Shown here one piece after another: positions 1 through 62,241 of a stretch of 62,241 nt of DNA (position 1 is the stretch's first letter; every line of letters begins with the position of its first letter). A model generated the notes under the pieces. It had not been told where the DNA came from, made no database searches, and was given only the letters and a program-made list of their open reading frames with translations. A program made the position numbers and the translations under genes. This DNA is from Gammaproteobacteria bacterium (GTDB lineage Bacteria > Pseudomonadota > Gammaproteobacteria > HK1): assembly GCA_021773635.1 (NCBI GenBank), contig JAJFJV010000003.1:1-62241 (forward strand), in the 5' to 3' direction.

Positions 1-12
1 CATGCAGACTCG

Positions 13-41
13 TTGACAATAAAACAGGTGGTGGGTAGAGT
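13..41 (+). promoter_or_regulatory. sigma70-type promoter of the tRNA-Leu gene
   Basis: A perfect -35 hexamer TTGACA (13-18) is followed by a 17-base spacer and a -10 hexamer TAGAGT (36-41, 4 of 6 consensus). The bases after the -10 (gcgcggc) are GC-rich, as in discriminators of stringently controlled stable-RNA promoters. Transcription would begin near 48, giving a leader of about 47 nt before the mature tRNA at 95. A small hairpin (CACTT-CTTC-AAGTG, 65-78) lies in that leader. The match is good, but the start site is inferred. Confidence 0.65.
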
Positions 42-94
42 GCGCGGCTTCCCGTTCAGGTTAGCACTTCTTCAAGTGGCAACCAGTCCTCAAT

Positions 95-181
95 GCCGAG
101 GTGGCGGAATTGGTAGACGCGCTAGCTTCAGGTGCTAGTTACCGAAAGGTAGTGGAGGTTCAAGTCCTCTCCTCGGCACCA
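95..181 (+). tRNA. tRNA-Leu (anticodon CAG)
   Basis: The 87-nt cloverleaf has a 7-bp acceptor stem (GCCGAGG with CCTCGGC), an encoded CCA end (179-181), a long variable arm typical of class II leucine tRNAs, and the T-loop sequence GTTCAAGTC. The anticodon stem CTAGC/GCTAG encloses the loop TTCAGGT, giving anticodon CAG, which reads CUG codons. A promoter lies 54 bases upstream. Confidence 0.97.
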
Positions 182-208
182 ATCTTCGGATTGTCCCACC
201 TTGCGATA

Positions 209-237
209 CGAAAAGCACTGTTTTCGCAGAGATTTTT
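209..237 (+). terminator. possible weak terminator after tRNA-Leu
   Basis: The inverted repeat CGAAAA (209-214) / TTTTCG (221-226) with a 6-base loop is followed a few bases later by five T residues (233-237). A second short hairpin with a UUCG tetraloop (CAATC-TTCG-GATTG, 180-193) directly follows the tRNA. Neither is a textbook GC-rich stem. They sit between the tRNA and a convergent gene, where a terminator is expected. Confidence 0.3.
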
Positions 238-287
238 CCTTGGCGTCTATTTACCACCTGCCTTATACCCGGCCACAGGTTCTATAA

Positions 288-1109
288 CTAAAACTTGCGA
301 CTCTCCCCCGGGGCCATCACGATCACTTGGGCAGGTGCCTCTCCCAGTGCCCCAATAAACTGCTCCGGCGTGCCTTTAAGCGGCGGAAAAGTGCCGTAGT
401 GCATGGGGATCACCGATTTTGGCTTGAGCAGCTCTCGTACCGCGTAGGCGGCATGGGCGGGGTCCATGGTGAAGTGCCCGCCGATGGGCAGTAACGCCAG
501 GTCCGGCCGGTAGTACTCGCCAATGAATTTCATGTCACCGAATACCCCGGTATCGCCGGCGTGGTAGAGCGTAAAACCGTTTTCCAGACGGATGATGTAG
601 CCGGCCGGTTCGCCCCCTGGATAAACACCCTTCTTCCCGCTCCGGGCATCGGTGTGGACATATTCTGAACTGTGCTCGGCGCGCACCATGGTGATGGAGA
701 TGCCGGGTCCCAGCGGTTCGATCGGGCCGCTCTTGTTGAAACGGATGAGCTGCTGGTAGGGCACCACACCCAGAGTTCCGAAGGTATGGCCAAAGTCTGC
801 ATTGAGCGCCACTTTGGCCCCGGTCATCTCCGCAATCTTTGCTGTATCGCCCACGTGATCGCCGTGGCCGTGTGTCAGCAGGATGAGGTCCACCCGGCCA
901 AGCTTGCCAAGGTCTTTAAGGGCTTCAGGCGTCTTTGGATTACCACTGATAAAGGGATCGATGAGGATTACCTTGCCGCTATCGGTGGTGATGCGGAAGG
1001 CTGCCTGCCCGTACCACTGCAGTTCCCAGGCCTGACCACCGCTCGCAAGTGCCACCAACGTCATAGCCACCGCGAGTTTTCCGAAAAATCTGAATTTTCC
1101 CGGATGCAT
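288..1109 (-). CDS. exported metallo-beta-lactamase-fold hydrolase (UPF0173-like)
   Basis: The 273-residue protein starts with a signal peptide (residues 1-27, hydrophobic core followed by GQA), so the enzyme should act in the periplasm. The metal-binding motif THGHGDH is at residues 79-85 (H80, H82, D84, H85), with later GDTG and MHYGTFP segments supplying further ligands. This pattern fits the metal-dependent hydrolase family related to UPF0173/YtkL, which is usually cytoplasmic; the signal peptide is therefore unusual. The substrate is unknown. The gene converges on the tRNA-Leu gene and lies 117 bases downstream of the minus-strand PepSY gene. Confidence 0.85.
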   Translation of the reverse strand: MHPGKFRFFGKLAVAMTLVALASGGQAWELQWYGQAAFRITTDSGKVILIDPFISGNPKTPEALKDLGKLGRVDLILLTHGHGDHVGDTAKIAEMTGAKVALNADFGHTFGTLGVVPYQQLIRFNKSGPIEPLGPGISITMVRAEHSSEYVHTDARSGKKGVYPGGEPAGYIIRLENGFTLYHAGDTGVFGDMKFIGEYYRPDLALLPIGGHFTMDPAHAAYAVRELLKPKSVIPMHYGTFPPLKGTPEQFIGALGEAPAQVIVMAPGESRKF

Positions 1110-1226
1110 ATCCGTACTCCCGCTGTAGGTGATGGTTAAAGCCTAACGGGAATTCTGTCCCGGGGCGAACCCGCGTGCCGGGGAAATAGTCCCACGACAG
1201 GCGGGCCGCTCGCTTGCCTCCCGGTT

Positions 1227-1640
1227 TTAGCGCACCCGTTCCTGCAGGGCTCCAGTCTCCGGGTCGAAGTAGAACTTCATTCGCCGCCCCTGGACGTCAT
1301 AAGCCTTGATCTCATAGCGGCCATGCTCAAACTCCACCTTGTGTACATCGGTATAGCCTTTGGCCTCAAGCTGTTTCTCCAAGAGGGCCAGGTCCATCGG
1401 CCTCAAGCGTGGATGAGCATCGCGGCTGTGTTTTCCGGCCCCGCGCGCATGGGACAGCTCCCGTCCCTGATGTTCGTGTTGCCGATCATGGTGATGAGCC
1501 CCGTACCGGGACACGCCTTCCGCCCCGGATCCGTCGTGATCTTTACTCGCGATGACAGCTGCCGGCAGGGCAAAGCCGAACGCGAGCATGGCGCCCAGGG
1601 TGAGAAGCGGTGCTTTACGGACAATATTCGAATGTTTCAT
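1227..1640 (-). CDS. exported His-rich PepSY-domain protein
   Basis: The 137-residue protein has an N-terminal signal peptide (to about residue 32), a His-rich linker (nine His between residues 35 and 76) and a C-terminal PepSY domain (about 83-135) ending in the usual strand pattern around YEIKAYD and MKFYFDPETG. I chose the ATG at 1640 because AAGGAG lies 6 bases upstream; a TTG two codons earlier is less likely. It is transcribed divergently from a cytochrome b561 / PepSY / two-component cluster with a shared regulatory region. PepSY proteins are exported and often linked to metal or redox homeostasis. The His-rich stretch suggests metal binding, which is inference. Confidence 0.82.
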   Translation of the reverse strand: MKHSNIVRKAPLLTLGAMLAFGFALPAAVIASKDHDGSGAEGVSRYGAHHHDRQHEHQGRELSHARGAGKHSRDAHPRLRPMDLALLEKQLEAKGYTDVHKVEFEHGRYEIKAYDVQGRRMKFYFDPETGALQERVR

Positions 1641-1695
1641 GGTCAACTCCTTGTGCTGTGGATTGCAAAACTATGGCCACGATAACGGGGGATTC

Positions 1696-1741
1696 CTGAA
1701 CCTTTGCTGAGGATAATTTTCAGCCAGGGTTCAGCTTCAGC
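1696..1741. promoter_or_regulatory. 39-bp nested dyad, probable response-regulator operator
   Basis: A perfect symmetric arrangement is present: CTGAACC (1696-1702), 3 bases, GCTGA (1706-1710), 9 bases, TCAGC (1720-1724), 3 bases, GGTTCAG (1728-1734). Each arm read outward is a direct repeat of the form (T)TCAGC-N5-TTCAG, about 11 bases apart, the geometry used by OmpR/PhoB-type regulators. A further TTCAGC copy follows at 1736-1741. It lies between the divergent PepSY and cytochrome b561 genes, whose cluster encodes an OmpR-type regulator. The repeats are seen directly; the assignment to that regulator is inference. Confidence 0.6.
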
Positions 1742-1781
1742 AGGCGAAGATGTGCCACGAAACCATCAGGAATAAACCGCC

Positions 1782-2399
1782 ATGTCCGTACCTGCAAGAT
1801 CACTCGTCTGGGACCTCCCTACCCGCCTGTTTCACTGGTCTCTGGTGGTGCTGGTTGGCCTCGCCTATATCACCGCTGAAGCGGAAGACACGCTGTTTCG
1901 TCTGCACGAACTAAGTGGATACAGCATCCTCGTGCTGCTTCTGTTTCGCCTGCTGTGGGGTTTCGCCGGCAATCGCCATGCACGCTTCCGGGATTTCGTC
2001 CGCGGCTGGACTCGGGTGCGGACATACACCCGCACGCTGCTGACCGGCCACCCGGAAAATCATGCCGGACATAATCCGCTCGGCGGATGGATGATTCTCG
2101 CCCTGCTCGGCACCCTGGCGACTATCACCGGCAGCGGCTTCTTTGCCCCCGGCGACGGGATGGGGGAGGAATTACACGAGGGGCTTTCCGGACTATTGCT
2201 TGCACTCATCGGCGTACACCTGGCCGGTGTTTTGTTACATTCCCTGCTGACGGGAGAAAACCTGGTCCGCGCCATGTGGACGGGCCGCAAGCAGGTGTCC
2301 TTCGCGCTGCCGGAGGTCAGTAGCGCACCGCTATACCTTCGTGCCGGGTTTTGCCTTGCACTCGCCCTTGGCGCCACCTGGTGGCTGATCACGCCCTGA
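1782..2399 (+). CDS. cytochrome b561-family membrane protein
   Basis: The 205-residue integral membrane protein has four to five hydrophobic helices. It opens with the family motif WDLPTRLFHW (residues 10-19). His residues in or near helices (H18, H42, H132, H146, H153) are candidates for two b-heme ligand pairs. Proteins of this family move electrons across the inner membrane, often from quinol to a periplasmic acceptor. It is first in a plus-strand run with a PepSY protein (3 bases downstream), a response regulator and a histidine kinase. AGGA lies about 10 bases upstream of the ATG. The partner and substrate are not shown by the sequence. Confidence 0.88.
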   Translation: MSVPARSLVWDLPTRLFHWSLVVLVGLAYITAEAEDTLFRLHELSGYSILVLLLFRLLWGFAGNRHARFRDFVRGWTRVRTYTRTLLTGHPENHAGHNPLGGWMILALLGTLATITGSGFFAPGDGMGEELHEGLSGLLLALIGVHLAGVLLHSLLTGENLVRAMWTGRKQVSFALPEVSSAPLYLRAGFCLALALGATWWLITP

Positions 2400-2402
2400 G
2401 CC

Positions 2403-2756
2403 ATGAATATGAAAAAACGCACCTGCTTGCTGCTGTTACTGCCGGCACTACTGATATCGCTGTTCGTGCCGGTGAGGGCGGACGATGATACGGACACGGC
2501 CCGGATGGCGATTCAGTCCGGGGAAATTGCCCCCTTGGGTGAATTATTCTCCCGGCTCGCCAAAGATGCGCCGGGGAAAGTGCTGAAAGTGGAGCTCGAA
2601 CATGAGGGAAAATCGGCACCACATCCGTGGATATATGAGGTCAAGGTGCTCACCCCTGGAGGACGGGTGCTAAAGCTCGAATACGATGCCCGCGACCTGT
2701 CGCTCCTGAAGCTCAAGGGCAAGGGTGAGCAGCACCACGGTCGACCCCATGACTGA
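2403..2756 (+). CDS. exported PepSY-domain protein
   Basis: The 117-residue protein has a signal peptide (about residues 1-26, ending VRA) and a single PepSY domain (about 35-105). The C-terminus carries the short His-containing tail EQHHGRPHD. It starts 3 bases after the cytochrome b561 stop and precedes the response regulator by 15 bases, so it is probably cotranscribed. PepSY proteins encoded next to two-component systems are thought to modulate the sensor or respond to metal stress; a role here as periplasmic accessory of the downstream kinase is inference. Confidence 0.82.
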   Translation: MNMKKRTCLLLLLPALLISLFVPVRADDDTDTARMAIQSGEIAPLGELFSRLAKDAPGKVLKVELEHEGKSAPHPWIYEVKVLTPGGRVLKLEYDARDLSLLKLKGKGEQHHGRPHD

Positions 2757-2771
2757 CGGAGCCTGATAACG

Positions 2772-3431
2772 GTGAGAGTGCTGGTGGTAGAGGATGACCA
2801 CGAGGTCGCACGGCTGGTAAGTGCCGCGCTGGAGCATGGCGGTTACGTGGTGGAGCAGGCCTACGATGGCCGCGAGGGCCATTATCTGGGCAATACCATT
2901 CCCTACGATGCGGTGGTGCTGGATCTGGGCCTGCCGGAACTGGATGGCCTCAGCGTACTGCGTCGCTGGCGCGAAGACGGACGCCGGATGCCGGTGCTGA
3001 TCCTGACCGCCCGGGACAGCTGGCGCGACAAGGTCTCCGGGCTACGTGCCGGGGCCGACGATTATCTCGGCAAGCCCTTTGAACTGGAGGAACTGCTAGC
3101 CCGGGTGGAGGCCCTGATTCGCCGGGCATCGGGACACGCGAGCTCACAAATTCAGTGCGGCCCCCTCATCCTGGATACCCACACCACACGGGTCACCGTG
3201 GACGGCACGCCCGTCGAACTCACCGGCTATGAATATCGCACCCTGTCCTATCTGATGCACCATCCGGGCAAGGTGATCTCGAAAACAGAACTTACTGAGC
3301 ACATCTATCACCAGGACTTCGAACGTGACTCCAACGTCATCGAGGTCTTGATCAACCGGCTGCGCAAGAAACTCGGCACCACACGGATACGCACCCATCG
3401 CGGCAAGGGCTATGAACTGGCTGTCCACTAA
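2772..3431 (+). CDS. OmpR/PhoB-family response regulator
   Basis: The 219-residue protein has a receiver domain (residues 1-115) with the acidic pocket VEDD (6-9), phosphoacceptor D51 in VVLDLGLPELDG and the conserved Lys in LGKPFE. A winged-helix DNA-binding domain (about 125-219) includes VEVLINRLRKK-type recognition-helix sequence. The start is GTG. It overlaps the histidine kinase gene by 20 bases, indicating translational coupling. The closest named groups are PhoP/QseB/PmrA-like regulators. The symmetric TTCAGC repeats at 1696-1741 are its likely target. Confidence 0.92.
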   Translation: MRVLVVEDDHEVARLVSAALEHGGYVVEQAYDGREGHYLGNTIPYDAVVLDLGLPELDGLSVLRRWREDGRRMPVLILTARDSWRDKVSGLRAGADDYLGKPFELEELLARVEALIRRASGHASSQIQCGPLILDTHTTRVTVDGTPVELTGYEYRTLSYLMHHPGKVISKTELTEHIYHQDFERDSNVIEVLINRLRKKLGTTRIRTHRGKGYELAVH

Positions 3432-4758
3432 CTCCCTCGGCCTGCGTTTGCTTGTTCCCTCATTGCTGTGGATCGCGCTCACCCTGGCGATTGCCGGCTT
3501 CCTGCTGACGGCATTGTTTCGGGCCCACATCGAGAGCCATTTTGACGGTGCCCTCAGGGAGCACCTGGAAGAGCTGGTAGCCGCCAGCGAACCCGGGGCG
3601 AAAGGCGATCTGAAACTGACCTGGAGCCCGGCGGATCCACGCTTTAACCGGCCGCGCTCGGGCTGGTACTGGCAAATTCGTGATGGCGAAACAGTATTAC
3701 TGCAATCGCCCTCCAGCCGTTATGAAACCCTCTCGCCACCCTTGCACAGCACGATTCCCCCGCAGACAGCGCTACACTTCACGGGCCCCGGAAATGAGCC
3801 GTTACGGGCGGTCATTCAATCGGTCCAACTGCCGGAATTTCCCCGCGCCTTCAGCTTCCTGGTAAGCGGACCACAAGCCGAGATCCAGCGTGAAGTTCTT
3901 AGCTTTGCTACCCGTCTTGCCGGCACCCTGACGCTGCTCGGACTTGGCCTGATCGGGGCGGTATTGCTCCAGCTCCGCTTCGGGTTGCACCCCTTCCGCA
4001 CCCTGCGCACGGCACTGGCAGACATTCGTGGCGGTTCCCGGGAATTCCTGCCAGAGGACTTTCCACGCGAGGTCAAACCCCTGGTCCAGGAGCTCAACGC
4101 ACTACTGAAACACAATACCGCCCTGGTAGCGCGGGCCAGAACCCAGGCCAGCAACCTCACCCATGCGCTGAAAAACCCGCTGACGGTTATCCGTAATGAG
4201 GCCCGTGAGCTTCCCGGCACAACCGGTAAATACCTGCGGGACCAGGCCGGGAAGATGAGTGACACCATCGACCGTTACCGCGCCCGCGCCCGACTTGCCG
4301 GCACCGGGAACGTGCTGGGTGCCCGCACGTCCTTTCGCGAAACAGTGGATGAACTTTGCTTTTCCTTCGAGCTGCTTTACCGCGACCGCAACCTCCGGAT
4401 TGAGGTAACAAGTGCCGACACGCTCTATTTTCGTGGTGATGCCCAGGACCTGGAAGAATTACTTGGCAACCTGATGGACAACGCCTGCAAGTGGGCCCGG
4501 AGTGAAGTTCGGATCTGTGGCTGGGGCGACGAGGGGCAATTACACATCTGCGTGGATGATGACGGCCCGGGAATTGCCGAGAGGGAACGGCAACAGGCAC
4601 TGCAACGAGGCCATCGACTCGATGAATCGGTCCCGGGTTCGGGACTGGGGCTCGATATCGTGCAGGATATCGTCACCCTTTACAGGGGCAAATTGGCATT
4701 GGAGAAATCCACCCTTGGTGGACTCAAGGTTGAGTTAACTTTGCCCGCTGCTGAATAA
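3412..4758 (+). CDS. membrane sensor histidine kinase
   Basis: The 448-residue kinase has an N-terminal transmembrane helix (about 12-32), a periplasmic sensor region (about 35-160), a second helix (about 165-188), a HAMP-like linker, and a DHp domain with the phosphoacceptor His near residue 251 in THALKNPL. The ATPase domain has N-box NLMDNACKWA, G1 box DDDGPGI and G2 box GSGLGLDIV. The architecture resembles PhoQ/QseC-type sensors. The start ATG overlaps the response regulator end by 20 bases. Its signal is unknown; the PepSY and cytochrome b561 neighbours suggest a metal or redox cue (inference). Confidence 0.93.
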   Translation: MNWLSTNSLGLRLLVPSLLWIALTLAIAGFLLTALFRAHIESHFDGALREHLEELVAASEPGAKGDLKLTWSPADPRFNRPRSGWYWQIRDGETVLLQSPSSRYETLSPPLHSTIPPQTALHFTGPGNEPLRAVIQSVQLPEFPRAFSFLVSGPQAEIQREVLSFATRLAGTLTLLGLGLIGAVLLQLRFGLHPFRTLRTALADIRGGSREFLPEDFPREVKPLVQELNALLKHNTALVARARTQASNLTHALKNPLTVIRNEARELPGTTGKYLRDQAGKMSDTIDRYRARARLAGTGNVLGARTSFRETVDELCFSFELLYRDRNLRIEVTSADTLYFRGDAQDLEELLGNLMDNACKWARSEVRICGWGDEGQLHICVDDDGPGIAERERQQALQRGHRLDESVPGSGLGLDIVQDIVTLYRGKLALEKSTLGGLKVELTLPAAE

Positions 4759-4802
4759 GACATTCCTTTACCCGCGGGCGGTACCTTGCCAAAGGGTCGC
4801 TT

Positions 4803-6464
4803 TCACGATGGCGTCCCCTCCGCATCATCTTCAGCTGCCGGGGTCAGCAGGGAAAGCGCATAGCGCAAGGCCTTCAGACGTGAGCGAAAGCGGGATCCTG
4901 ATTGCAGATCCTTTAATGCACCGGTGGGGTTTAGCACCTTGGCGATAGCGGCGCTGAGGCCAACCATCAGCACCCGGTGGCCACTGCTCTCGGCCCGGCG
5001 CACGATGGCCTCGATGGCAATGGCGGCACTGCCGTCCAGGTAAGAACAGTCGGAGAAATCGAGCACCAGCGCCTCGCAGCCACCCACATTACCCAGGCGT
5101 CGCACCATGCCGTTGGCGGCGCCGAAGCTGAGTGGGCCAGCGAGACGCACCAGCAACACCCGTCCCTTTGCCTCTGCCAGCAAGATGTTTTCCTCGTCAC
5201 TGAAACCACTCGCGGGAGTTGGTTCGGTGATGGGCTCCAGACCTTCCAGTTCTAGCTCCGCCATACGATTGACAAATATCAGGCTGGCGGCGATGACGCC
5301 AACGGCGAGAGCGGCAATGACATCGACGAACAGGGTGAGCAGTAACACCGTCACCATGAGCAGCACTTCCGCGCGTGGCGTGTGGCGCAACTGACGGAGA
5401 TAGTTTTTGTCGATGAGCTCCCACCCCGTTTTCAGCAGGATGGCGCCGAGCACCGCCTGCGGAATGTGGCTCACCAGCCCGCTCGCCCCGAGCACGATGG
5501 CCAGCAGCATCACCGAATGCACCATGGCAGAAAGCCGGCTGCCACCCCCGGCGCGCACGTTGACAATGGTGCACACGGTGGTGCCCGCGCCCGGCAGGGC
5601 GCCAAAGAAGCCGGCGGCGATGTTGCCGAGACCCTGCCCTCGCAGTTCACGATCGGAATCGTGCTGGCTACCGCGCACGCCATCCACGATCACCGACGTC
5701 AGCAGACTGTCCACGGAACCCAGAAAGGCCAGCGCCAATGCCGCTTTCAGCACTGCCGGCAAGTCAACAAGAGACAATTCCGGCAATTGCAGGCGCGGCA
5801 GTCCGTCGGGAATCTGGCCCAGGTCCGGGGCCTCCGGCAACAACAGAAGGCCGGCGAGCGTGCCTACGATCAGTGCCGCCAGCGTCGCCGGCAGGAAACG
5901 GCGGATACGGTTGGGCAAAAATACCGCCACCACCACGGTAATCAAGGCAGCAAGGAGGGCCTGCGGATTGATCTCCTGTAGCATGGTGGGCAGGCGCGCC
6001 AAGATCCACAGATGCTTGGCCAACACCGGCGTACCCAGTACCGGTGCCAGCTGCAGAAGGATGATGATCAGGCCGACGCCGCTGAGGATGCCCGAAATGA
6101 CGGGATAGGGAATGAGGCTGATATAGCGACCGAGTTTGGCTGCGCCGAAACCGATCTGGAGTAGCCCCGCCAGAATCACCGCGCTGAAGGCCAGCCCCGG
6201 CTGACCGGCGAACTGGGTCACCACCACCGCCATGATCACGGTCATGGGGCCCGAGGGCGCCGAGATCTGTCCCGGCGTACCACCAAACACGGCGGTGAAA
6301 AAACCCGTGAGAATGGCGCCGTAGAGCCCCGCTGCCGGACCCAGCCCCGAGGCGACGCCGAAGGCCAGCGCTACCGGCAGGGCAACCACCGCGGCGGTCA
6401 GCCCTCCGTAGAATTCGCCGCGCAGAAAATCGGCGGACCACGCTCCGGAAACTGGCCAGCGCAC
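4803..6464 (-). CDS. SulP-family anion transporter with STAS domain
   Basis: The 553-residue inner-membrane protein has about 12-14 hydrophobic helices in the first 400 residues. It carries the SulP N-terminal signature (AVVALPVALAFGVASGLGP) and the GAGTTVCTIVNVRAGG segment. The C-terminal STAS domain spans about residues 425-525, including LVLDFSDCSYLDGSAA. SulP carriers move sulfate, bicarbonate or other anions; the substrate cannot be read here. It is the last gene of the minus-strand respiratory run, 34 bases after the DUF2970 gene, and converges with the histidine kinase gene. Whether it belongs to that operon is uncertain. Confidence 0.92.
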   Translation of the reverse strand: MRWPVSGAWSADFLRGEFYGGLTAAVVALPVALAFGVASGLGPAAGLYGAILTGFFTAVFGGTPGQISAPSGPMTVIMAVVVTQFAGQPGLAFSAVILAGLLQIGFGAAKLGRYISLIPYPVISGILSGVGLIIILLQLAPVLGTPVLAKHLWILARLPTMLQEINPQALLAALITVVVAVFLPNRIRRFLPATLAALIVGTLAGLLLLPEAPDLGQIPDGLPRLQLPELSLVDLPAVLKAALALAFLGSVDSLLTSVIVDGVRGSQHDSDRELRGQGLGNIAAGFFGALPGAGTTVCTIVNVRAGGGSRLSAMVHSVMLLAIVLGASGLVSHIPQAVLGAILLKTGWELIDKNYLRQLRHTPRAEVLLMVTVLLLTLFVDVIAALAVGVIAASLIFVNRMAELELEGLEPITEPTPASGFSDEENILLAEAKGRVLLVRLAGPLSFGAANGMVRRLGNVGGCEALVLDFSDCSYLDGSAAIAIEAIVRRAESSGHRVLMVGLSAAIAKVLNPTGALKDLQSGSRFRSRLKALRYALSLLTPAAEDDAEGTPS

Positions 6465-6498
6465 GATGGCCTAACTGCCGCGCGAAGCGCAGTAGCTC

Positions 6499-6714
6499 CT
6501 AAACACCGGCAAGGTGAAGCACCAGTCGCACCACACCCACCAGCGACAATACGAAAACGATGGTGCCGATAAGTCCAATGATAATGAACTGCATGGGTTT
6601 GCCATGCTTAAAATCACGCTCCCTGTTTTTCTCACTCTGAATACCACCAAGGGCAGCAACCACACTACAGGTTACTTCCCACAAGGAAGGCGCGCGCCCT
6701 GATTCATCCGCCAT
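6499..6714 (-). CDS. DUF2970 small membrane protein
   Basis: The 71-residue protein matches the DUF2970 pattern as I know it: an N-terminal LWEV...SVVAALGGIQSEKNRERDF block (residues about 10-33) followed by one transmembrane helix (about 40-65). I used the ATG at 6714; a TTG two codons upstream is possible. DUF2970 proteins are small, of unknown function, and occur near respiratory genes in proteobacteria. It lies between a 59-residue membrane protein and the SulP gene. Confidence 0.72.
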   Translation of the reverse strand: MADESGRAPSLWEVTCSVVAALGGIQSEKNRERDFKHGKPMQFIIIGLIGTIVFVLSLVGVVRLVLHLAGV

Positions 6715-6780
6715 TCGCAATACCCCACTTCACAACCAAAACCGGCGTGCAGTCTATTCCACCGGGACAGTCGGCGGAAG

Positions 6781-6960
6781 CTAGCCGGCAAGGTTGCGGA
6801 TGAATGCAAAGGTGGCGAGCGATAGACCCAGCAAAATGGCAAAGAAAACCAGATTGCGTTGCTTGAAAGGCTGCCCTCGCGTCCGTTCCATCCGCAGCAG
6901 GATCAAATCTGCCACCAGATAAAGTATGACGGCGGTGGCCGTGAAATAGAGAATTTCCAT
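6781..6960 (-). CDS. 59-residue two-helix membrane protein
   Basis: The short frame encodes two transmembrane helices (about residues 4-23 and 36-56) separated by a basic loop (RMERTRGQPFKQR). Its ATG overlaps the heme A synthase stop codon by one base (TGATG), which strongly supports translation and coupling. I do not recognise a family. The position suggests a small accessory of heme A synthase or of the terminal reductase; this is inference. Confidence 0.7.
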   Translation of the reverse strand: MEILYFTATAVILYLVADLILLRMERTRGQPFKQRNLVFFAILLGLSLATFAFIRNLAG

Positions 6961-8084
6961 CAGTTGTCCACACCAAGGGATTTCCACCCTTCCACCACAT
7001 CCCGCTGGCGGAAGCGATGGGTGAGCCACAGGGCTGCGGTCAAGGCGACCAGCGCGCCCGCCTGATGGGCCGCCGCCAGCGACACCGGAATATTGAGCAG
7101 CAAGGTGCCTATCCCAAGGCTTACCTGCGCAAGCAGTGCCGCCATCAGGCAGTGCATGGGCAGGCGAATGGCAAAGGGACAGCTCCGGGGCAGCATCCAC
7201 AGCCAAAAACCGACGGTAGCAATCAGGGTGCCTATAGCCAGCAGGCGGTGATTGAATTGCACCAGGGCGATATTCTCAAAAAAGTTGCGAGCCACCGGCT
7301 CCAGCACGAAGGCGCCGTCGGGAAACCACTGTCCACCCATTAGCGGAAAGGTGTTATAGGCAAAGCCGGCATCAGTTCCCGCCACCAGACCGCCCGCCAG
7401 TGCGGTGTAAAAGATCGCATGTACCAGCCGGAGTGCGGTTTTCCGTGAGCCGGGCCACGGCAGGGTACTGCCCCGCGGCAGGCGCGGGGCAAGCAGGTCC
7501 AGGGCCACCCAAAAAATGTAGGCATAAATAATCAGGGCCAGCCCGAGGTGGGCGGTCAGGCGATAGGCGCTGACATCCGGGCGATCCACCAGCCCGCTCA
7601 TCACCATGTACCAGCCCATCAGGCCCTGCAGCCCGCCGAGGACGAACATCACGATCAGTTTGGGCATCAGCCCGGGCGGTATACGCCGGCGTACCAGGAA
7701 CCACAGGAAGGGCAGGAAAAAGACCAGCCCGATGCTCCGTCCCAACAGCCGGTGCAGATACTCGAACCAGAAGATTGACTGGAAGCCCGCCAGGTTCATA
7801 TCGGAGTTAATCTGCTGGAATTCCGGATACTGCTGATACTTGTGGAAAGCCACTTCCCACTCGGCCTCATTCAGGGGCGGCAGAATTCCCATGATGGGCT
7901 TCCATTCCACCATGGAGAGGCCGGAATGGGTAAGCCGCGTAACCCCGCCCAGCACCACCATGGCAAACACCAGCGCACACACCAGCAGTAGCCAGACGGC
8001 AATGGTGCGCCGTTCCCCCACTCTATCCACCTCACTCACAGCCTGCCGGGCGGCACCCGTCGTATCCTTCATCGCCGTATTCAT
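6960..8084 (-). CDS. ctaA: heme A synthase (COX15/CtaA)
   Basis: The 374-residue, eight-helix membrane protein converts heme O to heme A. COX15-family motifs are visible: VTRLTHSGLSMVEWKP (residues 49-64), FEYLHRLLGR with H111, TAHLGLAL, NHRLLAIG and AHQAGALVAL, giving the four heme-ligating His. I chose the ATG at 8084 because it overlaps the hemerythrin stop codon (ATGA); an upstream start 20 codons earlier would run into that gene. Its presence in the operon suggests that the reductase uses an A-type heme, or that heme A is at least available to it. Confidence 0.93.
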   Translation of the reverse strand: MNTAMKDTTGAARQAVSEVDRVGERRTIAVWLLLVCALVFAMVVLGGVTRLTHSGLSMVEWKPIMGILPPLNEAEWEVAFHKYQQYPEFQQINSDMNLAGFQSIFWFEYLHRLLGRSIGLVFFLPFLWFLVRRRIPPGLMPKLIVMFVLGGLQGLMGWYMVMSGLVDRPDVSAYRLTAHLGLALIIYAYIFWVALDLLAPRLPRGSTLPWPGSRKTALRLVHAIFYTALAGGLVAGTDAGFAYNTFPLMGGQWFPDGAFVLEPVARNFFENIALVQFNHRLLAIGTLIATVGFWLWMLPRSCPFAIRLPMHCLMAALLAQVSLGIGTLLLNIPVSLAAAHQAGALVALTAALWLTHRFRQRDVVEGWKSLGVDN

Positions 8085-8479
8085 GAGCTCTGCTCCTGCT
8101 CGTGCCACCAACTGTCCCAAGTGGAAAAATGACGGCCGAACCAATGGTGTAAACGCTTGGCAAAAGCGGCCTGATCATAGAACTGCCGGGTCTCATAATC
8201 CTCCATAATATCGTGAATATCCTCCAGCAAGCGCTCATGATCATCCTTGTGCCCGGCGTAGCGCGGATACGCCTGTTGCTGCATATATCGTTCCTCTAGC
8301 GCGAAATGAGCGGCCACTTGGGCGTGAATCTCCTCCAGCATCTCTCCCACCGCATCATCGCTATCCGAGTCGGAAAAACGTGTAATCGCCTGGTTAATGA
8401 GCTCGATGAGCTGCCGATGCTCGTGATCCACCCCGGGCACCCCTACCGAATATTCGTCCTTCCATGCCAACCAGCCCAT
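8081..8479 (-). CDS. bacteriohemerythrin
   Basis: The 132-residue single-domain protein carries the full di-iron ligand set at near-canonical spacing: H21, H58, E62 (HFALE), H77 and H81 (HKDDH), H117 and D122 (RHFSTWD). Hemerythrins bind O2 reversibly and some bind NO; they can deliver or scavenge the gas. It has no signal peptide and should be cytoplasmic. It overlaps heme A synthase by 4 bases and lies 23 bases after the unknown membrane-anchored protein. Its place inside a heme-copper reductase operon suggests handling of the reductase's gaseous substrate (inference). Confidence 0.93.
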   Translation of the reverse strand: MGWLAWKDEYSVGVPGVDHEHRQLIELINQAITRFSDSDSDDAVGEMLEEIHAQVAAHFALEERYMQQQAYPRYAGHKDDHERLLEDIHDIMEDYETRQFYDQAAFAKRLHHWFGRHFSTWDSWWHEQEQSS

Positions 8480-8502
8480 TCCTTATTCCCTCGTTCTCCA
8501 GT

Positions 8503-9006
8503 TCAAAAGAACTGAAATCCTCCTGTTTCGGCCCGAAAATCCACCACAAAATTTTGTCGTGGCCGTAGTTCCACCAGTTTGCTGCCTTCGTAATCAAAGC
8601 CTTCAGCTCGGGCACTATCCCGTAGCCGTGCGGTCACCCGATGCTTTCCCGCAGGCACCACAAAGCGCTGGTACACCGAGCCCGCGCCGTCCTCTGCGAT
8701 ACCGCCCGGTGGCATATCACCGGCAAATAGCAGTTTCTCGTCCAGGTACAGTTCCACCCGGGCCACCACCCGTTGTCGTGGACAATCCATGGTAGTGCGC
8801 ATATTGGGCGCCAGTTGTGCCAGCTCTTCCGCACTGCGTCGACGGCATTCCACCGTTCGCTGGCTGGCATGACTAAAGCTCAGTTTCACCAGCGCCATCT
8901 CCGCATTATGGTAAACATAGGGAGGGGAATCGGAGAAATAACCAATTAGCCCCGCGAATAGCAAGCCGGTGACCAATTGCATCCCGTAACGCAGGACCCT
9001 AGACAT
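8503..9006 (-). CDS. membrane-anchored protein of unknown function in the reductase operon
   Basis: The 167-residue protein has an N-terminal hydrophobic anchor (about residues 8-24) and a soluble domain of mostly beta-strand character, probably periplasmic. Two Cys (C54, C75) could form a disulfide or bind a metal. The segment KLSFSHASQR (41-50) and the C-terminal FVVDFRAETGGFQF are prominent. Its ATG overlaps the end of the cytochrome b fusion by 8 bases, so the two are coupled. I recognise no family. Its place next to maturation genes suggests an assembly or electron-transfer accessory. Confidence 0.75.
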   Translation of the reverse strand: MSRVLRYGMQLVTGLLFAGLIGYFSDSPPYVYHNAEMALVKLSFSHASQRTVECRRRSAEELAQLAPNMRTTMDCPRQRVVARVELYLDEKLLFAGDMPPGGIAEDGAGSVYQRFVVPAGKHRVTARLRDSARAEGFDYEGSKLVELRPRQNFVVDFRAETGGFQFF

Positions 9007-10576
9007 GCTCCGCCCCCCTGGTCACAGGCCCATCTGCGGACCTGGCTGTGAGTTCATCCCCCGTCTCATGCGGGAGACCCGCACGAAAATCTGCCAACTG
9101 TGCGTTTAACCGCGTACCGTGGGCGCAGCCAATCCAGGCCCGTGCAATTCTCTCGCGAGCTACCCGGCGACGCAAAAAGGGATCGCGCTCCCGGGCAATA
9201 CGTTGTTCAGTCCAGTCCAGACCGAGGCGAAAGTGACAATCACCCTCCCGACAACCGGCAAGGAAAATGCCGTCCACATGGCCACGGTTTAGCAGATAGT
9301 CCATAAACGGGGGAGGCAACATGGCTACGCAGGGAAGGCGCACCACTGCAAATCCATCACTTGCCTCAGAGCCGGATAGCTCGGGGCCGGCCTCACAAGC
9401 GTAGACCAGCACGCGTTCATTGCCTTGCAGCGCAGCCGCGGCGGTAACACTCTGTTTCAGCACATCCCGTAAAGGCCGGTGTGGCATATCGATGCCCGGC
9501 GTCATTTCCCTATTCCGCCGAAAGGGTGTGGCTGTGGGGCAGGCACCCGCGCAGATACCACAACTCATGCACAGGGCCGCCTTAACCTCGACCTGATGGC
9601 TAAACGGCAGCCCGTCCTGCCGGGGCTCCAGGGTCAGCGCGGAAAAAGGGCAGTCCTGCACGCAGCGCCCACAACCGTTGCAATTATCGAGATCCACCAC
9701 CGCAGCGGGTTGTCGCCGGGTATGGCCAAGCCACGGGAGGCAGAGCATAAATATGCTGCCAAAAACGAGGACTCCCCACAGGGCAAGACCCGAGATGCGC
9801 TCCAGCAGCGGATAGGCGAGCAGGTAGAACCAGTCAAATCCGATAATCGCGGGAACGGTACCGAGATCCGCCGGCGCCTGGCTGAGCGCCGGCTTGAACA
9901 GGGAGAGCAGCACCAGAACCATAAGGGTACCTACCGCCAGTGCGCGTGGCGGGTTGACCCGGGGGCGCATGTGGCGCTGGATATGCACCCACATGAGAAA
10001 TAGCAAAAACAGCGGCACGCCTATATGGATAAAGACCATGAGGGTGAAAAAGCGGCCACTGAGGGTACCGTCGCGGAGAAAGTTACGCGCGATTGGCTCG
10101 CCGAAGAATGGCAGCGCATCCAGCCATTCAGTGGTAGCAATGGCAATGTACTGGGCGAGCTGGTCCCACACCATCCAGTAGCCGCTGATGCCGCTGGCGT
10201 AGATGAACCAGAGCAGCGGCACACCGCTAACCCAGGCAAACCAGCGTGCGCCACGAAAGCGCCCGAGTATCCATTCCCGCAGAATATGAACCACAACGAT
10301 CAACACCAGCGCATCGGAGGCATAGCGGTGCAGGCTGCGCATCACTCCGCCGGCATACCATTGCGCGTGGGTGATACGCTCCAGCGACTCATAGGCATCG
10401 CTCAAGCCAGTGTCAAAGAAAATGTACAGGTAGATTCCGGTAACCAGCACGATCCAGTAGAAAAACCAGCCTAGGGCACCAAGCTGATTGAGAGGGTTGT
10501 GCCTGGGGGTAAAGACGGCGTCGAAGCTGCTTTCCAGGCGATCCAGCAAACGCCGCATAGGTCCGGTCTTGGTCAT
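8999..10576 (-). CDS. fusion of cytochrome b N-domain, two [4Fe-4S] clusters and MvhD-like domain
   Basis: The 525-residue protein has three parts. Residues 1-285 form a bc1-type cytochrome b membrane domain with two bis-His pairs 14 apart (H83/H97, H184/H198). Residues 295-350 form a ferredoxin domain with C299-C302-C305-C309 and C336-C339-C342-C346. Residues 388-490 resemble the MvhD/FrhD hydrogenase iron-sulfur subunit, including RLPC and LAGCREGDCHFRLG (C394, C416, C442, C447). The start ATG at 10576 lies 5 bases after the SCO stop. The design suggests transfer between quinones and soluble or Fe-S carriers; no Rieske protein is nearby. The function is inferred. Confidence 0.9.
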   Translation of the reverse strand: MTKTGPMRRLLDRLESSFDAVFTPRHNPLNQLGALGWFFYWIVLVTGIYLYIFFDTGLSDAYESLERITHAQWYAGGVMRSLHRYASDALVLIVVVHILREWILGRFRGARWFAWVSGVPLLWFIYASGISGYWMVWDQLAQYIAIATTEWLDALPFFGEPIARNFLRDGTLSGRFFTLMVFIHIGVPLFLLFLMWVHIQRHMRPRVNPPRALAVGTLMVLVLLSLFKPALSQAPADLGTVPAIIGFDWFYLLAYPLLERISGLALWGVLVFGSIFMLCLPWLGHTRRQPAAVVDLDNCNGCGRCVQDCPFSALTLEPRQDGLPFSHQVEVKAALCMSCGICAGACPTATPFRRNREMTPGIDMPHRPLRDVLKQSVTAAAALQGNERVLVYACEAGPELSGSEASDGFAVVRLPCVAMLPPPFMDYLLNRGHVDGIFLAGCREGDCHFRLGLDWTEQRIARERDPFLRRRVARERIARAWIGCAHGTRLNAQLADFRAGLPHETGDELTARSADGPVTRGAEHV

Positions 10577-10580
10577 CGTT

Positions 10581-11423
10581 TCAGGCTCTGCCCTGGCGCC
10601 AGCCATGAACCAGAAAAATGGCGACTGCGCCAAGACTTAGTATGCCCACAAAGATTCCCACGAACAGCGACTTGTCGAAGCGATAGCGGCCGGTGGCCGG
10701 ATCGTAGACAGTACAAAACAGGCGTACCCGATCTATCCAGTCACCGGGTTCCGTCGCCGCCACCGGACTGCCAAAAACCAACTGCTTCAGCGGTTCTACC
10801 ACGTGGGGAACCTCAGGTTCGTTTCCGTAAACCTGGCGATACACACGCCCTGCCCCATCAATAACCGTGGTCTGGGCAAGGTGGTCAAAGCCCTTGGGGG
10901 AAGAAAAATATATAAAACCCACATCACGAACTAAATGTTCGATGGTGTCGGCATCGGCACTCAGGAAATGCCACTGCGGATCCTGAATACCCTGGCCGCT
11001 GGCAAAGACTCGCATGCGCTCCGGGCTATCCACGGCACTGTCAAAGCCAATGGTCAACACCGTAAAACTATTTTCTCCCAGGGCTTCGCGGGCAACATCT
11101 ACGGCGCGCGCGAGGTGGCGGGTAAGCAGCGGGCAAACATGATAGCAGCTGGTATAGATAAGGCTGACCAGCAAAGGCTTTCCGCCAAAGGAGGAAAGGG
11201 ATACGGACTCTCCCTGGCGGTTGCGGAAGGAATACTCACCCAGCTCGCGCCCGATGGCCGCCTGGCTGAAGGCGAGTGCGGATTTTTCATCGAAGGCACT
11301 GCCGGACTCCGCCATTTCCGGCCCGCCGTGGGCCCCCACCCCGGTGCCTGCAAACAGCACTCCGGACACTAAAAGTACGGCAACCACCCGCCGTGGAAAC
11401 TGAATTATCTTCGCTGCGCTCAC
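10581..11423 (-). CDS. SCO1/SenC-family copper chaperone
   Basis: The 280-residue protein has an N-terminal membrane anchor or signal (about 11-30), a thioredoxin-like domain with the copper-binding CxxxC motif (TSCYHVCP, C93 and C97) and a later conserved His in GFDHLAQT, plus an additional C-terminal transmembrane helix (about 253-273). SCO proteins insert copper into the CuA site of oxidases; this suits the CuA subunit in the operon. The start is GTG. A strong hairpin separates it from the catalytic subunit gene upstream, which may lower its expression. senC also accompanies the norSY genes of ammonia oxidisers. Confidence 0.92.
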   Translation of the reverse strand: MSAAKIIQFPRRVVAVLLVSGVLFAGTGVGAHGGPEMAESGSAFDEKSALAFSQAAIGRELGEYSFRNRQGESVSLSSFGGKPLLVSLIYTSCYHVCPLLTRHLARAVDVAREALGENSFTVLTIGFDSAVDSPERMRVFASGQGIQDPQWHFLSADADTIEHLVRDVGFIYFSSPKGFDHLAQTTVIDGAGRVYRQVYGNEPEVPHVVEPLKQLVFGSPVAATEPGDWIDRVRLFCTVYDPATGRYRFDKSLFVGIFVGILSLGAVAIFLVHGWRQGRA

Positions 11424-11516
11424 GGAATGATTCGATCCTTCACGATACCCGCGCCACTGCGACAGGCGGATAGTCCCCGGGGGATATTCTCAATGGAAAC
11501 GTTTGAAGAAATGCGC

Positions 11517-11540
11517 GAGGGGGCGGGTCATCGCCCCCTC
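11517..11540 (-). terminator. strong intercistronic hairpin, possible attenuator
   Basis: A 9-bp perfect stem GAGGGGGCG (11517-11525) / CGCCCCCTC (11532-11540) with a 6-base loop lies 10 bases beyond the stop of the catalytic subunit gene. On the minus strand it is followed by a weakly U-rich stretch (ATTTCTTC). It could terminate part of the transcripts or protect the upstream mRNA, giving more catalytic subunits than assembly factors. The stem is seen directly; the role is inferred. Confidence 0.55.
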
Positions 11541-11550
11541 ACAGAACTCG

Positions 11551-13245
11551 CTAGCCGAGTGGCCAGATTTCAGACAGGTATTTCCAGTTGACGAAGTAGT
11601 AGAGCACAAAAGCGGTCAGAAATACCCCGGCGAGTACCGCGGTGCCGGGAATCTGAACATCTCTGGCACTACCGTATTCACCTACTGCCGCGGCATCCGG
11701 CGAAGTACTCTCGGCGACGGCGGCCGGCTCACTGGAGGTGCGCTTGCCAAAGAGCAGGGAGGCGACGACGACAGCGATATACATCACACCACCGACAGCC
11801 GCCAGGATTGCACTCAGGCCATTCAGGCCCATCATCAGAAACGCAGCCGCGGGATAGTCAAACTGCAGGGCTGAGTCAGCAAAGGTCATGTCCCAGTGTC
11901 GACGCGACACCCCCAAGGTACCCGCCCCCATCATGAACACCGATATCCCCGCCACGCCGATGGCAAACACATAGGGCTGCCATTGCGCCACCTTTGGCCA
12001 GATGATTTCGCGCTGAAAAATCAGTGGCACCAGCAGATAGGTCACTGCCATAAACGTGAGGGTGGTACCCGCCACAACCGTCGCGTGGAAGTGACCGGGC
12101 ACATACAGCGTGTTGTGCATGATGAGGTTGATCTGTTCCACCCCCATCACCACGCCCGAAATACCACCCAGGAAACCGAATAGCAGCAAGGACAGGAAGA
12201 CCCCGGAAAAGGCCGGGTTTCCCCACGGAGCCTTGCGCAACCACTCGAAGAGGCCATTGGTAAAGCCCTTTGCACGCTGCGCCGCCTCGATGGATCCAGG
12301 TACCGTCAGCCCATGGATCATGCTACCGAGCACGGCCAAGTACATGGCATAACTGGTGTTAAAGATCTTCCACTCCGAGGATATCCCGGGCTCCGCCAGC
12401 AGATGATGCGCGCTGGCGAGTTGCAGAAACAGGATATACATCAGAAAGGCCATGCGACTCACCTTTTCCGAGAGTGGCTTCGCCCCCAGAACCACCGCGG
12501 CAACGAGATACCAGATGGAGACGTGAGCCGCCACATTAATCTGCTGAGAGGAGTGCCCCATAGCCCACCAGATGGTCTTGTACACCAATGGATCGATGTG
12601 GCTGATAAAGCCGAGCGACCAGAGGAGTGTGGGAATCAAAATAATTGCACCGGAGGCAATGGTAAACACGGCAATGATGGCGGCGGTTAGCGCCCCGAAG
12701 GTCACCAGTGGAATAGAACCTTCGTAGGTCTTTTCTGCCTTGGCCACCACCAGCGTACCGAAAAATACCCCCACTTGAAGCAAGGCTCCTACCGCAAACA
12801 GGATTACCCCGAGATAAAAATGAGGTTCCGCTTTCATAGGTACGTACGAGGTGAACATAACGCTGGAATCACCTTGCAGTACCGCAACATTAGCCATCAG
12901 CGCACCAACAAGCATCAGGGCAAAACCCGCCCAGGCCACCCTGGGTGTGGCAACGCGCGAACCAAGCAATACTGCGGAGGCAAAGTGCAGCACCGCCATC
13001 TCGAAAAAGATGATCCAAACCAGTAGCACGTCAAATCCATGGGCGGTGAGGGCAAGATAGAACCAGTCCGCGGGCAGGATGTGTACCGCTGGCCAGCGGG
13101 TCAGTGCCACCAACAGACCAAACAAGCCACCGATCAGGAGAAACACCACCGCAACCACCGCATTCGCCTTAATCAGGCTATCGGCCTGGAGGTGAACGCG
13201 CAGCCCGGTGGCGGGACAGGTACGAAATTCTTCAGAGTTTGCCAT
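11551..13245 (-). CDS. heme-copper reductase catalytic subunit lacking the active-site Tyr (sNOR-like, NorY-type?)
   Basis: The 564-residue protein has 12 or more helices. Low-spin heme ligands are H69 and H387, the high-spin heme ligand is H385 (PGHFH), and CuB ligands are H231 (WAMGHSSQQ), H280 and H281. In oxygen reductases of types A and B the residue four after the first CuB ligand is the cross-linked Tyr (HPxxY); here it is Q235. The cbb3-type alternative Tyr in helix VII, about six residues before HH, is also absent (L274). Missing this Tyr is typical of NO reductases. With CuA subunit and SCO, the gene set resembles norSY-senC. An annotation as ba3-type oxidase is the alternative. AGGAG precedes the ATG by 6 bases. 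Confidence 0.85.
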   Translation of the reverse strand: MANSEEFRTCPATGLRVHLQADSLIKANAVVAVVFLLIGGLFGLLVALTRWPAVHILPADWFYLALTAHGFDVLLVWIIFFEMAVLHFASAVLLGSRVATPRVAWAGFALMLVGALMANVAVLQGDSSVMFTSYVPMKAEPHFYLGVILFAVGALLQVGVFFGTLVVAKAEKTYEGSIPLVTFGALTAAIIAVFTIASGAIILIPTLLWSLGFISHIDPLVYKTIWWAMGHSSQQINVAAHVSIWYLVAAVVLGAKPLSEKVSRMAFLMYILFLQLASAHHLLAEPGISSEWKIFNTSYAMYLAVLGSMIHGLTVPGSIEAAQRAKGFTNGLFEWLRKAPWGNPAFSGVFLSLLLFGFLGGISGVVMGVEQINLIMHNTLYVPGHFHATVVAGTTLTFMAVTYLLVPLIFQREIIWPKVAQWQPYVFAIGVAGISVFMMGAGTLGVSRRHWDMTFADSALQFDYPAAAFLMMGLNGLSAILAAVGGVMYIAVVVASLLFGKRTSSEPAAVAESTSPDAAAVGEYGSARDVQIPGTAVLAGVFLTAFVLYYFVNWKYLSEIWPLG

Positions 13246-13254
13246 CGACCGCTC

Positions 13255-13788
13255 CTATTCCTTGACGTAGATCTTGCCCACCATGGTGTGGTGGCCGATC
13301 CCGCAGAATTCATTACAGACCACACTGAATTCCCCGGACGCATTCGGGGTCATCTGGGTTACAAGTTCATAACCCGGGTGGACCGACAGATTCATGTTGG
13401 TGGGCTGGAGCGAAAAACCATGCTGCCAGTCCATAGAAGAAAGGTGCATGCGATAACTCTGGTCCTTTTTCAGTTCCAGAATCGGCCACCACTGCCAAAG
13501 CCTTGCGATGAGATACACGTCACTGCCAGGCGGCGGACTCACCACCGGAAAGCCGGCCTCCTCGCGCACCGTGTATTTCGCGGTCATCGCCTGGGCCTTC
13601 TCGGCGAAGGCCTCGGGGGTAATCTTGTAGGCCTCGTTGGAGAGATTTTGCTGTCCCGCCCCGTGCCAGTAAATCATCATGAAGAACATCACCAGGCCCC
13701 AGACAAAGGCGATGAGGATCCAGATGAGTTCTACCCTGGCGATGGGTTCCTTCCACCACAGACGATTGCTTGGAGGGCTCATGGCCAT
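13255..13788 (-). CDS. heme-copper reductase subunit II with CuA site (NorS-like?)
   Basis: The 177-residue protein has one N-terminal transmembrane helix (about 20-40) and a periplasmic cupredoxin domain. The CuA motif is complete: H123 (DWQHGF), then C158, E160, C162, H166 and M169 in CNEFCGIGHHTM. The site accepts electrons from cytochrome c or another periplasmic donor. The N-terminal single helix and short length resemble type-B (ba3) subunit II. The gene is 9 bases upstream of the catalytic subunit and 11 bases after the small subunit. GGAG lies 8 bases before the start. Confidence 0.92.
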   Translation of the reverse strand: MAMSPPSNRLWWKEPIARVELIWILIAFVWGLVMFFMMIYWHGAGQQNLSNEAYKITPEAFAEKAQAMTAKYTVREEAGFPVVSPPPGSDVYLIARLWQWWPILELKKDQSYRMHLSSMDWQHGFSLQPTNMNLSVHPGYELVTQMTPNASGEFSVVCNEFCGIGHHTMVGKIYVKE

Positions 13789-13799
13789 AACGGTATCTC

Positions 13800-13997
13800 C
13801 TATTTGGCGACGGGAATCTGGACAATTTCCATAATTCCCCAGACGAGATAGAAGATAGTGGGTACCGCAACTCCCAACGCCAGCAGAGCAAAGGGGTTAT
13901 CGAGCAGCCGCTGCATGAAGGGAATAGGTTCTTCCCCTCCACCACCGGTGGGTTGTACGCCAGGCGTGCCCGCCTGTTCCTGTGTGGACTCAGTCAT
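13800..13997 (-). CDS. single-helix small subunit of the heme-copper reductase
   Basis: The 65-residue protein has a soluble Gly/Pro/Glu-rich N-terminus (1-25), an amphipathic stretch (FMQRLLDNP) and one transmembrane helix (about 36-58). It is the first gene of the operon and has the strongest ribosome binding site of the group (GGGAGGAG, 5 bases before the ATG). Small single-helix subunits such as subunit IIa accompany type-B heme-copper enzymes. Assignment rests on position and topology; the sequence itself is not diagnostic. Confidence 0.72.
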   Translation of the reverse strand: MTESTQEQAGTPGVQPTGGGGEEPIPFMQRLLDNPFALLALGVAVPTIFYLVWGIMEIVQIPVAK

Positions 13998-14118
13998 GCC
14001 GTCTCCTCCCGTTGCGTTGTGAACCGCCGCTGACAGCTCCGGGACTTGCGCCCGAACTCAGATGGCTATCAGGGGAAAAACTGCTTGCCTAACACTCCGT
14101 ACACTATTATTTTTCTTG

Positions 14119-14147
14119 TTCTGACCCCAACGTATATAACATGTCAA
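14119..14147 (-). promoter_or_regulatory. candidate promoter of the reductase operon
   Basis: On the minus strand a perfect TTGACA (14142-14147) is followed after 17 bases by TCAGAA (14119-14124), a poor -10. The AT-rich partial dyad ACATGT-TAT-ATACGT overlaps the spacer (about 14130-14144) and could be a regulator site. The 192-base gap 13998-14189 otherwise holds the strong ribosome binding site of the first gene and no frame I would call. The NsrR consensus half-site (ATGYATTT) is not clearly present. Confidence 0.3.
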
Positions 14148-14189
14148 CCTTTTATGCAATGACCTTGGTGTCTGCAAGGGTATCTGGAC

Positions 14190-16382
14190 CTACCCACCGG
14201 AACCAGCACCATCCACCTCCGTCTGGAGCGTCAGACTCCAGGGTGGACGCCCTGGGTGCTGACGTTCCCGATATTGCCGCAAGCTGAAATTAAATTGTGG
14301 GCTCTCTCCGAGCAGGTCACTCAGAACCATTGCTGATATCCCAAGCACGGTACATTTTTCCTTCGCCTCCAGCCGTTGGGGTCCGGGTGGCGCGTGAGGC
14401 TTAAGCCCCGCCTCATCACCCACTCCAAGCAACTCCCCGCTGGCCACATCGGCGGCGCTGCCCGCGGCGATAATCGCCCACCAGCCACCGGCATCGTCGA
14501 GCCGCATGACTTGCCCCGGCTCGAGACTACGCTGCTCTACGATGGCCGACAGGGCGTCGATCACCGTGGTACTAAGCCCGGCAAACTGGGGTAATGCGGA
14601 GATGGTCTCGCGCAGACCCCATTGCGCCAGCAAGGCCGCCTTGAGACCCCGCTTTTCAATGAAGATGCCAAAGGAATCCTCACGAAATTCACACACCGTT
14701 ACCGGGGTCGCCGCCACCACACTGGCATTGCGTTTTTCGCTACCGGTCACCACCGCCATTTCGCCAATAAAATCCCCGGCCTCACGGGTTGCCAGTACGC
14801 GTAGCTGCTCACCATCGTGGTGGATCACCTGGCAATGGCCCGTCAGTATGAGCAGCACATTCCCGCGGGTCTCCCAACCCTGCTTGAGAATCACATCATC
14901 GGTATTGAAATGGCGAATAGCGGTATCGGCAAACAGGCTGCTCAACCAGCGCCCGGAAAGTGCCTCGCCAAAGTTTTCCATCAGTAACTCGATGGCGCGC
15001 ATGGTATAGAGATCTTTACCACCCTCCAGGATGGTATAGCGCTTCCCCGAACTCGCCAGCGAGAAAGTGGCGTTATAACGATTCGGCAGGCGATCCACGT
15101 GCACAAAAACCACGCGTTCAGCCTCGGATTTGAGGGCATCCGCAGGATCACCGTGGATCAGGCCCATACCCCCGTCGGCCACCAGCATATCGAAGGGTGC
15201 GTGGTACAGATGCTTGAGATAGGCCTCGGCATCCGGGCGGATCAGTTGCTCGGCCCGCATTTGCTCGATTTCGGCAAAACTCTGATTGTCTCCCACCACA
15301 CAGATTCTGTGTGCGCGTCCATCGCGCGAAACTGAAAAGGTGGCTCCGATGGTAGGCACGCTGTGAACCGTGCAGTGGGCATCGATAGTCAGCCCGTAAT
15401 AACCAAAGGGTCGCCCGGGCATGATCTCCATGAACTTGAAGTGTTCCTTGACCGCATCCACCGCCCAGCCAAGACCCAGGGCAAGCTTTTGCATCGCCAT
15501 TTCATAGATGGCCCGGGTGGTAATAACCTCCACCCGGTGTGACATCTGCATCAGCGGCAACATGCTGCAATGGTCATCGTGCAAATGGCTGAGAAACAGG
15601 GCGCGAATCTGGTTTCTTGAGATTCCGCGCGCACGCAGATGCCAGTCCACAAAGGGAATGGAGTCGATGAGGATGTACCAGCCGTTGAAACAAAGCACCA
15701 GGCCCGTGGATGCCTCTTCAGGGGTAAAGCCGGAGGCACCGCCCAGGACGTCAATACCAAACTTGGACAACGGCCCCGGAAGATTATCCGCATAGACCTC
15801 GTAGGGCGGGCGGATTTCCCCGGTCCCGTTGAGGTCCACCTCAACATTCTCGGCCGCGGTGGTCAGCACGAAGCGATCCGTTTCCAGACGCTCGATGCTA
15901 TAGCCATCCAATTCGACGCGGTTATCACGAAACGGAATGGCTTCGATGAAGCTCTCTACCGGGCGCACCGCACCGGCATCATCCTTGAGGGCGAAAAAAT
16001 CGCTCGCATTGAGCCATTCCTCCCGCATCTTTGTCTCGGTATTCCAGGCCTCCAGCTCCTCGCGAGAGGGGCCCAGCAAGGTAAGGCGCAACTGCTCCAG
16101 GGCATGGGCCAGGTGATCGGGTTCACCAATGAGTTTCAGGCGGCGGCCGCTTTTCAGGCCATCGCCAAAAAACAGGAACTGGTAGAGGGGAAATTCCAGG
16201 TTATTAAGCAATACCCCGGAACGCTCGCGCACATCCGGCAGGACCATGGCATCCAGCGGGCCGGCACCAGACTTGATCAGGGCCTTGAGAACTTCCGGAG
16301 GCTGGCCAAACAAAACCGTGTGCTCCCCCACCCGCACAGCTCGACAACCCTCCATGGGGGTTGTCAGTTCCAACTCGGACAT
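14190..16382 (-). CDS. metallo-beta-lactamase protein with one or two cyclic-nucleotide-binding domains
   Basis: The 730-residue cytoplasmic protein has a unique N-terminal region (1-200), a metallo-beta-lactamase domain (about 205-440) with HLHDDH (H266, H268, D270, H271), H340, D365 (GDN) and H410 or H428, then a cNMP-binding domain (about 485-600) with phosphate-cassette-like GEMAVVTGSEKRNAS and R551. A second, degenerate cNMP-like domain covers about 605-705. The domain order suggests an effector-gated hydrolase or a di-metal gas or redox sensor; neither is shown. GGGAG precedes the ATG by about 6 bases. It lies upstream of the reductase operon on the same strand and 189 bases after the UspA gene. 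Confidence 0.82.
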   Translation of the reverse strand: MSELELTTPMEGCRAVRVGEHTVLFGQPPEVLKALIKSGAGPLDAMVLPDVRERSGVLLNNLEFPLYQFLFFGDGLKSGRRLKLIGEPDHLAHALEQLRLTLLGPSREELEAWNTETKMREEWLNASDFFALKDDAGAVRPVESFIEAIPFRDNRVELDGYSIERLETDRFVLTTAAENVEVDLNGTGEIRPPYEVYADNLPGPLSKFGIDVLGGASGFTPEEASTGLVLCFNGWYILIDSIPFVDWHLRARGISRNQIRALFLSHLHDDHCSMLPLMQMSHRVEVITTRAIYEMAMQKLALGLGWAVDAVKEHFKFMEIMPGRPFGYYGLTIDAHCTVHSVPTIGATFSVSRDGRAHRICVVGDNQSFAEIEQMRAEQLIRPDAEAYLKHLYHAPFDMLVADGGMGLIHGDPADALKSEAERVVFVHVDRLPNRYNATFSLASSGKRYTILEGGKDLYTMRAIELLMENFGEALSGRWLSSLFADTAIRHFNTDDVILKQGWETRGNVLLILTGHCQVIHHDGEQLRVLATREAGDFIGEMAVVTGSEKRNASVVAATPVTVCEFREDSFGIFIEKRGLKAALLAQWGLRETISALPQFAGLSTTVIDALSAIVEQRSLEPGQVMRLDDAGGWWAIIAAGSAADVASGELLGVGDEAGLKPHAPPGPQRLEAKEKCTVLGISAMVLSDLLGESPQFNFSLRQYRERQHPGRPPWSLTLQTEVDGAGSGG

Positions 16383-16571
16383 TGCGTCTCCCTCGGAATC
16401 AGTTGGACTCCTGTTTCACAATATTCAAGAAATTCGCCAAGCATTTTTCCGCCTCAGGCCAAGACCAAAAAATGCCATCGACCAACGGGATAACAGGCCT
16501 AATACAAAGCACTGCCGCCGTACCACCAGGAACATATCCGGAACGGCTTGAAGCATCATACCTGATGCGCC

Positions 16572-17432
16572 TTAATGAGACATAAAGACCGGGATCGGCA
16601 TGTGCCTTAACATGTGCCGGGTCGCACCTCCCAATATGATCTCACGCAACCGGGAATGCCCGTAAGCGCCCATCACCACGAGGTCCGCAAAATCGTCTAC
16701 CGCCCGCCCGAGCAACAGGTCGCCAACCTCCAGATCGCTGGCAACGATATGGCGCGCCTCCGCCTGCACGCCATGGCGTACCAGATGCCGGCAAATATCA
16801 GCACACGGAATATGCCCCTCTCCGGCCTCGCCGGGGGGTGAATTGATTGCCACCACATCCACCTGGCGGGCACGCTGGAGCAGTGGCAAGGCATCATTTA
16901 CCGCTCGGGCCGATTCACGGTTTGCCTTCCAGGCAACCATAATCCGTTTTCCGATCTCTGCCTTGATGCCATGCTGTGGAATCACCAGTACCGGGCGCCC
17001 CGCTTCCAGCAGCAATTTTTCAACCAGACCCGTACTGCTGGCCAAGGAACCCCGATCACCCTCCTGACCGGCCACCACCAGATCCACATAGTGGGCCTGT
17101 TGCCAGAATTCCGGTGCCCGGCGTCCGATGACACAGCGCCACTCCGCCCGTATACCAGCGGCCCCGGTCAGTTCATGGAAGAGGTGCTCCATAGCCGCGG
17201 TCCGTATGCGCGCCTCCGCTTCCCAGCTTGCAACTATCCGCTCCAACCCCACGGTAACAGCCGGTTCCGGTGCAAGGCTCGCGTATAAACCAACGAGATG
17301 GGCATCCATAGTAATGGCCAGTTCCACGGCCCGCTGCAGTCGTGCCTTGCAGCCCTTATCGTGATCCAGAAGCACGAGGATATCCTTGTATCCCGGGCTA
17401 CCATCCTTCTGCCTAGTCGTCTGCTCGCCCAT
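16572..17432 (-). CDS. universal stress protein with tandem UspA domains
   Basis: The 286-residue protein contains two Usp folds (about 8-140 and 145-285). The second carries the ATP-binding type motif GAYGHSRLREIILGGATRH near the C-terminus; the first has VVAGQEGDRGSLASSTGLVEKLL. I prefer the ATG at 17432 because GGAG lies 6 bases upstream; the ATG at 17444 would add four residues. Tandem UspA proteins are induced under stress, hypoxia or NO exposure in several bacteria. It precedes the metallo-beta-lactamase/cNMP gene on the same strand. Confidence 0.9.
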   Translation of the reverse strand: MGEQTTRQKDGSPGYKDILVLLDHDKGCKARLQRAVELAITMDAHLVGLYASLAPEPAVTVGLERIVASWEAEARIRTAAMEHLFHELTGAAGIRAEWRCVIGRRAPEFWQQAHYVDLVVAGQEGDRGSLASSTGLVEKLLLEAGRPVLVIPQHGIKAEIGKRIMVAWKANRESARAVNDALPLLQRARQVDVVAINSPPGEAGEGHIPCADICRHLVRHGVQAEARHIVASDLEVGDLLLGRAVDDFADLVVMGAYGHSRLREIILGGATRHMLRHMPIPVFMSH

Positions 17433-17557
17433 GTTATTCTCCATTCGAAGAATTCGGTTGCGGACACCCCAACTCCCGGCCTGCGGGGCTTCATAGCTCG
17501 CTACAGAACTCCCTATCCGCCCGCACCGCTGGCGGGTGCAACAAAGAATCCTTTTCT

Positions 17558-18145
17558 ATGGAAGATAGCAGGAATAATTCCCGTCACAGGAACAAGACCC
17601 CGTTCTCTGGTTGCCGATTTCTGCTTTCCAACACCGAAGCCGGTGCCTTTCCACTCACCCGCGAAGCGCTGTCCTCCCTGAACGCTCATGGCGTAACCTC
17701 GCGTCTCGACGACATCAGCTGCGAAATGATCGGGCCGCCCGCAAATCTTTTTTCGGCCTTGCATGAAGTGCTGGCCACCGCCCTCAACACGCATCCGGAA
17801 GCCCTGTGTACCATGAGTTTTTCCCGAGGTTGCCCGGGGGAAAGAGATGGCATGGGTGTAATGCCGATAACCAACCCTCCATCGCGCCTCGTGGGGTCCA
17901 GTCTCGACTGTGAAGTTTCCCTTTACCCCTTGGGTGTGACAGACCACATGGCACGCATTCACCGCGCCATAGAGCATTGCAAGGCGGCCGGCGTGTATCG
18001 CCACAGCGTCCATTTTGCCAGCCGGCTCACCGGTCCGGCAGAGCGAATACTGGCAACGCTGGAGGAAATTTTCACTGATGCCGGAGAAGATGCCGGTCAT
18101 GTAGTCATGGTTGCCGTCTGCCGAGCTCGCAAAGACCAAACCTGA
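17558..18145 (+). CDS. YkoF-like thiamine/HMP-binding protein
   Basis: The 195-residue protein contains two similar halves (about 18-98 and 117-190), each beginning with a CRF or CEV strand, as in the tandem-domain YkoF fold. The block MSFSRGCPGE (86-95) matches the YkoF family signature FSxGCPGD. Bacillus YkoF binds thiamine and hydroxymethylpyrimidine and is encoded with the ykoEDC transporter; no transporter genes are present here. No TPP riboswitch is visible upstream. The gene is divergent from uspA and lies 93 bases before a BCP peroxiredoxin. The substrate is therefore uncertain. Confidence 0.75.
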   Translation: MEDSRNNSRHRNKTPFSGCRFLLSNTEAGAFPLTREALSSLNAHGVTSRLDDISCEMIGPPANLFSALHEVLATALNTHPEALCTMSFSRGCPGERDGMGVMPITNPPSRLVGSSLDCEVSLYPLGVTDHMARIHRAIEHCKAAGVYRHSVHFASRLTGPAERILATLEEIFTDAGEDAGHVVMVAVCRARKDQT

Positions 18146-18238
18146 GCTTGAAAACTGACATGAAAGATGGCCAAATTTTTTAGCACTCACAAATTGAATT
18201 CTGGCTCAGTACCCGTTGGACAAACTTCCGGAGATCCC

Positions 18239-18724
18239 ATGAGCAAAGCAAAACTTGGCAAAAAACTATCCGACTTCACCCTCCCCGCTACCGGCGGTGA
18301 AACATTCAGGCTTTCAGAGCAGCGCGGGAAAAAACTGGTGTTGTATTTCTATCCCAAGGACAGCACACCGGGCTGCACCCGGGAAGGACAGGATTTTCGT
18401 GATGCGGCGGAAGATTTTGCCGCTGCCGGGGCACTGATTTTCGGAATTTCCCGGGACAGCATGCGCCGCCACGAAAACTTCAAGGCCAAACAGGAATTCA
18501 ACTTTGAATTACTCTCGGACGAGGATGAGGTGGCCTGTCGCCTGTTTGACGTCATCAAGCTGAAAAAACTCTATGGCCGGGAATACATGGGCATCGAGCG
18601 CAGCACCTTTCTCGTTGATGCAGCCGGTGTGCTGTGCCACGAATGGCGCAAGGTCAAGATCGCCGGCCACGTAGCCGAGGTGCTGGAAGCCTGCCGGGAA
18701 ATCGAGGAAGTGAACGCGAGCTAG
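18239..18724 (+). CDS. bcp: BCP/PrxQ-type peroxiredoxin
   Basis: The 161-residue thiol peroxidase reduces hydrogen and alkyl peroxides. The catalytic motif STPGCTREGQ places the peroxidatic Cys at C46. The resolving Cys usually found five residues later is Q51, so the enzyme is either 1-Cys type or resolves with C100, C133 or C152. I chose the ATG at 18239 (CCGGAG 8 bases upstream), since the longer frame adds a non-conserved 24 residues. It converges with the FimV-like gene. Confidence 0.93.
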   Translation: MSKAKLGKKLSDFTLPATGGETFRLSEQRGKKLVLYFYPKDSTPGCTREGQDFRDAAEDFAAAGALIFGISRDSMRRHENFKAKQEFNFELLSDEDEVACRLFDVIKLKKLYGREYMGIERSTFLVDAAGVLCHEWRKVKIAGHVAEVLEACREIEEVNAS

Positions 18725-18746
18725 GAGTCCGCTGGACTGCGCACCG

Positions 18747-19913
18747 CTATTTCTTGCCGTTTTCTGGTGTGAGATGCAAAACCTGGGTTTTTTGAAGTTC
18801 TCCGTTCTCCTCCACTGCCCGTTCAACTGAAGCGGCTGTATCTGCGCGAGCCCCGGCAGCAGTAGCATCCTCAGAGGAAGCGCTGAATAAAGGATGGCCG
18901 GGCAACATTTCATGGCCGACACTCTGAACCCGGCGCAGGGTGTCCGAGAGTGGACCATCCATCATGGTTGCCAGGATTTCCGACTCAGCCGCCGAGGCCT
19001 CCATATCGCCCTGCACCGATTGCAGGTGCAACAGGCGCAAACGAAACTCGGGATTCTCCGGATAGGCCTCGATTAACTCCAGTAAACGCTTCCCCGCACC
19101 CTCATAGTCTTCATATGCCAGCAGGGTATCGATCTCCCGAAGTTCCTGGGCCACATCTACAACCGGAGAACTGCGGGTAACTTTGACGGATACTTCAGCC
19201 TCTGGCTCAGGAGCTTCCTCCGGGATACCGGCAGGCTCCGCTGAAACCACCTTTTCCGGAACCGGGCTGACAGGCTGCTCGGCCTCACCGTGGCGCCGTT
19301 CTATTCTGCTGTGACGCCGATCCACCTCGCCACGGAGTGCGGCCGCTATGAGTCGTCGCTCGGCAAGGCGTGAACGAAAATAAAGCCCCAGGCTCAGTAT
19401 CAGGGCAATGACCAAGAGCGTGGCAATGTGAGTGACATACTGCTCCGGGGTCGTTCCGCCTGAGGCGCCATTGCGGTTTGGAGCTTGTCGAAGCCGGCTT
19501 CGCCCGCCATTCTCCCTTTCGAGACTTGACTTCAGCGCCTGTATCACTACCTCCTGTTTGGCGGCAAGATCCTTTAGTTCCGCCATATAGGCCTCGCGAT
19601 CGGCAATCTGTCGGCTCAATGCCTCGCCTTCGACGGCGAGTTGACGCCCCCCCTCACGACCGAGGTCACGACGACGTTCAAGATCCAGCACACCTAAAAC
19701 AAAGGGCGGATAAATATCCCCACCTTTGCTTGCGAGCGCGCGAGCATGGGAAAATCCGGGGGTGATTACCTGCTCCAGACGCAAGCCCCCGGTCTTGAGA
19801 TCCGTATAACCGCCTCCCTGGGCCCAGGCAGACGCTGCCAGAATGGTTCCCGCAACCAAAAAAAATGCCGGCATCCGGAGACCGGAAGGAAAGCGGAAAA
19901 TGTGCATGACCAT
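18747..19913 (-). CDS. FimV-like single-pass protein with coiled coil and C-terminal TPR-like domain
   Basis: The 388-residue protein has a signal or first helix (about 10-31), a periplasmic region with a coiled coil (about 85-135), one transmembrane helix (about 162-180), a Pro/Glu-rich cytoplasmic linker (205-260) and a C-terminal helical domain (about 260-350, DTLLAYEDYEGAGKRLLEL...YPENPEFRLRLL) like the FimV C-terminal/TPR region. FimV-type proteins organise cell-pole structures such as type IV pili. The fold is visible but the family name is tentative. The start ATG at 19913 lacks a clear ribosome binding site; another ATG is two codons downstream. Confidence 0.7.
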   Translation of the reverse strand: MVMHIFRFPSGLRMPAFFLVAGTILAASAWAQGGGYTDLKTGGLRLEQVITPGFSHARALASKGGDIYPPFVLGVLDLERRRDLGREGGRQLAVEGEALSRQIADREAYMAELKDLAAKQEVVIQALKSSLERENGGRSRLRQAPNRNGASGGTTPEQYVTHIATLLVIALILSLGLYFRSRLAERRLIAAALRGEVDRRHSRIERRHGEAEQPVSPVPEKVVSAEPAGIPEEAPEPEAEVSVKVTRSSPVVDVAQELREIDTLLAYEDYEGAGKRLLELIEAYPENPEFRLRLLHLQSVQGDMEASAAESEILATMMDGPLSDTLRRVQSVGHEMLPGHPLFSASSEDATAAGARADTAASVERAVEENGELQKTQVLHLTPENGKK

Positions 19914-19977
19914 AATTTGGATAATCGCCCGAGATTCAGTTGCCCACACGCCATATAGCGGCATTCGCCAGCCGCCC

Positions 19978-20007
19978 TTGAATCGAATATGATTGGCCGC
20001 GTTTAAT
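19978..20007 (+). promoter_or_regulatory. candidate promoter of the Nfn-like/rquA operon
   Basis: TTGAAT (19978-19983) and TTTAAT (20002-20007) are separated by 18 bases, 4 of 6 and 5 of 6 consensus positions. Transcription would start near 20014, giving a leader of about 40 nt before the ATG at 20057. It lies in the divergent gap between the FimV-like gene and the flavoprotein gene. Confidence 0.45.
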
Positions 20008-20056
20008 TCCCCTCAGATTCCCGAAAACTCTAGCCAAAGAAAGGGTTTAGGCCAAT

Positions 20057-23000
20057 ATGAATACTCCAGCACGCGATAACTTGCAACTTGGGATTCCCGG
20101 CTTTAACTATGTGGATCTATACTTTCCGGAACGACTCGACGACTTACTGCGACACTTCGACGAAAGCCTGAAGGCAGCCGATGATGGGCTTTTTGAGCGT
20201 TACAGCCGCTATCGGGCAAAGTCCGTGGAAATGGAGGCCCCCGAGGTTTCGAATCTGCTGGTGGAGGTAGCGCCCCATCTGGGGAACTTCCTCGCGAAAC
20301 TCTTTGCGGTTGAGCAGGCGCAGGAAAACAGCCGGCTGACGACTGCACGGGAACTGGAATCCCAGGCAGACTTTCGCCGCGGGATCGTTGCTGGCACAGC
20401 CAAACGTTTCAAGAAAGCGGGCGACTTGGCGGAGTGGAACTTCGCGCAGATCGAAGCAGACATGTGCCTGCTGCTGCAGGCCGGCTTTCCCGATCTCGAC
20501 CCGGAAGGAGATCGGGAGGATGCCACCATGGTGGCTGGCTCACGCCTGCTGGCACTGGCCAAGCACTATGAGCGGGTTGCCAAGGGCAAAGCCGGTGAAT
20601 ACGGGCAGGGCGACCCTGACGAGCATTGCACCGCGATTCGGACCGCCCTGGCAGCAGATAGCGAAGCAGCTGACAATTTTGCCCCCGCCCTCGCTGCCGA
20701 AGCGCCGGGAGACTTTGTAGAAGGCCTGATGGAAGTCCTGATGCGCTGGACCCATGCGGTCAGCCAGGATCCCGACTTTGGAAAAATAGCCAGGGGCTGG
20801 GCAGCCTTCAAGAGCCCGGGCCGCAATAATTTTTCCACCTTGGTAGAGCTGGAAAAAGATGAAAGCAAAGGCTATCCCGTACTCACCGGGCCCATAGCAC
20901 GCAATCGCGCCCGTGATGGCTTTGCCCTCACCGATTGGCGCTACGATGCGCGCGCCATTCACTATGAAGTGGATCGCTGCATCTATTGCCACGAACGCGA
21001 TACCGACTCCTGCAACAAAGGCATCCGCAACAAGGATGGCAGCCCGCGCAGCAATCCGCTGAAGGTGGCCACCACCGGCTGTCCGCTGGGGGAACGGATC
21101 TCCGAGGCAAATCTCCTCAAGCGCCACGGTGACAATATCGGGGCACTGGCGATGATCATCATCGACAATCCCATGGTACCGGGCACCGGACACCGCATCT
21201 GCAACGATTGCATGAAGGCCTGCATCTACCAAAAGGTAGAGGCGGTTAACATTCCGCAGATCGAAACCAACGTCCTCACCGACGTGCTGTTCATGTCCTG
21301 GGGTTTTGAGATCTACAGTCTGCTGACACGCTGGAACCCCCTTAATATCGAACGCCCCGTGGCCTTGCCCTACAACGGCAAGAACGTCCTCGTAGTGGGC
21401 CTGGGGCCAGCCGGTTATACCCTCAGTCACTACCTGCTCAATGAAGGTTTTTCGGTCACCGGGATCGATGGCCTCAAGATCGAACCCTTGCCGGAAAGCC
21501 TGACCGGCACACCCGGTGAGCCCCCACCACCACTGCGAGATTTCAGTACCATCTATGATGAACTGGACGAACGCATCATGGCGGGCTTTGGTGGCGTTGC
21601 CGAATATGGCATTACCGTGCGCTGGGACAAGAACTTCCTCAAGGTCATCTACCTGACCCTCGCCCGCCGTAATGCCTTCCGTGCCTATGGCGGTGTGCGC
21701 TTCGGCGGCACGCTCAGTATCGAGGACGCCTGGGCACTCGGTTTCGATCACATTGCCATCGCCTCCGGTGCCGGTGAACCCACGGTCATTCCCATCAAGA
21801 ACAACCTCATTCGCGGCATCCGCAAGGCCTCCGATTTTCTCATGGGTCTGCAACTCACCGGAGCTGCCAAGCGCAGCTCCCTGGCCAATCTCCAGGTACG
21901 CCTGCCGGCGGGCGTGGTAGGTGGTGGCCTCACCGCCATCGATACCACCACGGAACTGATGGCCTATTACCCGGTACAGGTGGAAAAGATTCTCCATCGC
22001 CATGAAATCCTGCTGGCCCGCTATGGCGAGGAAACCATACGCGAGCGCATGGATGAAGAAGATGGTGCCGTTCTCGACGAGTTTCTCGAGCACGGCCGCG
22101 CGATCCGTGCGGAGCGCGAACTTGCCACCAGCGAAGGGCGCGACCCCGACTTTGCCCCCCTGGTAAACAGTTGGGGGGGTATCACCCTGTTTTATCGCCG
22201 GCCGCTGGAGGATGCCCCCTCCTACCGCCAGAATCATGAGGAAATCCAGAAGGCCCTGGAGGAACAGATCTCCATCGCCCCCTACATGAATCCGGTAGAG
22301 GCTCAGCCCGATAAATATGGCTATCTGTCCACAGTCAATTTTGAACGTACCGAATACCGTGATGACAAGCTGGTGGGCTCGGGAGTACACGTAGATGTGC
22401 CACTACGCGCCCTCTTCGTCGCCGCTGGCACCTCGCCAAATATCATCTACCAGCGGGAAAACCCCGGCACCTTCGAGCAGGACGGCAAGTTCTACCGTAG
22501 CCACGATATCGACAGTACGAAAGACGGCTTCCGTCTGGTGCCGGCGGAACGCACCGGGCCACCCAAGTTCACCTCCCCGGCCCCCTTTACCTCCTATCAG
22601 CAGGCAGGCCGGTACATCTCCTACTTTGGGGACAATCATCCGGTCTACGTGGGTAATGTGGTCAAGGCCATGGCCAGCGCCAAGCACGGTTATCCGCATA
22701 TCGTGAGCCTGTTTGCGGCGGAGATTGAAGGCCTGAAGGCAGCGGATCAGGCCACGCGCAATACCACCCTGGCCGATTTTCAGGCCCGGCTTGATGACTT
22801 GCTCATCGCCACCGTGGTGGAGGTTAATCGCCTCAGCCCCACTATCGTCGAGGTAGTAATTCACGCCCCGCAGCAAGCTGAAAAATTCCAGCCCGGCCAA
22901 TTCTTCCGCACCCAAAGCATGGAGAGCCTGGCCACCACGGTGGAAGGTACCCGTCTCGCCAGCGAAGGCATGGCACTGACCGGTGCCTGGGTGGACCGCG

Positions 23001-23788
23001 AAAAAGGACTGGTTTCAGTGATCGTGCTGGAGATGGGTAGCTCCTCACGCCTGTGTGCCACCTGGCAGCCGGGCGAACGCATCATCCTCATGGGCCCCAC
23101 CGGCATGCCCACGGAGATCCCTCGCGACAAAACCATACTGCTGGCCGGTGGCGGGCTCGGTAACGCGGTTCTGTTTTCCATTGGCAAAGCCATGCGCGAT
23201 GCCGGCAACCGGGTCGTCTACTTCGCCGGCTATCGGCTCGCTCAGGACACCTTCAAGATGAAGGAAGTTGAAGAGGCATCGGATGTGGTGGTGTGGGCGG
23301 TGGACCCGCTGCCAGGTAATGAAGCGATCATTCCGCGCCGCCCCCAGGATCGTACCTTCGTGGGTAATATCATCCAGGCCATGGTGCATTATGCCGAGGG
23401 CAAGCTGGGGACCGCCGAGATTCCACTGGATGAGGTGGACCACCTCATCGCCATCGGCTCCCATCGCATGATGGGAGCGGTGAAGGCGGAGCGTAGCGGT
23501 CTGCTGAAACCCTACCTCAAGGCGGACGCACCCATCGCCTACGGCTCCATCAACTCCACCATGCAGTGCATGATGAAGGGCGTCTGTGCCCAGTGTATGT
23601 GCCGACACGAGGACCCGGAGACCGGCAAGGAAAGCTTCGTCTATTCCTGCTTCAACCAGGACCAGTTGCTGGACGAGGTGGACTTCAACCATCTGGATGC
23701 CCGGCTGAAACAGAATTCCGTGCCGGAAAAACTGTCGAATCTGTGGCTGACCTATCTCATGGAGCAGCAGGATATCCCGCGGATCTGA
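20057..23788 (+). CDS. NfnAB-like fused flavoprotein oxidoreductase
   Basis: The 1243-residue protein has an N-terminal helical region of unknown role (1-290), a GltD-like Fe-S segment (about 305-395) with CIYCHERDTDSC, GCPLGE and CNDCMKAC, an FAD/NAD(P)-binding domain (GLGPAG near 446; GGGLTAID near 619), and a C-terminal ferredoxin-reductase/PyrK-like domain (about 900-1200) with FQPGQFF, LLAGGGLG and a Cys cluster near 1169-1192 (CMMKGVCAQC, then a further C). GltD-like plus PyrK-like modules make up the two subunits of the bifurcating NADH-dependent ferredoxin:NADP oxidoreductase NfnAB. Here they are fused in one chain. The activity is inferred. It heads a run with the next three genes. 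Confidence 0.85.
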   Translation: MNTPARDNLQLGIPGFNYVDLYFPERLDDLLRHFDESLKAADDGLFERYSRYRAKSVEMEAPEVSNLLVEVAPHLGNFLAKLFAVEQAQENSRLTTARELESQADFRRGIVAGTAKRFKKAGDLAEWNFAQIEADMCLLLQAGFPDLDPEGDREDATMVAGSRLLALAKHYERVAKGKAGEYGQGDPDEHCTAIRTALAADSEAADNFAPALAAEAPGDFVEGLMEVLMRWTHAVSQDPDFGKIARGWAAFKSPGRNNFSTLVELEKDESKGYPVLTGPIARNRARDGFALTDWRYDARAIHYEVDRCIYCHERDTDSCNKGIRNKDGSPRSNPLKVATTGCPLGERISEANLLKRHGDNIGALAMIIIDNPMVPGTGHRICNDCMKACIYQKVEAVNIPQIETNVLTDVLFMSWGFEIYSLLTRWNPLNIERPVALPYNGKNVLVVGLGPAGYTLSHYLLNEGFSVTGIDGLKIEPLPESLTGTPGEPPPPLRDFSTIYDELDERIMAGFGGVAEYGITVRWDKNFLKVIYLTLARRNAFRAYGGVRFGGTLSIEDAWALGFDHIAIASGAGEPTVIPIKNNLIRGIRKASDFLMGLQLTGAAKRSSLANLQVRLPAGVVGGGLTAIDTTTELMAYYPVQVEKILHRHEILLARYGEETIRERMDEEDGAVLDEFLEHGRAIRAERELATSEGRDPDFAPLVNSWGGITLFYRRPLEDAPSYRQNHEEIQKALEEQISIAPYMNPVEAQPDKYGYLSTVNFERTEYRDDKLVGSGVHVDVPLRALFVAAGTSPNIIYQRENPGTFEQDGKFYRSHDIDSTKDGFRLVPAERTGPPKFTSPAPFTSYQQAGRYISYFGDNHPVYVGNVVKAMASAKHGYPHIVSLFAAEIEGLKAADQATRNTTLADFQARLDDLLIATVVEVNRLSPTIVEVVIHAPQQAEKFQPGQFFRTQSMESLATTVEGTRLASEGMALTGAWVDREKGLVSVIVLEMGSSSRLCATWQPGERIILMGPTGMPTEIPRDKTILLAGGGLGNAVLFSIGKAMRDAGNRVVYFAGYRLAQDTFKMKEVEEASDVVVWAVDPLPGNEAIIPRRPQDRTFVGNIIQAMVHYAEGKLGTAEIPLDEVDHLIAIGSHRMMGAVKAERSGLLKPYLKADAPIAYGSINSTMQCMMKGVCAQCMCRHEDPETGKESFVYSCFNQDQLLDEVDFNHLDARLKQNSVPEKLSNLWLTYLMEQQDIPRI

Positions 23789-23806
23789 CCCCGACAGGAA
23801 ACGACG

Positions 23807-24337
23807 ATGCCCCCGATAACACCACGCCAAGAGGTACCGGCCCTCAATCTCAAGCTGCTTTCCGGGCAACCGTGGCAACCGGCGGACGATGCACCGGAGC
23901 ATTTCAGTCTGCTGGTGGCCTATCGTGGTCTGCATTGTCCTATCTGCAAAACCTATCTGCAGGATCTGGAACGCCATTTAGATGGTCTCTACCAGCTGGG
24001 GGTGGATGTACTGGCATTCAGCACGGACGTCCATGAACGTGCGCAACAGGCGAAGACTGAGTGGGGGCTCGAAAATTTGCGTATTGGCTATGGCCTCGGT
24101 ATTGACCAGGCGCGTGCGTGGGGGCTCTACATCTCCAGCGGGCGGGGGGCAACCTCCGTCGGCGTGGAAGAGCCGCAACTGTTCAACGAACCCGGTGTAT
24201 TCCTGCTCCGCCGGGATCAAACACTCTACGCCGCCACACTCAGCACCATGCCCTTTGCCAGACCTCATTTCCGCGAGATCCTGGGGGCACTCGAATTCAT
24301 TATCGAGAAGGATTATCCACCACGTGGCGAGGCCTGA
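23807..24337 (+). CDS. peroxiredoxin-like thioredoxin-fold protein
   Basis: The 176-residue AhpC/TSA-superfamily protein has the redox motif RGLHCPICKTYL with C44 and C47, a CxxC arrangement instead of the usual single peroxidatic Cys of peroxiredoxins. The later part (FNEPGVFLLRRDQTLY) has the cis-Pro-type thioredoxin-fold strand. It could be a thiol-disulfide reductase or an atypical peroxidase. It starts 18 bases after the flavoprotein stop and overlaps the next gene by 14 bases, so all three are probably cotranscribed. Confidence 0.82.
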   Translation: MPPITPRQEVPALNLKLLSGQPWQPADDAPEHFSLLVAYRGLHCPICKTYLQDLERHLDGLYQLGVDVLAFSTDVHERAQQAKTEWGLENLRIGYGLGIDQARAWGLYISSGRGATSVGVEEPQLFNEPGVFLLRRDQTLYAATLSTMPFARPHFREILGALEFIIEKDYPPRGEA

Positions 24338-25148
24338 TCCGGCAACCCCTTACGCCAGGCTGGATACTGCCGACGACCAGGCATCCTCCGACCCGGTCAG
24401 ACAGGCACACGCAGCCCCGTCCCCGGTCGCCCGGCCGGCTACCACGCCTGACGCCATCCCGGACTATCTTCTGCGACACTACGGGTGGGCCTATCTATCG
24501 CCGTGGAGTCTGCGCTTCTTTGATCGCCCACTGGTCATCAATCTCGTCCTCTTCGGCCAGTACCGCGCCCTCATGGAAGAGACCCTGCGCCGTCTGGTGC
24601 GCGAGGCCCCCGGTGATGTCCTGCAACTTGCCAGCGTCTACGGTGACTTCAGTCCACGACTACAACAGGCACTGAATGGCCGGGGATTCCATCTGGTCGA
24701 TGTTCTGCCTGGCCAGATAGCACTCAGCCAAAGAAAAACCGGTCGTAACGCCGGCGTGTGTTTCAGTCGAATGGATGCCGCGTCACTGGCCTATCGCGAT
24801 AATTCGCTGGACACCATCATCCTGTTTTTCCTGCTCCACGAACTCCCCCCCGAGATGCGCACCCGGACGCTAAATGAATGCCTGCGCGTGCTCAAACCCG
24901 GCGGACGCCTGCTGATTACCGAATTCTCCCCGCCCGCCAATCGCCTTTCCCGTCTCGATCCCCGACGCCGGGGGCTAGCACTCGCAGAGCCATGGCTGGA
25001 TGACTTCCTGGACCAGCCTTTGGAACTATGCGTGGAGCGGGCCGCGGCCCACCAGGACAAAGCCCTGAGCCAACAGCATCATCGCCGCTTTGGCCTCGGG
25101 CTCTACCGGGTCAGTGACTTTTCCATCGCGAGCGCCGCTCAACCATGA
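24324..25148 (+). CDS. rquA: rhodoquinone biosynthesis enzyme RquA
   Basis: The 274-residue SAM-dependent enzyme matches RquA in its characteristic blocks: IPDYL (45-49), WAYL (55-58), the FFDR...INLVLFGQY segment (65-80), VYGDFSPRL (105-113), LVDVLPGQ, FFLLHELP (168-175) and LKPGGRLL (190-197). RquA converts ubiquinone to rhodoquinone, the low-potential quinone used by fumarate reductase in some facultative bacteria. No ATG exists in the proper place; I propose GTG at 24324, overlapping the previous gene by 14 bases. Its stop overlaps the phoX start (ATGA). A generic class I methyltransferase is the alternative. Confidence 0.8.
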   Translation: MARPDPATPYARLDTADDQASSDPVRQAHAAPSPVARPATTPDAIPDYLLRHYGWAYLSPWSLRFFDRPLVINLVLFGQYRALMEETLRRLVREAPGDVLQLASVYGDFSPRLQQALNGRGFHLVDVLPGQIALSQRKTGRNAGVCFSRMDAASLAYRDNSLDTIILFFLLHELPPEMRTRTLNECLRVLKPGGRLLITEFSPPANRLSRLDPRRRGLALAEPWLDDFLDQPLELCVERAAAHQDKALSQQHHRRFGLGLYRVSDFSIASAAQP

Positions 25149-27022
25149 GCACCCGCCGCCCCCCTTCCTGCAAAGAAGAGATGGCGGCAGAAGATACGAT
25201 TACTCGCCACAGCACAAGCCCGTCCTTTAATGACATCCTGGGCCGTCGACTGTCGCGCCGCCACCTGCTGAAAGGAAGTGCCGCGGCTGCCCTTGCGGCC
25301 AGTCTGCCTCCCCAAGTACCCGCAGCACCTGATTTCAGTTCGTCCAGCCTTGGCTTCACCGAGCTGCCCCACGGTCTCGATAACCGACTCCATGTGGCCG
25401 AGGGGGGCTATCGGGCCCAGGTGTTACTGCGCTGGGGCGACCCCCTGTTTGCCAATGCACCCGCCTTCAATCCTGCACGGCAGTCGGCGGCCGCACAGCA
25501 GCGGCAGTTCGGTTACAACTGCGACTTCACCGCCTTCATGCCCCTGCCCGCCCGCGGGGGCGCCGACCTTCGTGGCCTGCTCTGTGTCAACCACGAATAC
25601 ACCTCTTCACGCATGTTTTCTCATAGCCCGGGACTATCCCGGGAAATACGCACGGGAGTGGAACTGGCGGCCCATGGCCACACGGTGGTGGAGCTGAGGC
25701 AGCGAGATGCTGCCTGGGAGGTGGTGACCAACAGCTCGTTAAACCGCCGCATCAGCCCGCTGGATACCTGGATGCGGCTCGCCGGTCCTGCGGCTGGCCA
25801 CTCCCGCCTGCGCACCAGGGCGGATCCCGAAGGAACACGGGTACTTGGCACCCTCAATAACTGTGCCGGAGGTACCACACCCTGGGGGACCGTGCTGATC
25901 TGTGAGGAGAACTTCCATAGTTATTTTGGCGGCCGGCTGGCGGACCCCTCAGAGCAGGAGAATCACCAACGCTATGGTGTCGGCCCGCGCAGCCGCTATG
26001 GCTGGGCGCGATTCCACCCTCGATTTGATCTCGGCCGCGAACCGCGGGAGCCGAACCGCTTCGGCTGGGTGGTGGAAATCGACCCCTATGACCCGACATC
26101 CATACCCGTGAAACGAACTGCCCTGGGACGTTTCAGGCACGAGAGTGCCACGGTCACACTTGGCCAGGATGGCCGGGTGGTGGTCTATAGCGGCGATGAC
26201 CAGGCCTTTGAATACCTGTACAAATTTGTCAGCCACGGGCGTTACGACCCAAAAACCCCGTCGAATAACAAAGACTTGCTGGACGAAGGAGTGCTCTACA
26301 CCGCCCGCTTTGATGAGGACGGGCGGGTGCACTGGCTACCGTTGGTCTATGGTGAAGGGCCACTCACCAGGGAAAATGGATTTTCCAGCCAGGCCGAAGT
26401 CCTCATCGAGACCCGCCGCGCCGCTGATCTTCTTGGTGCAACCCCCATGGATCGACCCGAGGGCATTGCCCTCGCCCCGAATAGCGGCCGGGTTTATCTC
26501 GCGCTGACCAAAAACCCGGCCCGTAAACCCTGGCAACGAAATAGTGCCAATCCGCGCGCCCACAATCGCCACGGCCATATTCTGGAACTCATTCCCTCGG
26601 AAGGAACCACCGGCCACAGCGCATCCAAAGCCAGCTGGGAGATCTTTGCCTTCGGCGGAAAACGTGTACGGGACATTCCAGGACTCGGTCCCGCCGGCTG
26701 GTTTGCCTGTCCGGACAACCTCGCCTGCGATGATCAGGACCGACTCTGGATCGCCAGCGACGGCGCCACTTCGGCGAGTGGTATTGCGGATGGTCTGTGG
26801 GCCTGCGATACCCGGGGCCCGGGGCGGGCCCTGAGTCGCCATTTCCTGCGTGCACCCCGGGGTGCCGAGGTCACCGGGCCCTGCTTTACCCCGGACCAAC
26901 GCACCCTGTTTCTCTCGATCCAGCACCCCGGGGGAAACTGGCCGGACTTCCACCCCGATGCGCCCCCTCGTCCAGCGGTAGTGGCCATCACCCGCCGAGA
27001 CGGCGACACCATCGGCAGCTGA
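25145..27022 (+). CDS. Tat-exported PhoX-family (DUF839) phosphatase
   Basis: The 625-residue protein has a twin-arginine signal (SRRHLLKG, residues 37-44, then an Ala-rich hydrophobic stretch), so it is exported folded. The mature region shows PhoX/DUF839 features: VNHEYTSSRMFS, TPWGTVLICEENFHSYFGG, RFHPRFDLG...GWVVEIDP, FRHESATV and MDRPEGIALAP. PhoX is a calcium- and iron-dependent alkaline phosphatase. The start overlaps the rquA stop by 4 bases, which couples translation. No phosphate-regulation box was recognised upstream. Its link with the redox genes is unexplained. Confidence 0.88.
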   Translation: MSTRRPPSCKEEMAAEDTITRHSTSPSFNDILGRRLSRRHLLKGSAAAALAASLPPQVPAAPDFSSSSLGFTELPHGLDNRLHVAEGGYRAQVLLRWGDPLFANAPAFNPARQSAAAQQRQFGYNCDFTAFMPLPARGGADLRGLLCVNHEYTSSRMFSHSPGLSREIRTGVELAAHGHTVVELRQRDAAWEVVTNSSLNRRISPLDTWMRLAGPAAGHSRLRTRADPEGTRVLGTLNNCAGGTTPWGTVLICEENFHSYFGGRLADPSEQENHQRYGVGPRSRYGWARFHPRFDLGREPREPNRFGWVVEIDPYDPTSIPVKRTALGRFRHESATVTLGQDGRVVVYSGDDQAFEYLYKFVSHGRYDPKTPSNNKDLLDEGVLYTARFDEDGRVHWLPLVYGEGPLTRENGFSSQAEVLIETRRAADLLGATPMDRPEGIALAPNSGRVYLALTKNPARKPWQRNSANPRAHNRHGHILELIPSEGTTGHSASKASWEIFAFGGKRVRDIPGLGPAGWFACPDNLACDDQDRLWIASDGATSASGIADGLWACDTRGPGRALSRHFLRAPRGAEVTGPCFTPDQRTLFLSIQHPGGNWPDFHPDAPPRPAVVAITRRDGDTIGS

Positions 27023-27137
27023 GTTTCACCGGCTCCCCGCCACGGAAGCCTCTTTTCCAGGATAACAACCCGCGCCACAGCAAAACGGTGGGCGGCACGG
27101 ACAAAAAAGACAAACGGCTGAACTGTCTAAAGAATGA

Positions 27138-28994
27138 ATGCAGTACGCCGATACCTTCCCCATCGACAACTGCAGAAAAATAATCAGGAACAGCGTGCAG
27201 ACCCAGACTAAAAACAAACCCGGCACTGCTCCAACTATCGCGCGCTTCAAGCTTATAAAAAAACTCGGGAGCGGCACCCAGGGCACGGTATTTCTGGCGC
27301 GCGACCCCGATCTCGACCGCCAGGTCGCGGTCAAGCTGCTGCGCACCGACCCACTTCAGGGCGATATCGAGGCCCTGCTTGCCGAGGCACAAACCCTCAG
27401 CCGGCTTCAGCACTCCAATATCCTCCCGATCTACGAAACCGGCCAGTTTCGCAAGCAACCCTATCTGGTACTCGAATATATCGATGGGTTCTCCCTGCAG
27501 CAGCTGCTGGAACGGCGCGGTGCCCTGCCCGTTGCTACGGCAGTCATTCTCATGAGCCAAATACTGGCAGGTGTCGCCCATGCTCACGAACGCAATATCG
27601 TGCATCGGGACCTGACCCCGGCCAATATCCTCATAAACCGCAACAGCCTGCCAAAGGTTTCGGATTTCGGACTATCCCGGGCACCCCAGGACGCAACGCC
27701 GGGGGGCGTACCCCTGGCCGGCACCCTGCGTTATATGTCGCCGGAGCATTTCTCCAATCAACCGGTGGGTCCTTGGTCCGATGTATTTGCCCTCGGGCTG
27801 ATTTTTTACGAGATGCTAACCGGCACTCATGCCATCGACAGTGACACCGAGTTCAGCGCCATCTATAAAATTACCCACGCCCACATTGACCCGCCTTCGG
27901 CGGCGCGACCCGACCTGCCCGACGTGCTCGACAAAATCGTCTGCACCGCGCTGAGTAAAAATCGTGCGGACCGCTATGCTGACGCCATGGCCATGAAAAC
28001 AGCCCTCGATAACTATCGTGTCCCACGCCCGGCAGAAGGTGATAACGGGCCGGACGAGAAATCAACCCACAGCACGGTGAAATTCCTGTTGCGGCGCATG
28101 TCCCATAAAAAGGAATTTTCGGTGTTGTCCCAGCATATCGGGGACGTTCGAAAACTGACTGCGGAAGGCGGGAAAACCGCCGTCCAGCGACTGAGCAATA
28201 TCGTACTAAAGGACGTGACCCTGACCCGCAAGTTATTGATGGTCGCAAACTCGGCCTATTACGGGCAGCGCAAAATCACCAACGTATCTCGGGCCATCGT
28301 GCTGCTTGGCATGAAGCAGGTCAGGTTATGCCTTACCAGCCTCATGGTGGGCTCACAATTCAAGGATGCCTCGGATGAACTGAAGCACAACCTGCTCAAT
28401 TCCTTTGCCAGCGGCATTATTGCCCGGGAGAGCGCGCGGCTGACCGGCTACAAAAGCAACGAAGATCTGTTTATCTGTGCCATGTTTCATGGCCTGGGCG
28501 AAACCCTGACCCTCTACTATTTCCCCGATGAATACGCCGCCATCATGGAACTGATGAAAAAGCAGGGGGTGGACAAATTTGCCGCGACCCGTCGAATCCT
28601 CGGTATTGCCTTCCATGAACTGGGAGTGGGAACCGGTCGCGCATGGCAGTTCCCCGAGTCACTTATTGAGGCCATGCACCCGCTATCACGAGGGGTCGTA
28701 GACAAGGCGGAGAGTGCCAACGAAATGCTTCAGCGTTATGCTGCCTTTGCCAATGAGGTGGTAACCATCCTGACCACAACCAATGCTGAAAAAGTGGCTG
28801 AGCACTGCGCCGCGCTAACGAGCCGAATGGAAAATAATTTCCGAATGAGTCCACAGCAACTGGATGAAATAATTGAGAATTCCCAAGACCTGATAACAAA
28901 ATATGCCCGTCTCATCGAGGTCAACGTACATAGCAGTCCGCTGCTGACCTATCTCGATAAAGATACGGAAGATGCGCAGGCAGAACCCGCCTGA
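27138..28994 (+). CDS. Ser/Thr protein kinase fused to an HDOD domain
   Basis: The 618-residue protein has a Hanks-type kinase domain (about 37-300) with Gly loop LGSGTQGTVFLA (43-54), catalytic Lys in VAVKLL (K66), HRDLTPANIL and DFGLSR. From about residue 327 it continues into an HDOD domain (FSVLSQHIGDVRKL..., LLMVANSAYYG, AIVLLGMKQVR). No transmembrane helix separates them, so the protein is cytoplasmic. HDOD domains occur in signalling and cyclic-di-GMP networks; a kinase-HDOD fusion suggests an integrated signalling output. The kinase keeps its catalytic residues. The start ATG has a weak AAGA site; later in-frame starts are possible. Confidence 0.9.
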   Translation: MQYADTFPIDNCRKIIRNSVQTQTKNKPGTAPTIARFKLIKKLGSGTQGTVFLARDPDLDRQVAVKLLRTDPLQGDIEALLAEAQTLSRLQHSNILPIYETGQFRKQPYLVLEYIDGFSLQQLLERRGALPVATAVILMSQILAGVAHAHERNIVHRDLTPANILINRNSLPKVSDFGLSRAPQDATPGGVPLAGTLRYMSPEHFSNQPVGPWSDVFALGLIFYEMLTGTHAIDSDTEFSAIYKITHAHIDPPSAARPDLPDVLDKIVCTALSKNRADRYADAMAMKTALDNYRVPRPAEGDNGPDEKSTHSTVKFLLRRMSHKKEFSVLSQHIGDVRKLTAEGGKTAVQRLSNIVLKDVTLTRKLLMVANSAYYGQRKITNVSRAIVLLGMKQVRLCLTSLMVGSQFKDASDELKHNLLNSFASGIIARESARLTGYKSNEDLFICAMFHGLGETLTLYYFPDEYAAIMELMKKQGVDKFAATRRILGIAFHELGVGTGRAWQFPESLIEAMHPLSRGVVDKAESANEMLQRYAAFANEVVTILTTTNAEKVAEHCAALTSRMENNFRMSPQQLDEIIENSQDLITKYARLIEVNVHSSPLLTYLDKDTEDAQAEPA

Positions 28995-29027
28995 GTTCCG
29001 GCGCAGATGGCAACGTCACGGAGTGAT

Positions 29028-29321
29028 ATGACTCACGCCTCCCCACTACTGTCCCGCCTGCACAGCATGCTTTGCGCCACCACGGTCGCGGCCGGAAGCT
29101 TTAGCCTGTTGTTGCCGGCCGGCCTGCTGCTCGCCGACGTTGAGTGGGATGGATTGTCACAGCATGCGTGGTTCGGGCTCTCGGAACCCGTCAATTACTG
29201 GCGCTGGGCCCTGACGGTGGGTGACGGGCTTGCGATAGCGCTGGCTGCAGCCTGGGGTGTAGCGATACTGGCGGCCATCAGCGCGGGGTTCCTGCGCAGC
29301 CGGTCTGTCAGGCACCACTAA
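29028..29321 (+). CDS. small two-helix membrane protein of unknown function
   Basis: The 97-residue protein has two hydrophobic helices (about 15-36 and 62-85) joined by an acidic/Trp-rich loop. I chose the ATG at 29028, with GGAG 6-9 bases upstream, over one at 29007. It follows the kinase-HDOD gene by 33 bases on the same strand and converges with the DAHP synthase gene, leaving 4 bases between stops. I recognise no family. Confidence 0.6.
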   Translation: MTHASPLLSRLHSMLCATTVAAGSFSLLLPAGLLLADVEWDGLSQHAWFGLSEPVNYWRWALTVGDGLAIALAAAWGVAILAAISAGFLRSRSVRHH

Positions 29322-29325
29322 CGGT

Positions 29326-30399
29326 TCAGGAGCCGACTGCACTCCTGCTTCCGCGACGCCGGCGCACTGCTGCCGCCAATTCTTCCAACAGCACTTCGGT
29401 ATCTTCCCAGCCCAGACAGGCATCGGTAATGCTCTGGCCATAAATCGGGGCCTTGCCCGGGACAATGCTCTGATTTCCCGGCTTGAGGTTGCTTTCCACC
29501 ATGCAACCCACTATCCGCCGCTCTCCCGCGGCAAGCTGAGCGGCAACATCCCGACCCACGTCCATCTGCCGCTGATATTGTTTACAGCTGTTAGCGTGGC
29601 TGAAGTCGATCATCAGGCCCGATGGGAGGCCGGCGGCCTCCAGGCTCGCCACCGCATTCTGGACACTCCCGGAGTCATAGTTAGGCTCGCGCCCGCCGCG
29701 CAGGATGAGGTGGCAATCCTCGTTTCCTCCGGTGCTGAATATGGCCGAATTTCCGGCCTTGGTCACGGACAGAAAATTGTGCGGCTGACGGGCGGAACCA
29801 ATGGCATCGGTAGCCAGTTTCACCGTGCCGTTGGTGCCATTCTTGAAACCCACGGGACAGGAAAGACCCGAGGCCAGTTCACGATGCACCTGACTCTCCG
29901 TGGTGCGCGCGCCGATGGCGCCCCAACTCACCAGATCAGTCACATACTGCGGGGTAATAAGGTCCAGATATTCAGTGCCGGCAGGCAGGCCCAGCTCATT
30001 GACGTCGAGCAGTAGCCGGCGGGCAACACGCAACCCGTGGTTGATATGGAAACTGCCATCGAGATCCGGGTCATTGATCAAGCCCTTCCAGCCCACGGTG
30101 GTACGCGGCTTTTCGAAATAAACACGCATCACCAGTAATAAATCGGCAGAGAGTCGCTGTTGAACCACACGTAACTTTGTCGCGTATTCGAGTGCGGCTT
30201 CCGGATCGTGGATCGAACAGGGCCCCACCACCGCCAGCAGACGATCGTCAGCCATGCGGAGTACCTGGCGAATCGCGACCCGGGCCTCTGCTGTGGTCTG
30301 GGCGGCCCGTTCCGAAATGGGCAGCTCGGCGTGCAATTTTGATGGCGGAATGACCTCTTTAATACCGAGGATACGGAGGTCGTCTGTCTGGTATTTCAT
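29326..30399 (-). CDS. 3-deoxy-7-phosphoheptulonate synthase, AroF/G/H type
   Basis: The 357-residue enzyme condenses phosphoenolpyruvate and erythrose 4-phosphate in the first step of the shikimate pathway. Class I (AroAI-alpha) motifs are present: VVGPCSIHD, YFEKPRTTVGWKG, GARTTESQVHRE, VGFKNGTNG, LRGG and MIDFSHANS with metal ligands. Length equals that of E. coli AroG/AroH. Which aromatic amino acid inhibits it cannot be decided by eye. It lies 7 bases downstream of the glycerate kinase gene on the same strand. Confidence 0.95.
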   Translation of the reverse strand: MKYQTDDLRILGIKEVIPPSKLHAELPISERAAQTTAEARVAIRQVLRMADDRLLAVVGPCSIHDPEAALEYATKLRVVQQRLSADLLLVMRVYFEKPRTTVGWKGLINDPDLDGSFHINHGLRVARRLLLDVNELGLPAGTEYLDLITPQYVTDLVSWGAIGARTTESQVHRELASGLSCPVGFKNGTNGTVKLATDAIGSARQPHNFLSVTKAGNSAIFSTGGNEDCHLILRGGREPNYDSGSVQNAVASLEAAGLPSGLMIDFSHANSCKQYQRQMDVGRDVAAQLAAGERRIVGCMVESNLKPGNQSIVPGKAPIYGQSITDACLGWEDTEVLLEELAAAVRRRRGSRSAVGS

Positions 30400-30405
30400 A
30401 ATGCT

Positions 30406-31659
30406 CTACGTGATAAGTATGGCGCGAAAATCATTGACGTTAGTTCGAGTCGGCCCAGTGATCACCTGGTCACCAAGGTCCCCGAAGAAACCGTCACTAT
30501 CATTGTTGGCGAGACTCTCCCGGGGGTTCCTGCGGGATCGATCCAGGCTATCGGGATACAGCAAGGCGCCTGCATTGTTCCCCATTCCATCGATGCCATC
30601 AGTGTCGCAGGCAATGGCATACACACCCGGCATTCCGTCCAGGGCTATTGCCAGGGAAAGGAGAAATTCACCGTTGCGCCCACCCTTCCCCGAGCCACGC
30701 ACCGTGACCGTTGTCTCGCCGCCGGATAATATCACACAGGGTGGTGACACCGGCCCCTTGCGACGCCGGATTTCCATCACTATTTCGGCCTGTTGTCGCG
30801 CTACCAACCGGGCCTCACCCTCGATGTCAGCCCCGAGCACCAAGCTCTCGGTCCCGGCATTATTTGCCACCCTGGCCGCGGCCTTCAGGGCTTCATCGGC
30901 ATTGGCCACAATAACCGTTTGATTGAGATTGAAACGCGGGTCCCCGGGCTTCGGCGTTTCGCTTTCCCCACCCTCCAGCAAGACCCGTACAGAGTCCGGA
31001 ATATCAATGTGGTAGGTAGCGAGAATTTCCAGCGCATCCTGGCATGTACTTGCATCAGCAACGGTGGGTCCCGAGGCGATGGTAGACGGATCGTCACCAC
31101 AGACATCCGAGATCATCAGTGAATATACCGGCGCCGGTGCACAGGCAATGGCCAGCCTGCCACCCTTGATTGCCGAGAGATGCTTGCGCACGCAGTTGAG
31201 CTCCCCGACAGGTGCGCCTGAACGCAGCAAAGCCCTGTTTATCGCGCACTTTTCCTCAAGGCTAATGCCTCTGGCCGGCAATGGCATGAGCGAAGAGCCA
31301 CCCCCGGAAAGCAGACATAACACGAGATCCTGGCTGTTCAAGCCTGCCACCGATGCCAACATGCCTTGAGCCGCGACCACGCCCGCGGCATCGGGTACCG
31401 GATGACCGGCCTCCCGCACCTTTATATGGCTGCAATCGAGGCCGTGCCCATAAGCCGTCACCACCTGGCCGCTCAAAGGCCCCACCCAACTTGCCTCCAC
31501 TACCCGGGCCATAGCCGCCGCTGCCTTACCAGCCCCAACGACCACGGTACGCCCTGCGGGCGGGGGCGGCAGGTGGGCGGGCAGGCAGCGTTCGGCCCGG
31601 GCGGAGGCCACCGCCACGGCGAATAATTCACGCAAAAATTTTTCTGCCTCGATTCGCAT
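30406..31659 (-). CDS. glycerate 2-kinase, GckA/TtuD type (DUF4147)
   Basis: The 417-residue protein matches the MOFRL/DUF4147 family: GAGKAAAAMA near residue 40, CLLSGGGSSLMPLP, GAPVGELNCVRKHLSAIKGG, SDVCGDDPSTIASGPT and the C-terminal MOFRL segment SGGETTVTVRGSGKGGRN and ACDTDGIDG. These enzymes phosphorylate glycerate to 2-phosphoglycerate; older annotations call them hydroxypyruvate reductases. I used the ATG at 31659 because the upstream extension is not family-like. It probably forms a two-gene unit with the DAHP synthase gene. Confidence 0.92.
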   Translation of the reverse strand: MRIEAEKFLRELFAVAVASARAERCLPAHLPPPPAGRTVVVGAGKAAAAMARVVEASWVGPLSGQVVTAYGHGLDCSHIKVREAGHPVPDAAGVVAAQGMLASVAGLNSQDLVLCLLSGGGSSLMPLPARGISLEEKCAINRALLRSGAPVGELNCVRKHLSAIKGGRLAIACAPAPVYSLMISDVCGDDPSTIASGPTVADASTCQDALEILATYHIDIPDSVRVLLEGGESETPKPGDPRFNLNQTVIVANADEALKAAARVANNAGTESLVLGADIEGEARLVARQQAEIVMEIRRRKGPVSPPCVILSGGETTVTVRGSGKGGRNGEFLLSLAIALDGMPGVYAIACDTDGIDGMGNNAGALLYPDSLDRSRRNPRESLANNDSDGFFGDLGDQVITGPTRTNVNDFRAILIT

Positions 31660-31797
31660 ATAAGCGCCGCTGTAGATAAACCCCCATCCTATGTACGGCC
31701 CGCCCGACTGGCAACCGGTGCCACCAAGATGCTTGCCTGCCTTGGGGGCAAAAGCTAAGGTTCGACCTGTCAATCTACGGTCTGGTGAATAGCAAAT

Positions 31798-32094
31798 ATG
31801 GTTAGCCCGAAATCCCTCGACGAATTAACCCGCAAGCTCATGGAGGCCCTGCCCCAGGGGCTTGGCCAGATTCAGGCCGATGTGAAAAAAAACCTGCGGG
31901 CCACCCTGGAGGCCGCCCTTGGAAGGATGGACCTCGTTACCCGCGAGGAGTTCGACGTCCAGACAACGGTACTCGCACGTAGTCGCGAGCAACTGACCTT
32001 ACTGGAAGAAAAGCTCGGGCAACTGGAATCAGAGCTGCAGGCACTTCAGGGTGCGGCGGCGGAATCCTCGGGGGGCTTCACCGCCAAGGATTGA
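31798..32094 (+). CDS. ubiK: ubiquinone biosynthesis accessory factor UbiK (YqiC/BMFP)
   Basis: The 98-residue protein fits the BMFP/UbiK family: an N-terminal membrane-active helix (LDELTRKLMEALPQGL), the block MDLVTREEFDVQ (40-51) and a C-terminal coiled coil (about 58-84). UbiK works with UbiJ in aerobic ubiquinone synthesis. Its position before comM is a common gammaproteobacterial arrangement. The gene is divergent from the glycerate kinase gene. Confidence 0.92.
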   Translation: MVSPKSLDELTRKLMEALPQGLGQIQADVKKNLRATLEAALGRMDLVTREEFDVQTTVLARSREQLTLLEEKLGQLESELQALQGAAAESSGGFTAKD

Positions 32095-32125
32095 GCCAGG
32101 ACTGTTTTTACTGCTAAAGGAACCG

Positions 32126-32270
32126 GCCGCTCTTGCACGTCCTGTGCTCCGCGACCTAAGGCTATTTAGCACAGGGATGTACTTATGCTGCGGTGGCGTG
32201 GATGCCAAAGAGCAGCCCATGGCCAAGCGCCGCTCTCGCACATCCATGTGCTTCGCGGCATAAGGCCTTC
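32126..32270. repeat. imperfect direct repeat, REP-like intergenic element
   Basis: Two related units of about 42 bases, at 32126-32167 and 32229-32270, share the core pattern GCCGCTCTyGCACrTCC..TGTGCTyCGCG.C.TAAGGC. Each contains a small palindrome (GCAC-GTCCT-GTGC and GCACATCCATGTGC), and the second ends in overlapping GGCC/CCATGG palindromes. The element fills the 202-base gap between ubiK and comM. Paired, palindrome-bearing units resemble REP/BIME sequences. Whether it recurs elsewhere in the genome cannot be seen here. Confidence 0.6.
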
Positions 32271-32296
32271 CATGGCCAAATCTAAGGATAGAACTC

Positions 32297-33799
32297 ATGT
32301 CTCTTGCCGTTGTTTATAGCCGCGCCCAACTAGGGCTCGATGCGCCGCAAGTCACCGTGGAGGTTCACCTCAGCGGTGGCCTGCCCGGCCTCTCCATCGT
32401 CGGCCTGCCAGAAACCGCGGTACGCGAAGCCAAGGACCGGGTTCGCAGTGCGCTGCTCAACGGCCGCTTTAGCTTTCCCGCCCGCCGCATCACCATCAAC
32501 CTCGCGCCCGCCGATCTTCCCAAGGAAGGTGGGCGCTTCGACCTGCCGATTGCACTTGGCATTCTCGCGGCTTCAGGTCAGATCCCGACCACAGCCCTGG
32601 CGGATTACGAGTTTCTCGGGGAACTAGCGCTCAGTGGCATGCTCCGCCCCGTGCGTGGCGTGCTGCCTGCCGCCCTACAGGCACAGACCGCCGGGCGCAG
32701 TCTGATGGTGCCCATGGAAAATGCCGCCGAGGGCGCCCTGGTTAAGGATGCCCACATCCTTGCCGCCGACCACTTACTGGCTATTTGCGCCCACTTTGGT
32801 GCCGGCCCCACGCTAGCTGCTGTCAAGGCACCCCCCCTGCCACGTCCGGAGAACATCCCGGATATGGCTGACATCCAGGGCCAATATCGCGCACGACGTG
32901 CCCTCGAGATCGCCGCTGCCGGTGCCCATAACCTGCTCATGAGCGGACCACCCGGCACCGGAAAAACCATGCTTGCCTCACGATTACCCGGCATATTACC
33001 GCCCATGACCGAAGGCGAAAGCCTGGAGTCGGCGGCTATCCGCTCGGTGAGCAGTGAAGGTTTTGCACCTGAATCCTGGGGCCAACGACCATTTCGCGGG
33101 CCCCACCATACCGCCTCGGCGGTGGCGCTGGTGGGTGGCAGTTCCCAACCGCGCCCCGGCGAAATATCACTGGCCCACCATGGCGTACTCTTCCTTGATG
33201 AATTGCCGGAATTTGAACGGCGGGTACTTGAAGCGCTGCGCCAGCCACTGGAATCCGGCTCCATCTCTATTTCCCGCGCTGCCCGCCAGATATCTTTCCC
33301 CGCACGCTTCCAACTCATCGCCGCCATGAACCCGTGCCCTTGCGGACATCTTGGAGACCAACTGAAATCCTGCCGCTGTAGTCCAGACGTCATCCAGCGC
33401 TACCGCAACCGGATTTCAGGGCCGTTGCTGGATCGCATTGATCTGCAGGTCGAAGTCCCAAGGCTTAAACATCCACCCATCACCACCACAACCGATAATA
33501 GCCAAGAGGACAGCATCACGGTTCGCTCACGTGTTATCGCAGCGCGTAACCGACAGCTGCAGCGTTCGGGCAAAGCCAATCAGCTGCTGGAAAACCATGA
33601 ACTGGCCGAGGTATGTGAGCTCGGGAAAAGCCAGAAAGCACTGTTGGAACAGGCCGCAACTCATCTGGCACTCTCTCCGCGTGCCTGCCACCGGGTCCTC
33701 AAAGTAGCCCGCACCATTGCCGACCTTTCGGGCACCACACAGCTCGGTATTAACGATCTGAGCGAGGCCCTGGGCTACCGGGGCTGGAATGCCCATTAA
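32297..33799 (+). CDS. comM: YifB/ComM-family Mg-chelatase-like AAA ATPase
   Basis: The 500-residue protein has an N-terminal Lon-protease-like domain (about 1-170), an AAA/Mg-chelatase domain with Walker A GPPGTGKTML (about 216-225), Walker B LFLDELPEF and sensor segments, and a C-terminal Mg-chelatase-like helical domain. The zinc-finger-like CPCGHLGDQLKSCRC is present. ComM is a hexameric helicase that promotes branch migration during natural transformation; the family is widespread beyond competent species. It follows ubiK and the repeat element. Confidence 0.94.
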   Translation: MSLAVVYSRAQLGLDAPQVTVEVHLSGGLPGLSIVGLPETAVREAKDRVRSALLNGRFSFPARRITINLAPADLPKEGGRFDLPIALGILAASGQIPTTALADYEFLGELALSGMLRPVRGVLPAALQAQTAGRSLMVPMENAAEGALVKDAHILAADHLLAICAHFGAGPTLAAVKAPPLPRPENIPDMADIQGQYRARRALEIAAAGAHNLLMSGPPGTGKTMLASRLPGILPPMTEGESLESAAIRSVSSEGFAPESWGQRPFRGPHHTASAVALVGGSSQPRPGEISLAHHGVLFLDELPEFERRVLEALRQPLESGSISISRAARQISFPARFQLIAAMNPCPCGHLGDQLKSCRCSPDVIQRYRNRISGPLLDRIDLQVEVPRLKHPPITTTTDNSQEDSITVRSRVIAARNRQLQRSGKANQLLENHELAEVCELGKSQKALLEQAATHLALSPRACHRVLKVARTIADLSGTTQLGINDLSEALGYRGWNAH

Positions 33800-33869
33800 A
33801 CGGTCCCCGCCTGTCCACGCCCCCCGCAAGCTGCTTGCACGCCCCCACGGGATGGGTTCCAATGAGGCC

Positions 33870-34250
33870 ATGGAAAACGAAACTTTTGATATCGAAGTGG
33901 CGGTGGAGAGTCGTTATATGGAGGCAGAATCTGTGCCTGACCAGGCGCGCTATGTCTTCTCCTATACCGTAACCATCCGCAATCTCGGCGCCATCGCTGC
34001 ACGCCTGCACAGCCGCCACTGGATTATAACCAACGGCGACGGTGTCAGTCAGGAGGTGCGGGGCGAAGGGGTGGTAGGAGAACAACCGCATCTGCAACCC
34101 GGAGAAGGCTTCCGCTACACCAGTGCCGCCATGCTGGAAACCCCGGTGGGTAGCATGCATGGCAGCTATCATATGGTCACAGACGATGGGGCCGAGTTTG
34201 ACGTGGCCATCTCACCCTTCAGTCTGGCTTGTAGCCGACAACTCCATTGA
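33870..34250 (+). CDS. apaG: ApaG protein
   Basis: The 126-residue protein has the single ApaG fibronectin-like beta-sandwich: VAVESRYMEAES, YTVTIRNLG, LHSRHWIITNGDG, VRGEGVVGEQPHLQPGEGFRYTS and GSMHGSYHMV. ApaG is associated with cobalt/magnesium homeostasis, with uncertain chemistry. I chose the ATG at 33870; the longer frame overlaps comM and is not conserved. apaH follows 50 bases later. Confidence 0.93.
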   Translation: MENETFDIEVAVESRYMEAESVPDQARYVFSYTVTIRNLGAIAARLHSRHWIITNGDGVSQEVRGEGVVGEQPHLQPGEGFRYTSAAMLETPVGSMHGSYHMVTDDGAEFDVAISPFSLACSRQLH

Positions 34251-34300
34251 GGGTTGCCGTCGACTGATGGCAGCACAATCCGTGCATAGCTAAATCTCGC

Positions 34301-35173
34301 ATGGCTACCTACGCTATCGGCGATGTACAGGGTTGCATGGAGGCACTGGAACGACTGCTTGCACACATCGACTTCAATTCCACCCGGGACCAGCTCTGGT
34401 TTTGTGGTGATCTGGTTAACCGGGGTCCACAATCGCTGGAGGTCTTGCGCTTCGTTCGCAAGCTGGGGCCGACCGCTCGTACGGTACTTGGCAATCACGA
34501 CCTGCACCTGCTCGCCACCGCCGCAGAGGCCAGAAAACCTCATCAAAAGGACACCCTGGATGCCGTACTCGCGGCTCCGGACTGTGAGGAATTGCTCGGC
34601 TGGTTACGCCAGCAACCCCTGATCCATCACGACCCCGCGTGTGGCTACACCCTGGTACATGCCGGCCTGCCACCACAATGGGATCTGACCCTCGCGCTGC
34701 GCTGTGCCCGCGAGGTAGAGGCTGTGTTGCAGGGTTCAGAACACACCCGATTCTTTAATAAAATGTATGGCGACAAACCCGATATGTGGTCGGACAAGCT
34801 GAAGAACTGGAAGCGGTTAAGAATGATCACCAATGCCCTGACCCGTATTCGCTATTGCGACCCGGAAGGCAGAATGAGCCACAATGAAAAGGGCGCCCCG
34901 GACAGCCAAAAAACGGGCTTACTACCCTGGTTCCTGCTGCCAGGGCGCAAGAGCACCGGCCTGAAGATCGTTTTTGGTCACTGGGCCACGTTGCGCCTGA
35001 GCTCCGAAATCTCGGCAAGGGAGCAGATCTATCACGTGGATACGGGCTGCGTCTGGGGCGGGAAATTGAGTGCCCTGTGCCTTGAGAGCGGGCGCTACCA
35101 TCGCGTTCCCTGCGAAAGCTGCGCTGATATCAATCAGGTGGTGGAAAAACCTGCCGGTTCAACCAGGCGGTAA
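34301..35173 (+). CDS. apaH: symmetrical bis(5'-nucleosyl)-tetraphosphatase
   Basis: The 290-residue enzyme hydrolyses Ap4A to two ADP. The metallophosphatase signature is complete: GDVQGC (7-12), GDLVNRGP, LGNHDLHLL, then VHAGLPPQWD and FGHWA, and the late DTGCVWG. The length fits the family. It follows apaG and converges with folA, with one base between the two stop codons. Confidence 0.96.
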   Translation: MATYAIGDVQGCMEALERLLAHIDFNSTRDQLWFCGDLVNRGPQSLEVLRFVRKLGPTARTVLGNHDLHLLATAAEARKPHQKDTLDAVLAAPDCEELLGWLRQQPLIHHDPACGYTLVHAGLPPQWDLTLALRCAREVEAVLQGSEHTRFFNKMYGDKPDMWSDKLKNWKRLRMITNALTRIRYCDPEGRMSHNEKGAPDSQKTGLLPWFLLPGRKSTGLKIVFGHWATLRLSSEISAREQIYHVDTGCVWGGKLSALCLESGRYHRVPCESCADINQVVEKPAGSTRR

Positions 35174-35174
35174 G

Positions 35175-35672
35175 TTAGCCCGCAGGCCCCAGACGCTCCA
35201 GCACCACAAAACTGAAGGCATGAGGATTGTCTGTATCCGCTGGATGGGAGCTGCGTGCCGTCTCCTGCCATTGAGATGCATGGAGCGGCGGAAAAAAGGT
35301 ATCTGCGGCAACGCTATGGTGGACCTCAGTGAGATAGATGCGCCGGGCCCGTGGCATGGCCTGAGCGTAAATGGAAGCACCCCCCATCACCATGAGTTCT
35401 TCGCCCGGAGGAACCAGCGCACAAGCTTCATCCAGAGAAGACACGACGGTGCAGCCCGCTGCCTGGTAGTGCGGGTCACGGCTCAACACCAGATTTTTTC
35501 GATGCGGCAGGGGCCGGCCGATGGATTCGTGGGTCTTGCGCCCCATCACTACCACCTTGCCGATGGTCAGTTCCCGGAAATGGTGAAGATCTGCGGGCAG
35601 GTGCCAGGGCAGAGCATTGTCGGCACCGATGGCACGGTTCTCGGCCATCGCCACAATCAGGGAAATAAACAC
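35175..35672 (-). CDS. folA: dihydrofolate reductase
   Basis: The 165-residue enzyme reduces dihydrofolate with NADPH. Signatures include ISLIVAMAENRAIGADNALPWHLP near the N-terminus, VVMGRKTHESIGRPLP, NLVLSRD and MVMGGASIYAQAMP. I chose GTG at 35672, with AAAGG just upstream, because it places the start directly before the first beta strand; a TTG at 35696 would add 8 unlikely residues. It is encoded close to thyA, whose product generates its substrate, with nsrR between them. Confidence 0.94.
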   Translation of the reverse strand: MFISLIVAMAENRAIGADNALPWHLPADLHHFRELTIGKVVVMGRKTHESIGRPLPHRKNLVLSRDPHYQAAGCTVVSSLDEACALVPPGEELMVMGGASIYAQAMPRARRIYLTEVHHSVAADTFFPPLHASQWQETARSSHPADTDNPHAFSFVVLERLGPAG

Positions 35673-35703
35673 GCGCCTTTGGTCAGTCGCTAGCAACCTT
35701 GAG

Positions 35704-36159
35704 CTAATCCGGCGGTCCCTTTGGCTCTTCCCGCTTGAGCAAAACCTTCAGGTGGGGTGTCGCCGCCAACACTGGAGCCAGCGTATAACTGTCCAGGACC
35801 TCAAGAAAACGGGCATTGGCCTCACCCAACAGGCCCTTGATGGCGCAGGCTGGTTCAATAGGGCAAGTGTTTTTCTTCATATCGAAACACTCCACCAGGT
35901 CGAAATTACTCTCGGTAGCCCGTACCACCGCGCCGATATTGATCTCCTCGGGTGGATGCCCAAGGCGCATGCCACCCCCCTTGCCGCGCACGGTCTGGAT
36001 AAAACCGAGCAGGCCAAGATTGTGAACCACCTTAACCAGGTGATTGCGGGAAATATTGTAGCTTTCGGCAATCTCGTTGATGGTCACGAGGCGATCGGGA
36101 TACAACCCAAGGTAGATCAGCACCCGTAGGGAATAATCTGTGTAAAGAGTTAGTTGCAT
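35704..36159 (-). CDS. nsrR: NO-sensitive Rrf2-family repressor NsrR
   Basis: The 151-residue protein matches NsrR: MQLTLYTDYSLRVLIYL start, winged helix with ISRNHLVKVVHNL and RGKGGGMRLG, and three Cys (C91, C99, C105) that bind an Fe-S cluster. NO destroys the cluster and releases repression of detoxification genes. Compared with IscR, the Cys spacing and the RNHLVKVV recognition helix favour NsrR. It sits between folA and thyA and may be cotranscribed with folA. The heme-copper reductase operon 22 kb away is a candidate target (inference). Confidence 0.9.
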   Translation of the reverse strand: MQLTLYTDYSLRVLIYLGLYPDRLVTINEIAESYNISRNHLVKVVHNLGLLGFIQTVRGKGGGMRLGHPPEEINIGAVVRATESNFDLVECFDMKKNTCPIEPACAIKGLLGEANARFLEVLDSYTLAPVLAATPHLKVLLKREEPKGPPD

Positions 36160-36266
36160 GGTGAGAACAGTCCCCCGACGCCAACGGGATAAGAAGCAAA
36201 CTGGGAGTAGCTTATCACTTTGTATCCAGAGATTTTGGATTCACACAAGATTTTTCCCACCAGACA

Positions 36267-37061
36267 CTAGACGGCCACGGGCGCACGAATAACCGGGTGA
36301 CTCTGATAAGCCTGCAATTCCACATCCTCATAGCAAAAGGAAAAGAGGTCCTTCACTTGCGGATTCAGCTGTAGCCGGGGCAGCGGGTGAGGTTCCCGGG
36401 CGAGCTGGGTTTCCACCTGTTGCAGATGATTAAGATAGAGGTGGGCATCCCCCAGGGTATGGATGAAATCTCCGGGTTCATAGCCGGTCACCTGGGCCAC
36501 CATGTGGGTCAACAGGGCATAAGAGGCGATATTGAAGGGCACCCCCAGAAAGATATCAGCACTGCGCTGATAAAGCTGGCAGGACAAGCGTCCCTCGGCA
36601 ACATAGAACTGAAACAACAGGTGGCAGGGAGGCAAGGCCATATGATCCACCTCCGCCACATTCCAGGCAGAGACCAGCATGCGCCGCGAATCCGGATTGT
36701 GACGCAGGGTATGGAGCAGAGTACTGATCTGATCGACTGAACCACCGTCCGCCGTTGGCCACGATCGCCACTGGGCCCCGTAAACCGGACCTAACTCACC
36801 GTTTTCATCCGCCCACTCATCCCAGATGCTGACCCCGTTTTCGTGCAGATAACGGATGTTGGTATCACCGCGCAAAAACCACAGCAACTCGTGGATGATG
36901 GAGCGCATATGCAATTTCTTGGTAGTCACCGTGGGAAAGCCCGCGGCCAGTGGAAAGCGCATCTGGTAGCCAAAAACACTCAACGTCCCGGTACCGGTGC
37001 GATCCTCCTTGCGCACACCATGCTCCAGCACATGCTCCATCAAATCGAGATACTGCCTCAT
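36267..37061 (-). CDS. thyA: thymidylate synthase
   Basis: The 264-residue enzyme methylates dUMP with methylenetetrahydrofolate. Motifs include [15 protein letters not shown], the DRTGTGT phosphate loop, [13 protein letters not shown], the catalytic [12 protein letters not shown], and SQLYQRSAD-type [20 protein letters not shown]. Length equals E. coli ThyA. The ATG at 37061 overlaps the lgt stop (ATGA), which fixes the start and shows coupling; the thyA-lgt pair is conserved in gammaproteobacteria. Confidence 0.97.
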
Positions 37062-37867
37062 TGTTCCAGACCCTGTTGCCCTGTCTGGCGCGCAGAGGCC
37101 AGGCAGACGAAAAATATCCCGAGCACCATCATAGGAAGGCTCAGTAACTGTCCCATGGTCAGCCAACCAAAGGCCAGATAGCCCAAATGGGGGTCGGGGA
37201 CGCGCACAAATTCAACCAATCCTCGAAGGATGCCATAGCCCAGCAGGAAATATCCCGAGACCGCCATCAGCGGACGTAACCGGCGCGAATACCACCACAG
37301 CAAACCAAATAGTAGCGCCCCCTCCAGGGCCGCCTGATAGAGCTGCGAGGGATGGCGGGCAATGCCCCCGGCCAGGGCCGCCGGAAAAACCATGCCCCAG
37401 GGCAAATCCGTCGGAGCTCCCCATAACTCGCCATTGATGAAATTACCAACGCGCCCGGCGCAGAGACCCAGAGGTACCAGCGGGGCAATGAAATCAGTGG
37501 TAGCAAAAAATGCCTTGTGATGGCGGCGGGCAAACAGCCACATGGCCAATAGCACGCCCAGCAGGCCGCCGTGAAACGACATACCGCCCTGCCAGATGCG
37601 CAGAATGGCCAGTGGGTCCTGCAGATACTGTTGTGAGCCATAAAACAGCATGTAACCGAGGCGCCCACCCAGCACCACGCCCAGGGCGCTATAAAAAATC
37701 ACGTCATCCACCTGGGCCGCGGTCCACCCCCGGGACTCATCCCGGGCCCGGATACGCCCCAGCCACCAGGCGCCGAGAAAGCCCAGCAGGTACATAAGTC
37801 CGTACCAGTGGATCTTGATCGGTCCCAGGGCAATGGCAACGGGATCTATATTCGGGTAGCTCAACAT
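37058..37867 (-). CDS. lgt: prolipoprotein diacylglyceryl transferase
   Basis: The 269-residue inner-membrane enzyme transfers diacylglycerol to the lipobox Cys of prolipoproteins. Seven helices and family motifs are visible: [36 protein letters not shown] and the signature [13 protein letters not shown], followed by [14 protein letters not shown] used the ATG at 37867 as the family-like start. The gene is 10 bases downstream of rlmI. Confidence 0.97.
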
Positions 37868-37877
37868 AATGGCAGCG

Positions 37878-39086
37878 TCAGCTACCGCAGTGGACAAATT
37901 GTGCCTTCAGGTAGCTGCTTTCGGGTAATGCCGGATGCACCGGATGATCCGCCGCCTGCCGCCCTTCGGCAAAGATCTGCACCCTCTGCCGGTTGCCGTG
38001 GGCAACCCGCGCAATCAGCTCGGTGAGCTGTTCGCGCTGCAGGTGATAGGAGCAGGAGGCCGCCACCAGGATGCCGCCATCACTCACCAACTGCATCGCC
38101 AGACCATGGGCACGACGATAGGCGGTCAAGCCTGCAACACGATCTTTCTTGCGGCGGATAAAGGCTGGCGGGTCGACGACAACCAGGTCAAAACGCTCGC
38201 CGGCCGCGCGCAGGGATTTAAGCACCTCAAAGGCGTCGCCCTGCCGTACCTGCACCTTGTCCGCCACATTGCTCAGCTCGGCATTGCGGGTTACCTGTTC
38301 CAGGGCATCTGCGGAGCAGTCCACACACTGCACCTCTTTCGCACCGGCGACCGCCGCCTGCACTCCCCAGCCTCCGCTATAGCTGAAGAGATCAAGCACC
38401 CGGCTTCCCGGGGCAAATTGCAGGCTATAGCGGCGATTCTCACGCTGATCGTAGAACCAGCCGGTTTTCTGTCCCGCATAGGGATAAATTTCAAAACGGG
38501 CGCCGTTTTCCTCCATCAGCAAGGTCTCAGGCACCATTCCGTGGGCCAATTCAATATAAGCTTTCAGACGCTCCAGCGAGCGGCTGGAGCCATCATTGCG
38601 CAACAAGATTCCCTTGGGTTTGAGAACTTCGTCCAGCGCGGAGACCACCATTTCACGTGCCGCCTCCATGCCGGCGGTGCCTATCTGCACCACGACGATC
38701 TCGCCATAGCGATCCACCACCAGCCCGGGAAGGCCATCCCCCTCACCAAAAACAAGGCGGTAGAATCCCCCCGGAAACAGCCTTTCCCGCCACGCCAGAG
38801 CCCGCTGCAAGCGCCGGACAATCAGCTCCTGACTAAGCACCTGCCCCGGGGTGCGACTGAGGATGCGCAGACTGATGAGACTGTGGGGATTCACATAGGC
38901 GGTGGCAAGGAATTTCCCCGCATGATCCCGTACCTCCACATTCTGACCCAGCACAAAATCATTGAGGGGGCTGCGCCCGACATCCACCTCGTTACTGAAG
39001 ATCCAGGGGTGGCCACCACGGAGACGGCGTTCTCTCCGTCTTTTCAAATAGATAGGAGCGGAATGTGATAGCATCGACGGCTTCAT
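37878..39086 (-). CDS. rlmI: 23S rRNA (cytosine-1962-C5)-methyltransferase
   Basis: The 402-residue protein has an N-terminal PUA domain ([20 protein letters not shown]), a central beta-hairpin region and a C-terminal Rossmann methyltransferase domain ([12 protein letters not shown] for SAM binding, [13 protein letters not shown] as the NPPY-like motif, ASCSYHL near the end). This fits the RlmI/YccW family, which methylates m5C1962 in 23S rRNA. It is divergent from the HDOD gene and precedes lgt on the minus strand. Confidence 0.93.
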
Positions 39087-39199
39087 ATTAAACCTGTGTT
39101 CTTGGACGATTTAAGGATGGGAGGGCAGAAGGAGCTGCTTCCGTGATGGGCGAGTGTAACGGAAAACTAAAGATACTCGGGGGTCCGCCGCTAGCGATC

Positions 39200-39228
39200 T
39201 TGCTACCGCCTTGGGAAAGGGCTTTTAT
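39200..39228 (+). promoter_or_regulatory. candidate promoter of the HDOD/GGDEF pair
   Basis: TTGCTA (39200-39205), a 17-base spacer and TTTTAT (39223-39228) each match 4 of 6 consensus bases. The predicted start near 39235 gives a 26-nt leader to the ATG at 39262 and argues against a TTG start at 39211, which would lie inside the promoter. Confidence 0.4.
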
Positions 39229-39261
39229 ACCTCATCGCCCGATGCCCCGGGGCGCACAAGA

Positions 39262-40146
39262 ATGAGAATAACCCGGGAGCGTTACCACGCTATAACCGTG
39301 AAACTACGTAAACTACAAGAATTGCCCCCCCTGCCCCAGACTGCCCAGCGGCTGCTGGCGCTGTTTGGTGATGAGGACTGCGAGATCGAGGATGTCGCCA
39401 GGACCATAGAGGAATGCCCGGCGGTCACCGCGCGGGTCATCGGCCTGGCCGGCTCCGCCTATTTTGCCCAGACTCAACCCGTGCGTTCTGTTGAAGAAGC
39501 GATTATCCGGGTACTCGGGCTACAAACGGTGAAGAGCCTTTCATTGAGCATGGCGGTCAGCGATGCCTTTGATCCCAGCCACTGCCCGGCCTTTAGTACC
39601 GAGCGCTTTTGGGGCAGCGCACTGTTTACCGCAAATCTTTGCCGCCTGCTCGCGGGAGCAGTACGAACCGATGAAGAACCCGTAAGTCCAGAGGGCGCCT
39701 ATCTCTGCGGTCTGCTGCACAATCTGGGCGTGCTGGCGCTGACCCATGTAGCCCCCCATGAGATGCAGACCATCTTTACCACCACCCTGGAGGAGCCGGA
39801 GCGCACCCTGGCCGATGTGGAGAATGAGCACCTTGGACTCGATCACTACCGGGCCGGCGCCTGGGTGAGTAGCCGCTGGCACCTGCCGCCAGAGGTGACT
39901 ACGGTTATTGAGCACTATCGGGAGTACAACTATCGCGGGCGTAATTGGCCACTTGCCCTGCTGGTCGGTTTCACCTCGCGCTGGACTCAACAACTGCTGC
40001 TCGATCCTGAACGCCTGTGGCACGAGCCAGATGCCATTGAAGCCCTCGGTATCCCTCACGGCCACATGGAAAAGGTTGCGGCACAAACCCATCAGCGCAT
40101 CAGTGAAATTGCTGAACTCACACAGGTCTTCGTGGGAGGCCATTAG
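39262..40146 (+). CDS. HDOD-domain signalling protein
   Basis: The 294-residue protein is a stand-alone HDOD domain (about 10-215; LPPLPQTAQRLLALF, AVTARVIGLAGSAYFAQ, AIIRVLGLQTVKSLSLS) followed by a helical tail (LDHYRAGAWVSSRWHLP) reminiscent of HD-GYP-like regions but lacking a full HD metal site. HDOD proteins act in regulatory networks, often with cyclic-di-GMP. Two bases separate it from a GAF-GGDEF diguanylate cyclase gene, so the two are probably expressed together. Confidence 0.88.
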   Translation: MRITRERYHAITVKLRKLQELPPLPQTAQRLLALFGDEDCEIEDVARTIEECPAVTARVIGLAGSAYFAQTQPVRSVEEAIIRVLGLQTVKSLSLSMAVSDAFDPSHCPAFSTERFWGSALFTANLCRLLAGAVRTDEEPVSPEGAYLCGLLHNLGVLALTHVAPHEMQTIFTTTLEEPERTLADVENEHLGLDHYRAGAWVSSRWHLPPEVTTVIEHYREYNYRGRNWPLALLVGFTSRWTQQLLLDPERLWHEPDAIEALGIPHGHMEKVAAQTHQRISEIAELTQVFVGGH

Positions 40147-40148
40147 CA

Positions 40149-41369
40149 ATGGATAACGCCCCCTTCGCCGACGCAAACCGGGTCATCCGGCAGCATTTTT
40201 TCTCCCTCATCGACGCCCTCTCGGCGCTCAAGAGCCTGGTCACGCTGGAAGGCCATCATCAAAATGAACACAACCTGATGGCGGGGGTACTGGATGTACT
40301 GCTGCAGCATCAGGATCTTGAGAGATGCTCGATCTTCGTACTCCGCAACGGGCTACTGGAATGCAGCGTTGGGCGGGATTGGCAGGATCTGACTTCCAGT
40401 ACCGTAGGCGAAGAACAATTGCGACCGGGGCGGGCAACGCTCACCTTTCGCGTAGGCGAAGGCCTGATTGGCCAGGCCGCAGAAACCGGGAAAATGCAGC
40501 ATTGTCGCAACTGCAGTACGGACGAACGTTTCAAGCAAAAGGGTGCTGGCGGCAGCGCACCGACGAGTGGCTCATTGATCTGTGCCCCCATCTGCTCTAC
40601 TGAAGAAGTGCTTGGCGTAGTAAACGTTTACCATCCTGAGCCGGATTTTTTTGAAATCTGGCATGAACATCTGATCAACCTGTTCTGCGACATCCTTGCC
40701 CGCATCCTCGAGAACAACCGCCTGATGCGTAATATGGAGGATGCCGTTCGGGAACGCACAGCGCAGCTGGAAAATGCCTTACAGGAAGCGGAAAACCTGA
40801 AGAGTCGCTACGAACAGCTGTCGCTGGTAGATGAGCTGACGGGTCTCCACAACCGACGCTTCTTCTTTCCCGAAGCCGAGGCGGTACTGGCTCGTGCCGC
40901 CCGCTACGGCCACCCCTTCAGCATGCTGATCATCGACATCGATCACTTCAAGGAAGTCAACGACACCTTTGGCCACGCGATCGGTGATTCGGTACTCCGG
41001 GACATTTCGGCGGAACTCAAAAAGGCAATCCGTGAGGGCGATATTATCGCCCGCTTCGGTGGCGAGGAATTTGCCTTCGCCCTGCATAACACCCCGTTGC
41101 AAGGTGCTCACCTGCTGGCTGAGCGCATCATCAAGAGCATCCGAAAACTGCGCTGGAGCGGACCAGCGGCCGCTGTGCGCACCACCATAAGTATCGGTAT
41201 CTCCAGCCTCGGCGAGCGCCGCAGCGCCGACAATAAATCCCTGCTCGATGAACTCCTGCGTCAGGCCGACGTCGCCCTCTACTTCTGCAAGAGTCACGGG
41301 CGGGATCAGTGCACTGACTACATTAGTGTGGAAAGTCAGTCAGACGAAGCTGGTCCCGGCGAGGGCTGA
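40149..41369 (+). CDS. GAF-GGDEF diguanylate cyclase
   Basis: The 406-residue cytoplasmic protein has a GAF domain (about 40-185), a coiled coil (about 190-225) and a GGDEF domain (about 228-395). The active site is intact (RFGGEEF, residues about 303-309), and an allosteric I-site RxxD (REGD) lies five residues upstream, so it should synthesise cyclic-di-GMP with product inhibition. The GAF domain contains several Cys (HCRNCS, LICAPICS), which could bind a ligand or sense redox state. It is cotranscribed with the upstream HDOD gene. Confidence 0.94.
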   Translation: MDNAPFADANRVIRQHFFSLIDALSALKSLVTLEGHHQNEHNLMAGVLDVLLQHQDLERCSIFVLRNGLLECSVGRDWQDLTSSTVGEEQLRPGRATLTFRVGEGLIGQAAETGKMQHCRNCSTDERFKQKGAGGSAPTSGSLICAPICSTEEVLGVVNVYHPEPDFFEIWHEHLINLFCDILARILENNRLMRNMEDAVRERTAQLENALQEAENLKSRYEQLSLVDELTGLHNRRFFFPEAEAVLARAARYGHPFSMLIIDIDHFKEVNDTFGHAIGDSVLRDISAELKKAIREGDIIARFGGEEFAFALHNTPLQGAHLLAERIIKSIRKLRWSGPAAAVRTTISIGISSLGERRSADNKSLLDELLRQADVALYFCKSHGRDQCTDYISVESQSDEAGPGEG

Positions 41370-41399
41370 TCACCAACCCGCCATTCCGAGAAAACCCGT

Positions 41400-42332
41400 T
41401 TAAAGCGCACACCCGAACTCGTGCTGAAAACGCGTGGCAAACTCCTGCTCGGAAAAATGATGATTTTGGGTCCCCGCATGGGCCACCTTCATCGCCCCCA
41501 TCAGGGAGGCCACACGGCCAGTGGTTTCCCAGTCCCGGCCATTCATCAGACCCCATAGCAATCCCCCACGATAGGCATCACCACAACCCGTAGGATCCAC
41601 CACCTCCGTAGCCTTGGCCACAGGTATTTCCATGCACTGCCCATCGGCGTAAATTGCCGAGCCGCGGGCACCCCGGGTAATGATCAGGGCCTCCACTTTT
41701 TCCGCCACCTGCTGCTCGTTCAGTCCCGTACGCTCATGGATCAACTCCCACTCATAATCGTTCACCGTGACCCAGCTAGCCTGCTCTATAAAGGCCTGAA
41801 TCTCCTCGCCACCAAACATTGGCAGCCCCTGGCCCGGGTCGAAGATGAAGGGAATACCCGCGGCGGCAAACTGACGGGCATGCTCGAGCATGCCTTCACG
41901 GCCATCCGGGGCCACCATGCCGATGGAAACGCCAGCATCCAATGGTATCGACTGCTGGTGGGCAAGATCCATGGCGCCTGGGTGAAAGGCGGTAATCTGG
42001 TTGTCATCAAGATCGGTGGTGATAAAAGCCTGGGCCGTATAGCTATCCTCGACTACCTCGATATGGCTGCAGGGGATCCCGCGCTGCTCCAGCCAGGCGC
42101 GATAAGGCTCAAAGTCCTTGCCGACCGCGGCCATAGGCAAGGGCTCGCCGCCGAGCAGTGCAAGATTGTAGGCAATATTGCCCGCACAACCACCGTATTC
42201 CCGGCGCAAATCCGGCACCAGAAAGCAGACACTCAACATATGAATTTTGTCTGGAAGGATGTGGTTCCGGAACTTGTCGTGAAACACCATGATGCTATCA
42301 AAGGCCATGGAACCACAGATTAAAGCTGACAC
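41400..42332 (-). CDS. PfkB-family (adenosine kinase-like) carbohydrate/nucleoside kinase
   Basis: The 310-residue ribokinase-fold kinase has a PfkB-type glycine region ([18 protein letters not shown]), [12 protein letters not shown] and the catalytic [12 protein letters not shown], with the base Asp preserved although the usual GAGD reads GCGD. N-terminal [11 protein letters not shown] fits adenosine kinase-like members. The substrate is not determined. Start is GTG at 42332, with AAGGAG upstream, overlapping the uvrA stop by 13 bases, so it is coupled to uvrA. Confidence 0.87.
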
Positions 42333-45232
42333 GCTGACTTCTCCTTTTGATTCAATAATTCGTTTTTTGCAGCTTGTTCGTGACCCGCCTGAAGCTGCTG
42401 TGCCGTGGAAAGAACGCGGGCAAGAAAGTACCCGGTGTGGGAGACCTCTCCACCAACACCCTCTGCGACCACCTCCGGCGTACCCTCCGCCACGATCTCG
42501 CCACCGCCATCCCCGCCTTCCGGGCCCATATCAATAATCCAGTCGGCAGTCTTGATCACATCAAGGTTATGTTCGATAACCACCACCGTATTACCCCGGT
42601 CCCGCAATTTGTGCAGAACCTGAAGCAACTGCTCAACATCATGGAAATGGAGCCCGGTAGTGGGCTCATCCAGAATATACAGGGTGCTGCCGGTATCGCG
42701 TTTGGAGAGTTCACGGGAAAGCTTGACCCGCTGCGCCTCACCGCCCGACAGGGTCGTAGCACTCTGCCCCAGCTTAATATAGGAGAGCCCCACGTCCATC
42801 AGCGTCTGGAGCTTGCGTGCAATCACCGGCACCGGGCTGAAAAACTCCCGGGCGTCCTCCACGGTCATTTCCAGCACCTCGTGGATGGTGCGATCCTTGT
42901 AGCGGATATCCAGGGTTTCGCGGTTGTAGCGCTTGCCCTGACAGACATCACAGGCGACATATATATCTGGCAGAAAATGCATCTCCACCTTGATCACCCC
43001 GTCCCCCCGACAGGCTTCACAGCGCCCACCGCGTACATTGAAACTGAAACGCCCGGGTGTGTAACCGCGTGAACGGGCCTCGGGGGTGCCAGCATACAGC
43101 TCGCGAATAGGGGTAAACAGGCCGGTGTAGGTGGCCGGGTTGGAGCGCGGGGTACGGCCAATGGGACTCTGGTCGATGTCCACCACCTTATCCAGGGCTT
43201 CCAGGCCCTCCACCGCCGTATAGGGGGCCGGATCCAGGTTGGCATGGTTGAGTTGACGGGCAGCAATACGGTAAAGCGTGTCATTGATCAGGGTCGATTT
43301 ACCGGAACCGGAGACGCCGGTGATGCAGCTCATCAGCCCGATGGGCAATGCCAGACTGACCGATTTCAAATTGTTGCCGGTAGCCCCGTGCAGCTGTAAT
43401 AGCCGCTGCGGATCCGCATCAATCCGCTGCTCCGGCACCCGGATGCTGCGCCGGCCAGAGAGGTACTGGCCGGTGAGAGAAGCCGCGTTACGGGCAATTT
43501 CCGTCGGCGTTCCCTGGGCTACCACGCGACCACCGTGCACGCCCGCGCCCGGCCCCATATCCACCACCTGATCAGCGGCGTAGATCGCCTCTTCATCATG
43601 CTCCACCACAATCACCGTGTTACCGAGATCCCGCAGGTGTATCAGGGTATCGAGCAAACGCCGATTATCACGCTGATGCAGGCCGATAGAGGGCTCATCA
43701 AGCACATACAAGACTCCGACCAGGCCGGCACCGATCTGGCTGGCAAGGCGAATCCGCTGGGCCTCGCCACCCGACAGCGTTTCGGCCGAGCGATCCAGAG
43801 AGAGGTAATCAAGACCCACATCCACCAGAAAACTCAACCGTTGATTGATTTCCTTGAGAATCCGCCCTGCGACCTCCCCGCGCTGACCCTCGAGCCGCAT
43901 CTCGCTAAACAGCTTCAATGCACGCGCGATTGGCAAAGCGGTGACCTGCGGCAGATTCTGATCTGCCACATAAACATGGCGTGCCCCTTCATTAAGGCGC
44001 TGCCCGTGACAGGCGGGACAAGGCTGACTGGTCAGATACTTGGCCAGTTCCTCACGCACGGCTCCGGACTCGGTTTCGCGATAGCGCCGCTGCATATTGG
44101 GGATAACCCCCTCAAAAGACTGGCGGCGGCGGTGACCCCGCTTTTCATGGACATAATGGAAGTCGATCTTTTCCTCACCACTACCATAGAGGAGTACTTT
44201 ATGGACGGCCTCGGGAAGTGCGCTGAAGGGTAAATCCAGGTCAAAGCCAAAATGCTCGGCAAGCGCCTGCAGCATCTGATAGTAGTAGGCGTTGCGCCGG
44301 TCCCAACCGCGTACCGCACCACCGGCCAGGCTCAGCTCCGGATGACTGACGACCTTTTCCGGACTAAAAACAGACTTGACCCCAAGCCCGTCACACTCGG
44401 GGCAAGCACCGGCGGGGTTGTTGAAGGAAAACAAACGCGGCTCCAACTCCGCCAGGCTATATCCACACTGGGTACAGGCGAATTTTGAGGAAAACACCAA
44501 CTCGGCACGCCCGGGTTCATCCATCCAGATCACCTGTGCGCGTCCATCGCCCAGTCCCAGCGCAGTCTCGAAGGACTCCGCCAGGCGCAGGCGCAGGTCG
44601 GGACGCACCTTGAAGCGATCCACCACGGCCTCGACGGTATGGGACTGGTAGCGACCCAATTCCGGAGCCTGATCGATCTCCATCACCTCGCCGTCAATAC
44701 GCACCCGGATATAGCCCTGGGCACGCAACTCCTCCAGCACCTGACGGTGCTCTCCCTTGCGCTCGTGCACCACCGGAGCCAGCAGCATCAGGCGCGAGCC
44801 CTCGGGTTGCGCCAGCACCTGATCGACCATCTGGCTCACGATCTGGGCACGTAGCGGCAAATGATGGTGTGGACAACGGGGTTCGCCGGCGCGCGCAAAG
44901 AGCAGGCGCAGATAATCGTAAATCTCGGTAATGGTGCCAACGGTGGAACGCGGGTTATGTGAGGTGGATTTTTGTTCGATGGAAATAGCCGGCGACAAAC
45001 CCTCGATATGGTCCATATCCGGCTTTTCCATCATCGACAGAAACTGTCGGGCATAGGCGGAAAGGGATTCGACGTAGCGTCGTTGCCCCTCGGCATAGAT
45101 GGTGTCGAAAGCCAGAGAAGACTTGCCGGAACCGGACAGGCCAGTCACCACGATCAATCGATTTCTGGGCAATTCCAGATCGACGTTCTGCAAATTGTGG
45201 GTGCGCGCACCGCGAATTTTAATAAGGTCCAT
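42320..45232 (-). CDS. uvrA: excinuclease ABC subunit A
   Basis: The 970-residue ATPase is the damage-recognition subunit of nucleotide excision repair. Two ABC modules are present: first Walker [13 protein letters not shown], signature [12 protein letters not shown]; second Walker [13 protein letters not shown], signature [12 protein letters not shown]. Zinc-finger Cys pairs (CTQCGY...[12 protein letters not shown]...CDVCQG) are intact. I used the ATG at 45232 (MDLIKIRG), the family start, since the upstream frame overlaps the divergent promoter. No LexA box is obvious upstream. Confidence 0.97.
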
Positions 45233-45263
45233 AAGAATGGCCGGAGTTAAAGGCAAACTGTTA

Positions 45264-45293
45264 ATATTACGCGCCTCCCGCACCATGAAGCAA
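45264..45293 (-). promoter_or_regulatory. candidate uvrA promoter
   Basis: On the minus strand TTGCTT (45288-45293), an 18-base spacer and TAATAT (45264-45269) precede uvrA by about 30 bases. The AT-rich TTAATATTA is nearly palindromic, so a plus-strand -10 for the transporter gene may overlap it. The SOS motif CTGT-N8-ACAG is not present here. Confidence 0.35.
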
Positions 45294-45323
45294 AGGCCTA
45301 CTCCCATTTCCAGCCCGACCCGA

Positions 45324-46679
45324 ATGTCACCATCAGAGCGCCGCAGCGTCATCTCGCTCGCCGGGATCTATTCGCTGCGAATGCTTGGGCTATTTATGAT
45401 CCTGCCGGTGTTTGCGCTGCATGCCAGCAGTTACAGCGGCTACAGCCCGACCCTGGCGGGTCTCGCCATTGGCGTGTACGGGCTGACCCAGGCAATTTTT
45501 CAAATCCCCTTCGGGCGACTGTCGGACAAAATCGGTCGCAAACCGGTCATCACCGCCGGCCTCCTCATCTTTAGCCTCGGTAGCGTGGTCGCGGCCCTGT
45601 CGGACAGCATGTATGGCGTTATCGGGGGGCGGGCGCTGCAAGGTGCCGGCGCCATAGCCGCAGCGGTCATGGCCATGACCGCCGATCTCACCCATGAAGA
45701 CAATCGCACCAAGGCCATGGCCATGATCGGTGCGAGCATTGGGGGCGCCTTTACCCTTGCACTAATTCTCGGGCCCGTGCTCAGCGGCTGGTTTGGGATG
45801 GACGGAATATTCTGGACCACCGCCGGGCTTGCCCTTGGCGCCGTCATCCTCCTCCACCTCACCGTCAGCAACCCGAAAGAGGAGCATTTTCACCGCGATA
45901 CCGAGGCTGAACCGAGGCAGTTTTTGGCACTCCTGAAAGACCCCCAGTTAATCCGTCTGTATCTCGGTATATTGCTACTACATCTGGTGATGACCGCTAC
46001 CTTCGTGGTACTCCCACTCAGCTTGTTGAAATCCGGGATTAGTCGTGGTGACCACTGGTGGGTCTATCTCGTGGTACTGGCGGGTTCGGTATTATTCATG
46101 CTTCCCGGCATTCTTCTGGCCGAGCGCCATGGCAAGCTAAAAGCTGTTTTTCTCGGGGCAATTGGCCTGCTGATACTGGCCGAAGGCGGCCTTTACCTGG
46201 CCCCAAGCCAAGCCACGGCGGCTATTCTGCTGATGCTGCTCTTTTTTACCGGCTTTAATATTCTTGAGGCCAATTTGCCATCGCTGGCATCACGACTGGC
46301 CCCTGCCGACAAAAGAGGAAGCGTACTCGGGATCTACTCGACCGCACAGTTTTTTGGCGCCTTCCTTGGCGGGTTATGTGGCGGCTGGCTGCACAGCCTG
46401 TATGGGTTTAGTGGCGTATTCATCCTCTGTGCCGCGCTCTCGGCAGTCTGGCTGATCGCTGCCAGCGGCATGCGCCCACCACGCCCGCTCAATAACCGCA
46501 TACTTCGTCTGCCAGTCAATAGCACTGAAAGCAGCAGCGAAATTGAGCAACGCCTAAGGGCGGTTCGTGGTGTGATTGATGTGGTGGTTCAAGCCAATGA
46601 AGGCCTCGCTTACCTCAAGGTCGATCGACACGGGCTGGACGAAGACTCGTTGCGTGCATTCGCATCCGCCGAAGGGTAA
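45324..46679 (+). CDS. MFS transporter with C-terminal YAM-like domain (YajR-like)
   Basis: The 451-residue protein has twelve predicted helices with the MFS motif [11 protein letters not shown] between helices 2 and 3, and a C-terminal cytoplasmic ferredoxin-like tail (about 385-451; [29 protein letters not shown]) like the YAM domain of E. coli YajR. The substrate is unknown. I placed the start at ATG 45324; ATG 45285 is possible but lies in the divergent promoter region. uvrA / MFS / ssb order is conserved in Pseudomonas-like gammaproteobacteria. Confidence 0.88.
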
Positions 46680-46785
46680 AGTTGCTCCCCGCCCGGGTGA
46701 TGCGCCCCCCTGTTTCGCCATTACCCGCACCCCTGACATTTCATTCTGTTGGCCAGGAAGGCCATAACACTAACGGAGAAACCCG

Positions 46786-47244
46786 ATGGCGAGAGGCATT
46801 AACAAGGTCATCCTGATCGGCAATCTGGGCGCTGATCCTGAAACACGCTATATGCCAAGTGGTGGCGCGGTCGCGAATCTGCGTCTTGCCACCACCGACA
46901 ACTGGAAAGACAAGCAAAGCGGCGAACGCCAGGAGCGAACTGAGTGGCACCGCGTGGTCTGTTTTGGGCGGCTGGGAGAAATTGCCGCTGAATATCTCCG
47001 CAAGGGCTCCAAGGTCTACATAGAAGGCCGGCTACAAACCCGCAAGTGGCAGGGACAGGACGGTAACGACCGCTACTCCACCGAGATCGTCGCCAATGAC
47101 ATGCAAATGCTCGATGGCCGTGGAGACGCGGGAGGCTACGCCGCCCCTGCACGTGCAGAATCCACTTCCCGTGAGCCGGCAGCACCCTCCGCTTCAGCTC
47201 CGGCGGCGCCGCCGGAAGAGTTTGACGACGATATTCCCTTCTGA
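46786..47244 (+). CDS. ssb: single-stranded DNA-binding protein
   Basis: The 152-residue protein has the OB-fold domain (1-110; [45 protein letters not shown] in part, [13 protein letters not shown]) and an acidic C-terminal tail ending DDDIPF, the docking peptide for SSB partners. The linker is Ala/Pro-rich. CGGAGA lies about 8 bases upstream of the ATG. It converges with the SAM hydrolase gene, with 3 bases between stops. Confidence 0.97.
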
Positions 47245-47247
47245 AAC

Positions 47248-47985
47248 TTAAGTGCCCGCAATAATCTCCAGCGTTAATCCCACCCGGAGATTATGACTGC
47301 GGGCGGCATTTCCCTGATTTATGGCCAGTTCCACCAAGCCGCTGGAATTTACGTACCAGAGACAGCCCCCCTCGACTACCGCGGCGTAGTTTCCCGCATG
47401 AAAAAACACCTGTCCGGCCACCTGCAGGCGCGCATCCGGTGCCAAGCATTCTGCGCGCAAATTGCTCCAGGCATTGCCAAAGTGATCCAGATAGATCAGT
47501 TGCGGGGGTAGCGAGTCCTTCCCGAACAGGGGCAATTCCCGTTTCCGATAGTCGCCCCCACCCGGCCGTTCTCCACGCGCTAATGCAGCGGCTACCGGAG
47601 CGAACAGGTCCCGTCCATGGAAGGTATTGGACAGTTCAGGTGGACGCCACAAAATCTCCCAGCAAGCCGCATCCGCTTGACCGCTATCCAGCTGGCCAAA
47701 GAGCCCGTTATCGGGCCCGACATACCAACGACCGCCGGTATATAACACGATGGGAGCGCGCTGTGGGCTGCCGACACCCGGGTCGACGACACACAGGAAG
47801 ACGCACCCCTTTGGGAAGCCGGAAGCGAGGGCTGCAAGCAGGCAGGCGGACGCGGCCGGATTGTAAGCCGGCACATCGGAAACGAGGTCAACTACGGGGA
47901 TACCGGGGGCCTGCTGGCAGAAAACGGCCTGAAGTTGTCCGGTATAGGGGCCGCCAGGGCCAAAATCCGTGAACAGTACGATCAT
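47248..47985 (-). CDS. SAM hydroxide adenosyltransferase (DUF62) family protein
   Basis: The 245-residue protein matches the DUF62/SAM hydrolase family: IVLFTDFGPGGPYTGQ at the N-terminus, FLCVVDPGVGS (conserved Asp and VDPGVG loop), YVGPDNGLFG and TFHGRDLFAPVAA. Members hydrolyse SAM to adenosine and methionine, and relatives are chlorinases or fluorinases. The biological role in ordinary bacteria is unclear. I used the ATG at 47985, one codon after a TTG. It lies between ssb and the end of the ribosomal cluster. Confidence 0.9.
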   Translation of the reverse strand: MIVLFTDFGPGGPYTGQLQAVFCQQAPGIPVVDLVSDVPAYNPAASACLLAALASGFPKGCVFLCVVDPGVGSPQRAPIVLYTGGRWYVGPDNGLFGQLDSGQADAACWEILWRPPELSNTFHGRDLFAPVAAALARGERPGGGDYRKRELPLFGKDSLPPQLIYLDHFGNAWSNLRAECLAPDARLQVAGQVFFHAGNYAAVVEGGCLWYVNSSGLVELAINQGNAARSHNLRVGLTLEIIAGT

Positions 47986-48111
47986 CAATCCGTAGACCAG
48001 TAGTCAGGGGCATATAAAAGCCGGCAACGAAGACACCCCGATGGAGCAGCGCAACTCCTGGTCCAAAGGGACCTCCCGTCAATATTGCGCAACAGAGACA
48101 AGCTGACAGGC

Positions 48112-48137
48112 AAAAAAAAGCCGGGCAATGCCCGGCC
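48112..48137 (-). terminator. intrinsic terminator of the alpha operon
   Basis: A perfect 7-bp stem GCCGGGC (48120-48126) / GCCCGGC (48130-48136) with loop AAT is followed on the minus strand by eight U (A8 at 48112-48119). It begins 5 bases beyond the rplQ stop. The 124-base stretch 47986-48111 beyond it holds no gene I would call. Confidence 0.93.
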
Positions 48138-48141
48138 TTTC

Positions 48142-48525
48142 CTAATCTTCCGCTTCTTCTTCAGGCTCTGGCCGGTCGACCAGTTCCACGACCGCCACTG
48201 GTGCCTTGTCTCCCGGCCTGAAACCGCAGCGCAAAATACGCAGATAACCTCCGGGACGGTCCCGGTAGCGAGGCCCGAGTTCATCAAACAACTTGCCCAC
48301 AACAGGACGATCCCGCAGACGGGAAAATGCCAATTGCCGCCGGCTTGCACTATCTTCCTTCGCGGCAGTAATCAGGGGCTCAACAACGCGCCGCAGTTCC
48401 TTGGCTTTTGGAACCGTGGTTTTAATGAGCTCCTCCTGCAACAGGGAGACGGCCATATTCCTGAACATCGCCTTGCGATGACTCGATGTCCGGTTTAATT
48501 GACGACCACTTTTGCGATGACGCAT
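48142..48525 (-). CDS. rplQ: 50S ribosomal protein L17
   Basis: The 127-residue protein has the same length as E. coli L17 and opens [20 protein letters not shown]. The C-terminus is a Glu-rich extension (EPEEEAED). It is the last gene of the alpha operon, 90 bases after rpoA, with a perfect intrinsic terminator directly downstream. Confidence 0.98.
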
Positions 48526-48615
48526 ACCAAAATTTCCAGAAGGGTCTGTAGTTGCGCCTGATAGCGGCTACAGATTCAGTTTATAAGTAGAGTTCTTGTC
48601 TATCCACGCGGAAAC

Positions 48616-49623
48616 TCAAGCGCTTACCCGGGCCTCATCATAGAGTCCCGGTGGCGGCCAGTTTTCGAGACGGATACCCAAAGACAAGCTGTGGGAGGCA
48701 AGAACATCCTTAATCTCGGTGAGCGATTTCTTCCCGAGATTAGGGGTCTTGAGCAACTCAACCTCAGTTCGTTGAATCAGATCCCCGACATAATAAATAT
48801 TCTCGGCCTTCAAACAATTCGCCGAGCGTACCGTGAGTTCCAAATCATCCACGGGACGCAACAGTATCGGATCTATCTCGGCCCCGGCATCCGCCGGCTC
48901 TTGCTCAGGACTGCCTTCGAGGTCAAAGAATACCGCAATTTGTTGCTGCAGCAGTGCGCTCGCGCGCCGGACTGCTTCCTCCGGATCAATCGTACCGTTA
49001 GTCTCAATCTCAAGAATCAGACGGTCAAGATCCGTACGCTGCTCTACCCGGGCACTCTCCACACGGTAGGCAACCCGATTTATCGGGCTAAATGAGGCAT
49101 CCAGCACCAGATGACCAACCGAAGCTTCCTCGTCTTCTTCGGCGGCGGCCTTGCGTTGAGTTGCCGGCTGATAGCCCCGCCCCGTTTCAATACTCAACTT
49201 CATGCTCAGCTCACCCTCTTTAGTCAGGTGGGCTATAACATGCTCCGGGTTGATTATGTCGATATCATGATCAACCTCGATGTCCCCGGCAGTAACTACC
49301 CCAGGGCCTTTACGCTTCAGGTTGAGCTCAACTTCCTGGTGGGCATTCAAACGCACTGCCACGCCTTTGAGGTTAAGCAGAATCTCCGTAATATCTTCCT
49401 GGACGCCCTCAAGGGTGGTGTATTCGTGCAGTACCCCTTCTATATCAACATCTACAATTGCCTGCCCCGGGAGGGAAGACAATAGTACGCGCCGAAGGGC
49501 GTTCCCAAGGGTGTGTCCATAACCGCGATCCAGCGGCTCAATAATGATTTTAGCGGTATTCTTTCCAAGCTCCCGCACTTCCACCTGGCGTGGTTTAAGC
49601 AGTTCGATTTCGTTAGCCTGCAT
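48616..49623 (-). CDS. rpoA: RNA polymerase alpha subunit
   Basis: The 335-residue protein has the N-terminal dimerisation domain (about 10-235; [32 protein letters not shown]) and the C-terminal DNA/activator-binding domain (about 255-325; [39 protein letters not shown]). Length is close to the E. coli 329. It follows rpsD by 34 bases. Confidence 0.98.
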
Positions 49624-49657
49624 TTATCCTGTAACTCCTGACAAAGGAAACGACAAC

Positions 49658-50290
49658 CTACTTGGAATACAACTCAACCACGAGGTGCTCGTTAATATCC
49701 GCCGAGAGCTCGCCCCGTTCCGGACGTGCACGGTAGACTCCCAGCAGTTTCTCCGGGTCGACGTCCAACCAATCCGCAAAGCCTCTCTGCCGGGCCATTT
49801 CCATAGCGCCCTTGACACGTAGCTGTGCTTCACTGCCCTTGGCCACATTGATCGAGTCCTCGGGGCTAAGCTGGTAAGAGGGTATATTGGTCTTGCGACC
49901 ATTTACCTCGATCCCGTTATGCCGTACCAACTGACGCGCCTCGCTACGGGAGGCGGAAAAACCCATGCGGTAAACCACATTATCAAGCCGGCTTTCAAGA
50001 AGCTGCAGAAGATTCTCACCTGTAGAACCCTTGCGACGATCCGCCTCGTGATAGTAACGCCGAAACTGATGCTCCAGGAGACCATAACTCCGACGAAGTT
50101 TCTGTTTCTCCCGCAACTGCAGGGCGTAGTCGGACTCACGCGGACGCCGACGGCTCTGTCCGTGCTGACCGGGGGGGAAAGGACGCCCTTCGATAGCGCA
50201 TTTTCCCGAAAAACACTTCTCTCCCTTAAGGAAGAGCTTTTCATTTTCGCGCCGGCAGATGCGGCACTTAGGACCAATATACTTAGCCAA
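49658..50290 (-). CDS. rpsD: 30S ribosomal protein S4 (zinc-binding form)
   Basis: The 210-residue protein binds 16S rRNA early in assembly and represses the alpha operon in E. coli. Four N-terminal Cys (C9, C12, C26, C31) form the zinc-binding C+ version, absent from E. coli S4. The S4 RNA-binding domain ([15 protein letters not shown]...[10 protein letters not shown]) is intact. The start is TTG, supported by GGGAG 6 bases upstream and by the exact family N-terminus AKYIGPKC. This unusual start may limit S4 synthesis. Confidence 0.96.
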
Positions 50291-50304
50291 CTTTGACTCC
50301 CGCG

Positions 50305-50694
50305 TCAGACGCGCCGTTTTTTGGGTGGCCTACAGCCATTATGGGGAATCGGGGTAACGTCCGTGATTCCAGTAATTTTAAAACCCGCGTTGTTAAGTGC
50401 CCGCACGGCAGATTCCCGCCCCGGGCCAGGCCCCTTGATACGGACCTCCAGATTTACCATTCCAAATTCTTTGACCATATCGCCAACACGCCCCGAGGCT
50501 ACCTGTGCAGCGAATGGGGTGCTTTTACGCGATCCACGAAAACCACTCCCACCTGCGGTAGCCCATGCGAGCGCGTTACCCTGACGATCGGTAATAGTGA
50601 TGATGGTGTTGTTGAAGGAGGCATGCACGTGGGCAATGCCATCAGCGATATTGCGCTTAGCCTTCTTTTTAGTACGAACTTTTGCCTGAGCCAT
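50305..50694 (-). CDS. rpsK: 30S ribosomal protein S11
   Basis: The 129-residue protein equals E. coli S11 in length. Family blocks [36 protein letters not shown] and [18 protein letters not shown] are present. It lies on the platform of the small subunit. It starts 17 bases after rpsM and is followed 14 bases later by rpsD. Confidence 0.98.
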
Positions 50695-50711
50695 AGTCTT
50701 TCAGTAGCCGG

Positions 50712-51068
50712 TTAATTTCGAATGAGACGACGCGGCCCTTTACGGGTTCGCGCATTGGTAGACGTCCTTTGCCCACGGGTAGGCAGGCCGCGACGATGAC
50801 GAATACCCCGATAGCTGCCCAAATCCATAAGCCGCTTGATATTCATTGCGGTATCACGCCGAAGATCGCCTTCAATAACATACTTCACGACCTCCGTTCG
50901 CACGGACTCAAGCTCTGCCTCGGTAAGATCTTTCACCTGAGTATCAGCCTGGATACCGGCATCCTTACAAATACGGTAGGCTCGGGTACGCCCGATGCCA
51001 TACACCGAGGTAAGGGAAACCCACGCGTGCTTCCGATCCGGGATATTTACGCCTGCAATACGCGCCAT
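50712..51068 (-). CDS. rpsM: 30S ribosomal protein S13
   Basis: The 118-residue protein equals E. coli S13 in length, with [19 protein letters not shown] at the start, the helix-two-turn-helix region and the basic tail [15 protein letters not shown]. It is the first gene of the alpha operon, about 30 bases downstream of the predicted start of a sigma70-type promoter. Confidence 0.98.
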
Positions 51069-51103
51069 ACGACTAGATTCCTAGAAACGCAAAAAAGCTC
51101 ATG

Positions 51104-51132
51104 ATTTTAGAGTCTCGCCCTTTTTAAGGCAA
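51104..51132 (-). promoter_or_regulatory. alpha-operon promoter in the rpmJ-rpsM gap
   Basis: On the minus strand TTGCCT (51127-51132), a 17-base spacer (51110-51126) and TAAAAT (51104-51109) give a good sigma70 promoter in the 80-base gap between rpmJ and rpsM. Predicted start near 51097 leaves a leader of only about 28 nt, too short for the S4-binding pseudoknot of the E. coli alpha leader, unless regulation uses read-through mRNA. Confidence 0.6.
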
Positions 51133-51148
51133 GGGATAATGCCAGTTA

Positions 51149-51262
51149 TTAGCCCTGGCGCTGCTTGTGTCGTGCGTCTTTACAAATCACCCGCACCACA
51201 CCTTTGCGCTTGACGATCTTGCAATGTCGGCAAAGTCGTTTTACTGATGCCCTTACTTTCAT
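51149..51262 (-). CDS. rpmJ: 50S ribosomal protein L36 (zinc-binding form)
   Basis: The 37-residue protein begins [14 protein letters not shown]. The zinc ligands C11, C14, C27 and H32 are all present, so this is the C+ form. The ATG at 51262 has an AAAGAAAG purine stretch upstream. It is encoded 74 bases after secY, as in the spc operon of gammaproteobacteria. Confidence 0.96.
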
Positions 51263-51336
51263 CTTTCTTTCCCGTCTGTTGTCTCTACCCAACCAGCATT
51301 CTATGCCGTGGGGATACCCTGGTTCAGCATCGGCCC

Positions 51337-52677
51337 CTACTTTAATTTGGCCTTGCGTAACAAGCCGTCGTACTGCTGCGACATGAGGTGCGACTGCACC
51401 TGAGCGGTAAAATCCATAACCACCACCACTATAATCAACAGTGACGTGCCGCCGAAATAAAATGGCACATTCCACTTCAGAATCATAAATTCTGGCAACA
51501 GGCACACCGCTGTGATGTAGGCCGCACCGGCAACCGTGAGCCGGGTCATTACTGTATCGATATATTTAGCCGTCTGGACACCCGGCCGCACTCCGGGGAT
51601 GAAAGCACCCGACTTTTTCAGATTGTCAGCGGTATCCTTCGGGTTAAATACCAAGGCGGTATAAAAGAAACAGAAGAAGATAATTGCCGCCGCAAACATT
51701 ACGACGTAAAGGGGCTGCCCTGGCGCGATGGTCTGCGACAGATTGGCCAACCACTCCATACCTTCCCCACTGCTACCAAACCATCCCCCGACCGTAGCGG
51801 GAAACAAAATAATACTGGAGGCAAAAATGGGTGGAATAACCCCCGCCATATTCAACTTCAGCGGCAAGTGGCTGGTTTGCCCGCCATATACTTTTCGACC
51901 AACCTGCCGCTTCGCATAATTCACCGTAATGCGCCGCTGGCCACGTTCAACAAACACCACGAAGGCGGTAACCCCGAGCGCCAGTGCCACCAGGACAAAA
52001 ATCATCAACACATGCAGCTCACCGGTGCGCGCCAGCTCAAGCGTACCGCCAATAGCAGAAGGCAAGCCGGCGACGATGCCCGCAAAAATGATAATGGAAA
52101 TACCATTTCCTATACCGCGTTCACTGACCTGCTCGCCCAGCCACATCAGGAAAACCGTACCTGTCACCAGGGTCGCGACGGCGGTAATACGAAAACCGAG
52201 GCCCACCGAAACAACAACGGATGCACCGCCCGCCTGCTGGCTTTCAAGTGCGATAGCCACACCCAATGCCTGCACGGTTGCCAATACCACGGTGCCATAA
52301 CGTGTGTACTGGGTAATTTTACGACGCCCGGACTCACCCTCTTTTTTCAGTTGTTCCAGTTGCGGCGAAACCACCGTAAGCAATTGCATGATAATCGAGG
52401 CGGAAATATACGGCATGATGCCAATGGCAAACAGCGAAAACCTCTCCAGCGCCCCACCTGAAAACATGTTGAACATGTCCAGGATCGTCCCGCGCTGCTG
52501 ATTAAAAAGCGCCTCAAGGGCTATCGGGTCGATGCCGGGGACCGGGATAAAGGTCCCGACCCGAAAGATAACAATTGCGCCCAGCACGAACCATAGCCGC
52601 TGTTTCAGCTCAGCCAGGCCACCAGAGCCCGCGGCTCCGGAACCTTGTTTAGCAAGCTTTTTCTGTTTCGAAGCCAT
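51337..52677 (-). CDS. secY: SecY protein translocase subunit
   Basis: The 446-residue membrane protein has ten helices and forms the SecYEG channel. Family segments include [30 protein letters not shown], the plug and pore-ring region, [20 protein letters not shown] in the cytoplasmic loop, and [19 protein letters not shown]. It lies between rplO and rpmJ in the spc operon. Confidence 0.98.
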
Positions 52678-52727
52678 GGAGATTGTTTAAAACGAGGGGA
52701 AATAGCAGAAGCACGTCAGGCCTCGGC

Positions 52728-53162
52728 TCAATCCTCTATCTTCCCTCCGGCCTTCTCAATCGCAGCTCGCGCACCGCGTGTAACTGCCAGACCACGCAGG
52801 GTAACCGCTTTATCAAGCTCCCCTGCCAGGATGACTTTCACCTGGGTGGCGGTTGAGTGCACAAGTTTCGCCGCCTTGAGTGCCATCAGGTCAATGACCT
52901 CGGCATCCAGGCTCTGCAAAGCATCCAGACGCAGTTCCGCCTTATAGCGTGCCGTGCGCGAGGTGAAGCCAAATTTCGGCAACCTGCGCTGCAGTGGCAT
53001 CTGACCACCCTCAAAGCCAATCATGGCGCCCTTGCCAGTGCGGGATTTCTGCCCCTTGTGGCCACGACCAGCGGTCTTTCCAAGCCCACTGCCACCGCCA
53101 CGACCAACACGCTTTCGATCCCGCTTGGAACCATCGGCTGGAGATATGCTGTTTAAACGCAC
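52728..53162 (-). CDS. rplO: 50S ribosomal protein L15
   Basis: The 144-residue protein equals E. coli L15 in length, with the Gly/Arg-rich N-terminus [21 protein letters not shown] and the C-terminal globular domain. The start codon is GTG, with GAGGAGG about 8 bases upstream. It is one base after the rpmD stop and precedes secY. Confidence 0.97.
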
Positions 53163-53163
53163 C

Positions 53164-53364
53164 TTATGCCTCCTCTACCTGCAACAGGTACGAAACCTTA
53201 TTGATCATTCCCCGATTACAGGGGGTATCTTCAACCACTACGCTGTGGTGCATACGTCTCAGACCCAAGCCCCGCACGCACGCCTGGTGCGCCGCGAGGC
53301 GCCCATGAAAGCTGCGAACAAGTTTGACCCTGACCTGAGCGCTTTTTTTGGTTGCCTTAGCCAT
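53164..53364 (-). CDS. rpmD: 50S ribosomal protein L30
   Basis: The 66-residue protein is slightly longer than E. coli L30 (59) because of the N-terminal Ala/Lys-rich start. The core [20 protein letters not shown] and [16 protein letters not shown] is typical. It follows rpsE by 3 bases. Confidence 0.97.
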
Positions 53365-53367
53365 GCT

Positions 53368-53877
53368 TTACCCCAGTATCTGTTCGAGGGATTTGCCACG
53401 TTTGGCGGCAACGTATTCCGGTGCCACCATATCGGTGAGCCCCTTGATGGTTGCTCTCACCACGTTAATGGGATTCTGCGAACCGATACATTTTGCCAGC
53501 ACATCACGCACCCCGAGGACCTCAAATACGGCCCGCATCGGGCCGCCCGCGATAATCCCGGTGCCATCCGATGCCGGCTGCATAAAGACCTTGGCCGCGC
53601 CGTAGTTAGCCGTCAATGCATACTGCAAGGTGCCACCATTCAACGGGATGCTACGCATATTCTTGCGGGCATTTTCCATGGATTTCTGAATTGCCGCCGG
53701 GACCTCGCGGGCCTTGCCGCGGCCAAATCCTACGCGCCCCTTGCCATCACCGACCACGCTTAGGGCGGAAAACCCGAACTGGCGGCCACCCTTTACCACT
53801 TTGGCGACCCGATTGATATTGATGAGTTTCTCTTGAAAATCATCTGCTTTCTGCCGACCCTGGAACTGCTGCGCCAT
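53368..53877 (-). CDS. rpsE: 30S ribosomal protein S5
   Basis: The 169-residue protein has the N-terminal double-stranded-RNA-binding-like domain ([21 protein letters not shown]) and the C-terminal domain with [16 protein letters not shown]-type sequence ([19 protein letters not shown]). It contributes to decoding accuracy. It lies 12 bases after rplR. Confidence 0.98.
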
Positions 53878-53889
53878 CTCAGAAGACCT

Positions 53890-54243
53890 TTAAAACTTAA
53901 GACCGTTATCCCTGGCCGAATCGGCCAGAGCTCTAATTCGACCGTGATACTTAAATCCCGAACGATCGAATGCGATTTTTTCTATTCCCGCCGCCACTGC
54001 ACGCTGGGCAACCAACTCCCCGACTATCTTCGCCGCTGCCACGTTTCCACCGGAGATATTTCTCTCTTTGAAACTTGTATCGAGCGTAGATGCGCTAGCC
54101 AACACCATCTGGCCGGTAGGATCAAAGACCTGGGCATAGATATGGCGAGGGGTACGATGCACGCCCAAGCGGTGAATACCGAGCTCGTGAATCTTTGCAC
54201 GGGTGCGACGTGCACGACGAGTGCGGGATTGTTTCTTGCTCAT
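53890..54243 (-). CDS. rplR: 50S ribosomal protein L18
   Basis: The 117-residue protein equals E. coli L18 in length; it binds 5S rRNA. Family segments [26 protein letters not shown] and [13 protein letters not shown] are present. It lies between rplF and rpsE with gaps of 12 bases on both sides. Confidence 0.97.
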
Positions 54244-54255
54244 CTCACCTACCTC

Positions 54256-54792
54256 TTACTTCTTTTTAGCTTCTTTGCGAACCACATGTTCATCGGTGTA
54301 CCGGACACCTTTCCCTTTATAGGGTTCCGGTGGCCGATATCCGCGTATGATTGCAGCAACTTGTCCTACCAACTGCTTGTCCATACCGCGCACGACGATT
54401 TCTGTATTACTGGGCGTCTCGATATCAATACCGGCAGGAATGGGAAAATCTACGGGATGGGAAAATCCCAACAGCAGATTGAGCACCTTCCCCTTGACCT
54501 GAGCGCGATAACCAACACCAACCAGGGCGAGTTTCTTCTCGAAACCCTGACTGACACCCAGCATCATGTTGTTAACCAGGGCACGTGTGGTCCCGGCCAA
54601 TGCAACGGCATTGCCAGCACCATCTCCGGACACCCTGAAACGGAGCATCTGTGCTTCCTGCTCCACGACAACGGCACGATGCATCTCGTGGCTCAGGGTG
54701 CCCTTGGCCCCCTTCATGGTGAGCTGCTGACCGTTGATCTTGACTTCCACGCCCGTGGGAAGAGATACCGGTGCGTTTGCTATTCTGGACAT
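54256..54792 (-). CDS. rplF: 50S ribosomal protein L6
   Basis: The 178-residue protein consists of two homologous RNA-binding folds. Typical segments are [38 protein letters not shown] and the C-terminal [16 protein letters not shown]. It follows rpsH by 12 bases. Confidence 0.98.
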
Positions 54793-54804
54793 ATCTAATA
54801 AGCC

Positions 54805-55200
54805 TCAGGATACGACACAGAGCACTTCGCCACCGTGACCGGCTTTCTGTGCTGCACGTCCGCTCATTACTCCGCTCGAGGTCGAAACGACAACGACGCC
54901 GAGACCACCATCGACCACCGGCAGCTCGTCTTTGGAGCGATAAACACGCAAGCCAGGACGGCTGACCCGTTGAATACGGGAGATCACTGGTTTGCCCTCG
55001 TAGTATTTCAGGGAGACAAAAAGGGTCGATTTAACGCCCTCCGTCTCAACCTCAAAACCCTTGATATAGCCCTCATCTTTGAGAACCGCCGCTACCGCCC
55101 CTTTTAACCGTGAAGCGGGCATAGAAACCCTGACCTTCCCGGCCATCTGGCCGTTGCGGATTCGGGTCAACATATCCGCTACCGTATCCTGCATGCTCAT
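54805..55200 (-). CDS. rpsH: 30S ribosomal protein S8
   Basis: The 131-residue protein (E. coli 130) binds 16S rRNA and represses the spc operon in E. coli. It begins [19 protein letters not shown] and ends with [19 protein letters not shown]. It lies 51 bases after rpsN. Confidence 0.98.
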
Positions 55201-55251
55201 CGAAATGATTCCCGCTTCGTAAAATCCTGTGGGTGACCCAATAGGGCCGTT

Positions 55252-55557
55252 TTACCAGCTAGCCTTTACCAGGCCGGGGATGTCGCCCCGCATCGCCGCT
55301 TCGCGCAACTTGTTTCGTCCAAGACCGAATTTGCGGTAGTAACCGCGGGGACGACCGGTAATTCTGCAACGATTGCGCAAGCGCACGGCACTGGAGTCGC
55401 GTGGCAAAGCCTGTATTTGGTGGCGAGCCTCCAGGCGCTCTTCAACACTGAGCCCCAAATCATTAGCGCGCGCATTTAGCGCCTTACGCTTTTCTGCGTA
55501 CTTCGCAACCAGGCGATTACGTCTGACTTCGCGTTGCAGCATGGATAGCTTTGCCAT
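55252..55557 (-). CDS. rpsN: 30S ribosomal protein S14 (zinc-independent form)
   Basis: The 101-residue protein equals E. coli S14 in length. It has a single Cys in [16 protein letters not shown] and lacks the CxxC pairs, so it is the long C- form. It follows rplE by 12 bases. Confidence 0.98.
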
Positions 55558-55569
55558 GAATAAGAAACC

Positions 55570-56112
55570 TCAATTCGCCCTAAAAGGAAATTTAAATGCT
55601 GCCATCAATGCCCGACCTTCCTCGTCGGTGCGGCTGCTCGTACTAATGGTAATGTCCAGCCCGCGAATGGCATCGATTTTATCGAAGTCAATTTCCGGAA
55701 ACATAATCTGCTCACGAATCCCCAGGCTGTAGTTGCCACGTCCATCGAAAGATTTCGGGCTAAAACCACGAAAATCCCGAATACGCGGAATAGAAATATT
55801 GATCAGGCGGTCGAGAAACTCATACATGTGACGCCGCCGCAAAGTTACCTTGCATCCGACCGGCCATCCCTCGCGCACCTTGAAGCCGGCGATAGATTTT
55901 CGTGCCAGCGTAACAACCGACTTCTGGCCGGAAATTGCTTCCATGTTGGACACTGCAAAGTCCATAACCTTTTTGTCCGTGAGTGCCTCCCCCACCCCCA
56001 TATTAAGGGTGATCTTTTCGATCCTGGGGACCTGCATCACGCTAGTGTACTTGAAGTCTTCCATTAATTTTGGAATGACCTCCGTACGATAAAATTCCTG
56101 CAGCCTTGCCAT
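55570..56112 (-). CDS. rplE: 50S ribosomal protein L5
   Basis: The 180-residue protein (E. coli 179) contacts 5S rRNA and P-site tRNA. It begins [20 protein letters not shown] and contains [11 protein letters not shown] and [18 protein letters not shown]. It follows rplX by 86 bases; the gap shows no extra frame. Confidence 0.98.
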
Positions 56113-56198
56113 AACTTGAATATTCCTGGGGCTTAATTGCTCAATTCGTTAAACGTAAACGTCAGTGCGCACGGCTCACGCCGGCAACGTGGAGTCGA

Positions 56199-56516
56199 TC
56201 AGCTGTCGATGACCTCACCGTTGGCCTTGAAATAACGCACCTTGGTTCCGTCGTCCAAATGCCGAACTCCAACCCGGTCGCCTTTTTCAGTAGCAGGGTT
56301 ATAGAGTGCGACATTGGAAATATGGATCGGCCGCTCTTCTTCAACAATCCCGCCGGAAATACCTTTCTGGGGATTGGGGCGGACGTGTTTCTTAACCACA
56401 TTGATACCGTCAACGAGTACGCGACTATCGGCATAAACCTGTTGCACGGCACCGCGTTGACCGCGATTTTTACCAACCCGGACGATGACTTCGTCGCCTT
56501 TACGAATCTTGTGCAT
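56199..56516 (-). CDS. rplX: 50S ribosomal protein L24
   Basis: The 105-residue protein has the KOW motif near the N-terminus (HKIRKGDEVIVRVGKNRGQRG) and the block VDGINVVKKHVRPNPQKG. I chose the ATG at 56516 because it gives the family N-terminus; the longer frame overlaps rplN. It follows rplN by 16 bases. Confidence 0.97.
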   Translation of the reverse strand: MHKIRKGDEVIVRVGKNRGQRGAVQQVYADSRVLVDGINVVKKHVRPNPQKGISGGIVEEERPIHISNVALYNPATEKGDRVGVRHLDDGTKVRYFKANGEVIDS

Positions 56517-56532
56517 CTCTATGAGTTTCCTG

Positions 56533-56901
56533 TTACAACACTTCCGGTGCGAGGGAAATAATGCGCATGAATTTCTCGCCCCGCAGTTCACGCGTAACCG
56601 GACCAAAAATACGCGTCCCTATGGGTTGATCCTGATTATTCAGAAGCACCACCGCGTTGCCGTCAAAACGAATGAGAGAACCATCGGAGCGCCGCACACC
56701 CTTGCGAGTACGCACTACCAGTGCGTTAAACACCTCTCCCTTCTTGACGCGGCCGCGCGGGATCGCCTCTTTCACCGTCACTTTGATGATGTCACCGATA
56801 CCGGCGTAGCGACGATGGGAACCGCCAAGCACCTTGATACACATCAGGCGACGTGCGCCGCTATTATCCGCGGCATCCAGCAAAGACTGCATCTGAATCA
56901 T
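56533..56901 (-). CDS. rplN: 50S ribosomal protein L14
   Basis: The 122-residue protein has [20 protein letters not shown] at the N-terminus, [19 protein letters not shown] and [20 protein letters not shown] at the end, all typical of L14. It follows rpsQ by 60 bases. Confidence 0.98.
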
Positions 56902-56961
56902 TAAATCTCTCCACCGATAAGGGAATTATCCACCCCTGAGGATGAACAGGCCCTCGGCGTA

Positions 56962-57222
56962 TTAATCAGCCCGACCAACGACTTCCACCAGAGACCATGT
57001 TTTAGTCTTTGATAATGGTCGAGTCTGGGCAATGCTTACCGTGTCACCAATGTGACACTCGTTATTCTCGTCGTGTGCGTGAAGCTTCGTGGAACGACGA
57101 ATATATTTTTTGTATAGCGGATGCTTGACCTTGCGATCCACCATAACGGTAATGGTCTTGTCCATTTTATCGCTGACCACGCGGCCGACCAGTGCGCGTG
57201 CTTTCTTTTCCTGCTCACCCAT
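56962..57222 (-). CDS. rpsQ: 30S ribosomal protein S17
   Basis: The 86-residue OB-fold protein has [40 protein letters not shown] and the C-terminal [11 protein letters not shown]-type block ([17 protein letters not shown]). Its ATG overlaps the rpmC end by 8 bases. Confidence 0.98.
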
Positions 57223-57421
57223 TTTCAGTATCCGCCAACCGCTGGTTTAAAACCGTTTTCACCCGCGCAATATTTCTGCGCACTGTCTTCACTTCGCTCG
57301 GCCTGGAAAGCTGCCCCGTACCCTTTTGCATGCGTAAATTGAACGCCGCGCGTGCCAATTCAAGCAGCTCCGCTTCAAGCTCTTCAGTACTCTTTTCGCG
57401 TAATTCCTGTGCGTTCATCAT
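57215..57421 (-). CDS. rpmC: 50S ribosomal protein L29
   Basis: The 68-residue two-helix protein has [20 protein letters not shown] and [18 protein letters not shown], the L29 signature. The ATG overlaps the rplP stop (ATGA); a second ATG follows immediately. It lies near the peptide exit. Confidence 0.97.
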
Positions 57422-57831
57422 GCCACCGTGCGACTAACGAAGGTCGTCTTTACAGGGAGTTTTGCCGCTGCCCGCCGAAAGGCTTCTCGCGCCAACTCCT
57501 CATCCACGCCTTCCATTTCATAAAGCATCCTGCCTGGCTGGATCAGGGAGACCCAATATTCAACATTTCCCTTGCCCTTACCTTGCCGGACTTCCAGCGG
57601 CTTCTTGGTAATTGGCTTGTCAGGAAATACCCGTATCCAGATTTTGGCACCACGTTTTACGTGCCGCGTCAGTGCCCTTCGTGCAGCTTCAATCTGACGC
57701 GCGGTCAAGCGCCCGCGCGAGGTCGCCTTGAGGCCGAATTCGCCGAAGCTCACCGAGCTGCCAACATTGGCCAAACCACGATTACGGCCTTTATGCTGCT
57801 TTCTGTATTTTGTACGTTTTGGCTGAAGCAT
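57418..57831 (-). CDS. rplP: 50S ribosomal protein L16
   Basis: The 137-residue protein (E. coli 136) begins [19 protein letters not shown] and contains [20 protein letters not shown] and [17 protein letters not shown]. It sits near the A site. It follows rpsC by 15 bases. Confidence 0.98.
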
Positions 57832-57846
57832 GGTGCTAAAACTCTC

Positions 57847-58530
57847 CTAGGACCGGGCCGCTTTTTCGGCACCCTGATTACTGGGCTCACTCAGGACTCT
57901 CGGACCGTATACCTCACCCTTGAAGATCCAGACCTTGACGCCAATAATGCCGTAGGTGGTATTCGCTTCGGCCAGACCGTAGTCGATATCGGCGCGTAAG
58001 GTATGAAGTGGAACGCGACCCTCCAGATACCATTCGCCACGGGCAATTTCAGCACCGTTCAAACGACCGGCAACGGAAATTTTTATACCCTGTGCACCGA
58101 GGCGCATGGCGTTGGCGACGGCGCGTTTCATGGCACGTCGAAACATGATTCTGCGTTCAAGCTGATTCGCCACACCCTCTGCAACCAGATAGGCATCCAG
58201 TTCCGGTTTGCGAATTTCTTCTACGGCAATATGTACCGGCAATCCCATCATCTTGCTTACATCCCGGCGAAGGGCATCGATATCTTCACCCTTTTTACCG
58301 ATGACGATACCGGGCCGGGCGGTGTGCACCACTATGCGGGCACTGCTACCAGGGCGACTAATCTGAATCTGACTTACCGATGCATGGCTTAAGCGTTTAC
58401 GCACAAATTCACGCACACTAATGTCGGTATTCAAGTAATCCGCAAATTTTTCGCGTTCTGCGTACCACGTGGACGACCAATCCTTGACGATGCCAAGGCG
58501 GAATCCAATCGGGTGTACCTTATGTCCCAT
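57847..58530 (-). CDS. rpsC: 30S ribosomal protein S3
   Basis: The 227-residue protein has the N-terminal KH domain ([19 protein letters not shown] with the GxxG loop) and the C-terminal S3 domain ([20 protein letters not shown]). The ATG at 58530 ([13 protein letters not shown]) is the family start. It lies 11 bases after rplV. Confidence 0.98.
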
Positions 58531-58541
58531 AGGGATCTCTC

Positions 58542-58874
58542 TTATCTGTCCGAAACAGTAACGGTGATGTGACTGGTGGGCTTCAGTATTCGGTTTGAAC
58601 GCCCTCGTGCCCTTGCGCGCATACGCTTGTAACAAGGCCCTTCATCCACCTGCACCGATGCAACTGCCAATTCATCGATATCCGCACCCTCGTTATTCTC
58701 CGCATTTGCAATAGCGGATTCGAGCACCTTGCGAATTATCTCTGCAGCCTTTTTATTACTGAAAACCAGCCGTTCAACGGCACGCTCTACGGGCAAACCG
58801 CGAATCTGATCCGCCACCAGACGACCTTTCTGGGGAGATATCCGCACTCGCCTGAGCTTTGCTTTAACTTCCAT
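58542..58874 (-). CDS. rplV: 50S ribosomal protein L22
   Basis: The 110-residue protein equals E. coli L22 in length. It contains [38 protein letters not shown] and the exit-tunnel loop region [13 protein letters not shown]. It follows rpsS by 14 bases. Confidence 0.98.
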
Positions 58875-58888
58875 TCGCCTGCCCCTAT

Positions 58889-59161
58889 CTACGTGGCTTT
58901 ACGGCCAGCGGTATGCCCGCGGAAAGTCCGGGTGGGAGAAAACTCGCCCAGCTTGTGTCCGACCATATTTTCAGTGATCAGAACGGGAACGTGTTGACGC
59001 CCGTTATGCACCGCGATGGATAGACCCACCATGTCCGGCGTAACCATTGAACGGCGCGACCAGGTACGGATAGGACGCCGACTATTTTCTGCCCGCGCGA
59101 CCTCCACCTTCTTAATAAGGTGCAGATCGACGAAAGGCCCTTTCTTAATTGAGCGAGACAC
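58889..59161 (-). CDS. rpsS: 30S ribosomal protein S19
   Basis: The 90-residue protein has [39 protein letters not shown] and [14 protein letters not shown] chose GTG at 59161, 6 bases after AGGAG; a TTG one codon earlier has only 3 bases of spacing. No ATG is available. It follows rplB by 14 bases. Confidence 0.97.
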
Positions 59162-59175
59162 CAAATACTCCTAAA

Positions 59176-60006
59176 TTAACGCGAGGACTTGCGCCGACGG
59201 ACGATCATCTTGTCCGTGCGCTTGTTCCGCCGGGTTTTATAACCCTTGGTAGGCTGACCCCACGGGCTCACAGGATGACGACCACCTGAAGTGCGCCCTT
59301 CACCACCGCCATGCGGATGGTCCACCGGATTCATAACAACACCGCGAACGGTTGGCCGTCGACCACGCCACCTGGATGCCCCGGCTTTACCCAGTGAACG
59401 CAACGCGTGTTCCGAATGCCCTACCTCTCCGATAGTGGCGCGGCAGTTTACCGGCACCTTGCGCAACTCTCCAGAGCGCAAGCGGAGGGTGGCATGAACG
59501 CCCTCGCGGGCGACCAGTTGAACGCTGGTCCCGGCACTACGCGCGATCTGTGCGCCCTTTCTGGGCTTGAGTTCAACGCAGTGCACCGTGGAACCCACGG
59601 GAATATTGGCCAGCGGGAGGCAATTGCCAGCTTTAATAGGCGCCGCAGCACCGGAAATGATTTCTGCGCCAGCGTTGATGCCTTTTGGTGCAATGATGTA
59701 ACGACGCTCGCCATCCGCATACAAAACAAGTGCTATATGGGCGCTACGATTGGGGTCGTATTCAATACGCTCAACACGCCCGACAACGTCATCCTTTTGC
59801 CGCTTGAAATCGATAATCCGATAACGTTGCTTGTGACCACCCCCACGATGCCGGGTGGTAATGCGCCCATTGTTATTACGCCCGCCCGTCTTGTTTTTCT
59901 GTGCGACAAGGGGCTCATGGGGCTTGCCCTTATGCAGTCCAGGTGTAACCACCCGCACCACAAAACGACGTCCCGGAGAAGTAGGTTTGCTTTTAACTAG
60001 CGCCAT
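59176..60006 (-). CDS. rplB: 50S ribosomal protein L2
   Basis: The 276-residue protein has the conserved RNA-binding and peptidyl-transferase regions: [19 protein letters not shown] near residue 40 and the C-terminal signature [16 protein letters not shown] with the essential His. It follows rplW by 18 bases. Confidence 0.98.
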
Positions 60007-60024
60007 CTGACAAATTCCTGGGAA

Positions 60025-60324
60025 TTATTCACCACCAACCGCGAAGTCGATATCATGACCCGGTTGCAGCCTAACGTAGGCCTTTTTCCAATCTGAACGA
60101 CGCCCCTGTGTGCGACCGGAGGTCTTTCGTTTGCCCTTTTGATTGACTACCTGAACCCCGGCAACCTGAACCTCAAAAAGACTTTCCACCGCCCTCTTTA
60201 TCTCAGCTTTACGGGCATCCGTACGCACCCGGAAGACAACCTGACGGTGTTTATCCGCAACGCGGCTTCCCTTCTCGGAGATGTGCGGGCCGAGTAATAC
60301 GCTCATAAGCCGTTCTTGATTCAT
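60025..60324 (-). CDS. rplW: 50S ribosomal protein L23
   Basis: The 99-residue protein has [37 protein letters not shown] and the basic loop [16 protein letters not shown]. It is at the exit-tunnel chaperone and SRP docking site. Its ATG overlaps the rplD stop (ATGA). Confidence 0.98.
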
Positions 60325-60935
60325 AGCAACCTGCCCTCCAGCGCTTTTACAGCATCGGCAGACATCAGCACCTTTTCAAAGCGCAGCAAATCAACCGGAC
60401 TCAGATGCGAGCTGTCAGCCACTGAAACCTTGGCAAGATTTCGGGCCGCGAGGGCCAGATTCTCATCAGTTTCCGCGGTCACGACAAGCACATCTTCAAG
60501 CGCCAGGTTTTTTAACCGGGTGAGCAGCAGTTGAGTCTTTGGAGATTCAATAACGAGGCTATCCACTACCACCAAACGCTCCTGGCGAAGCAACTCGGAG
60601 AGGATGGCTCGCATGGCCCCACGATACATCTTGCGGTTAACCTTTTGTGAATGGTCGGCAGGACTATGCGCAAAAGTAACACCACCGCTACGCCATATTG
60701 GACTACGAATGCTGCCAGCACGCGCGCGACCGGTACCCTTCTGTCGCCAGGGCTTTGCTCCACCCCCGCGAACCTCGGCCCGGGTTTTGCTTGCCCGGGT
60801 GCCTGCACGGCCTCCCGCCATATAGGCAGTAACGACCTGGTGGACCAGGGCCTCATTGTAATCCACACCAAAGGCGCCCTCGGCAACCTCCAGTTTGGAC
60901 TCGGCTCCGTCGCTGTTATGTAGTGCCAGTTCCAT
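60321..60935 (-). CDS. rplD: 50S ribosomal protein L4
   Basis: The 204-residue protein includes the tunnel loop [20 protein letters not shown] and [20 protein letters not shown]. In E. coli L4 also represses the S10 operon. Its ATG shares one base with the rplC stop (TAATG). Confidence 0.98.
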
Positions 60936-61588
60936 TACGAGCTTCCCGACTTGGCTTTGACCGAAGGCTGAAGGATGACGTTGCCACCCTGTGGCCCGGG
61001 CACAGCGCCCTTGATAAGAATACAGTTGCGTTCACTATCGACCCGCACAACCTCGAGATTCTGTATGGTCCGGCGCACATTACCCATGTGCCCCGCCATT
61101 TTTTTGCCTTTAAAAACGCGGCCAGGTGTCTGATTCTGTCCAATAGAGCCCGGCGCACGATGCGATAGCGAGTTGCCGTGTGTGGCATCCTGCATATGAA
61201 AATTATGGCGTTTGATGACACCGGCGAAACCCTTGCCAATGGAGGTTCCCACCGCATCTATACGCTGCCCGGCCGCGAAGTCATCAACTTTTAACTCCCC
61301 ACCCGCGGCAAGATCCTCGCCCTCACCTTCCGCCAGGCGAAATTCCCACAGGCCAAGGCCGGGTTCAACACCCGCCTTGGCGGCATGGCCGGCAGCCGCC
61401 TTGTTGACCCGGGACGCCTTACGCGCACCCACGGTGACCTGTACCGCGCGATAACCATCGCTGACCAGATCTTTAATCTGGGTAATACGGTTAGGCAGAG
61501 CCTCCACCACGGTGACCGGAATGGCGAGCCCATCCTCGGTAAACACGCGGGTCATGCCCCGTTTTTGCCCTACGATTCCAATTGTCAT
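60935..61588 (-). CDS. rplC: 50S ribosomal protein L3
   Basis: The 217-residue protein has [18 protein letters not shown] at the N-terminus, [20 protein letters not shown] and the W-loop region [20 protein letters not shown], whose Gln is the usual methylation site. It lies 68 bases after rpsJ. Confidence 0.98.
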
Positions 61589-61656
61589 CGTACTTTTCCA
61601 GCTATCAAGCTGCGATTAAGGCCACATAAAAGCCCCATCACAGAGAAATTAATTGA

Positions 61657-61968
61657 TCAGTTGAGTTTGATTTGAACGTCAACGCCTGCGGCGAGGTCGA
61701 GCTTCATCAATGCATCGACAGTTTTTTCCGTGGGGTCCAGGATATCGAGCAGACGTTTGTGGGTCCGGAGCTCGTACTGGTCCCGCGCATCCTTATTCAC
61801 ATGCGGAGAAGTCAAAACTGTGTAGCGTTCCTTGCGGGTAGGGAGCGGGATCGGACCTTTGATCTGAGCCCCTGTCCGTTTGGCAGTATTTACAATCTCC
61901 TGGGACGATTGATCGATCAGCCGATGATCAAAAGCCTTGAGACGGATACGAATGCGTTGATTGGTCAT
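61657..61968 (-). CDS. rpsJ: 30S ribosomal protein S10
   Basis: The 103-residue protein equals E. coli S10/NusE in length, with [37 protein letters not shown] and [17 protein letters not shown]. It also works in transcription antitermination with NusB. It follows tuf by 8 bases, an str-S10 junction in which tuf directly precedes rpsJ. Confidence 0.98.
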
Positions 61969-61976
61969 GATCGTCT

Positions 61977-62241
61977 CTATTCGATGATTTTGGCAACCAC
62001 ACCGGCGCCCACGGTCCGTCCACCCTCGCGTACCGCAAAGCGCAAACCCTCTTCCATCGCGATGGGGTTGATCAGGTTGACCTGGACCTTGATGTTGTCA
62101 CCAGGCATCACCATTTCAGTACCCTCCGGCAGATCAACCGCACCGGTCACGTCGGTGGTGCGGAAGTAAAACTGCGGGCGATAACCGTTGAAAAACGGGG
62201 TGTGGCGGCCGCCTTCGTCTTTGGACAGGACGTATATCTCG
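61977..62241 (-). CDS. tuf: elongation factor Tu, C-terminal part (truncated by window edge)
   Basis: The last 87 codons of EF-Tu are visible, from [20 protein letters not shown] through [23 protein letters not shown] and the terminal [17 protein letters not shown], ending in TAG (61977-61979). This is the beta-barrel domain 3, which binds tRNA and EF-Ts. The N-terminal GTPase domain lies beyond the window. Confidence 0.97.

Follow-up and report, generated by a model that had tools for sequence, protein, structure and literature searches.

The eNOR family of nitric oxide (NO) reductases reportedly goes back to Hemp and Gennis (2008) and Murali et al. (2024), and its biochemically characterised member is presumably the enzyme from Rhodothermus marinus. 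To our knowledge, neither cNOR nor qNOR possesses a cupredoxin subunit. According to an excerpt of PMC11388526, an eNOR has been characterised biochemically and reduces NO. In the part of PMC8756737 that holds Table A4, the families are distinguished by one active-site residue, namely Asn in sNOR, Gln in eNOR, Asp in gNOR, Asn in CuANor, Glu in cNOR and qNOR, and Tyr in the oxygen (O2) reductases. Excerpts of the same paper assign putative eNORs to Alpha-, Beta-, Gamma-, and Deltaproteobacteria, Chloroflexi, and Halobacteria, state that these enzymes are often mislabelled as cytochrome c oxidase, and contain a Thermus entry in the eNOR alignment, either as an eNOR or as an outgroup. In Ardenticatena, an eNOR is reportedly encoded in an operon with nirK (PMC4653789).

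The window analysed here, i.e., the whole stretch of 62,241 nucleotides from a member of the Gammaproteobacteria (contig JAJFJV010000003.1), very probably encodes a CuA-bearing NO reductase of this family, as predicted from its sequence. With the eNOR family, as far as the excerpts describe it, the locus shares the Gln at the Tyr position, three His ligands of CuB, a cupredoxin subunit II, and a B-type-like sequence. On the minus strand, the genes for a 65-aa transmembrane (TM) protein, subunit II, subunit I, SCO, a cytochrome b-ferredoxin-FlpD fusion, the protein P0005, a haemerythrin, and CtaA were found in this order, with one further gene upstream:

14190 to 16382, minus strand: metallo-beta-lactamase domain joined to a cNMP-binding domain (upstream gene; the near-copy L015 is the one locus among 83 that has it)
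13800 to 13997, minus strand: unannotated 65-aa single-TM protein (LLDNPF...YLxWGxxEIxxIP), ending 11 bases before subunit II
13255 to 13788, minus strand: subunit II, a cupredoxin with the CuA-type ligands H123, C158, E160, C162, H166, and M169 (conservation of each across 80 homologues, 97% or more)
11551 to 13245, minus strand: subunit I, predicted eNOR-type haem-copper reductase of 564 aa (P0001; translation, family searches, alignments, and trees)
12541 to 12558, minus strand: active-site motif G230-H231-S-S-Q-Q235 of subunit I (coordinates computed from residue numbers)
10581 to 11423, minus strand: SCO/SenC copper chaperone with C93, C97, and H181 (family search, conserved ligands)
8999 to 10633, minus strand: fusion of cytochrome b (two His pairs), 2x[4Fe-4S] ferredoxin, and FlpD (family search, conserved ligands)
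8503 to 9006, minus strand: P0005, unannotated, with an N-terminal TM anchor and a beta-strand domain (C54 and C75 invariant in alignment A2)
8081 to 8479, minus strand: bacteriohaemerythrin with conserved di-iron ligands (family search)
6960 to 8144, minus strand: haem A synthase CtaA (encoded close to the operon at 5 of 83 loci, at three of them on the same strand)

Among the 83 loci with subunit I, subunit II was present in 83, SCO in 79, the fusion in 75, and P0005 in 69, and a haemerythrin gene was found on the same strand in 64 and on the other strand in two. Most of the misses fell on the Thermus and Thermomicrobium loci or on places where a contig ends; despite full flanks, P0005 was lacking at L045, and haemerythrin at L076 and L088. 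A short frame comparable to the 65-aa gene preceded subunit II in all 83 loci with sufficient upstream sequence, including those of Thermus and Thermomicrobium; the original prediction makes no mention of this small protein. On a Defluviimonas plasmid the same order was found with a haem O synthase gene inserted, and a haem A or O synthase gene was close by in some loci. Conservation across homologues indicated that the redox ligands were kept, namely those of CuA, the two b-haem His pairs, the eight ferredoxin Cys, the four FlpD Cys, and the haemerythrin ligands. Translation of the fusion probably begins at an ATG located some 20 or 26 codons inside the frame. CtaA and the metallo-beta-lactamase/cNMP gene were set aside as operon members, with little synteny support for either; the single occurrence of the latter among the 83 loci makes its membership doubtful. 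This gene, 0.2 kb upstream of the small-subunit gene, could code for a gas or redox sensor.

The gene for subunit I was one complete open frame with an ATG start. In its translation, the six metal-ligating His named in the original prediction (H69, H231, H280, H281, H385, and H387) were all found in place, aligning with H72, H233, H282, H283, H384, and H386 of Thermus ba3. The proposed substitution of Gln for the cross-linked Tyr was borne out as well, the helix-VI motif being GHSSQQ with Q235 on ba3 Tyr237. Moreover, S233, Q234, and Q235 were constant in all 45 rows of alignment A1 and in 86 of 87 clade rows, i.e., all those covering them (near-copies and one fragment included), indicating that Q235 is not a sequencing accident. 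Residues H69, E82, H231, H280, H281, H385, and H387 were likewise unchanged in the covering rows among these 87. The helix-VII Tyr of the cbb3 (C-type) enzymes, located six residues before the HH pair, was missing, as had been claimed; its column contained L274 in the window, Leu in 58 and Ile in three of the 61 clade rows, and Tyr in the single cbb3 row. Another Tyr of helix VII, Y270 (codon 12436-12438, minus strand), was Tyr in all 61 rows of the Gln clade and in no other aligned row, ten residues before H280 and one turn past the cbb3 Tyr position. Judging from the alignment, no other Tyr would reach the active site, with the possible exception of this invariant Y270.

By sequence, the nearest solved relatives were Thermus ba3 and 7deg, both of which were B-type in the tree. 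The structure predicted for subunit I (pLDDT 75, pTM 0.81, with low confidence near residues 372-382) matched ba3 best, with a TM-score of 0.73-0.77 by query length and an rmsd of 7-9 Å; it was used for confirmation of the fold, side-chain distances not being taken from it. Identity to the Thermus thermophilus ba3 enzyme, a B-type O2 reductase, was 32% over the aligned segment, the fold, the haem and CuB ligands, and part of the K-path being shared. In contrast, ba3 Tyr237 is replaced by Gln, Y133 by Phe (Phe or Met in the clade), Y244 by Val, and T312 by His (H311). Concerning the K-path and the single proton channel expected of an eNOR, Y246, matching ba3 Y248, and S308 were present in 61 of 61 clade rows, and position 314 was Thr in 52 and Ser in nine.

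Two further positions of subunit I were of interest. Residue E82 (codon 13000-13002, minus strand) is situated in helix II, 13 residues past the haem ligand H69; Glu fills this column in every one of the 61 Gln-clade rows and is absent there from all aligned B-type, A-type, sNOR, cNOR, and HH-less rows, the single cbb3 row having Glu too. It is possibly a proton-path residue. The low-spin haem ligand H387 of the window corresponded to Lys (GHFK) in both Thermus thermophilus plasmid proteins (L126:8983-10665 and L127:8983-10668), and this His was kept in the remaining 59 of the 61 clade rows.

Regarding family placement, all 61 clade rows have Gln four positions past the first CuB ligand, compared with Tyr in all 18 B-type and all three A-type rows, Asn in both NorY-type rows, and Glu in all three cNOR rows. 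Both Q235 and the Gln of the whole clade thus agree with the eNOR signature in the excerpted table of PMC8756737, and the other eNOR features, i.e., the haem and CuB ligands and a cupredoxin subunit II directly upstream, were present too. The predicted reaction is that of cNOR and qNOR, from which the enzyme differs by the Glu of the three cNOR rows (no qNOR row being included) and by an identity of 24% to one cNOR row. A scan of contigs of named genomes with P0001 yielded 529 stretches encoding a relative; the 80 best of these were retained. In the first tree, which gave long-branch warnings (among others for L128 with Thermus and for sNOR with A-type), the 61 rows of the Gln clade formed one side of a branch with an SH-aLRT of 96; in the careful tree, with 19 of the 61 rows, the clade obtained 100/100. 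It includes named Thermus and Thermomicrobium proteins whose records do not carry the eNOR name; the Thermus plasmid and Thermomicrobium roseum members are 47-49% identical to the window protein and display the motif HGAQQ. The trees were built without the Rhodothermus marinus and Ardenticatena eNORs and contain no row that is an eNOR of proven activity, so that the window protein is linked to this family via the published residue signature and not via the tree. Six plasmid relatives (L161-L166) were dismissed as eNOR candidates, all six carrying Tyr, and were used as B-type rows. As had been anticipated, automatic annotation pointed to a cytochrome c oxidase: COX1 was the sole Pfam family matched, and the listed plasmid relatives were named cbb3-type or b(o/a)3-type oxidase. 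The best NCBIfam model was CtaD, scoring 61.7 bits versus a cut-off of 670.75.

An association with denitrification genes was found within the class. A clade member was carried by 33 of the 369 genomes sampled, in three of them as fragments. At E ≤ 1e-140, taken here as NirS grade, cd1-family proteins were found in 21 of the 33 carriers versus 19 of the 336 other genomes, and at E ≤ 1e-110, which admits NirF and NirN, in 30 of 33 versus 42 of 336; both cuts were chosen after the table had been seen, and the co-occurrence genomes are not independent (24 families, with 18 at the strict and 22 at the lax cut). In at least 13 carriers, a cd1-family gene lay on the same contig at a distance of 20 kb or less, and in 11 of the 13 it was of NirS grade. 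In a second set, a NirS-query match lay within the flank at 12 of 83 loci, always on the other strand. On one Thermus plasmid, the relative has nirS and an Rrf2 regulator gene in its vicinity; the annotation of the second Thermus stretch (L126) shows no nirS. In addition, FNR/DNR-type boxes occurred 231-286 bases upstream of subunit II at 24 of 84 loci with at most one mismatch, ten of them exact, versus 18 and 0, respectively, of 1680 in the shuffled control. No such box was found upstream of the window operon, where the best candidate had three mismatches, so that the idea of FNR-type control holds for relatives but not for the window. Similarly, no nitrite reductase was found among the family-searched genes around the window operon.

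The own genome of the window contained no NirS-grade protein (best match 2.4e-11), and neither did that of its genus-mate G002; no AMO match was found in the own genome, nor NosZ with the one model tried. It did encode a NirK-like copper protein of 325 aa (L167) with readable copper motifs, closest to PDB 4kns (364.6 bits; 'Multicopper oxidase type 1'), which we take to be Nitrosomonas europaea NirK; its score of 166.5 bits lay below the family cut-off of 296.3. A match of equal strength was found in both genus-mates searched, one of which (G001) lacks an eNOR. The COX1 family was represented by subunit I and one A-type oxidase, with no third match. Read most simply, nitrite would be reduced via NO to N2O alongside respiration by an ordinary O2 oxidase and, given the NirK-like protein and the lack of a NosZ match, the organism probably stops at N2O. 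On contig C9, a second multicopper oxidase gene and a frame of 234 aa in which c-type haem motifs can be read by eye lie upstream of the NirK-like gene; the copper-protein pair (L167/L168) also had matches in both genus-mates.

The original prediction of a possible sNOR-type NO reductase was right about the reaction, which is well supported by the Gln signature, the clade, and the co-occurrence, and wrong about the sNOR name. That the window protein is a NorY as in ammonia oxidisers is barely credible. A B-type-like subunit I, a CuA subunit II, and SCO/SenC do occur in the order known from sNOR, and the loss of Tyr and the two-subunit type with a cupredoxin and an adjoining SCO are common to both. 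However, this layout is not diagnostic of sNOR, as it was also found at the Tyr-bearing oxidase locus L165, and the next genes downstream differ. NorY-type proteins came from a COX1-family search of 14 genomes of a probable ammonia-oxidiser family: those of G408 and G391 (L158 and L160; 507 and 500 aa) have GHVFIN, hence Asn. By eye, a cupredoxin subunit II precedes and SCO and a membrane protein follow subunit I at these loci, which presumably represents the norSY-senC-orf1 pattern; a multihaem gene near the G391 locus is, by eye, hydroxylamine dehydrogenase, and the genome family, which includes G337 with three AMO matches, probably consists of ammonia oxidisers. The window protein, with Gln instead of Asn, is 27-28% identical to these proteins, and the Gln clade and the NorY pair (the two rows that represent sNOR) stood apart in both trees; their forced union cost 16.7 log units and was modestly rejected (AU p 0.038). 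Furthermore, searching 100 genomes of this probable ammonia-oxidiser family with P0001 yielded nothing at 1e-10, no known match serving as control in that search. Membership of sNOR was therefore rejected.

An O2 reductase serving as microaerobic terminal oxidase without the cross-linked Tyr, perhaps by means of another one such as Y270, would accord with the B-type fold and nearest solved relatives, with the conserved CuA and partial K-path, and with the clade-specific invariance of Y270; according to an excerpt of PMC6967387, another Tyr-less family, sNOR, has been proposed to act primarily on O2. It is nevertheless very improbable, given a cross-linked Tyr in every B-type and A-type row and in none of the clade rows, a Y270 that is one turn off the cbb3 Tyr position, the strong link of the clade to cd1 genes, and the separate A-type oxidase of the own genome. 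Somewhat less unlikely is that NO is reduced mainly for detoxification, aided by haemerythrin, instead of for respiration. The conserved neighbouring haemerythrin gene and the lack of a NosZ match in the own genome are in line with such a role, but a multi-gene redox operon that is near nir genes in many relatives suggests respiration; in any case, detoxification competes with the respiratory role and not with the chemistry. Membership of the known eNOR family is well supported for the enzyme itself.

The part worth following is the dedicated partner module, the enzyme type itself being known. P0005 had no Pfam or NCBIfam match, and its confident model (pLDDT 94) had no PDB fold match at E ≤ 1e-3. 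A P0005 profile, built from eNOR loci and cut at 1e-6, matched 34 of the 369 class genomes, all at 3e-45 or below. These comprised all but one of the 33 carriers (32) and two of the 336 others (G115 and G230, 73% and 77% complete, respectively). In the remaining carrier, G278, the eNOR gene is situated at a contig end. Similarly, the fusion was found at E ≤ 1e-60 in 24 of 303 genomes, namely 23 carriers and G230. Confined almost entirely to carriers, P0005 and the fusion are therefore dedicated to this NO reductase, at least in this class, and the partner genes, P0005 in particular, are specific markers. Unlike the proteobacterial loci, the three Thermus and Thermomicrobium genes had no fusion, anchored beta protein, or haemerythrin beside them, which suggests that P0005 and the fusion may not be needed for the basic reaction. 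An electron path linked to quinone or ferredoxin via the partners can be envisaged. Speculatively, and with more doubt than confidence, the proteobacterial eNOR might be the core of a membrane assembly with the 65-aa TM subunit, the fusion, P0005, and haemerythrin, rather than a two-subunit enzyme, in which the fusion would link quinone and a cytoplasmic ferredoxin/thiol pool to NO reduction or would gate it; if so, this denitrification complex would be wired unlike every known NO reductase. No description of the eNOR partner genes was found in the excerpts of the literature searched, a search that did not extend to Murali et al. 2024, and no paper in the literature searched joined eNOR, hemerythrin, and nitric oxide reductase; FlpD occurred in an excerpt of one paper as an item in a domain list, not placed beside eNOR. 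The partner genes provide the testable idea that NO reduction is tied to other electron pools.

As to the mechanism, electrons, probably donated by a cytochrome c, would enter at CuA of subunit II and pass via the low-spin haem (H69/H387) to the site formed by the high-spin haem (H385) and CuB (H231/H280/H281), where two NO would be reduced to N2O and water. Gln235 would occupy the place of the redox-active Tyr by which O2 reductases break the O-O bond, and protons would probably arrive via a remnant K-path (Y246, S308, H311, and T314). SCO may load copper, and the 65-aa TM protein probably serves as a small subunit with a structural role. The NirK-like protein encoded elsewhere would supply the NO, with N2O as the likely end product. 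When enzymes of this type are annotated as cytochrome c oxidases, the capacity to produce N2O, a greenhouse gas, is missed, which concerns the 33 of 369 class genomes carrying the clade; the residue test tells eNOR (Gln) from sNOR (Asn) and O2 reductases (Tyr).

Next to the Gln clade, the tree contained a COX1-family sister clade on a long branch (L059:844-2274, L040:2269-3657, L062:1859-3232, L094:518-1897, L077:1926-3377, L014, L188, L189, and L190), of which no match was found in the window's genome. These proteins retain the His ligands of the haems and the His of helix VI (HxxQF, in one case HxxQY) and lack the CuB His pair in nine of nine rows, and in their genomes the genes are separated from the eNOR operon by a few kb; possibly, they are copper-less haem proteins acting as a sensor or an assembly factor. 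Lastly, the plus strand of the window encodes at 1782-4758, by eye, a cytochrome b561-like protein, after which come genes for a PepSY-like protein of small size, a response regulator, and a histidine kinase.
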